A program made the translations under genes and the position numbers. Shown in pieces: positions 1 through 30,059 of a DNA stretch of 30,059 nt. The DNA is taken from positions 1-30,059 of the IMG/VR virus record IMGVR_UViG_3300031951_009679, one strand, 5' to 3'. Source of the stretch: a virus. The notes below the pieces were generated by a model. The model was not told the origin of the DNA. It worked only from the letters and a program-made list of their open reading frames with translations, and made no database searches. The number at the start of each line of letters is the position of its first letter. Position 1 is the first letter of the stretch.

Positions 1-1
1 T

Positions 2-1789
2 GCTGCAACGGTGTTCCATAAAGAAAATCCACAACAAAGACTACGTTATATTCGAGATTACTATACCTGCGCCAGTGACGGATTGTTCACGCTCGCCACT
101 CCAGTACTCGCTGGCCTAGGTACCCCCACAAAACAATTCAGTTCATGCGTGTTAATCAAATCAGACGATGATCTAGACAGTATTTTTGCCAGTGGTGAAA
201 TGATGGCCAAGTATGCCAGCAAGCGTGCAGGCATTGGCTTAGAGATAGGTCGTTTGCGCCCATTGGGTAGTCCTATACGAGGCGGGGAAATCATGCACAC
301 AGGCATGATCCCCTTCCTTAAGAAATGGTTTGGTGATCTACGCAGTTGTTCACAAGGTGGTATCCGTAATGCGTCAGCTACGGTATTCTATCCGATCTGG
401 CATCATCAGTTTGATGATCTTATCGTGCTTAAAAACAATCAAGGTACGGAAGAAACACGTGTGCGACATATGGACTATGGTGTCGTGCTTAACGCTATGT
501 TCTGGAGACGTTTTAAGAATAAAGAAAACATAACATTCTTTGATCCTAATGAAGTGCCTGACTTATATGAAGCATTTTATAAAGATACAAAACTGTTTGA
601 AGAACTATATGAGAAGTATGAACGTCAAAAAGGACTACGTAAAAAAGTTTTATCGGCTGAAGAAGTATTTAAAAGTGGTATCTTAAAAGAGCGTACAGAT
701 ACGGGACGTATCTACTTAGTGTTTATCGACAATGTAATGAACCAAGGACCATTTGATCCAGAATATCACACAATCTATCAAAGTAACTTATGCTGTGAAA
801 TCCTGTTACCTACTAAGCCATTTAAACGTTTAGATGATGATAAAGGTCGTATCGCTTTATGTACCTTAGGCAGTATCAATTGGGGAGCTTTCCGTAATCC
901 AGAAGATATGCGTCGTGCTTGTCGCATCTTACAAAGATCATTGTGCAACATCTTAGATTATCAAGATTTCTTGAGCATACAGAGCAAATTATCGAATGAC
1001 GAGATCCAACCTCTAGGTATCGGAGTCACTAATCTTGCTTACTGGCATGCTAAACGCAGTTATGAATATGGTACTACAGAAGCCTTACAGGATGTCAAGA
1101 CTTGGATGGAACATCAGGCATTCTTCTTGACAGAAGCCACTGTTGAACTGGCTAAAGAACGTGGCGCATGTAAACACAGTGAATACACACGGTATGGTAA
1201 AGGTAAGTTTCCATGGGAGAATCGCGCAAAAGCTGTAAACAAACTAGCCGATTTTACACCAACACGTGAACTAGATTGGGAACAACTACGCAGTGACATG
1301 AGATCGTATGGTGTGCGTAATGCTACACTAATGGCTATCGCTCCAGTAGAAAGTTCGAGTGTGGTTATTGGATCAACTAATGGTATCGAAATGCCGATGA
1401 GCTTGATTTCAGTTAAAGAGTCAAAAGCAGGTAGTTTTATACAGGTAGTACCAGAATATAACAAACTAAAAAATAAGTATCAACTGATGTGGGAACAGAA
1501 AGACTGCGACGGATATTTGAAAACAGCGGCAGTGCTAGCGGCCTATGTAGATCAAAGTATTTCAACAAATACATTCTATAATCCAGCACACTTCCCAGAT
1601 CGTAAGGTTCCGACTACGCTGATCGCTAAAAACTTGATGCAGGCACATGCATGGGGAATTAAGACTTTCTACTACAGTTTAATCAATAAAGCTGGTAGTA
1701 AGGTTGTAGACGAAGTAAAATCAGAAGTGACAGTAGAAGAAGTAACATCAACAGAATATGAAGAGGACTGCGAAAGCTGTAAATTATAA
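2..1789 (+). CDS. nrdA: Ribonucleoside-diphosphate reductase class Ia, large subunit NrdA (5'-truncated by window)
   Basis: This is the catalytic R1 subunit that reduces ribonucleoside diphosphates to dNDPs for phage DNA synthesis. The frame is open to the window edge, so the start lies upstream and the GTG at 11 is not the true start; about 595 residues are seen against roughly 750 in the family. Visible signatures are SSCVLI (first redox Cys), SNLCCEILLPT (the N-x-C-x-E radical/acid-base motif), ALCTLG (second redox Cys), APVESSS followed by GSTNGIE (phosphate-binding loop), KTFYYS (the tandem Tyr of the radical path) and a C-terminal CESCKL tail that matches the thioredoxin/glutaredoxin-reducible CxxC swing arm. 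The stop overlaps the nrdB start (TAATG). Nothing in the visible part looks inactivated. Confidence 0.97.
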   Translation, partial: AATVFHKENPQQRLRYIRDYYTCASDGLFTLATPVLAGLGTPTKQFSSCVLIKSDDDLDSIFASGEMMAKYASKRAGIGLEIGRLRPLGSPIRGGEIMHTGMIPFLKKWFGDLRSCSQGGIRNASATVFYPIWHHQFDDLIVLKNNQGTEETRVRHMDYGVVLNAMFWRRFKNKENITFFDPNEVPDLYEAFYKDTKLFEELYEKYERQKGLRKKVLSAEEVFKSGILKERTDTGRIYLVFIDNVMNQGPFDPEYHTIYQSNLCCEILLPTKPFKRLDDDKGRIALCTLGSINWGAFRNPEDMRRACRILQRSLCNILDYQDFLSIQSKLSNDEIQPLGIGVTNLAYWHAKRSYEYGTTEALQDVKTWMEHQAFFLTEATVELAKERGACKHSEYTRYGKGKFPWENRAKAVNKLADFTPTRELDWEQLRSDMRSYGVRNATLMAIAPVESSSVVIGSTNGIEMPMSLISVKESKAGSFIQVVPEYNKLKNKYQLMWEQKDCDGYLKTAAVLAAYVDQSISTNTFYNPAHFPDRKVPTTLIAKNLMQAHAWGIKTFYYSLINKAGSKVVDEVKSEVTVEEVTSTEYEEDCESCKL

Positions 1790-2889
1790 TGTCAAAGGCA
1801 CAATACGATTTAAAACATTCAACAGATTATCTTAGTCGCAAGATGTTCTTGGACCCAGCTGGTCCTGTGACCATCCAACGATTTGAAGAAGTCAAATACA
1901 ACAAGGTAGTAAAGCTAGAACAAACAGCACGTGGGTTCTTTTGGGTTCCAGAAGAGGTTAGTTTAACTAAAGATGCCAACGACTTCAAAGAAGCCAGTGA
2001 TACGGTTAAACATATCTTTACCAGTAACCTGCTACGTCAGACAGCATTAGACAGCCTACAAGGTCGTGGGCCAGCACAGGTATTCACTCCTGTGGTAAGT
2101 ATTCCAGAATTAGAAGCGTTGATGTATAATTGGAGTTTCTTTGAAACCAACATACATTCACGTAGTTACAGCCATATCATACGAAATATCTATAACGTGC
2201 CAAAAGATGTGTTCAACACTATCCATGACACTAATGAGATTATCAGTATGGCATCCACCATAGGCAACTACTATGATGCTCTACACCGTATCAACTGCAA
2301 GATAGAGCTAGGACACAAAGTAGATGAACAAGAACATATTAAAGCCATATGGTTGGCACTAAACGCCAGTTACGGACTCGAGGCGTTCCGTTTCATGGTA
2401 TCATTCGCTACAAGTCTAGCAATGGTTGAAAACAAGATCTTCATCGGCAACGGTAATATCATTAGCTTGATTTTACAAGATGAAGTTCTACATAAAGAAT
2501 GGACTGCTTGGTTAATCAATCAGGTGGTAAAAGAAGATGCACGTTTTGCCAAGGTTAAAGAAGAATGTGCTGATGAAGTTTATGCTATGTATCAGGATGT
2601 AATACGTGAGGAAAAGGCCTGGGCTGATTATTTGTTTAAACTAGGTCCTGTGATCGGTCTTAACGCTAATATCTTAAAAGAATTCGTAGACTATACCGCA
2701 GTTGGTGCACTAAAAGATATTGGCATTAAATATCAAGAACCAGCACCTAAGACTACACCTATACCTTGGTTTAATAAACACAGCGATACAAGTAAAAAAC
2801 AAACAGCCTTACAAGAAAATGAATCAACGAATTATGTGATCGGAGTCATGGGTGAAAACGTTGACTACGATGAATTACCGGAGTTATAA
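1789..2889 (+). CDS. nrdB: Ribonucleoside-diphosphate reductase class Ia, small subunit NrdB
   Basis: R2 subunit that carries the di-iron/tyrosyl radical used by NrdA. At 366 aa it has about the family length. Likely metal ligands and radical site are visible: D88 (in LDSLQGR), E119, H123 and Y127 (FETNIHSRSY), the Glu in GLEAFRF, and the Glu/His pair in QDEVLHKEW. The acidic and hydrophobic C-terminus (DYDELPEL) fits the tail that docks on R1. One oddity: between the first Glu and His there are three residues (TNI) where E. coli NrdB has two, while the D88-E119 and H123-Y127 spacings match E. coli. It starts on the A of the nrdA stop codon, so the two subunits are translationally coupled. 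Confidence 0.96.
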   Translation: MSKAQYDLKHSTDYLSRKMFLDPAGPVTIQRFEEVKYNKVVKLEQTARGFFWVPEEVSLTKDANDFKEASDTVKHIFTSNLLRQTALDSLQGRGPAQVFTPVVSIPELEALMYNWSFFETNIHSRSYSHIIRNIYNVPKDVFNTIHDTNEIISMASTIGNYYDALHRINCKIELGHKVDEQEHIKAIWLALNASYGLEAFRFMVSFATSLAMVENKIFIGNGNIISLILQDEVLHKEWTAWLINQVVKEDARFAKVKEECADEVYAMYQDVIREEKAWADYLFKLGPVIGLNANILKEFVDYTAVGALKDIGIKYQEPAPKTTPIPWFNKHSDTSKKQTALQENESTNYVIGVMGENVDYDELPEL

Positions 2890-2890
2890 A

Positions 2891-3154
2891 ATGTTAACAA
2901 TATATAGTAAAAATCACTGCCCGTTCTGCGACAAGGCCAAACACTTATTAAAAACAAAAAACGTCGCATACCAAGAAATCAAGATCGATGAAGATCCTGA
3001 TGCACGTGAATGGTTGATCGGTCAAGGACATCGCACAGCACCACAGATCTACAAGGGTGATGAACTGTTCGTAGAAGGTGGATATCAAGGCTTAGCTCGA
3101 TTATCAGATGAAGAATTATTCAATAAACTAGGGGAATCAAGTGTTAGTAACTAA
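2891..3154 (+). CDS. Glutaredoxin (NrdC/Grx-type)
   Basis: An 87-residue thioredoxin-fold protein that probably re-reduces the NrdA C-terminal cysteines, as T4 NrdC does for T4 reductase. The active site is CPFC at residues 10-13. Further family marks are the TAPQIY cis-proline loop and a GGYQGL motif, the place where glutaredoxins have GGxxDL for glutathione binding. The ATG at 2891 is two bases after the nrdB stop; an in-frame ATG at 2852 lies inside nrdB and would only add an unrelated N-terminal tail, so the later start is chosen. It overlaps the next gene by 14 bases. Confidence 0.93.
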   Translation: MLTIYSKNHCPFCDKAKHLLKTKNVAYQEIKIDEDPDAREWLIGQGHRTAPQIYKGDELFVEGGYQGLARLSDEELFNKLGESSVSN

Positions 3155-3452
3155 TAAGTATGATCAAGATGATATAGTGACTTTTAAGATAGTCAACGGT
3201 GATGAGATTGTCGCTAAAATCGTAGAAGAATCAGATGACGCATTTACTGTAAGCAAACCATGTACTGTCATGCCTAGCCAACAGGGTCTGGGTCTACTAC
3301 AAAGCCTATTCACAAGCGACTTAAATAAGAGTATAAGATTAGAAAAACGACATGTGATGATGCATGCACCTACAGTAAAGGATGTGCAGAATCATTACAT
3401 TAAAACCACTACTGGTATTGAACCAGTTGGTGCAGGTGGTATTATTACATAG
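3141..3452 (+). CDS. Small Sm-like (LSM-type) hypothetical phage protein
   Basis: A 103-residue protein with a GTG start behind a GGGGAA ribosome binding site, inside the end of the glutaredoxin gene. The first half (DIVTFKIVNGDEIVAKIVEE, then a segment ending KPCTVM) has the alternating-strand look of a small Sm-like beta-barrel, in which a ligand-type loop follows a G-D/E-x-I turn. Proteins of this appearance are frequent in T4-like phages of aquatic bacteria, from memory only. It has no signal peptide or membrane segment and its role is unknown; an RNA-binding or virion-associated role is possible. The assignment of fold is tentative. Confidence 0.6.
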   Translation: MLVTNKYDQDDIVTFKIVNGDEIVAKIVEESDDAFTVSKPCTVMPSQQGLGLLQSLFTSDLNKSIRLEKRHVMMHAPTVKDVQNHYIKTTTGIEPVGAGGIIT

Positions 3453-3461
3453 GAAGTAGAA

Positions 3462-5129
3462 ATGGCAGACTTAATCGCTAGCGCGAGATCGATGACCACA
3501 GTTGCCGATGGGCAATATGTAGCTATCGGTACACCCAGAGCATCCATAACTCCTGCTACATTAACAGCCATGGTTGGTATGGCTCAAGGTAATGGCCTTG
3601 CTATAGATATCGCACCTAAAGTCAACGAAGCCATGACCAATCTACAGACTGTGGCTAATAGCAGTGTTTGGCCAGCGAATGCTAATGCACAAGCTGCTCT
3701 TACTGCATTAACCAGTGTGCAAAGCAAATTGTTTAACAAAGATGATGCTGGTGGATTTGGTACTATCGTTGGTAAGATACAAGCACATATTTCTAACAGC
3801 AATGATGTATTGAATACTACGAATTTTCTTAGCAATAGCTCATACAGTGATTTTGGCAGCGGTATAACTGATATGTCAAGCATGGGAGATCGTGGACTGA
3901 CAAATATATTAGGTAGCTTACCAGGTGCAGGCCAGGCTATGGCATCAACTGGTACTATGTTTAATGATATAGATATCAAACACTTTGGTACTCCTAATGG
4001 TATGGTAGAGGCCCTTACAAAAAATAAATTAGCCAACGCCACAGGAGTTAATCAGAAACTGATTGAAGCTGGTGTGGATCTCAATGATATACACAATCCT
4101 GTTTATGCTGATAAAATCTCAACAGCATTATCTAATATTAAAGATCCTGCGGCTATCAATGCCACAGCTGAACAATTTGAAATTAACAATCCATTTGCAG
4201 GATTACCTAGTTATACTGGATCAGATAGTAGTTTATATAAGAGTCCAGATTTCTTAACAGGCAGTACAGCATCAGCACCTAAAGCTACTACGATTCCCGC
4301 ATCTGGAACATCCACATTTGGAGCACCAACTACTACAGGGTTTCCTACAACACAAGGCACCAGTCGCCAGGGCGGATCGTTTGGGTCTGAACAGATACAA
4401 GGACAAACAGGAACAGGTATACAAGGACTTAAAGATCTTAGTGACTATACCAAAACTGCTAATCCTGCCGACACCGCTGGCTTTACTGGCATGGGTGAAC
4501 TAACCACCAAATTCAAAGACATGGGTGGTGGTAGTGTAGTGGATGCTAGCAAGGCACCAAGTTTTTTTGCCAACATACAGAAAGTTCCTACACCGTTGGT
4601 AAATTCCGCACACCCGACTCTTAACAGTCTGATTTCATCACATTCATCTACTATACAAAATCTAATAGGATCTAGCACTGTACCCACGGCACAGGATTTT
4701 CTAGGACCGGTAGCAGGTTGCACAGAATTAGATGCTCTAGCAGAGGGAGTTACTGATGATCGTGTTGCTGCTCTTAACTCCAGATTGGCAACTACAAATA
4801 ATTTTTTAACCAAGGCCGACATAACCGCAGTTACAGCCCCAGCTACACAGACTCTTACCGGTGTGATGAGCTTTGCTACTAAACTACCAACCTATGGCAA
4901 AGAAATGAATGAAGGTAGCGTAGGTACTATGCTACGCAACATGGCTAATACCAGCACCAAATACGGTGAAGCGGTCAAAGCCAGCCTAGCTGAAGGTAAG
5001 AACAATGATCTATTAGGTGCAAATGGTATAGGTCCACTTAAAACAAATCCTTTTGAAGGCGTACCTGCCTATGCCGGTGAAGACAGCAGTTTAGCTACCA
5101 ACGCTGGAGCAAAGTTGCTAGGGGGATAA
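3462..5129 (+). CDS. Large Ala/Thr/Ser-rich protein, probable virion component
   Basis: A 555-residue protein I do not recognise. It is rich in Ala, Thr, Ser, Gly and Asn, with no Cys-rich region apart from one CTELDAL segment and no obvious signal peptide, which is usual for tail or baseplate proteins. A segment near residue 245 (NPFAGLPSYTGSDSSL) recurs at the C-terminus (NPFEGVPAYAGEDSSL), so the protein carries an internal duplication about 290 residues apart. The middle (about 270-330) is a low-complexity Thr/Ser/Gly/Gln stretch that is probably a linker. A ribosome binding site (GGAAG) precedes the ATG, and the next gene begins two bases after its stop. A structural role is inferred from composition and neighbours. 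Confidence 0.6.
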   Translation: MADLIASARSMTTVADGQYVAIGTPRASITPATLTAMVGMAQGNGLAIDIAPKVNEAMTNLQTVANSSVWPANANAQAALTALTSVQSKLFNKDDAGGFGTIVGKIQAHISNSNDVLNTTNFLSNSSYSDFGSGITDMSSMGDRGLTNILGSLPGAGQAMASTGTMFNDIDIKHFGTPNGMVEALTKNKLANATGVNQKLIEAGVDLNDIHNPVYADKISTALSNIKDPAAINATAEQFEINNPFAGLPSYTGSDSSLYKSPDFLTGSTASAPKATTIPASGTSTFGAPTTTGFPTTQGTSRQGGSFGSEQIQGQTGTGIQGLKDLSDYTKTANPADTAGFTGMGELTTKFKDMGGGSVVDASKAPSFFANIQKVPTPLVNSAHPTLNSLISSHSSTIQNLIGSSTVPTAQDFLGPVAGCTELDALAEGVTDDRVAALNSRLATTNNFLTKADITAVTAPATQTLTGVMSFATKLPTYGKEMNEGSVGTMLRNMANTSTKYGEAVKASLAEGKNNDLLGANGIGPLKTNPFEGVPAYAGEDSSLATNAGAKLLGG

Positions 5130-5131
5130 CT

Positions 5132-5839
5132 ATGTATCTTAATCCAACAGTAGAATATAATCATATCAGTGAATGGTTATCTACTTTGATTGGAGAGCGT
5201 ATCACTCCTCGTAGTCTTGTTAAACGTCTTAGCAAACATCTTAACAAACATCAACATCCTGTTCGCATCAAACTCTACACTGGTGCACGTGGTGCGCTTG
5301 ATCCAGATGAGTTTACTATTGGTGCAGAGTATGATCCTGGTCTAGATGAACAAAAAAAGAAACAGTTCATTATTGACTTTATTCTCAATCATCCTAAAAC
5401 AACTCCAATGACTATCACTGATGAAATGGCCGATAAGCTGGCTATTGATCTAGTAGAAACACTCATACACGAATATGAACATCAACGTCAATTCCGCCAC
5501 CGTAGATATCGATATCATAGGAATACCTATAAAAGTGATCACAAAGATCTACAGAAGCGTGCTGATCAAGAGTATCTAGGTGACCCTGATGAAATAGACG
5601 CTTATGCTCAAAATATAGCGGCTAGACAATACTTAATGAAATATAAGTTAAATATTACTAGTGCGGCTAAAATTAACAGCCCAGATCTAAAACAGTATTA
5701 CAAGGCATTTGGTAAGGATCATGAAGTAACTAAACTATTACTGAAAAAGATCAAAGCAAACGTAAAATACTTTAAGGAGAACGACAATGGCAAAAATCAC
5801 AGAAGAGCATTCAAACGCCCTCAGTTTAAACGCAGATGA
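5132..5839 (+). CDS. Putative zinc metallopeptidase-like phage protein (HExxH)
   Basis: A 235-residue basic protein with a zinc-binding HEYEH motif at residues 113-117 in a helical context (LVETLIHEYEHQ). A downstream acidic residue in the segment DPDEIDAYA (E154) is placed like the third metal ligand of gluzincin-type peptidases. It has no signal peptide, so it would act in the cytoplasm or in the virion. The C-terminus is strongly basic. The gene follows the large virion-type protein by two bases and its end overlaps the next gene by 53 bases. Substrate unknown: maturation of virion proteins or a host target are both possible. The motif is clear; enzyme activity is inferred. Confidence 0.7.
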   Translation: MYLNPTVEYNHISEWLSTLIGERITPRSLVKRLSKHLNKHQHPVRIKLYTGARGALDPDEFTIGAEYDPGLDEQKKKQFIIDFILNHPKTTPMTITDEMADKLAIDLVETLIHEYEHQRQFRHRRYRYHRNTYKSDHKDLQKRADQEYLGDPDEIDAYAQNIAARQYLMKYKLNITSAAKINSPDLKQYYKAFGKDHEVTKLLLKKIKANVKYFKENDNGKNHRRAFKRPQFKRR

Positions 5840-6017
5840 TGATGTGTTAGGTGATATCTCGCCAGAGGATTATGTTTTTGTCGTCAGCCAAGATGGCAGT
5901 CTCAAAGGGATAAGCTTACCAGAAACAGATATTACAGCTAGTGATCGCGTAGAAGAAATATTTAAATTTTTTATCAACAGAGAAGGTGGGCATTTAGCTA
6001 CTAGGACTGTTCACTAG
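5787..6017 (+). CDS. Small acidic hypothetical protein
   Basis: A 76-residue acidic protein (MAKITEEHSNAL...) that starts behind a strong AAGGAG ribosome binding site inside the end of the HExxH gene, in another frame. No domain is recognised. The sequence ISPEDYVFVVSQDGSLKGI looks like a short beta-hairpin and the C-terminal part like one helix. It is the last plus-strand gene of the block and its end overlaps the convergent nucleotidase gene by 24 bases. The clear Shine-Dalgarno site is the main support that it is real. Confidence 0.65.
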   Translation: MAKITEEHSNALSLNADDDVLGDISPEDYVFVVSQDGSLKGISLPETDITASDRVEEIFKFFINREGGHLATRTVH

Positions 6018-6497
6018 GCTACGTAGCTCAAATAAGGTAGCTATAACATCACCCTCATGAAGTATAGCCTTACCACCGACAGCTCGCCATTCTTCAACGT
6101 TACTTGGACGATCATCGATTAAGATGTCACCTGGGCGACAATGCTGACATTTCTCATTGCTATGCGGACCAAACCATACAGGTATCTTAGGCCAACGACT
6201 TTCGATCCATTTGATCTTATCCCAGAATGCCCACGGTACGTCATTCTGTCTAGGGATAGCTGTTAAGAACTTAACATCCATGCGATTATCTTTTGCCAAC
6301 TGTTGAACTTCTTTTACTAGTCTATGAGCATCGGGCATTTCGCCTAGTTCAGAATACAGTCTAGGATTAGCTGAAATCTTAGCCCAACCTTCTTGATCAT
6401 AACGCACACCACCCGGCGTTCGGAATCCTACTATTGGTTCTGCGTAGCCATCGAAATCTGCGACTACTCCGTCCATGTCTAAAAATATTGTTGTCAT
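5994..6497 (-). CDS. HAD-family 5'(3')-deoxyribonucleotidase-like phosphatase
   Basis: A 167-residue haloacid-dehalogenase-fold phosphatase. The N-terminal FLDMDGVVADF gives the nucleophile D7 and acid/base D9 (DxD), TAIPR supplies the motif-II Thr, and DILIDDRPSN near residue 130 is the acidic metal-binding motif IV. Layout and size fit the cytosolic 5'(3')-deoxyribonucleotidase group (NT5C-like), which removes the 5' or 3' phosphate from deoxynucleotides. In this phage it would adjust dNMP pools beside the ribonucleotide reductase genes. It is the last gene of the minus-strand chain and ends inside the convergent small gene. Exact substrate is inferred. Confidence 0.85.
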   Translation of the reverse strand: MTTIFLDMDGVVADFDGYAEPIVGFRTPGGVRYDQEGWAKISANPRLYSELGEMPDAHRLVKEVQQLAKDNRMDVKFLTAIPRQNDVPWAFWDKIKWIESRWPKIPVWFGPHSNEKCQHCRPGDILIDDRPSNVEEWRAVGGKAILHEGDVIATLFELRSLVNSPSS

Positions 6498-6507
6498 TGT
6501 CTATTTC

Positions 6508-6882
6508 TCAATCTAATTCATATTTAATGCGCCATATGGCCATGCGTGTCTTAGGTCCTATAGTGCCTGTAGGTTCTATACCTTTGCTTTTTTGGAATGC
6601 TTTGATTTTTTCTTTCGTGGACAAATCTGGCATGCGTTCCTTACACACTTTATGATACTTATCAAATACGTTAAACAGTTTACAGTCACGGCCTGTTACA
6701 GCATCTAGAGCATGATCCGTTAGAGTTTTGCCTGTAGTTCCATAAGCTACTACATCACCTGCGGTCTTGGCCTGATCAACAGTTTCAGCTACTGTAACAA
6801 CAGTAGCACCAGCACCCATCTGCCCGGCTAGCATGGTCGCACAACCCTGCAACAACAAACAAACAACTAGTAAGAATTTCAT
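6508..6882 (-). CDS. Small lipoprotein with a C-terminal peptidoglycan-binding-like segment
   Basis: A 124-residue lipoprotein. The N-terminus MKFLLVVCLLLQGC is a type II signal with the lipidated Cys at residue 14. A Gly/Ala/Thr-rich stretch and a GRDCKLF...HKVCKE segment (two Cys that could form a disulfide) follow. The end, KIKAFQKSKGIEPTGTIGPKTRMAIW, strongly resembles one half of the PG_binding_1 repeat. I chose the ATG at 6882, which overlaps the upstream stop as ATGA, over an in-frame ATG two codons earlier. The likely location is the inner face of the outer membrane, touching the murein. A lysis-related (spanin-like) or superinfection-exclusion role is a guess. Confidence 0.75.
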   Translation of the reverse strand: MKFLLVVCLLLQGCATMLAGQMGAGATVVTVAETVDQAKTAGDVVAYGTTGKTLTDHALDAVTGRDCKLFNVFDKYHKVCKERMPDLSTKEKIKAFQKSKGIEPTGTIGPKTRMAIWRIKYELD

Positions 6883-7115
6883 CCCCATTGTAATAAAAAT
6901 TGTGTTACTAATTCTCCTGTGGGAAAGTTCATGACCATGCCTTCATGATGCATACGCCCTTTAGGCAAGTGTTTCTCCATCCAACGATATATACCCTTCT
7001 CATTTTGTATCCACCAACTGAAATCTGCTATGACTACCATATAATCCTTCCAACCAACTTCTTCTGGAGTAACTACTATGAATCTACGACCATTGGCTCC
7101 GTCTAGTAAGCTCAT
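6879..7115 (-). CDS. Small hypothetical protein, member of a local paralogous group (1)
   Basis: A 78-residue protein, aromatic-rich (FSWWIQNEKGIYRWM), with no signal peptide or membrane segment. The C-terminus MNFPTGELVTQFLLQWG resembles the ends of the gene products at 7112-7339 and 8139-8363: a hydrophobic residue, Phe, a short acidic turn, then F-x-L-x-aromatic. Start and stop both overlap neighbours by four bases (ATGA), which makes it part of a coupled chain. Function unknown. Similar tiny proteins ending in F-x-L-x-W are common in phages in my experience. Confidence 0.7.
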   Translation of the reverse strand: MSLLDGANGRRFIVVTPEEVGWKDYMVVIADFSWWIQNEKGIYRWMEKHLPKGRMHHEGMVMNFPTGELVTQFLLQWG

Positions 7116-7339
7116 AGATATTTTAATACAAACAAGGTATAATCTTCATCATGTTCAAAATCAAGGTGGACTACGTCGACCCTATCAAACCCCCCTGGTG
7201 CATCAGCTATACTCCACACTTCTGTAGCCTTGCGTATCTTGAATTTAAGTTCTTTACCCATACTCATAGCGGTATATTCAAGACTTAATCTTTGCCATAA
7301 CTTACCCCATTCTCGCTCAGTATAACTTAATGTTTTCAT
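7112..7339 (-). CDS. Small hypothetical protein, member of a local paralogous group (2)
   Basis: A 75-residue protein starting MKTLSYTEREWGKLW, with an amphipathic helical N-terminal half and a C-terminal strand-turn-helix that ends HLDFEHDEDYTLFVLKYL. This ending matches the pattern F-x-(acidic turn)-F-x-L-x-aromatic seen in its two neighbours. The ATG overlaps the stop of the metallophosphoesterase gene (ATGA) and its own stop overlaps the next start. No function can be assigned from sequence. Confidence 0.7.
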   Translation of the reverse strand: MKTLSYTEREWGKLWQRLSLEYTAMSMGKELKFKIRKATEVWSIADAPGGFDRVDVVHLDFEHDEDYTLFVLKYL

Positions 7340-8142
7340 AGGTCGATATACTGTAGTTTAAAATTATCAGCACGCGGCTCGTGTCCTAGGTAGCCACGTG
7401 GATTACACACGATCCTAGTAGTACCGATCTCATAATCAAATGGCTCATGTGTGTGCCCGTGTGTCCATAAACGAATCTGTGGGCGATAAGCGATAAAATC
7501 GTCTAGGTCGCTGGCAAAAGCACCATTCATGATCTTATCGTGGGCATACTTAGGATGCACGCTTTTAAAACTAGGACAGTGATGCCCAACTACGATGAAC
7601 TTATAGTTTGGACGATCGTAGGTGATATGATTGATATAGTCCATCGACTTCTTATGTAGTACTACCGTGTCTTCTGGAGTCAAGCGTGCTGGCTTACCCC
7701 ACTCATTTAAGGTCCTAGCACTGTTAAGGATAGTCCTAAAATCGTTCATCATACTATCAACATGATATAATGTAAGACTGTCTTCCTCATTCATATTGGT
7801 CCATAATGTAGTACCAATGAAAGTATAGTCACCAATATCCACGGTTTCATCGTCTAAGATGTGTAGATTATCATAGGCCAGTTCACGTTTTAGATGACTG
7901 GCTGTGTATTGTATGTCATAGGCATAACTTTCATGATTACCTAGAACATATACGACCTTAGGAAACCGCTCACAGCATTCTCGGAAGAACTTTCTATAAC
8001 GTTTATCATGATGGTGTACACCATTTAAATGTTTGGCCACGCAGATGTCACCACTCAATACTAATACGTCAGCATTTTCAGTGTTATGTAATTCTAATGC
8101 ACCAAATTCTAAGTGTAGGTCACTACCCAATGCTATCTTCAC
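7336..8142 (-). CDS. Calcineurin-like metallophosphoesterase
   Basis: A 268-residue two-metal phosphoesterase. The complete motif series is visible: D8-x-H10 in GSDLHLE, LSGDIC (GD motif), VLGNHES (GNHE), VVGHHCP and THGHTHEP (the two C-terminal His motifs). There is no signal peptide, so it acts in the cytoplasm. Members of this family hydrolyse phosphomonoesters, cyclic nucleotides or nucleic-acid ends, and the substrate here cannot be told. The GTG at 8142 is chosen because it overlaps the preceding TGA as GTGA and sits five bases after GGAG; a GTG two codons earlier would be too close to that site. Confidence 0.9.
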   Translation of the reverse strand: MKIALGSDLHLEFGALELHNTENADVLVLSGDICVAKHLNGVHHHDKRYRKFFRECCERFPKVVYVLGNHESYAYDIQYTASHLKRELAYDNLHILDDETVDIGDYTFIGTTLWTNMNEEDSLTLYHVDSMMNDFRTILNSARTLNEWGKPARLTPEDTVVLHKKSMDYINHITYDRPNYKFIVVGHHCPSFKSVHPKYAHDKIMNGAFASDLDDFIAYRPQIRLWTHGHTHEPFDYEIGTTRIVCNPRGYLGHEPRADNFKLQYIDL

Positions 8143-8363
8143 GCCCACTCCAATAGAAACTTGCTACATTCTGCTTCTTGTTCAAACTCTATAAAGAACA
8201 ATTCATCATCAGTTAGCATTTTGATATTATACCCATGCGCCCGTAGCCACCCAGGAACTTCATCCCAGACAAAATATCCGTTCTCGAGTCCGAACCTTGT
8301 GATGATTTTATCTACCAATTGGTCGCTGAGCTGTAGGATTAGTTTATCATTTAGTAAAGACAT
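8139..8363 (-). CDS. Small hypothetical protein, member of a local paralogous group (3)
   Basis: A 74-residue protein beginning MSLLNDKLILQL. The ATG at 8363 follows an AAGGGG ribosome binding site; a longer in-frame start at 8384 would sit deeper inside the methyltransferase gene. The C-terminal segment FFIEFEQEAECSKFLLEWA has the same strand, acidic turn and F-x-L-x-aromatic end as the products at 6879-7115 and 7112-7339. It overlaps the methyltransferase gene by 17 bases and the phosphoesterase gene by four. Function unknown. Confidence 0.7.
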   Translation of the reverse strand: MSLLNDKLILQLSDQLVDKIITRFGLENGYFVWDEVPGWLRAHGYNIKMLTDDELFFIEFEQEAECSKFLLEWA

Positions 8364-9492
8364 ATACCCCTTCCCACTTTTCACGTCCTTCAGTTTTATT
8401 ATTACCTACACCTGGTCGTGTGTTTAATATCATACGGATAGTCTGCTTATGCTTGAAACCTAAACTCTCGGCAGTGCTAATCCAACGGTCAACTACTTTA
8501 AATTCTTTGTTACCATAGCTCTTATAGTCAGCGATATTAGTAGCGAATATCCCATCTGTGTTTAAAGCCTTATAGATGTTTCGCATAGTAGGCGCCGCAT
8601 AACCATCAAACCACTCATCTAAAGTTGTATATCTATTCATGCATTGTGTAGGTTCATCACAGTATTTTTCTAAATTAAAATAAGGTGGACTTGAAAAGGC
8701 TAGATCAACTCCACCAGGTATGCCCGGCTCCCATTCTTCACTGACTGATTGTATGATGGTACCTTTGTTACCTATGGCTTCACCTATGAGATAGTTTAGA
8801 TAAGTTAGGTAACCCACAGTTTCTGTATTAGGATCAAGACCGAAATAGTTAAAGTTCATCTTGCTGGTAGTGATACCCAACAGCCTACCACCATAGCCAG
8901 CACTGTAGTCATAGACATTACCCCATAAGATAGGACATAAGTATTCTACGATAGTGCGAGCATGTAAGGGCTTAAAGTTCTGCACATTCTCACCAGTGAC
9001 TAGTTCCAATGCACGACGTAAGGCAGTTGGACTGACTAGATTCTGTCCATCACGATGTTCGAAACATAACTTGATAGCACGATAGAGTTTACGATCATCT
9101 AAGAAACGGTCACGCAGGCTGTTACTGCCACGACCTTTAGGCTCAGCGGTCATCATGTTAGGGAACAGGAAACGATTGATAGTCTGCCCTTGATTGTTAC
9201 CTAGGCCTATCCGGTCGTCCTTGACTTCATTGCTGATAGTATCGTACAAGACTTTGATATCTGTGATCAGGCCCTGTTCGGTATAGTAGTCGATGGGCAC
9301 TATGTTTATAGAACGATAGATCGCAAATACTTCTTCTATAGTTTTCTCTGGTGCACTTTGGTAACGAGCTTTGGTATAACCAGCTAACTGCTCTGCTACT
9401 GATTCATAGCAGGTAAAGGTGGTTTCTCCCTGTAGGCGTGCCAGAGTAGCATACTGCTCTACTCCCCATGTTTTATGTAGTTGTTCGATCAT
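8347..9492 (-). CDS. DNA amino-methyltransferase (N6-adenine/N4-cytosine type)
   Basis: A 381-residue SAM-dependent DNA methyltransferase. The catalytic motif IV is SPPY (residues 268-271), within LAFSSPPYFNLE, and the SAM-binding motif I is seen as AGYGGR (about 198-203), followed by FGLDPN as the acidic motif II. The order motif I then IV does not by itself tell adenine from cytosine specificity. It heads the minus-strand chain. The ATG at 9492 has no Shine-Dalgarno site and falls exactly where transcription from the -10 box at 9499-9504 should begin, so the message looks leaderless. No restriction gene is adjacent, so a role in protecting phage DNA or marking it is more likely than a full restriction-modification pair. 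Confidence 0.85.
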   Translation of the reverse strand: MIEQLHKTWGVEQYATLARLQGETTFTCYESVAEQLAGYTKARYQSAPEKTIEEVFAIYRSINIVPIDYYTEQGLITDIKVLYDTISNEVKDDRIGLGNNQGQTINRFLFPNMMTAEPKGRGSNSLRDRFLDDRKLYRAIKLCFEHRDGQNLVSPTALRRALELVTGENVQNFKPLHARTIVEYLCPILWGNVYDYSAGYGGRLLGITTSKMNFNYFGLDPNTETVGYLTYLNYLIGEAIGNKGTIIQSVSEEWEPGIPGGVDLAFSSPPYFNLEKYCDEPTQCMNRYTTLDEWFDGYAAPTMRNIYKALNTDGIFATNIADYKSYGNKEFKVVDRWISTAESLGFKHKQTIRMILNTRPGVGNNKTEGREKWEGVYVFTK

Positions 9493-9498
9493 GCTAGT

Positions 9499-9527
9499 AT
9501 TATACACTCAATCTGCCGTAAACACAA
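9499..9527 (-). promoter_or_regulatory. Sigma70-type promoter for the minus-strand chain
   Basis: Read on the minus strand, a perfect TATAAT (9504 down to 9499) lies 17 bases after TTGTGT (9527 down to 9522), a partial -35. The +1 predicted seven bases after the -10 is position 9492, the A of the methyltransferase ATG. Confidence 0.6.
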
Positions 9528-9539
9528 GCGAAATTTTGA

Positions 9540-9568
9540 TTGACAAACAGCAAAATAGAGCATATAAT
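9540..9568 (+). promoter_or_regulatory. Consensus sigma70 promoter P1 (TTGACA-17-TATAAT)
   Basis: A fully consensus -35 (9540-9545), a 17-base spacer and a consensus -10 (9563-9568). It is divergent from the minus-strand promoter. The predicted start of transcription (about 9575) is one base before the ATG of the next gene. Confidence 0.85.
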
Positions 9569-9575
9569 ACAAGCT

Positions 9576-9815
9576 ATGAAAAAATTTGAAACTAACGACA
9601 TCTTACAATGGACCGGTGCTCCTTTGATCATCACAGGGCATACATTGAACGCTATAGGACCAAGCATGTATCCTTGGAATATCTTGGTATTTTTCTGGGG
9701 TACGGCCTGCTTTTTTGCTTGGAGCATAAGGACTAGAAATCGTCCACAGACCCTGGTAAATTTTATCAGTTTAACCATAGGCGTATATGGTATTTTTAGT
9801 GCATTTTTTGGTTGA
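9576..9815 (+). CDS. Small inner-membrane protein, probably from a leaderless message
   Basis: A 79-residue protein with a short soluble N-terminus (MKKFETNDILQW), then hydrophobic stretches around residues 13-25, 29-45 (WNILVFFWGTACFFAW) and 56-78, separated by a basic loop (RTRNRP). It should span the inner membrane two or three times. An in-frame upstream start at 9540 would lie on the promoter itself, so ATG 9576 is the choice; no Shine-Dalgarno site precedes it. Placement behind a perfect early-type promoter suggests an early takeover or exclusion role, but no family is recognised. Confidence 0.75.
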   Translation: MKKFETNDILQWTGAPLIITGHTLNAIGPSMYPWNILVFFWGTACFFAWSIRTRNRPQTLVNFISLTIGVYGIFSAFFG

Positions 9816-9840
9816 CATTTTGGTAAAATGACTGTATAAT
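9812..9840 (+). promoter_or_regulatory. Consensus sigma70 promoter P2 (TTGACA-17-TATAAT)
   Basis: A second perfect promoter, with -35 at 9812-9817 overlapping the stop codon of the preceding gene and -10 at 9835-9840. The spacer carries the AAAAT run also seen in P1 and P3. Confidence 0.88.
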
Positions 9841-9874
9841 GTTTACATACAATAACAAAACAGGAGCAGAAACC

Positions 9875-10063
9875 ATGAAAAGACAAACATATTATTTCAC
9901 AGTTGGTAAAGAACAGCACAAAGTTATAGCTGAAAGTGCCGGACATGCCATGCAATGGATGAACCGTCAGGTCATGGACCAGCTAAACATTGGCCCTTAC
10001 GCATGGATGGATGGCGCTAAACCTAACACTTACTACGCTTCTGCGGGTAACTATTGGGACTAA
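9875..10063 (+). CDS. Small hypothetical protein behind promoter P2
   Basis: A 62-residue protein (MKRQTYYFTVGKEQHKVIAES...) that starts at 9875 behind a clear AGGAG site. An in-frame ATG at 9839 lies within the promoter -10 and is not usable. The first third looks like two beta strands and the centre like a helix (GHAMQWMNRQVMDQL); the end is rich in Tyr, Ala and Asn (TYYASAGNYWD). Family unknown. Promoter and ribosome binding site are both strong, so early, high expression is expected. Confidence 0.75.
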   Translation: MKRQTYYFTVGKEQHKVIAESAGHAMQWMNRQVMDQLNIGPYAWMDGAKPNTYYASAGNYWD

Positions 10064-10096
10064 TAAAATCAATGACTTACAAGGCCTATATTTTGG

Positions 10097-10125
10097 TTGA
10101 CAAACCAATCAAAATCATGTATAAT
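10097..10125 (+). promoter_or_regulatory. Consensus sigma70 promoter P3 (TTGACA-17-TATAAT)
   Basis: A third perfect promoter, with -35 at 10097-10102 and -10 at 10120-10125. P2 and P3 share TTTTGG or TTTGG directly before the -35. It drives the run of three small genes that ends at the terminator at 10723. Confidence 0.88.
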
Positions 10126-10153
10126 ACACAGTATAAACAATGAAGGAGCAGGT

Positions 10154-10336
10154 ATGACATCTAATGTTTTAATACAAAACTTAAAAGCTAAGATCGCGGA
10201 TCTATCACAGGACGAACTCGAAGATGAGTTTGAGCTATATAAGAGCCTGCAGGCCCGTAGCGTCCGTGATGAGATCTATCAAGAGCTATTGGCACAAGAG
10301 CTAGACAAGCGTGAACAAGAACAGGAGTGGGTATAA
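10154..10336 (+). CDS. Small acidic helical protein
   Basis: A 60-residue, highly charged, probably all-helical protein (KAKIADLSQDELEDEFELYKSL..., ending DKREQEQEWV). ATG 10154 follows AAGGAG with good spacing. An upstream in-frame start at 10097 lies on the -35 box. It could be a coiled-coil dimer. It is coupled to the next gene by TAATG at 10334-10338. Function unknown. Confidence 0.72.
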   Translation: MTSNVLIQNLKAKIADLSQDELEDEFELYKSLQARSVRDEIYQELLAQELDKREQEQEWV

Positions 10337-10467
10337 TGTTAGATTTTATCTTAGGTTTTTTCGTGGGAGCCGTGGTGGTGGATTTCCTCTGGGCATATAA
10401 GATGGGCTTGGTGCAATTATTTGTGGCCCGCTTTAAAAGCTGGAGGGCCAATCGCAATGCCAAGTAA
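10336..10467 (+). CDS. 43-residue single-span membrane peptide
   Basis: A very short gene with one hydrophobic span (MLDFILGFFVGAVVVDFLW) followed by a basic tail (ARFKSWRANRNAK). By the positive-inside rule the C-terminus should face the cytoplasm. It starts on the stop codon of the preceding gene (TAATG) and overlaps the next gene by 11 bases. It could act as a small membrane effector, but nothing more can be said. Confidence 0.65.
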   Translation: MLDFILGFFVGAVVVDFLWAYKMGLVQLFVARFKSWRANRNAK

Positions 10468-10702
10468 TACCATAAAGATACTCAATGGACATACCATAGG
10501 TCCTACTACCCTAGGCGCGGTAGAAAAACGCTATTTTGATCCTAGGAATAGAGCGGATCTATTAGAATACAAGTATTTCGTGACTAAAGGTCGCTGGAAA
10601 AACAGCACCTGCCCGTTTAGGCTACAATGGCCATATCTGTCAATACCTAACATGCTACATGAAATGGTAGCCAAGCACTACGTGACTAAAGAGTTGAAAT
10701 AA
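10457..10702 (+). CDS. Small basic hypothetical protein
   Basis: An 81-residue protein (MPSNTIKILNGHTIGPTTLG...) that starts at 10457 behind GGAGGG, inside the end of the membrane-peptide gene. It is basic and aromatic-rich with several Arg/Lys-aromatic pairs (EKRYFDPRNR, KGRWKN). No known domain is recognised. A Rho-independent terminator follows 21 bases after its stop, so it closes the P3 transcript. Confidence 0.68.
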   Translation: MPSNTIKILNGHTIGPTTLGAVEKRYFDPRNRADLLEYKYFVTKGRWKNSTCPFRLQWPYLSIPNMLHEMVAKHYVTKELK

Positions 10703-10722
10703 CCACTGAGTTCGCGCTGATT

Positions 10723-10750
10723 AACCCGCTGCTCCGGCGGGTTTTTCTTT
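10723..10750 (+). terminator. Rho-independent terminator
   Basis: A stem AACCCGC / GCGGGTT with a seven-base loop, followed by a T-rich run (TTTTTCTTT). It closes the early small-gene cluster just before the late-type promoter at 10772. Confidence 0.85.
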
Positions 10751-10771
10751 GGCTGTTAGTCCTAAAAATCT

Positions 10772-10781
10772 GATAAATACT
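10772..10781 (+). promoter_or_regulatory. T4-late-like promoter (GATAAATACT)
   Basis: It matches the TAAATANT core found in front of eight units in this window and the T4 late consensus TATAAATA. It is 20 bases upstream of the ATG at 10799, directly after a terminator. Confidence 0.65.
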
Positions 10782-10798
10782 CTGAGCAGAGAGTATAT

Positions 10799-11443
10799 AT
10801 GTCAGCAAACGGAATATCAACCCTAGTAACAAAAGAGTTAAAACAAAAAGCCAAATTAGATCTCGCGGCTATTGATCGTGCGGCTGTAAGTAATCCAAGA
10901 GCAACTTATGACATCACTCTACTACCTACACAGTATAATGGCAACATTATTTTAGATAATATATCAGATGGTAATGTGTTAACTCCAGGACGTCCGTGGA
11001 TCGCTACGGTTTCATTTACTGTATATGAAGCGTTTGGCACAACCAGTGCTATTACTACCACACAATATGCCAGCGGTAATAAAATTTACGCAGAATCATC
11101 AACATATGATGTTCCTAGTTATCAAAATGCTCGTGTTATAGTCAATGACATTGAAGTAGTAAACACCGCACTCCGTGGTCATACCCTAGTAGTACTAGAC
11201 ACCTACGGCGATGTAGTCAGCACCACAAATTATGATACCTACGGTGATGCGGGCTCACTAACCACTTTGGCCACAGCATTGGGTTCTGTTGCTTCTGGTG
11301 GCATTGTAGTATTAGTTGTCTATGATGCATCAGCATTGAACGCTACAGTTAGATCAGCACTAGCAACAAACTTTGGAGCAACAGCCAGTGATACATGGAT
11401 AGCGCAAAGACGTAGCCAAATCTTTATAGGAATTAAGGTGTAA
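10799..11443 (+). CDS. Probable virion appendage protein with an ILEI/FAM3-like C-terminal domain
   Basis: A 214-residue protein. The N-terminal 100 residues look beta-rich and virion-like. The last part, roughly residues 125-214, follows the pattern of the interleukin-like EMT-inducer (ILEI/FAM3/PANDER-like) domain: RGHTLVVLD, a DTYGDAG turn, LATALGSVASGGIVVLVVYD, then RRSQIFIGIKV at the end, matching the family's closing G-I-K. The domain is known from eukaryotic secreted proteins, and to my knowledge it also occurs in some phage tail proteins. The late promoter and the structural neighbour downstream support a virion role. The domain call rests on remembered pattern, not a search. Confidence 0.65.
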   Translation: MSANGISTLVTKELKQKAKLDLAAIDRAAVSNPRATYDITLLPTQYNGNIILDNISDGNVLTPGRPWIATVSFTVYEAFGTTSAITTTQYASGNKIYAESSTYDVPSYQNARVIVNDIEVVNTALRGHTLVVLDTYGDVVSTTNYDTYGDAGSLTTLATALGSVASGGIVVLVVYDASALNATVRSALATNFGATASDTWIAQRRSQIFIGIKV

Positions 11444-11447
11444 TCAA

Positions 11448-12812
11448 ATGGGCGTAAGACAAGAAAATTCGACTAGCTACGTTCATAATGATGAACCAAA
11501 TCTACTCAATCTCCACAAAGCACTAGAGTATGACAGTCTTGGCCAACCAGTACTGCGTGTAAAAGCCGCATTTGGTGGTGGATACGGCAACACTGCTTAT
11601 AATAATAATCCAGCCACAGATGCATTTGGACGCTTACGCATTAGCGACAGTTTTACCTTGTTTGACAGTAAATTTGACTATCAAGACAATCAAAAATTTA
11701 GTACGATTACCTCCAACGGCGCTACGATAACACATAGCCTAGCCAACAGCAGTATGATCCTAAGCACTACTACTACCAGCGGTAGTAAAGTCTACAGAGA
11801 AAGCTATCGTGTGATGCCTTATCAACCAGGTAAGAGCCTGCTGACATTGGTTACATTTAATATGGAATCTCCCAAGGCCAATGTGCGCATGCGTGCGGGG
11901 AATTTTTCTTTATCTAACGGTATATTCTTCCAAAGCAACAGTGCTGTCAGCAGTATTTGCCTACGTTCAAATAGTTCTGGCACAGTATCTGACACAGTGG
12001 TGAATCAAGCCGATTGGAATGTAGATACGTTAGATGGAAGTGGAGACGCCAACAATCCTAGTGGAGTAGAATTCAATGCAGATAAATCACAGGTATTCTG
12101 GAATGATATTGAGTGGTTGGGCGTTGGTACGGTTAGAGCAGGATTTGTTATTAATGGCCAGTATGTGATCTGTCATGTGTTCCATCATGCTAACGGTATT
12201 AACGGTACATACATGACCCGCGCTAGTTTGCCTATACGTTATGAAATTGAAAATATAAGCGCCACATCAGGTAACACACAGATGCATCAGATCTGTTCAA
12301 CAGTGATGAGCGAGGGTGGATACGAACAACACGGACGTCCACGCACTATCAGTAGAACTACTCCTGTAGTAGCTAATCTGTCTAGTACCGGAACATGGAG
12401 CCCTGTATGTAGTATGCGATTAAAAGCAGGACACGAAGATGCTGTGACTTTGCCAGGTGATACTTATATGGTGGGAGATGGTAACAGCAGTATCTATGAA
12501 TGGGCACTGATACGTAATGCTGTAGTGGGCGGCGGTTTGTGGCAAACTCATCCAGATGATCCTAACATAGAATTTAATGCCAACGCAACTAGCTTGAGCG
12601 GTACATATACTGTAGAAAATACAGGTATGTTTACCAGTACCAATCAAAGCAGTCCCGGTGGTACTGATGCAACTCCCTATAACTTTGAACAGCAGTTAGG
12701 CCGTGATCAGACTCCAACTAGCGATACACTAACTCTAGCAGTGCGAGCACATGTTATATCTGGTGGTGGTGGTAACTGCTATGGTAGCCTACAGTTCTAC
12801 AATCTTTTCTAA
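11448..12812 (+). CDS. Phage structural protein, probable appendage or fibre-type
   Basis: A 454-residue, beta-rich, Asn/Ser/Thr/Gly-rich protein without signal peptide. The segment ATDAFGRLRISDSFTLFDSK is a hallmark of a widespread phage structural family seen in T4-like phages of aquatic bacteria. The rest has the even beta-strand texture of a jelly-roll or fibre-type domain (SSMILSTTTTSGSKVYRESY; NVRMRAGNFSLSNGIFF). It follows the ILEI-like gene by four bases and shares its late promoter. Receptor binding or capsid decoration are both possible. Confidence 0.72.
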   Translation: MGVRQENSTSYVHNDEPNLLNLHKALEYDSLGQPVLRVKAAFGGGYGNTAYNNNPATDAFGRLRISDSFTLFDSKFDYQDNQKFSTITSNGATITHSLANSSMILSTTTTSGSKVYRESYRVMPYQPGKSLLTLVTFNMESPKANVRMRAGNFSLSNGIFFQSNSAVSSICLRSNSSGTVSDTVVNQADWNVDTLDGSGDANNPSGVEFNADKSQVFWNDIEWLGVGTVRAGFVINGQYVICHVFHHANGINGTYMTRASLPIRYEIENISATSGNTQMHQICSTVMSEGGYEQHGRPRTISRTTPVVANLSSTGTWSPVCSMRLKAGHEDAVTLPGDTYMVGDGNSSIYEWALIRNAVVGGGLWQTHPDDPNIEFNANATSLSGTYTVENTGMFTSTNQSSPGGTDATPYNFEQQLGRDQTPTSDTLTLAVRAHVISGGGGNCYGSLQFYNLF

Positions 12813-12821
12813 TCAAAACAG

Positions 12822-12851
12822 TTGACATTCAATATACTTTTAGTTTATAGT
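12822..12851 (+). promoter_or_regulatory. Sigma70-type promoter (TTGACA-18-TATAGT)
   Basis: A perfect -35 at 12822-12827 and a 5/6 -10 at 12846-12851 in the short gap before 12879. It sits just upstream of a late-type promoter, which makes a possible early plus late tandem arrangement. Confidence 0.55.
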
Positions 12852-12863
12852 AGACTATAACTC

Positions 12864-12873
12864 TATAAATATT
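12864..12873 (+). promoter_or_regulatory. T4-late promoter, full match (TATAAATATT)
   Basis: It contains the complete T4 late octamer TATAAATA (12864-12871). The expected start of transcription, six bases after the octamer, lies within about two bases of the ATG at 12879. Confidence 0.72.
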
Positions 12874-12878
12874 TGACT

Positions 12879-13985
12879 ATGATATTTGGATATGTATTAT
12901 TACTAATCGCCCTAACCATTAGTGCGGTGGCGGCTTTCTACAGTATAGCAGGACTTACTGCCATATTCGCCGCGGCATTTTGGCCAATTGTTATCATGGG
13001 ATCAGTCCTAGAACTTGGTAAGATCGTTACCACAGTTTGGCTACACAAATATTGGGACAAGGCCGCACTACAATTCAAACTATATCTGGTTCCAGCCATT
13101 GGTATCCTTATGCTGATCACTTCAATGGGTATCTTTGGATTCCTCTCAAAAGCACACTTGGACCAAGCAGTACCAGCAGGTGATATATCAGCACAGGTGC
13201 AGATATTTGATGACAAGATCCGTACTGAGCGTGACAATATCGAAGCGGCCCGTCGAGCACTTAAACAGATGGACAGCCAAGTTGATGCTAAACTCAGCAG
13301 GACAGATGATGACAAGGGCGCAGAACGTGCAGTCCAAATCCGTAGATCACAAGCCAAAGAAAGGACAGCATTACAAAATGAAATCTCCTCCTCTCAAAAG
13401 AAAATTACCACCCTACAAGAACAGCGTGCCCCTATTGCCAGCCAAGCCCGTAAGGTTGAAGCAGAAGTGGGTCCTATCAAATATATTGCCGCGCTAGTAT
13501 ACGGTGATAATCCAGATGCGGGCTTATTAGAAAAAGCAGTGCGCTGGGTTATTATCCTAATCGTTCTAGTGTTTGATCCCCTAGCACTGGTATTAATCCT
13601 AGCCGCTGATCAGACATTTGAGTGGCATAGACCTAAACGTAAGGATGGTTGGGAACAGGTTTGGCAACCAACGTCTGAAGCCTGGCCACCATATGAACCA
13701 AATTTTCCAGATAAAGAAGCTGACAAATATGAGCCAGATGATGCACCGTTAACTAACGATCAAATTGATCAAATTAAACAAGAGTCAGGAATTGATCAAA
13801 CTGATACACTGAAAGAGTTGGATATTCCAATCCTTGAAGGTGAAGAAACACAAGCACAAAGATTAATAGATGAAGAACAGGCAAAAAACGCTACACTACA
13901 ACGCGAACTAGAGGCAGTTAAAGCAACTGCTGAAAAACTAAAAAAAAAGTTAGTGAGCTGGTTGCGCGATCCCCTAAAGAAATAA
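12879..13985 (+). CDS. Membrane/coiled-coil protein, zero-frame product
   Basis: A 368-residue protein (MIFGYVLLLIALTISAVAAF...). It has hydrophobic spans at about 2-24, 30-46 and 67-90, then a long charged coiled coil (about 100-205), a further span near 225-247 (WVIILIVLVFDPLALVLILA) and a cytoplasmic charged tail that becomes helical again (EEQAKNATLQRELEAVKATAEKL). The zero frame stops soon after an A9G run, in the middle of a coiled coil. The -1 frame then continues open to 14524, so the complete protein is probably the 548-residue frameshift fusion. ATG 12879 is chosen over TTG 12873. I know similar membrane/coil proteins from aquatic phages, function unknown. Confidence 0.75.
   Translation: MIFGYVLLLIALTISAVAAFYSIAGLTAIFAAAFWPIVIMGSVLELGKIVTTVWLHKYWDKAALQFKLYLVPAIGILMLITSMGIFGFLSKAHLDQAVPAGDISAQVQIFDDKIRTERDNIEAARRALKQMDSQVDAKLSRTDDDKGAERAVQIRRSQAKERTALQNEISSSQKKITTLQEQRAPIASQARKVEAEVGPIKYIAALVYGDNPDAGLLEKAVRWVIILIVLVFDPLALVLILAADQTFEWHRPKRKDGWEQVWQPTSEAWPPYEPNFPDKEADKYEPDDAPLTNDQIDQIKQESGIDQTDTLKELDIPILEGEETQAQRLIDEEQAKNATLQRELEAVKATAEKLKKKLVSWLRDPLKK
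13940..13949 (+). other. Putative -1 programmed ribosomal frameshift site (A9G)
   Basis: Nine A then G, read in the zero frame as CTA AAA AAA AAG. It includes the heptamer A AAA AAG (13943-13949), the same slippery sequence used by E. coli dnaX. The -1 frame is open from 13934 and has no credible start codon of its own. Only weak downstream pairing is visible (TTAG at 13950 with CTAA at 13974), and no Shine-Dalgarno-like stimulator at the usual distance upstream. A homopolymer error in the sequence is the alternative. Confidence 0.55.
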
Positions 13986-14524
13986 TCAAAGAAGTAGTCA
14001 AAGAAGTCATCGTAGAAAAACCTGTACGTGACACTACAGTAGAACAGGAATTAAGGACGACACTTACCCAAACGGAACAGGACCTAGCCAATGCTATTGT
14101 ATTAATACAAGAGCGTGATGCTAGAATATCCTCACTAGAATCTGAACGTACCAAAAAAGAATCGCCCGCAGATCCTGTACCTAAGCCCATAACATTCGCC
14201 CTAACAGAAGATGATGCCGATAATGCTCCAACATCTAATACAGCATCAGATGCTGGATTTGGTACCAAATTCCCTGTTAATCCCAAGAAAGGTGACTTGT
14301 TCTTGCGTGTGGATATGTTGCCCAATAAGTTATACAAATGGAATGGCCAAAAATGGATAGAAGTAGCTAAATCCACAACCGACAGGTACGCCTACGAAGA
14401 AGAATATATAAAGTATATAACGGGCAAGATCGTCACAGGTGAATACGATATAGATGATCTTAGCAAAGCAGAACAAGAAGAAGTGTTAAAACGATTAACA
14501 CACAGTCAAAAGGCACAACTATGA
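13949..14524 (+). CDS. C-terminal extension of the 12879 protein in the -1 frame
   Basis: A 191-residue continuation reached by a -1 shift at 13949. It begins VSELVARSPKEIIKEVV and carries on the coiled coil (EQELRTTLTQTEQDLANAI), then an acidic, proline-containing linker, then a compact C-terminal domain with KGDLFLRVDMLPNKLYKWN. This last pattern (G-D-x-F-x-R-x-D...L-Y-K-W-N-G) is common in phage proteins as a small beta module. The final 50 residues are helical and charged. No ATG with a ribosome binding site exists near the beginning; the first possible start inside it is a TTG at 14297, without a Shine-Dalgarno site. The stop overlaps the next start as ATGA. Confidence 0.65.
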   Translation, partial: VSELVARSPKEIIKEVVKEVIVEKPVRDTTVEQELRTTLTQTEQDLANAIVLIQERDARISSLESERTKKESPADPVPKPITFALTEDDADNAPTSNTASDAGFGTKFPVNPKKGDLFLRVDMLPNKLYKWNGQKWIEVAKSTTDRYAYEEEYIKYITGKIVTGEYDIDDLSKAEQEEVLKRLTHSQKAQL

Positions 14525-14847
14525 ACACTAGTAGATTTATCACATACCCTAGCACAGTAGACGCTGGATCAAACCACAAAGTAGTAGTAATCGACGCAGT
14601 AGAACAAGAATTAGAACAGCTAAAACGATTCCTCCAAACCAGCCAAGAAAATTTTGATGTTTACCTATATTCAGGTGAAGATTATGATCTAGAATGGTTA
14701 AATTACGTCAGCACTGATAGTGAACTAATATTGATCAATGATACAAGTCAGGTAAAAGTAACACCCACAGGCGTCAGATATCAAAGCAATTTGTTAGAAT
14801 ATTTTGAGCAAATTGAACTAGACAGCACTGTAGAAAGTCTGCTATAA
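14521..14847 (+). CDS. Acidic hypothetical protein
   Basis: A 108-residue acidic protein (MNTSRFITYPSTVDAGSNHKVVVIDA...). The pattern KVVVIDA, a helix, NFDVYLYSGEDYD, then SELILIND suggests alternating strands and helices, rather like a receiver or Rossmann-type half-domain, but no catalytic motif can be named. It is coupled to the frameshift extension by ATGA, so its translation depends on ribosomes finishing the -1 frame. That is a further argument that the -1 frame is translated. Confidence 0.65.
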   Translation: MNTSRFITYPSTVDAGSNHKVVVIDAVEQELEQLKRFLQTSQENFDVYLYSGEDYDLEWLNYVSTDSELILINDTSQVKVTPTGVRYQSNLLEYFEQIELDSTVESLL

Positions 14848-14858
14848 TATTGATAATT

Positions 14859-14868
14859 GGTAAATAAT
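14859..14868 (+). promoter_or_regulatory. T4-late-like promoter (GGTAAATAAT)
   Basis: A TAAATANT core 25 bases before the ATG of the bS21 gene, in an A/T-rich gap. Confidence 0.55.
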
Positions 14869-14892
14869 ATACTAATATAATCAAAGGACTAT

Positions 14893-15126
14893 ATGGCGTT
14901 TGAAAATTCATTGAAAGGCAGTACTGTTTACGTTAAGAATGATAACGTAGAACAGGCCATGCGTAAGTTTAAGAAAAAGATACAGGACAGTGGTTTATTG
15001 TTGGACATGCGTGCCCGAGAATGTTACGAAAAACCCACCACCAAACGTAAACGCAAAGCAAGTGCCGCTAAAAACCGTTGGCAAAAGAAACTATCTAGCC
15101 AACAGTTACCTAAAAAATTATACTAG
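14893..15126 (+). CDS. rpsU: Ribosomal protein bS21 homologue
   Basis: A 77-residue basic protein with the bS21 pattern throughout: STVYVKNDNVEQAMRKFKKK, then a GLLLDMRARECYEKP segment and KRKRKASAAK. Bacterial S21 is about 70 residues and sits near the 3' end of 16S rRNA, where it affects Shine-Dalgarno recognition and initiation. A phage copy could enter host ribosomes and favour phage messages; this is inference. The C-terminal tail after KRKRKASAAK (NRWQKKLSSQQLPKKLY) is less like the cellular protein. It has its own late-type promoter and an AAAGGA ribosome binding site, and lies directly before dnaK. Confidence 0.88.
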   Translation: MAFENSLKGSTVYVKNDNVEQAMRKFKKKIQDSGLLLDMRARECYEKPTTKRKRKASAAKNRWQKKLSSQQLPKKLY

Positions 15127-15147
15127 TATATAATTCGTAATATAAGA

Positions 15148-15157
15148 AATAAATAAT
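15148..15157 (+). promoter_or_regulatory. T4-late-like promoter (AATAAATAAT)
   Basis: A TAAATANT core 62 bases before the dnaK ATG. A leader of about 58 bases would include GCCTAATTAGGGC (near 15168), a short imperfect hairpin. Confidence 0.5.
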
Positions 15158-15218
15158 TGTATAGAGTGCCTAATTAGGGCTTTATATTTTAGATCTTGCT
15201 TAATAAAGGAGAAACTAT

Positions 15219-17120
15219 ATGTCTAAGATCATCGGTATCGACTTAGGTACAACCAACTCATGTGTTGCTATCCTAGAAAACAACAAACCAAAAGTAATTG
15301 AAAATAACGAAGGTGCTCGCACTACACCCAGCGTCGTTGCCTATGGCGATGAAATCCTAGTTGGCGCACCAGCTAAACGCCAAGCAGTCACAAATCCAAA
15401 GAACACAGTCTATGCGGCCAAGCGTTTAATTGGTCGTAAATTTGACGAACGTGAAGTTCAAAAAGACATCGACCTAATGCCATATGAAATCATCAAAAAT
15501 GACAATGGTGACGCATGGGTTAAAATCAAAGAAGATCGTCTAGCACCACCACAGATCTCAGCAGAAGTCTTGCGTAAAATGAAAAAGACAGCTGAAGACT
15601 ATCTTGGCCATGAAGTAACTCAAGCAGTTATTACAGTTCCAGCATACTTCAATGACAGCCAACGCCAAGCTACCAAAGACGCAGGTACTATCGCAGGCTT
15701 AGAAGTCTTACGTATCATCAACGAACCAACAGCGGCCGCATTGGCGTTTGGTGTTGACAAAGCAGACAAACGTGATCGTAAGATCGCTGTGTACGACCTA
15801 GGTGGTGGTACATTTGATATCTCAATCATTGACATCATCAACGTAGATGGTGATAAACAGTTTGAAGTACTAGCTACTAACGGTGATACATTCCTTGGTG
15901 GTGAAGACTTTGACCAACGCCTGATGGACTACATAATTGATGAGTTTATGAAAGAGTCAGGAGTTGATCTAAGCAAAGATGTTCTAGCTCTACAACGCTT
16001 AAAAGAGTCAGCTGAAAAAGCTAAAATCGAGCTATCAAGTTCACAACAAACCACAGTGAATTTACCTTACATCACTGCTGATGCTAGTGGTCCTAAACAC
16101 TTGAACGTGAATATTACACGTGCTAAGTTCGAAGGCTTAGTTGACGAACTGATTAAACGCAGTATCGAACCTTGCAAGACAGCGATGAAAGATGCTGGTG
16201 TAACAGCTGGTGATATCGACGAAGTCATCTTAGTTGGTGGGCAAACACGTATGCCTAAGGTGCAGGAAGAAGTTGAACGATTATTTGGCAAAGCTCCACG
16301 TAAAGATGTTAACCCAGATGAAGCAGTAGCAGTCGGTGCGGCTATTCAAGGTGCGGTACTTGCTGGTGATAAGACAGACGTGTTACTGTTAGACGTTACT
16401 CCATTATCATTAGGTATCGAAACACTTGGTGGTGTTATGACTAAGTTGATTAAGAAAAACACGACTATTCCTACTAAGGCTAGCCAAACATTCTCAACAG
16501 CAGAAGATAACCAACCAGCAGTTACAGTTATCGTAGCACAAGGTGAACGTGAGTTTGTTCGTGATAACAAAGTCTTAGGTCAATTTAATCTAGAAGGTAT
16601 TGAACCACAACGTCGTGGACAACCACAGATTGAAATTACACTTGACATTGATGCTAATGGTATCTTAAAAGTAAGTGCTAAAGATAAAACCACAGGCAAA
16701 GAAAACAAGATCACTATCAAAGCCAACTCAGGCCTAAGTGAAGAAGAGATTGAACAGATGGTTCGTGATGCTGAAACTAATGCAGAAGCAGATAAGAAAG
16801 CTGTTGAATTAGTACAGGCTAAGAACGTAGCAGATGCACAGATCCATGATGCTCGCAAAGAACTAGCAGACGCTAAGTCTGTTACAGAAGAAATACGTAC
16901 CCAAGTTGAAGAAGCTATCAGAGCAGTCGAAGAAGTAGTAAAAGCAGAAGATGTTGCTAAGATCCAAGAGGCGGTTGGAAAACTAGTCCAAATAACAGCT
17001 TCATTGAAACAACCCGCACCTGAAGCAGAAGTCCAACCAGGTACTACACAGGATTCAGCAGGACCAGCAGACAACGTAGTTGATGCTGAGTTCACTGAAG
17101 TTAAGAAGGATGCCGAATAA
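15219..17120 (+). CDS. dnaK: Molecular chaperone DnaK (Hsp70), full length
   Basis: A complete 633-residue Hsp70, the size of E. coli DnaK. The ATPase domain shows [13 protein letters not shown] at the N-terminus, [21 protein letters not shown] and VGGQTRMP. The linker [18 protein letters not shown] and the substrate-binding domain ([20 protein letters not shown]) follow, then a helical lid and the typical bacterial end VVDAEFTEV. Every expected part is present, so it should be active with host DnaJ and GrpE; neither is encoded in this window. A good ribosome binding site (AAAGGAGA) precedes the ATG. Hsp20 and ClpS follow in the same direction. Close similarity to bacterial DnaK suggests acquisition from a host. 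Confidence 0.98.
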
Positions 17121-17162
17121 GGGTCCTTCATTTATTTTTGCTTAACAAAAGGAGAATAAGCT

Positions 17163-17606
17163 ATGAAACAAGTATATGTAAATTCGTTAGATATCCCACA
17201 AATACAACGATTCGCTGTAGGATTTGATCGCATGTTTGATGAACTTGCTCGCACAGCAGGATCATTGAATGGTACAAACTATCCACCATACAACATCGTC
17301 CGCATCGCTGAGAATGAGTATGAGATCGAAGTTGCAGTCGCAGGCTTCACAGAAGATGAACTAGATGTTGAAATGCAAAACGGTGAATTGTTTGTGCGTG
17401 GTGAATCAAAAGCCCAAAACACACGTGTAGGTAATTATCTACATCAAGGTATCGCCGCACGTGACTTTACACGCACATTTGCTCTTGCAGACAATGTAGA
17501 AGTCAAAGGTGCTAGTGTTCGTAATGGTATCTTGACAATCAAGCTAGAAGTGTTTGTTCCAGAACACGAAAAGCCAAAAAAGATTGCAATTACCTTTGAA
17601 AAGTAA
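17163..17606 (+). CDS. Small heat-shock protein Hsp20 (alpha-crystallin/IbpA type)
   Basis: A 147-residue small heat-shock protein. It has an N-terminal arm (about 1-38, FAVGFDRMFDELAR), an alpha-crystallin domain (about 40-135, beginning YPPYNIVRIAENEYEIEVAV and containing GELFVRGES) and the conserved G-I-L-T-I strand near the end. A C-terminal I-A-I-T resembles the I-x-I anchor for oligomers. It holds unfolding proteins for DnaK, which is encoded 42 bases upstream. The ribosome binding site is AAAGGAGA. Hsp20 genes are common in T4-like phages of cyanobacteria; pairing with a phage dnaK is unusual to me. Confidence 0.95.
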   Translation: MKQVYVNSLDIPQIQRFAVGFDRMFDELARTAGSLNGTNYPPYNIVRIAENEYEIEVAVAGFTEDELDVEMQNGELFVRGESKAQNTRVGNYLHQGIAARDFTRTFALADNVEVKGASVRNGILTIKLEVFVPEHEKPKKIAITFEK

Positions 17607-17613
17607 TATAATA

Positions 17614-17647
17614 ATAGTAAGGGCTAGGTATCTGCCTAGCCCACTAT
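17614..17647 (+). other. Stable intergenic hairpin between hsp20 and clpS
   Basis: An eight-base perfect stem GGGCTAGG / CCTAGCCC (17621-17628 with 17635-17642) and a six-base loop, extended by ATAGT / ACTAT across a two-base bulge. No T-run follows, so it is probably a message-stabilising or processing structure, or a weak terminator, not a standard Rho-independent one. Confidence 0.65.
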
Positions 17648-17678
17648 TCAACTAACAATGACAATCGAAAAGGAACTT

Positions 17679-17987
17679 ATGGGCACCAAAGCAGTCACAA
17701 AAACAAAACCAACCCCAAACTTTGATCTCAAAGAACCCTTACACTACAAAGTTATCTATATCAACGACAATGTGACTACTATGGAATTTGTTGTTGAAAG
17801 TCTAGTCACCATATTCAATCATAGTCCGGAAGAAGCCGAAGCGATCACTCTTCAGATACATGAAGAAGGTAGTGGAATAGCTGCGGTATTACCATATGAA
17901 ATGGCAGAACAAAAAGGTGTCGAAGTCACACAGCTAGCACGTTCAAGAGGATATCCATTACAGATTAAATTAGAACCCACTGAATGA
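17679..17987 (+). CDS. clpS: ClpS-like adaptor (N-degron recognition)
   Basis: A 102-residue ClpS homologue with a typical disordered N-terminal tail that ends before YKVIYINDN. In E. coli ClpS the residues N34, D35, D36, M40 and H66 hold the N-terminal Leu/Phe/Tyr/Trp degron. Here they correspond to N29, D30, N31, M35 and H61, so one acidic ligand has become Asn. The rest (TMEFVVESLVTIF, LQIHEEGSGIAAV) is close to the family. ATG 17679 follows AAGGAA; ATG 17658 is in frame but has no ribosome binding site. It would feed host ClpAP with chosen proteins or block normal delivery. Its stop overlaps the next start (ATGA). Confidence 0.9.
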   Translation: MGTKAVTKTKPTPNFDLKEPLHYKVIYINDNVTTMEFVVESLVTIFNHSPEEAEAITLQIHEEGSGIAAVLPYEMAEQKGVEVTQLARSRGYPLQIKLEPTE

Positions 17988-18469
17988 TATTTAATAAAAT
18001 AAAAGAACTCAAAGCAGAAGGTAAAAAGATTGGTATTACTTTCTCAACATTTGACATGCTGCATGCCGGTCATATTGCCATGCTGAGTGAAGCCAAAAAT
18101 CATTGCGATTATCTGATAGCTGGATTGCAGACTGATCCAACAATAGATCGTCCAGATACCAAGAACAAACCAATACAGAGTATTGTTGAGCGCCAGATTC
18201 AACTGGCGGCCTGTCGTTATGTAGACGAAGTAGTGGTATATCAAACAGAACAGGACCTAGTAGACTTATTGTTGATCCTACCATTGGATGTTCGTGTATT
18301 AGGTGTAGAATACGAAAATACAAACTTTACAGGTCGTATGGAGTGTGAACTACGTGGCATTGAACTGGTGTTTAATGGTCGTGATCATTCGTTTAGTTCA
18401 AGTAGTTTACGTAAACGTGTAGCACACGCAGAAACAGAAAAATTACTTAAAGACGAAAAAAATGAATAA
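17984..18469 (+). CDS. Cytidylyltransferase-like nucleotidyltransferase
   Basis: A 161-residue protein of the HxGH nucleotidyltransferase superfamily. The signature is HAGH at residues 27-30, preceded by TFSTFDML, with the end motif SSSSLRKR near 142-149, like the I-S-S-T-x-I-R motif of this fold. Size and layout fit glycerol-3-phosphate cytidylyltransferase (TagD) or the RfaE C-terminal ADP-heptose type, both of which make activated precursors for surface polymers. It overlaps clpS by four bases and the next gene by eight. The substrate cannot be fixed; a link to surface glycan chemistry fits the envelope genes downstream. Confidence 0.83.
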   Translation: MIFNKIKELKAEGKKIGITFSTFDMLHAGHIAMLSEAKNHCDYLIAGLQTDPTIDRPDTKNKPIQSIVERQIQLAACRYVDEVVVYQTEQDLVDLLLILPLDVRVLGVEYENTNFTGRMECELRGIELVFNGRDHSFSSSSLRKRVAHAETEKLLKDEKNE

Positions 18470-19052
18470 ACAAGAATATTTACAGTTGATGTCTGATGAA
18501 TATTTTTATGTTTGTAAAGATAGATCTGTAATCGAGATTGGCCCAAACACCACAATCCACACTGATTTGATCTTAAAGCATCAACCATCACACCTTATAT
18601 TAATCGAAGCTGATCAACGATCAGCTAACACATTGAAAAATGTGGCAGGAATCGATGAATTAATTGTTGATGATGCTTTTCATATTCTTCATACAAAGTA
18701 TCTAGCTGATGTTGTAGTATGCTGTGGAGTGCTATATCATTTGCACAGTCCGTTGCATTTACTAGAACTAATAACTAATAATTGTGATCCAAAATATATA
18801 ATTTTAGATTGTGTTGTTGATCAAAAAAACATACAGTGTTTGCCAGAAGAGGACAATATTACTGGAAATAGACATACTAAAAATAACTGGAAATCAGCTA
18901 AGTTTAATTTAGTAATACCGTTCGACATTATTAATATATCTATGAAAAATATGGGATTTAAGTTAATAACTAAAAATTTAACACAAGTTACTGACTATCT
19001 TCCCAAAACTAATTCGTGGGTAGCTATGTGGGAAAAGGAAAGACATAACTAA
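18462..19052 (+). CDS. SAM-dependent methyltransferase-like protein
   Basis: A 196-residue class I methyltransferase-like protein. SVIEIGPN is motif I, HLILIEAD is the acidic end of the second strand, and DVVVCCGVLYHLHSP is the post-motif region typical of small-molecule methyltransferases. The second half is A/T-richer by eye than the neighbours, with more Asn, Ile and Lys, which may reflect separate acquisition. It overlaps the nucleotidyltransferase gene by eight bases and is coupled to the exonuclease gene by TAATG. A role in modifying a sugar or lipid head group with the preceding enzyme is possible but unproven. Confidence 0.75.
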   Translation: MNKQEYLQLMSDEYFYVCKDRSVIEIGPNTTIHTDLILKHQPSHLILIEADQRSANTLKNVAGIDELIVDDAFHILHTKYLADVVVCCGVLYHLHSPLHLLELITNNCDPKYIILDCVVDQKNIQCLPEEDNITGNRHTKNNWKSAKFNLVIPFDIINISMKNMGFKLITKNLTQVTDYLPKTNSWVAMWEKERHN

Positions 19053-19585
19053 TGGACATAATGTTAGACTTAGAAACGTTGAGCACCCGCCCAGACGCAA
19101 CTATTCTTACATTTGGTGCTTGTAAGTTTAGTCCATACAAAAAGCATGAAATCGTAGATGGTATCTATTTCCGCATCAACGTAGATGAGCAAATTACCTT
19201 AGGTCGCCATGTGGATGATAATACTGTAGCATGGTGGGCTAAACAGGCAGATGATGTCAGAGAAGAAGCCCTAGGCGAAGACAATCGTATTAGCCTAGAA
19301 CAGTTCTCACAAGAGTTAAATAGATTTATCGTAGGTTGTGATAACATTTGGGCACAGGGTCCTGTATTTGATATTGTTATATTAGAAAATCTATATCGCC
19401 AAATGGGCTTGCCTTGCCCATGGCAGTTCTGGCAGATCCGTGATAGTCGCACACTGTTAAGCACACACGGTGATCCTAGAGATAAAAACAAGGCAGGACT
19501 GCATAATGCTTTAGAAGATTGTGTCAGCCAAGCGCAAGCAGTTCAACATGTATTTGAACAATGTGGTATTACGGAGAAACGTTAA
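19052..19585 (+). CDS. DEDD-type 3'-5' exonuclease (DexA/RNase T-like)
   Basis: A 177-residue exonuclease. D6-x-E8 in MLDLETL is Exo I, the segment GPVFDIVILENLY gives Exo II, and HNALEDCVSQAQAV gives Exo III with its His and Asp five residues apart (DEDDh type). The family includes T4 DexA and the Rv2179c-like 3'-5' exoribonucleases. Either host RNA turnover or DNA end trimming is possible. It is translated from the stop of the preceding gene (TAATG) and its own stop forms TAATG with the next gene. Confidence 0.87.
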   Translation: MDIMLDLETLSTRPDATILTFGACKFSPYKKHEIVDGIYFRINVDEQITLGRHVDDNTVAWWAKQADDVREEALGEDNRISLEQFSQELNRFIVGCDNIWAQGPVFDIVILENLYRQMGLPCPWQFWQIRDSRTLLSTHGDPRDKNKAGLHNALEDCVSQAQAVQHVFEQCGITEKR

Positions 19586-19911
19586 TGCAGTTAATATTTG
19601 GTCGTGACAACGCAGAACAATTAAAAGAACGCTATACAGTCTTAGAACTAGAAACCCTAGAAAAAGATGGGGTTAGCTTAGAAGTATTCTGTTTAATCCC
19701 TGGAGAGAAAATAGGTATTCCGGATCTACCACAATTGGAAAATTGGATCAAACTACACAATGATTTCTTACATGGATATCATACCCAACAATGGAACTAT
19801 TGCCGCCAATGTATAGAACATCTAATGGGCAAATTTGGCGGTGAAGTAGATAGTTTTTATCAAGAAATCCTTAAACGCATCAATACAGCAGAAGCCCAAA
19901 AATCCAACTAA
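19585..19911 (+). CDS. Hypothetical protein, 108 residues
   Basis: It begins MQLIFGRDNAEQLKERYTVL at the TAATG junction with the exonuclease gene; an in-frame start 24 bases earlier is less likely. The first half looks strand-rich (YTVLELETLEKDGVSLEVFC), the second helical and aromatic (HNDFLHGYHTQQWNYCRQC). I do not recognise a family, although proteins of this type accompany T4-like nucleases in aquatic phages from memory. It is the last gene before the curli module's late promoter. Confidence 0.65.
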   Translation: MQLIFGRDNAEQLKERYTVLELETLEKDGVSLEVFCLIPGEKIGIPDLPQLENWIKLHNDFLHGYHTQQWNYCRQCIEHLMGKFGGEVDSFYQEILKRINTAEAQKSN

Positions 19912-19951
19912 TCTAGTCAACAATACACATAGTTAATTAATCTCAGTTCCT

Positions 19952-19961
19952 GTTAAATAGT
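19952..19961 (+). promoter_or_regulatory. T4-late-like promoter of the curli module (GTTAAATAGT)
   Basis: A TAAATANT core 18 bases before the csgF ATG, followed by AAGGAG at 19965-19970. The expected leader is about 14-16 bases. It would place the whole curli-type operon in the late class. Confidence 0.62.
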
Positions 19962-19978
19962 AATAAGGAGCCGAGAAA

Positions 19979-20425
19979 ATGAAACAATGTATTTCATTCC
20001 TAATTCTGTCTTTTGCAGTTGTAGCACGAGCACAACCTCTACCTGACTACACGTTTAAAAGTCCAAGTTTTAACGGTAATGGCTACAGTGCTCATATACT
20101 TACGATTGAAAATCAGGAACATAATCGCCGAGACGCTATACAAAAAGAGATACAGGCCAAGTTAGAAAAAGAAGCTAACGAAGCTAAAAACACCAATATC
20201 GCCAAGTTTATGAATAACTTGGAATCGCGTATCTATGCCCAGATCAGCCAGAATCTAGCAACAGCTATGTTTGCAGACGGTGGTAGTAACGCTGGCACAC
20301 TAAATTTTGAAGGTAATATAATCAATTGGACTAAATCCAGCACTGAGATCACCTTGAATGTAACAGATTACATGGGCAGTGCGACCAGTATCACTATACC
20401 GTTAGGACAATTTGTGTTCCAATAA
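19979..20425 (+). CDS. csgF: CsgF-like curli assembly protein
   Basis: A 148-residue secreted protein against about 138 in E. coli. The signal peptide (MKQCISFLILSFAVVARA) is probably cut after residue 18. The mature N-terminus contains YTFKSPSFNGNGY, matching the CsgF signature F-x-N/S-P-x-F-G-G that inserts into the CsgG channel and forms its second constriction. A helical middle (NLESRIYAQISQNLA) and a beta-strand C-terminus (EITLNVTDYMGSATSITIP) also follow the family. CsgF links nucleation of amyloid to the outer-membrane pore. It is directly followed by csgG, one base after its stop. Confidence 0.88.
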   Translation: MKQCISFLILSFAVVARAQPLPDYTFKSPSFNGNGYSAHILTIENQEHNRRDAIQKEIQAKLEKEANEAKNTNIAKFMNNLESRIYAQISQNLATAMFADGGSNAGTLNFEGNIINWTKSSTEITLNVTDYMGSATSITIPLGQFVFQ

Positions 20426-20426
20426 G

Positions 20427-21431
20427 ATGAAAAAACTTGCGGCTGTGTTGATGATGTTTATATTGATAGGTTGTGCTACGACCAATAGATTCAGTACGCC
20501 AGAAAAGCCAACACAGGTCAAGAACCTAATGCAGAAAGAGTTTGACACTATACCTCCACCAGCTGGAAAACCAGTGGTAGTGGCTGTGTATAGTTTCGCT
20601 GACAAGACAGGGCAACGTCGTCCAGCGGCGACTATCGCTAACCTGTCAACAGCAGTCACACAGGGTGCAGAAAGTTTCTTGATCAAAGCCCTACAAGATG
20701 TGGGTCGAGGCACTTGGTTTACAGTAGTTGAACGTGTGGGTATTGATAGCTTGACTAAAGAGCGTCAACTGATACGTCAGATGCGCGAAGCCTACGATGG
20801 TGCTAACGCTAAACCATTGAGCCCAATGATGTTTGCTGGTGTGATCATTGAAGGTGGTATTACCGGATACGATACCAGCACTAAGAGTGGTGGCTATGCG
20901 GCACGTATGTTGGGTATAGGACCACAGACACAGTATAGTGAAGATATAGTAACAGTAAGTTTGAGATTGATTAGTGTTAATACCGGCAAAGTTTTAGCCA
21001 GTGTTAATGTGCAGAAAACGATTTACAGCACCGCAGACAGTCTAGCAGTGCTGAAATTCGTCAAAGATGGTACGCAGGCGTTTGAACTAGAAGCAGGACT
21101 CACTATAAATGAGCCCGGAACGCAAGCGGTCAAGGCAGCGATTGAAGCCGCTGTCGTTGAGCTGATCAAAGAAGGTCAGGTCAAAGGTGTATGGGACTTC
21201 AAAACAGATGACGTTGTCAGTGCCGAGCCAAGGATAGAAACCTCCCCGGCTCCTCCTACTCCCGCAGAGACTAAACCTTTGCCGGCACCGCAACCCCCAG
21301 CTGTTGACACACCTACACAGGTTGAAAAACCAAAGGCAGTAAAGAAGAAAATAGAGAAGGTCCTAGAAGTAGATAAACCTTCCATTAAGGCCCCTAGGGC
21401 CAAGGAGCAGGTAAATGTACAATTACATTAA
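20427..21431 (+). CDS. csgG: CsgG-like curli secretion channel lipoprotein, with long C-terminal extension
   Basis: A 334-residue outer-membrane lipoprotein. The lipobox is LIGC with Cys16. The core follows CsgG: PVVVAVYSFADKTGQ, WFTVVERVGIDSL with KERQLIRQ, GVIIEGGITGYDTSTKSGG, and the transmembrane hairpins around DIVTVSLRLISVNTGKVLASV. CsgG forms a nine-subunit pore through which curli subunits leave the cell. E. coli CsgG has about 277 residues; here about 65 extra residues follow the core, Pro-rich then Lys-rich (SPAPPTPAETKPLPAPQPP ... KKKIEKVLEVDKPS). These would hang on the periplasmic side. ATG 20427 is chosen because it starts the signal sequence; an ATG 15 bases earlier adds only MCSNK. 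It overlaps the next gene by 17 bases. Confidence 0.92.
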   Translation: MKKLAAVLMMFILIGCATTNRFSTPEKPTQVKNLMQKEFDTIPPPAGKPVVVAVYSFADKTGQRRPAATIANLSTAVTQGAESFLIKALQDVGRGTWFTVVERVGIDSLTKERQLIRQMREAYDGANAKPLSPMMFAGVIIEGGITGYDTSTKSGGYAARMLGIGPQTQYSEDIVTVSLRLISVNTGKVLASVNVQKTIYSTADSLAVLKFVKDGTQAFELEAGLTINEPGTQAVKAAIEAAVVELIKEGQVKGVWDFKTDDVVSAEPRIETSPAPPTPAETKPLPAPQPPAVDTPTQVEKPKAVKKKIEKVLEVDKPSIKAPRAKEQVNVQLH

Positions 21432-22203
21432 ACTATGGACAGTAATGCTAGCTTTGTTTGCGACAACAGCATTTGCAGCAGACAACAGCATCTACATCGA
21501 TCAGAGTGGTGATAATAGTACGATCGATATTACGCAAACCGGTGCAGGTAACGTGGTGCGTGGTATCCAGGGTGTTGGTACAGGTAATACTACCCGTGCT
21601 AAGATCTATGGTGACAGTAATGCTATTGATATCCAACAGATAGGTTCAACGAACGTATTGAATTTGGGTGTCAGCACTAGTGTTGCTACAGGTCGCGCAT
21701 ATGGTATTGACTTGACCTACTATGTTACTGGTAATAATGGCACTGCTACTATTAACAGCAACAACGCAGGTTCAGGTACTAGTGGTTCTAACTTCATTGA
21801 TGTTAGACAAACTGGTAACTATGCTGGTATCAACTTGAATATATTAGGCAGTAAGAACGACTTCACAGCAGTGACCAGTGGTGGTGCTAGCAATACTATC
21901 ACAGCCACTATCTCAGCTGATGAAACTGTTAATAATATTTCAATGACTGGTGGTGGTAGCAATACATTAACAAAAACTATCACAAGCAACAAAGCCACAA
22001 ACAACATCACTACACTTGGTGCTACTAATGGTATTGTGTTGACACAGTCAGGCACAGCAGGAACTAATGGTCATGCGTTTACGCTAAACCTAACAGGTTC
22101 AAGCAATACACTCAATGTAACCCAAGGTGGAACGATCGATACTACTGTTAACCTACTAAGTACAGGCAGTGGTAACACTTGGAACATTACTACAGGTAAC
22201 TAA
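21415..22203 (+). CDS. Curlin-repeat protein (CsgA/CsgB-like amyloid subunit)
   Basis: A 262-residue secreted protein. The signal peptide ends at AFA (residue 21). The mature part begins with clear curlin repeats of the form S/I-x-x-x-Q-x-G-x-x-N-x-x-x-I-x-Q: IYIDQSGDNSTIDITQTGAGN and IDIQQIGSTNVLNLG; further degenerate repeats rich in Asn, Thr, Ser and Gly follow (NFIDVRQTGNYAGINLNILG; GSSNTLNVTQGG). Such repeats stack as a beta-solenoid amyloid. There are almost no charged residues or aromatics in the repeat region. AAGGAG precedes the ATG within the end of csgG. It should be exported through the CsgG/CsgF channel encoded just upstream. Confidence 0.85.
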   Translation: MYNYIKLWTVMLALFATTAFAADNSIYIDQSGDNSTIDITQTGAGNVVRGIQGVGTGNTTRAKIYGDSNAIDIQQIGSTNVLNLGVSTSVATGRAYGIDLTYYVTGNNGTATINSNNAGSGTSGSNFIDVRQTGNYAGINLNILGSKNDFTAVTSGGASNTITATISADETVNNISMTGGGSNTLTKTITSNKATNNITTLGATNGIVLTQSGTAGTNGHAFTLNLTGSSNTLNVTQGGTIDTTVNLLSTGSGNTWNITTGN

Positions 22204-22212
22204 GGAGTCACT

Positions 22213-23328
22213 GTGAGAAACCTAATCTCAGCAGTGGCCCTTATGTTGCTGTCTAGTAGCGTCTGGGCAGCTATCGGCACGATTACTGAACAGGTAAACG
22301 CACCTCCAAGTATCGTAAGAAAGTCAGCAACACTAGCCGCAGGTAAAGGCAGCGGTGTTGAAGCTGATGACAATGTTCGTACCACAGCAGGTAAAGTTGG
22401 TATTACTTTTACTGACAATACCCGTGTGCAGATCAACGAAAATTCAAAACTCGTCATCGACAGCTTTGTCTTTGACCCCAATGCTAAGAAGAGTGCCGGT
22501 AAGTTGGCTATGAATGTAGCCCTCGGCACTGTTCGCTATACTTCAGGTAAAGTAGCACACAACAATCCAGATAGTGTAAAGATTAAAAGTCCTACTGCTA
22601 CAGTAGCAGTGCGTGGTACTGATTTTACTCTAACAGTAGATGAAATAGGACGTAGCACCATCATACTATTACCAGCCTGTCCAAAAGGTTGGATTGACCT
22701 AGAACGAGATTGTGTCACAGGCAAGATTGAAGTCATCACAGACGAAGGCAAGGTCGTCATGGATAAAGCATTCCAAGCTACACGTGTTGACAGCCGAGAA
22801 TCAAAACCATTTAAACCTACTATACTAAATCTAACAGAAGATCAGATCAACAACTTGTTAATATTAAGCCCACCTAAAGAACTACGTGAAAGTGAAGAAG
22901 ATAAACAACGTCGTCGCTTAGAGATGAAAGGTGCGCTAGATGTAGACTTCTTAAAAGAAACAGGGTTGGCTAATGCTTTTGAAAAACAAGAAAAAGAACT
23001 GTATCAGGACAAACTATCACGTAACTTCCTTGATCAAGATTTCCTAGCCAACGTATTAGACATCATCAATGCACAGTTGGCCGCACAGTTAGATTTGCTG
23101 GGTAAAACAAAAACAGGTCTACTGCCGGACTATGTGCCAACATCAGGAGTAGTAGCCGAAGTTGATGATCTACAGGTTACCTTATGTCGTGAAGGTGGAG
23201 GAGATACACAGTGTATATCAGTGCCTAAAAATCAAAACACTACCATAACACAGACACAGGGTCCTATCGAAGTTAAGAATCGTGTTAATTCTGGAGGCAA
23301 TACGTATATAAATGCTACACAGAATTAG
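22213..23328 (+). CDS. Secreted FecR-domain protein
   Basis: A 371-residue exported protein with a GTG start behind AAGGAG. The signal peptide ends near VWA (residue 19). Residues about 50-145 form a FecR domain: ADDNVRTTAGKVGITFTDNT, RVQINENSKLVIDSF, GTVRYTSGK and the typical TPTATVAVRGTDF-like segment (here SPTATVAVRGTDF). A Cys pair follows (PACPKGWIDLERDC). The remainder is charged and helical (about 215-290) and then extended, with another Cys pair (CREGGGDTQC). FecR domains in periplasmic or surface proteins often occur near secretion and adhesion genes. Between two curlin-repeat genes it may act as a scaffold, nucleator or anchor. It is overlapped by the next gene by 17 bases. Confidence 0.83.
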   Translation: MRNLISAVALMLLSSSVWAAIGTITEQVNAPPSIVRKSATLAAGKGSGVEADDNVRTTAGKVGITFTDNTRVQINENSKLVIDSFVFDPNAKKSAGKLAMNVALGTVRYTSGKVAHNNPDSVKIKSPTATVAVRGTDFTLTVDEIGRSTIILLPACPKGWIDLERDCVTGKIEVITDEGKVVMDKAFQATRVDSRESKPFKPTILNLTEDQINNLLILSPPKELRESEEDKQRRRLEMKGALDVDFLKETGLANAFEKQEKELYQDKLSRNFLDQDFLANVLDIINAQLAAQLDLLGKTKTGLLPDYVPTSGVVAEVDDLQVTLCREGGGDTQCISVPKNQNTTITQTQGPIEVKNRVNSGGNTYINATQN

Positions 23329-24502
23329 TCTATTTTTCTTATTATTGTTTAGTTTGACAGCTAATGCCGCTAACTATGTGTTGGAAGCAGATACCAGCAG
23401 TTACGGCTATGGTCCTATTAATAGTCCCAGCAGTGAGCAATATTACAATGCAGTTGATGGCAATATAGGCTCCAAGTATCTTAACTTTAATAAGACTGGA
23501 GCAGGCATTACTGTAGGATTTACTAATGCTAGGATCATGCGCAGACTAATAATGACCACAGCCAATGATGGAACTGAAAGGGATCCAATGACTATTAATA
23601 TCTACGGCAGTAGCAGTTGGAATGGTGCAAAGACACTAATACAATCAAATGTGGCAACTAATCTCAGTACTAATCGTTATACTGCTAGTACAATAGACTT
23701 TGAAAATAACACATCATATCAGTTTTATACTATAGAAGTTACTAGTGTTCGTAATCCTACCTATGCTAACAGTTTCCAATTTAGTGAAGTTACTTTTTAC
23801 TACGATACTCAATATGTAGCCAATGCTGCACCTACTTATAGCTCAGGTATAACTGCCGCACAACAAACACGTAAAACTAGTGAAACCACACAACGTACTA
23901 ATCAATCAGGTAATGAGATACAGATAGAACAGATAGGTGATAACAATAACTTTACCATACGTCAAGGTGTGAGTGTAACAGGTAAGAATCGAATTGAGTT
24001 ATACAGCAATGGTGACAACAATACCTATAATTTAAATCAAGGTTATATTACTAACGGAACAGTAAGCGCCAACGATGGTAATAATCACTATCTATACTTA
24101 AATGTCACTGGTAGCAATAACACCATAACCAAACAACAAACAGGCACTACTAATTTCAATGAAACCACAGTCAGTGGCAACACCAATAATCTGACTAATA
24201 TACAACAGGGAAATAGTCCTAAAGTATTGTTCCAGTCAGTCAGCGGTAATAACAATACCGTGACTACTAATCAGAAAGATGGTGGACAACACTATCTTGA
24301 TATCAGCCTAACTGGTAATGGACATTCAGTAAATACCACACAAGAAGGTGCTGGCAATCACGCGGCTACTATCAACTTTACTAACAGCGGTGGTGCTAGT
24401 AGCCTAAACTTAAATCAATCTGGCACCACCAATCAAACCTACAGCATACAACAGAGTTGTACTAATCCTGCAGGTTGTGCAACTACTATCTCACAACCTT
24501 AG
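23312..24502 (+). CDS. Discoidin-like plus curlin-repeat secreted protein
   Basis: A 396-residue protein with signal peptide ending TANA (residue 19). Residues about 20-170 look like a discoidin/F5-8C-type carbohydrate-binding beta-sandwich: a YNAVDGNIGSKYLNF start, the TTANDGTERDP loop, and FQFSEVTFYYD as the last strand. After a Gln/Thr linker, residues about 200-396 carry curlin repeats (GNEIQIEQIGDNNNFTIRQG, LYLNVTGSNNTITKQQTG, NLTNIQQGN, HSVNTTQEGAGN, LNLNQSGTTNQTYSIQQ). The end has a Cys pair (SCTNPAGC). It reads as an amyloid subunit with a built-in binding head. It ends four bases into the convergent small gene. Confidence 0.82.
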   Translation: MLHRISLFFLLLFSLTANAANYVLEADTSSYGYGPINSPSSEQYYNAVDGNIGSKYLNFNKTGAGITVGFTNARIMRRLIMTTANDGTERDPMTINIYGSSSWNGAKTLIQSNVATNLSTNRYTASTIDFENNTSYQFYTIEVTSVRNPTYANSFQFSEVTFYYDTQYVANAAPTYSSGITAAQQTRKTSETTQRTNQSGNEIQIEQIGDNNNFTIRQGVSVTGKNRIELYSNGDNNTYNLNQGYITNGTVSANDGNNHYLYLNVTGSNNTITKQQTGTTNFNETTVSGNTNNLTNIQQGNSPKVLFQSVSGNNNTVTTNQKDGGQHYLDISLTGNGHSVNTTQEGAGNHAATINFTNSGGASSLNLNQSGTTNQTYSIQQSCTNPAGCATTISQP

Positions 24503-24762
24503 TCAGCACTTTTTTCTGCGTAAGGTCTTTTACCTAGCATGTGTAACTGGAGTGTTTTATAATTCTTTTCAGCTTTGACATTGGTTTCTTCGAGGACTGC
24601 ATTACCTTCGTAGGTCGTGCCCTTTTCAACTGGTGCTGAGTATGGACGGCGGCCCAATTGTTGAGAATTGGTGTTAGATTTTTCGTGATCCTCTGTATGA
24701 TCTGCCCAAGCTAGACCTGCAACACTTAATGATACTGCTAATATTATACTGCTCGCTTTCAT
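24499..24762 (-). CDS. Small secreted protein with two LGxRPY motifs
   Basis: An 87-residue exported protein. The signal peptide (MKASSIILAVSLSVAGLAWA) is cut near residue 20. The mature part is hydrophilic and contains a duplicated motif, QQLGRRPYSAP at about residue 35 and HMLGKRPYAEK near the end. No family is recognised. It is the only minus-strand gene in the envelope half and converges on the curlin-repeat gene with a four-base overlap. A strong GGAGAAG ribosome binding site and a TATAAT at 24808-24813 (minus strand) support it. It could be a periplasmic inhibitor or accessory of the curli system, which is a guess. Confidence 0.72.
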   Translation of the reverse strand: MKASSIILAVSLSVAGLAWADHTEDHEKSNTNSQQLGRRPYSAPVEKGTTYEGNAVLEETNVKAEKNYKTLQLHMLGKRPYAEKSAD

Positions 24763-24807
24763 TTTTACTTCTCCTTTTGATTTTAATTTCTCTTGTGTAT
24801 ACTATTA

Positions 24808-24813
24808 ATTATA
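24808..24813 (-). promoter_or_regulatory. -10 element for the small secreted protein gene
   Basis: On the minus strand a perfect TATAAT, preceded by TG, lies 45 bases before the ATG. The hexamer 17 bases upstream is not a good -35 (TACGAT), so an activator or the TG may help. Confidence 0.5.
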
Positions 24814-24832
24814 CATGATCGAGGCCGAAAAT

Positions 24833-24912
24833 CGTATGTTGTCATACGTAGGTCAGTATATACTGGTCAGCATATATGATCAGCTGGTGTTTTTGGATGA
24901 TCCGGGCTTGCG
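24833..24912. promoter_or_regulatory. Palindrome-rich control region between divergent envelope genes
   Basis: It includes an inverted repeat CGTATG-TTGT-CATACG (24833-24848), a perfect 12-base palindrome CAGTATATACTG (24854-24865) and a repeated GGTCAG element (at 24851 and at 24865). A GATCC / GGATC inverted repeat follows near 24899-24916. The arrangement looks like operators for a dimeric regulator that controls both flanking genes. Confidence 0.45.
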
Positions 24913-24917
24913 GGATC

Positions 24918-24936
24918 GGTAAATATTATGTATAAT
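24918..24936 (+). promoter_or_regulatory. Overlapping late-type motif and TATAAT before the ClpP-like gene
   Basis: GGTAAATATT (24918-24927) fits the TAAATANT late core. TATAAT (24931-24936) is a consensus -10 with only a poor -35 (TTGCGG at 17 bases). Transcription from the TATAAT would start at about 24943, on the second of two ATG codons. Confidence 0.5.
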
Positions 24937-24940
24937 AACT

Positions 24941-25456
24941 ATGATGCTCAAGATTAAACACAGTTTAATTATAGTATTTGCACTGCTATCTGCATGTGCT
25001 GAACATCCCGTGATCACTACTCTGACCGATCATGACTACAAGATCGATGGCAAACTCCACAAAACCGACTATGACCAGATCAAGCTCATAGTAGATCAAC
25101 ATCCACATCAACGGATTAACTTTTTTGTAAACTCGATCGGTGGAACCAGTGGAGATCTATTGATAGCCATGGATGCTGTGTATCATCACGGTGATGTGCA
25201 TTGGTATGTACAAGACTACTGTGAGAGTGCTTGTGCTGTCATGGCCCTGAGCACCCGGCACGCACAGGGAACTATACGATTACATTCATTCTATTCCAGA
25301 CATGATCATCATGTATATCCAGCACCTGGATTCAATCAGGTCATCTTAGATCACTTAGAAACGTATGGATATTCCCGCAACAACATAGACTATATGTTCC
25401 GCAGTGTGGAAGAAATGTGGCCCATTAACGTAGAAGATGGTGTTATAGTCAAATAG
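24941..25456 (+). CDS. ClpP/crotonase-fold periplasmic lipoprotein (putative serine hydrolase)
   Basis: A 171-residue lipoprotein. The signal has the lipobox LSAC with Cys19. The rest follows the ClpP/SppA-like fold of small periplasmic proteins: NSIGGTSGDLLIAMDAV (the N-S-x-G-G oxyanion segment) and YCESACAVMAL with S96 in the nucleophile position; H115 (IRLHSFY) is a candidate base. Catalytic residues are therefore present in outline, but the order and a third residue cannot be confirmed. Two ATGs (24941, 24944) are possible and no Shine-Dalgarno site precedes them. It could trim exported proteins such as the curlin subunits, by inference from location only. Confidence 0.75.
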   Translation: MMLKIKHSLIIVFALLSACAEHPVITTLTDHDYKIDGKLHKTDYDQIKLIVDQHPHQRINFFVNSIGGTSGDLLIAMDAVYHHGDVHWYVQDYCESACAVMALSTRHAQGTIRLHSFYSRHDHHVYPAPGFNQVILDHLETYGYSRNNIDYMFRSVEEMWPINVEDGVIVK

Positions 25457-25515
25457 CATAAACAGCTCACATATTGCCTAGACCGTGCTCGCTATATACT
25501 ATAGTGGAGCAACGT

Positions 25516-25593
25516 ATGTGGACTAATCGCAAAGTTAAACCTAAACAACCGCCTGCACCGCAAGATCAACAGCATCAGGCACCAGCTAGATAA
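25516..25593 (+). CDS. Possible 25-residue Pro/Gln-rich peptide
   Basis: It starts at ATG 25516 behind GGAG with six-base spacing and encodes a basic, Pro/Gln-rich peptide (MWTNRKVKPKQPPAPQDQQ...). It is too short to judge by content. The 236-base gap (25457-25692) otherwise holds a hairpin and a late-type promoter. Confidence 0.35.
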   Translation: MWTNRKVKPKQPPAPQDQQHQAPAR

Positions 25594-25594
25594 A

Positions 25595-25621
25595 GATAGC
25601 TGAGAAATAATGTCAGTTATC
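25595..25621 (+). other. Intergenic hairpin
   Basis: GATAGCTGA pairs with TCAGTTATC (nine pairs with one G-U) across a nine-base loop. No T-run follows, so it is not a clear terminator; it lies just before the late-type promoter at 25638. Confidence 0.45.
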
Positions 25622-25637
25622 AAACCACCCATCTCAT

Positions 25638-25647
25638 CTTAAATACT
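25638..25647 (+). promoter_or_regulatory. T4-late-like promoter (CTTAAATACT)
   Basis: A TAAATANT core with TAAATACT identical to the T4 late consensus over eight bases. It lies 45 bases before the autotransporter-like gene, with AGGAG near 25678. Confidence 0.62.
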
Positions 25648-25692
25648 AGTAGACAATAGCAGTACAAATAACGCACTAGGAGCTAGACACTC

Positions 25693-27876
25693 ATGAAGTT
25701 AAAACGTAGCCTAATGGCACTAGCCATGGCTTCGCTGTTCACCACAGCCGAAGCGGCAAACTTAATATTAGTTGGCGATTACGTCAAGATTGGCGTAAAC
25801 GAAGCCACGGGTACACTGGGATCAGGCGGTACTACACCTCCTGGTATCTTATACGACAGCACAGGTACAGGAACATTCAACAGTGCCTACGACTACCTAA
25901 CACCAGGTAGTCCATTTGAAGGTTGGACACTTCGATTTGGTTCAACTACAGTATACAATAACAACACAGGCGTAACTGGACTCAGTGGTGGTGTGCTAAC
26001 TGGTTATGATGGCATAGCCTACAATGGTACGACCTACGACAATCGTGCAGTATGGACCAACACCACACACGCAGATTTCGATATCTTGCACGACTATAGA
26101 TTTAATAACAATCAACAGTTTGTGGACATTTCAACAGCCGTCACGGCTAAAACTACCATGACTGGTATTTACTTTGCCCGCTTCACAGATCCAGATGCAC
26201 GTGCGGCCGCTGGTGACAGTTCTGCTACAGACAACGTAGTTGGTTACGGTGCTATTCCTACAACCAATGTGGTATTCTCAGAAGCCATAGCGTCACGTTA
26301 CGCTCTAGGTTTATATTCAGCAGATACCAACGTCAATGCCGCGGTATCTAGCACATGGAGCACTGATCCTACTGTATACTATGCTGGTGGAACCAGTTAT
26401 GGTACAGGTGTGAACTTTGGACGTGGTGATCATACAATTGGTATGGGTTGGTACTTAGAATCTTTAGCCGCAGGTAGCACAGCAACATTTAGCTACGCTT
26501 ACATCTTTGGACCGAGTGCTTTCGGCGCAGCCAGCACAGCGGTCACTGATGGTGCAGGTGGCGGCACACCTGGTACAGTTCCTGGTGGTGGCACATTAGT
26601 TGACGTTGGCTCAGCAACTGATGCGGCTGGTGGTACACCTACAGTGATAAGCACTACGGCAGGAACTCCTATTGTAACAACATCAACATCAGCAACAGCA
26701 TGGGCATCAGCATTTGCTACAACTCATGCGTATGCTACAGTTCATGCAACTCCTACTATAATTAATAATAGACTAGTAGTTAGCCGTGATAATACAACGA
26801 CTACCACAGTAACAGAAACACAAACACGTGATGTTACTACTGTGACAACTACAACACCACGCACTATTACAACCTACAGTGATAGCACTACAACAACAAC
26901 CAATGGCACACCAACAAGTACTAGTGCGACTGTTACGGAGGTAGCAAGTCTGGCAGTGGCAACACCTACGACTGCTACACAGACTGCCAGTGCTAGTGTT
27001 GATACATTAGAAAATGCTATGGTACTAAACATCTACAGCCAAGAGATGAATCGTGCAGATCCTTTAAGTAGAGTTAACGTGCATGGCGAAGCGATCACTC
27101 GTCGTGTTAGTCAAGCAGTAGATGTTGCTCGTAACACTTGGGTATGGATCACAGGTAAAAGTGCTAACGGTAATGACAATCGCAGCAATGGCTTTGAAGT
27201 TGGTGCTGAACGTTTGATAAACGATACTACACTAATAGGCGTACAATACAACAAGATCAATAGCCGTATGACAGCAGTTGAACAGGGCAGTGGTAATTTT
27301 GACACAAATATGGCCAGTGTATATGCAGTTAAGAAACTCGGTCGTTGGGCAGTTAAACCCACACTAGGTTATAGCAATAGTGATTATGATATTAGTCGTG
27401 TAATTACTCTAGACGCACAGCCTAACTTTGCTGGTGAAATATATGCTAACCGTTATACTACTAAAGGCAAGTCATACTGGGCAGATCTACAGGTTATTGC
27501 TCCACAGATTTGGAAAGTTACTCCATACGCTGGTTTAACAGTTAGAAAAACTGAACTAGATGGCGGCACTGAAACAGGTACTGAAGTTACACGTTTAACC
27601 TACAATAACTATAACGACACATCAAGCCAACCATATGTTGGTGCTAGATTTGACAGTGCTACTACAGAACGTGGCGTGTTCTACAGTGTAGATGGTCGTG
27701 TTACTAAATTCAACTTAGACAGCCAATATAAGTATGGTGATACATTAATGAGCGTTAACAGTCTAGTAGGTTACAAACTTAACGATCGTAGTCAACTATG
27801 GACTGGATATCAATATCAACATGCTGATCAATACAACAATGGTATTATAAGCATTGGTGCTAAATTAGACTTTTAA
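25693..27876 (+). CDS. Autotransporter-like outer-membrane protein
   Basis: A 727-residue protein. The signal peptide ends at AEA near residue 21. Residues about 22-290 form a Gly/Thr/Asn/Tyr-rich passenger without Cys. A Thr/Ser/Val linker with long TTT runs follows (about 320-425). The last 270 residues look like an autotransporter beta-barrel: a helix leading in (AITRRVSQAVDVARNTWVW), alternating amphipathic strands (GFEVGAERLINDTTLIGVQY; WAVKPTLGYSNSDYD; PYAGLTVRKTEL) and a C-terminal GAKLDF ending in Phe, as BAM substrates do. The passenger would be displayed on the cell surface. It has its own late-type promoter and a strong terminator after it, so it is a single-gene unit. Passenger function unknown. 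Confidence 0.8.
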   Translation: MKLKRSLMALAMASLFTTAEAANLILVGDYVKIGVNEATGTLGSGGTTPPGILYDSTGTGTFNSAYDYLTPGSPFEGWTLRFGSTTVYNNNTGVTGLSGGVLTGYDGIAYNGTTYDNRAVWTNTTHADFDILHDYRFNNNQQFVDISTAVTAKTTMTGIYFARFTDPDARAAAGDSSATDNVVGYGAIPTTNVVFSEAIASRYALGLYSADTNVNAAVSSTWSTDPTVYYAGGTSYGTGVNFGRGDHTIGMGWYLESLAAGSTATFSYAYIFGPSAFGAASTAVTDGAGGGTPGTVPGGGTLVDVGSATDAAGGTPTVISTTAGTPIVTTSTSATAWASAFATTHAYATVHATPTIINNRLVVSRDNTTTTTVTETQTRDVTTVTTTTPRTITTYSDSTTTTTNGTPTSTSATVTEVASLAVATPTTATQTASASVDTLENAMVLNIYSQEMNRADPLSRVNVHGEAITRRVSQAVDVARNTWVWITGKSANGNDNRSNGFEVGAERLINDTTLIGVQYNKINSRMTAVEQGSGNFDTNMASVYAVKKLGRWAVKPTLGYSNSDYDISRVITLDAQPNFAGEIYANRYTTKGKSYWADLQVIAPQIWKVTPYAGLTVRKTELDGGTETGTEVTRLTYNNYNDTSSQPYVGARFDSATTERGVFYSVDGRVTKFNLDSQYKYGDTLMSVNSLVGYKLNDRSQLWTGYQYQHADQYNNGIISIGAKLDF

Positions 27877-27877
27877 T

Positions 27878-27905
27878 AAAAAGCCCCTTTTAAAGGGGCT
27901 TTTTT
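27878..27905 (+). terminator. Rho-independent terminator
   Basis: A ten-base stem AAAAAGCCCC / GGGGCTTTTT with a seven-base loop and a T-run. It separates the autotransporter unit from the porin unit. The symmetric A and T flanks could also work on the minus strand. Confidence 0.93.
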
Positions 27906-27950
27906 ACGGAGAACTATTCTGTTCTCCCAAAATTCAAACTATCTGCATTT

Positions 27951-27979
27951 TTGTAACATTACTGTAATCTTCCTGTGTT
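27951..27979 (+). promoter_or_regulatory. Putative PHO box (three 7-base repeats at 11-base spacing)
   Basis: Three units TTGTAAC (27951-27957), CTGTAAT (27962-27968) and CTGTGTT (27973-27979) are each separated by four bases. PhoB in proteobacteria binds direct repeats of CTGTCAT/CTGTAA(T/C) with exactly this 11-base period. It lies directly before a phosphate-type porin gene, where PHO boxes are expected. Confidence 0.65.
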
Positions 27980-27987
27980 TAAATAAT
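27978..27987 (+). promoter_or_regulatory. T4-late-like promoter of the porin gene (TTTAAATAAT)
   Basis: A TAAATANT core that overlaps the last PHO-box unit by two bases. The porin may therefore have both a host-PhoB-controlled and a phage-late transcript. Confidence 0.55.
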
Positions 27988-28025
27988 AGTGTAGTCTATA
28001 TATTATAACACAAGGAAATAACTTA

Positions 28026-29405
28026 ATGAAGTTATCTAAAAAGCTATCTATGATAGCATTCGCAGTTTCAACCGTATTTTCATCATTGACTTTCGCTGAC
28101 AGCACCACAGACATCGTCGATGCTCTAATAAACAAGGGCGTATTAACAGAAGAAGAAGGAAAACTGATAACCAAGGGACGCCAAGGCGAAGTCGCAGCAC
28201 AAAAGAAAAAAGAAGAGAAAGCATGGACTACAGGTGTAAACATCCGTGGTTATGTGCAGAATCGCCATACCACGATGATGGGTGGTGACGAAGGTGTAAA
28301 CTTATGGAGTGATCGTTCAGTAGGTGATGATCAAAGTTTAGGTGGTGGCGCACAAAACTTCTTTATACGTCGAGCACGTGTTATCATCTATGGTGACGTA
28401 GGTGAAAGACTTAGCTACTATATCCAACCAGACTTTGCCAGTTCAGCAGGAACCACAGGTAACATAGCACAACTTCGTGATGCCTACGGTGACATATATA
28501 TTACCAAAGATCGAGTGCACCGTGTGCGTGTAGGTCAGAGTAAAGTACCGTTTGGTTGGGAAAACCTACAGAGTTCTAGTAATCGATTAGCACTTGATCG
28601 TGTAGACGCATTAAACTCAGCAGTCAGAGATGAACGTGACATGGGTGCGTTCTACTACTATACTCCAGAAGAAGTTAGTAAAATATTTGAAGAAATCAAC
28701 AAAGCAGGATTAAAGCACAGCGGTAACTATGGTATGGTTGGCTTTGGCTTATATAACGGACAAGGTGCTAACCGAGCAGAAGCCAACGACAATCACCACT
28801 GGGTAGCACGTGTTACCTATCCATGGAAAACAGAGTCAGGACAGTTTTACGAAGCAGGCATACAAGCCTATCACGGACAGTATAAAGTAAGCACAGCTAG
28901 TTATCGTCGTCAAGTAGGCGCAGGGTTTGTGAGTGCTAGTCCGACCGTAGCACCAGAGTTTGACCGCGGCTACACCGACGAGCGTGTTGGTATAAGTTTT
29001 ATCAAATATCCTCAACCTTGGGGCCTACAGACAGAATGGAACTGGGGCACTACACCAGCATTAGATATGGCTTCAAACTCAATCAAAGAAACCAATCTAA
29101 CTGGTGGATATGTGCAGGGTATGTATATGACCAAGAACGATTGGGGCACTTGGATTCCTTTTGTTCGTTGGCAATACTTTGATGGTGCTAACAAAGCAGA
29201 AACTAATGCACCTGCAAATAAAGTAAATGATTGGGAGTTTGGTACAGAGTGGCAGATAGCCAAAGAAGTAGAGTTGACCTTGGTCTATCATCGTATGAAA
29301 CGTAATAATCTAGTAACAGGTGCAGGCTCTTCTACATTAGTGCCAACAGATTATCAACAATTCCAAGCAAGTGCCCTACGTGTTCAACTACAGTATAACT
29401 TTTAG
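28026..29405 (+). CDS. OprO/OprP-type (phosphate-selective) porin
   Basis: A 459-residue outer-membrane porin. The signal peptide ends at TFA (residue 24). A short coiled segment with VDALINKGVLTEEEGKLI follows, the usual N-terminal region of the OprO/P family that forms trimers. The barrel carries RARVIIYGDVGERLSYYIQPDF, VRVGQSKVPFGWENLQSS and regular strands to the C-terminal LQLQYNF-like end (VQLQYNF), with the terminal Phe. OprP takes up phosphate, OprO polyphosphate or diphosphate. Many lysine/arginine-rich turns fit anion selectivity, though the specificity is inferred. It is preceded by the putative PHO box and a good AAGGAA site. Confidence 0.88.
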   Translation: MKLSKKLSMIAFAVSTVFSSLTFADSTTDIVDALINKGVLTEEEGKLITKGRQGEVAAQKKKEEKAWTTGVNIRGYVQNRHTTMMGGDEGVNLWSDRSVGDDQSLGGGAQNFFIRRARVIIYGDVGERLSYYIQPDFASSAGTTGNIAQLRDAYGDIYITKDRVHRVRVGQSKVPFGWENLQSSSNRLALDRVDALNSAVRDERDMGAFYYYTPEEVSKIFEEINKAGLKHSGNYGMVGFGLYNGQGANRAEANDNHHWVARVTYPWKTESGQFYEAGIQAYHGQYKVSTASYRRQVGAGFVSASPTVAPEFDRGYTDERVGISFIKYPQPWGLQTEWNWGTTPALDMASNSIKETNLTGGYVQGMYMTKNDWGTWIPFVRWQYFDGANKAETNAPANKVNDWEFGTEWQIAKEVELTLVYHRMKRNNLVTGAGSSTLVPTDYQQFQASALRVQLQYNF

Positions 29406-29413
29406 GAAATATA

Positions 29414-29503
29414 ATGTTTGAACTTTTTATAGATGCCGTAAAAGATATTAGTGGTATATTAGCGGTCATGGCAGCAATAGGCATATGGTCATTTCTACCT
29501 TGA
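29414..29503 (+). CDS. 29-residue membrane peptide
   Basis: ATG 29414 lies nine bases after the porin stop, behind AGGAAA. The product MFELFIDAVKDISGILAVMA... has one hydrophobic helix (about 13-28) and a short acidic N-terminus. It overlaps the phosphoesterase gene by about 19 bases. It is too short for a family call, but start context and overlap look real. Confidence 0.5.
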   Translation: MFELFIDAVKDISGILAVMAAIGIWSFLP

Positions 29504-30059
29504 TCAAATATAAAACAATCTGCATATCTGATACCCACCTTGGCACTAAAGATGCCAAAGCCGACATACTCAATAACTTCCTCAAAAATCACACCTGCGA
29601 AAATCTATTCCTGATAGGCGATATCATCGACGGTTGGAAGATCCAACAGAATAAATGGCGATGGAAACAGAGTCACAGCAACGTTGTTCGCCGCATACTA
29701 GGCATGGCCAAACACGGAGTCAGGGTGACTTATGTGACTGGTAATCACGACGAATTCCTACGTCCATTCGTAGCACAGGTGTTTGAAATGGGCAATATAC
29801 GGATAGTCAATCAAGCAGAGTATCGCAGCATTGATGGTGACTTATTCCTAATCACACATGGTGATATGTTTGATGGCATCACGAGATTAGGCAAGTGGAT
29901 TGGATTCCTTGGAGACAACGCTTACGATTTCGTGCTTTGGATCAATACCAGATTTAATTATATCAGACATAAACTAGGATTTGGTTACTGGTCACTGAGC
30001 AAATATCTAAAACACAAGGTCAAGAAAGCCATAGGGTTCATCTATAAGTTTGAAGAAAC
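29485..30059 (+). CDS. LpxH-like metallophosphoesterase (3'-truncated by window)
   Basis: At least 191 residues are open to the window end. The motifs are CISDTHLGT (D-x-H), LIGDIIDGW (G-D-x-x-D), VTGNHDEFL (G-N-H-D) and LITHGDMFDG (the H-G-D of this group). WRWKQSHSNVVRRIL after the GD motif and the final basic helix are typical of the UDP-2,3-diacylglucosamine diphosphatase-like COG2908 proteins related to LpxH. LpxH splits UDP-diacylglucosamine in lipid A synthesis; a looser substrate is possible. ATG 29485 inside the membrane-peptide gene is the first in-frame ATG found; TTG 29500 is an alternative. Together with the porin it suggests control of the outer membrane. Confidence 0.8.
   Translation, partial: MVISTLIKYKTICISDTHLGTKDAKADILNNFLKNHTCENLFLIGDIIDGWKIQQNKWRWKQSHSNVVRRILGMAKHGVRVTYVTGNHDEFLRPFVAQVFEMGNIRIVNQAEYRSIDGDLFLITHGDMFDGITRLGKWIGFLGDNAYDFVLWINTRFNYIRHKLGFGYWSLSKYLKHKVKKAIGFIYKFEE

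Follow-up and report, generated by a model that had tools for sequence, protein, structure and literature searches.

What does a phage do with a curli-type export system that comes with its own candidate fibre subunits? CsgG is an export channel, and what phage-borne curli genes are for has been under debate since 2020; the roles put forward are lysis, uptake, shielding and sibling capture. The question is raised here by a viral contig of 30,059 nucleotides, which is the entire IMG/VR record IMGVR_UViG_3300031951_009679 and is referred to below as the window. The virus is a T4-like phage related to the Kyanoviridae. In it csgF, csgG, curlin-1, a FecR-domain gene and curlin-2 lie in one direction at 19979–24502 (+ strand).

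Gene content and linkage of the module

All five genes of the original prediction, the last of them a discoidin-like curlin gene, were found at the place it gave by Pfam, phmmer and homology to relatives. By its families and gene content, the cluster fits what had been proposed, a T4-like phage with a curli-type export module and candidate substrates of its own. The intergenic gaps are 1 and 9 bases, within the predicted spacing of under 15, but the two overlaps are 17 bases each and so slightly above it. As predicted, csgF precedes csgG rather than following the order E-F-G, and CsgE, CsgC and CsgD are absent among the neighbouring genes; a Pfam scan of the flanking genes gave no match to CsgE or CsgD, and the E. 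coli-type csgDEFG arrangement was not encountered. The module shares with E. coli curli (csgBAC/csgDEFG) the CsgG pore, the N-terminal plug peptide of CsgF and the strand pattern GxxNx[AI]xxxQ, and differs from it by these absences, by the F-G order and by the addition of a FecR protein and a headed subunit. E. coli-type curli secretion is much weaker without CsgE, whose absence counts against an exported fibre. Neither tRNAs nor, near the module, a riboswitch or other known RNA of the kind reported for the Methylophilales phage Melnitz were found in the window.

The linkage of the module to the phage is genuine. A chimeric assembly, the possibility that the original prediction had raised against itself, was rejected because independent contigs cross the joins. 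From the structural genes through into csgG, contig L032 is 98–100% identical to the window per protein, and structural genes are joined to csg genes on other contigs too. On the other side, curlin-2 is joined to autotransporter and phosphoesterase genes in L055, L060 and L061.

Upstream of csgF lie genes for a cyclase-tail paralogue, an exonuclease and a methyltransferase. The paralogue (19561..19911, +) is a small homologue of the last ~100 residues of the CHASE2 adenylate cyclase of phages, and is the only ORF in the window that matches the phage-cyclase profile (E 3.3e-11, positions 566–657 of 670). It also stands directly upstream of csgF in near relatives, and the full CHASE2 cyclase of relatives lies downstream of the module. 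A cyclase gene before csgF was rejected, as this separate small protein matches the cyclase C-terminus only. Downstream of the module, an autotransporter beta-domain protein (25693..27876, +; Pfam Autotransporter 2.7e-19) occupies the same place in L055, L060 and L061, making it a neighbour common to some relatives. A porin gene is also found among the genes after the module. The last gene encodes a metallophosphoesterase (29485..30057, +; Pfam Metallophos 4e-8) and is cut by the contig end at 30059, ahead of the position where relatives carry the CHASE2 cyclase; in L055 and L061 the phosphoesterase is followed by a GT4 glycosyltransferase and then the cyclase. A missing cyclase as a true difference was rejected since the contig stops first.

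The original prediction placed a T4-late-like promoter before csgF. The canonical T4 late promoter TATAAATA was dropped, as it was not found there and its one-mismatch matches in the window are not enriched (55 versus 62.8 by chance). What stands is a late-promoter-like element, TAAATAGTAATA, followed by the RBS AGGAG (19954..19970, +). With one mismatch allowed, TAAATANTAATA has 7 matches in the window versus 2.3 expected, and its sole exact match is at 19954..19970. The form TAAATA(G/C)TA(A/G)TAAGGAG is conserved just 5' of csgF in near relatives.

A survey of related phages, suggested along with the original prediction, recovered the order F-G-curlin-FecR in 35/35 viral loci holding csgF, csgG and FecR. 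The full five-gene order is already known from ocean phages. The Pelagibacter phage HTVC008M (gp014-019) and Melnitz (gp99-104) carry csgF-csgG-curlin-FecR-curlin in exactly this arrangement, and CsgF-CsgG-CsgA/B-FecR-CsgA/B-adenylate cyclase was described in 2022 from pelagiphages of two families (Wittmers et al. 2022, PMC9599517). Subunits plus FecR, which had been offered as an extension of the known pore genes, are thus not new. The T8SS of pelagiphages and methylophages (HTVC008M, Melnitz and HTVC023P-type podophages; PMC9599517) shares gene order and phage setting with the window, and no CsgE, CsgC or CsgD has been reported from it. An adenylate cyclase follows the HTVC008M and Melnitz modules and is frequent, though not universal, in the pelagiphage T8SS. 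The window csgG is ~45% identical to that of HTVC008M and Melnitz over the matched part. The window is set apart by a Pro/Lys-rich CsgG tail and by the autotransporter, porin and phosphoesterase genes that follow, the contig ending before any cyclase. Outside phages, the Caulobacteraceae MAG contigs L078 and L079 carry csgF-csgG-curlin-curlin-FecR-CHASE2 cyclase in a cellular neighbourhood, with both curlins before FecR, unlike the phage module. In the CsgG tree their lineage falls within the phage radiation, beside phage L042 (100/97), and transfer could have run in either direction.

CsgF, CsgG and the nature of the pore

Pfam searches confirmed CsgF (19979..20425, +; 7.7e-16, full profile covered), CsgG (20427..21431, +, ATG start; 3e-47) and the FecR domain (3.3e-11). 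When the phage CsgF profile is aligned with E. coli CsgF (6l7a), the match is confined to the N-terminal CsgG-binding peptide (E 0.008), and the N-terminal FxxPxF is invariant in 16 sequences. Judged by sequence, conservation of CsgF falls exactly on the part that binds CsgG in E. coli. CsgG matches the E. coli CsgG structure 3x2r (E 1.6e-46), has the outer-membrane lipoprotein lipobox LIGC with an invariant Cys16, and ends in a Pro/Lys-rich C-terminal tail of ~75 residues. CsgG with CsgF plugged in would form an export pore in the outer membrane.

The pore might instead serve lysis. CsgG, gated or not, would then depolarise the cell and time host lysis in the manner of a pinholin or secretin, with the other genes as accessories, as was put forward for Melnitz by Buchholz et al. 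(PMC9004378). Two small membrane proteins encoded just upstream of csgF in several relatives speak for such a pore, and one of them (in L057) has a short, weak match to the holin family PHROG 4898 (3.8e-5, 20 residues). However, a lysis pore needs neither the lipobox that CsgG retains nor the CsgG-binding peptide of CsgF, and conservation of this peptide counts against a pore repurposed for lysis. Nor does it need the curlin subunits and FecR, which accompany the pore at all loci of sufficient length, or a second curlin with diversifying heads. The Melnitz record itself holds two 'curlin associated repeat' genes, whereas the paper calls csgA and csgB missing (PMC9004378), which also argues against lysis. 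We regard a lysis pore as improbable. A leaky outer membrane is the least favoured of the uses named in the original prediction because conservation extends to the substrates and to the CsgG-binding peptide of CsgF, and because the adhesive heads of the second substrate have diversified.

Curlin subunits and exchangeable heads

Curlin-1 (21415..22203, +), the candidate major fibre subunit, scores 0.0012 against Curlin_rpt, just under the Pfam cut-off; in the L061 orthologue the same profile finds five repeats (1e-16). Curlin-2 (23312..24502, +), the candidate tip or minor subunit, has no Pfam match of its own, but its array is homologous to arrays in relatives that match Curlin_rpt (L003, 5.2e-8; L073, 2.9e-4). 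The curlin strand pattern is found in both proteins. The structural model of curlin-2 has a beta-rich array (pLDDT about 75–94 over residues 210–370) and a head at low confidence, and Foldseek found no significant match to it in the PDB. The C-terminal Cys383 and Cys389 are invariant.

The array of curlin-2 is 60–80% identical to those of relatives bearing unrelated heads. The window head (23372..23830, +) is discoidin (F5/8 type C)-like: phmmer matched it to the discoidin-like domain of the GH92 mannosidase 7nsn (1.5e-5), and it is 41% identical to the L073 head, a Pfam F5_F8_type_C domain (1.7e-10). Five head sequence families, namely PA14, discoidin and three unassigned types, occur on one array family; sequence searches of heads H2, H3 and H4 against the PDB gave insignificant matches only. 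The contigs L067 and L068 differ solely in the head, one carrying PA14 and the other an unrelated head between DNA flanks 95% identical and on arrays 95% identical in protein. Conversely, heads are 96% identical on arrays 74% identical in L022 and L052, and 82% on arrays 48% identical in L018 and L061. HTVC008M has a PA14 head, and heads are absent from marine relatives such as Melnitz, L040 and L051, so they appear dispensable in some phages. As read from these alignments, curlin-2 is a conserved curlin array with an exchangeable N-terminal head, an organization of which we found no earlier description in the literature. PA14 is an established sugar-binding head of bacterial adhesins (PMC6650083, PMC8092209).

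These observations tip the balance slightly towards the infected cell using the module to build an anchored, adhesive curli-like fibre. Curlin-1 would be the bulk subunit, and curlin-2 a minor subunit equipping the fibre with an exchangeable, possibly glycan-binding, adhesive domain, which is discoidin in the window and PA14 or another in relatives. We know of no report of fibre, aggregation or amyloid from any phage infection, which counts against an adhesive fibre, as does the following result. No clumping was seen with Melnitz (Buchholz et al., PMC9004378). The headless marine relatives and the three head families of unassigned fold and ligand also weigh against such a fibre.

Fibres might also coat the infected cell as a shield against superinfection or grazing, masking its receptors from competing phages, as suggested for the pelagiphage T8SS (Wittmers et al., PMC9599517). 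A shield would call for the export and fibre machinery that an adhesive fibre also requires, and it would account for head exchange about as well, if head variation reflects different targets on the same cell. In a non-specific amyloid coat, however, exchangeable adhesive domains would be superfluous, and we consider a shield unlikely.

A FecR-domain protein with a curlin tail

The fourth gene (22213..23328, +, GTG start) encodes a secreted FecR-domain protein. It consists of a signal peptide, the FecR domain (~20–205), a disordered linker (216–309) and a C-terminal beta module whose last element is a curlin strand, GGNTYINATQ (residues 361–370; 23293..23322, +). The best curlin-strand match is at the C-terminus in 28/30 phage FecR proteins, and none of 57 curli-unlinked FecR proteins has a tail above 5 bits. 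The FecR proteins of L078 and L079 end in the same strand. No earlier description of a curlin-tailed FecR protein was found in the literature.

An anti-sigma regulator was ruled out by the domain layout: the FecR domain begins near residue 20, directly behind the signal peptide, with neither a cytoplasmic anti-sigma domain and transmembrane segment before it nor any other Pfam domain. The fold of the AlphaFold2 model matches both PupR (6ovk) and 5ix9, the domain that anchors an antifreeze-protein adhesin at the cell surface, the PupR anti-sigma periplasmic domain being slightly better by E-value. For 5ix9, Foldseek gave E 0.028, probability 1.00 and TMt 0.71 over 62 columns; the sequence-profile match is weak (E 0.17). 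The Marinomonas RTX antifreeze adhesin offers an analogy of design: its FecR-like anchoring fold (5ix9) lies at the end next to the cell, its PA14-type binding domain outside. That adhesin is one giant type I-secreted protein, whereas the window has separate proteins and a curli pore, and the two anchors show weak homology.

A further alternative is signalling for iron or nutrients through FecR, which would sense a cue together with the cyclase while CsgG served as an uptake pore for cofactors. FecR is linked to the CHASE2 cyclase in phages and in bacteria, and uptake has been proposed (PMC7029224, PMC9599517). Against this alternative, the protein lacks the cytoplasmic anti-sigma part, its C-terminus is a curlin strand, and CsgG exports, with export substrates encoded beside it. 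We find it very improbable. The FecR protein would seem to be an anchor or sensor of the fibre rather than an iron regulator, and its curlin tail suggests that the label 'iron-dependent regulator' on this gene is probably wrong.

For an adhesive fibre, the folded domain of the FecR protein would stay behind in the periplasm while its linker and the curlin strand at its C-terminus attach to subunits or the fibre base, so that the docked protein may anchor or sense the fibre. Its probable partner is the CHASE2 cyclase whose gene lies downstream in relatives; FecR adjoins such a cyclase in bacterial contigs without curli, too. The exchangeable heads and the curlin tail of the FecR protein suggest a purpose-built anchor and adhesin. 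More tentatively, the module may be a modular phage adhesin in curli format, in which a conserved curlin array gains new adhesive heads by recombination. The periplasmic FecR-domain protein would hold this array, seed or anchor the fibre through its C-terminal curlin strand, and couple the state of the fibre to a CHASE2 cyclase. In that case the phage would determine to what the dying host cell adheres. The most likely payoff of an adhesive fibre would be that infected cells adhere to neighbouring cells or particles and progeny are released near new hosts. The head ligand, the FecR strand and the CsgF plug supply defined parts for the debate on phage-borne curli genes. If infected cells do build such a fibre, viruses would change what infected plankton cells stick to, with a bearing on encounter rates and particle formation.

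The curli module and its phage setting

All five genes of the module were found where the original prediction had placed them (csgF to curlin-2, 19979–24502) in the window, which spans the entire IMG/VR record (30,059 bases). Family evidence is strong for csgF (19979–20425), csgG (20427–21431) and the FecR gene (22213–23328). For curlin-1 (21415–22203) it is marginal in the window alone and strong in an orthologue, while curlin-2 (23312–24502) was assigned through homology. The setting is clearly a phage. The window also encodes ribonucleotide reductase, S21, Hsp20, an exonuclease and virion structural proteins, the last being nearest to cyanophage and other Kyanoviridae-like proteins. A chimeric assembly joining the cluster to the phage half had been considered, and other contigs cross the same joins. 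L032, a contig from a different sample, matches the window at 98–100% per protein over a run that starts in the structural genes, takes in DnaK and extends into csgG. DnaK, Hsp20, ClpS, nucleotidyltransferase and exonuclease genes lie upstream of csgF in about 20 further contigs, and in L055, L060 and L061 an autotransporter and a phosphoesterase come beyond curlin-2. The L061 (G006) module lies within a virus contig of 356,865 bases; the module is thus also carried by a phage of jumbo size. A full-length, phage-encoded DnaK (Hsp70, 9.6e-249) stands in one run with Hsp20 and a ClpS-like adaptor (15219–17987). This run is kept in near relatives and is a set for takeover of host chaperones and proteolysis.

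In Zaragoza-Solas 2020 (PMC7029224), csgF and csgG were reported with neighbours unidentified, and sibling capture was suggested. The proposal of Buchholz 2022 (PMC9004378) was a lysis pore, with csgA and csgB said to be missing. The complete module, FecR and cyclase included, was recognised in two phage families by Wittmers 2022 (PMC9599517), where FecR is labelled an iron-dependent regulator. The genes csgF-csgG-curlin-FecR-curlin-cyclase are present in Pelagibacter phage HTVC008M (gp014–019) and Methylophilales phage Melnitz (gp99–104), and the order F-G-curlin-FecR was seen in 35/35 viral loci of our survey having csgF, csgG and FecR. Thus the finding as first worded, that subunits and FecR extend the known csgG/csgF pair, had already been described. 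The window module is real, not chimeric, and is a further variant of the described phage module.

FecR and the cyclase are absent from most of the alphaproteobacterial csgFG loci retrieved, and CsgF was found in 7/385 sampled genomes of class Alphaproteobacteria (6 above cut-off). In the CsgG tree, several branches of which are long, a Caulobacteraceae operon with FecR and cyclase nests inside the phage radiation, so transfer is possible in either direction. Curli contigs L077, L080 and L110, binned in Planctomycetota and Pelagibacter MAGs, have the appearance of phage contigs, a contamination trap when surveying bacterial curli. GenBank OR851715.1, an unannotated record of 1,499 bases named 'Salmonella phage S.Kent 1-2-1', includes a csgG-like gene and is possibly host DNA.

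Several other genes lie near the module. A small secreted protein with a repeated LG(R/K)RPY motif (24499–24762, minus strand) is convergent with curlin-2, and no family was found for it. A predicted lipoprotein (24941–25456) contains the ClpP-like motif ESACA and, among PHROG families, matches phrog_30575 weakly (8e-4). In the window, a phosphate-selective porin O/P is directly ahead of a metallophosphoesterase (29485–30057), after which a GT4 glycosyltransferase comes next in relatives (L055:14445–16183, L061:15140–17050). The metallophosphoesterase-GT4 pair is adjacent in 15/25 alphaproteobacterial loci sampled and resembles PlcP-Agt, the phospholipid-to-glycolipid remodelling pair of phosphorus-starved bacteria. 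Paired one-helix membrane proteins of about 90 residues (PHROG 18771; L057:7427–7974, L077:4373–5233, L080:4542–5130) occur near curli genes in many relatives; none lies close to the window's module. One member has a short holin-family match, and the pairs could be the genes named histidine kinases in PMC9599517.

The pore and the exchangeable head of curlin-2

The alignment between CsgG and its E. coli counterpart is end-to-end. In the window protein about 75 Pro/Lys-rich residues form an additional tail, and the L061 protein finishes with an SH3-type domain (4.5e-5). For CsgF, the only part of the phage profile that aligns with the E. coli protein is the N-terminal CsgG-plugging stretch, and F26, P29 and F31 are invariant. 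This argues against a loss of CsgG as the partner of CsgF.

The C-terminal array of curlin-2 is alignable across all copies, with 60–80% identity to the window's among close relatives. The N-terminal heads fall into five mutually unrelated sequence families, and some marine copies, Melnitz, L040 and L051 among them, are headless. Head H5 (window, L072, L073) is discoidin, and glycan binding is common among discoidin domains. H1 (HTVC008M, L022, L027, L030, L052, L068, L070) is PA14, a sugar-binding head of bacterial adhesins (PMC6650083, PMC8092209). H2, H3 and H4 are three further families. Head labels on the array tree need 10 changes against a minimum of 5, a count that took L072 (H5) as headless. 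L067 and L068 are the clearest pair for head exchange: their DNA is 95% identical as far as about codon 17 of curlin-2 and 94% identical again from two codons ahead of the array to past the gene's end, and the 492–547 bases between are unrelated. Conversely, the heads of L022 and L052 are 96% identical and their arrays merely 74%; for L018 and L061 the values are 82% and 48%. Since unlike heads share flanks and like heads join unlike arrays, curlin-2 heads move by cassette exchange.

The FecR-domain protein and the cyclase

The FecR protein has a signal peptide with the FecR domain directly after it. An AlphaFold2 model, of moderate confidence because its mean pLDDT is 66.8, shows this domain together with a disordered linker (216–309) and a C-terminal beta module (306–370). 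The final residues fit the curlin strand pattern GxxNx[AI]xxxQ. The proteins were scored with a matrix derived from 176 different curlin strands. In 28/30 phage copies, and in 4/4 curli-linked copies from GTDB contigs, the protein's top match sits no more than 3 residues from the C-terminus; these copies are kin, hence not independent trials. Tail scores above 5 bits were reached by 26/30 phage copies compared with 0/57 curli-unlinked FecR proteins, a sharp contrast, and by 0/38 CsgG, 0/44 CsgF and 0/21 cyclases. By fold comparison the FecR protein matches the periplasmic signalling domain of PupR (3.5e-4) and also 5ix9, the domain by which an antifreeze adhesin is anchored to the cell surface (TMt 0.71). 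The protein is probably a part of the fibre and not a FecR/PupR-type regulator. Its body would be retained in the periplasm while its strand docks on subunits or fibre, where it may act as anchor, seed, cap or sensor.

In phage relatives, as in two Caulobacteraceae contigs, a CHASE2 adenylate cyclase comes 3' of the FecR gene, either next to it or after a few other genes; the window stops short of this position. Sulfurimonas/Sulfurovum-type contigs carry the FecR-cyclase pair without nearby curli genes. Immediately 5' of csgF, a small gene (19561–19911) is a stand-alone paralogue of the cyclase C-terminal domain (E 3.3e-11). The anatomy of the module gives moderate support to an adhesive fibre, each functional step of which we infer. 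It is reasonable to infer that the state of the fibre would feed into cAMP via the FecR-cyclase pair.
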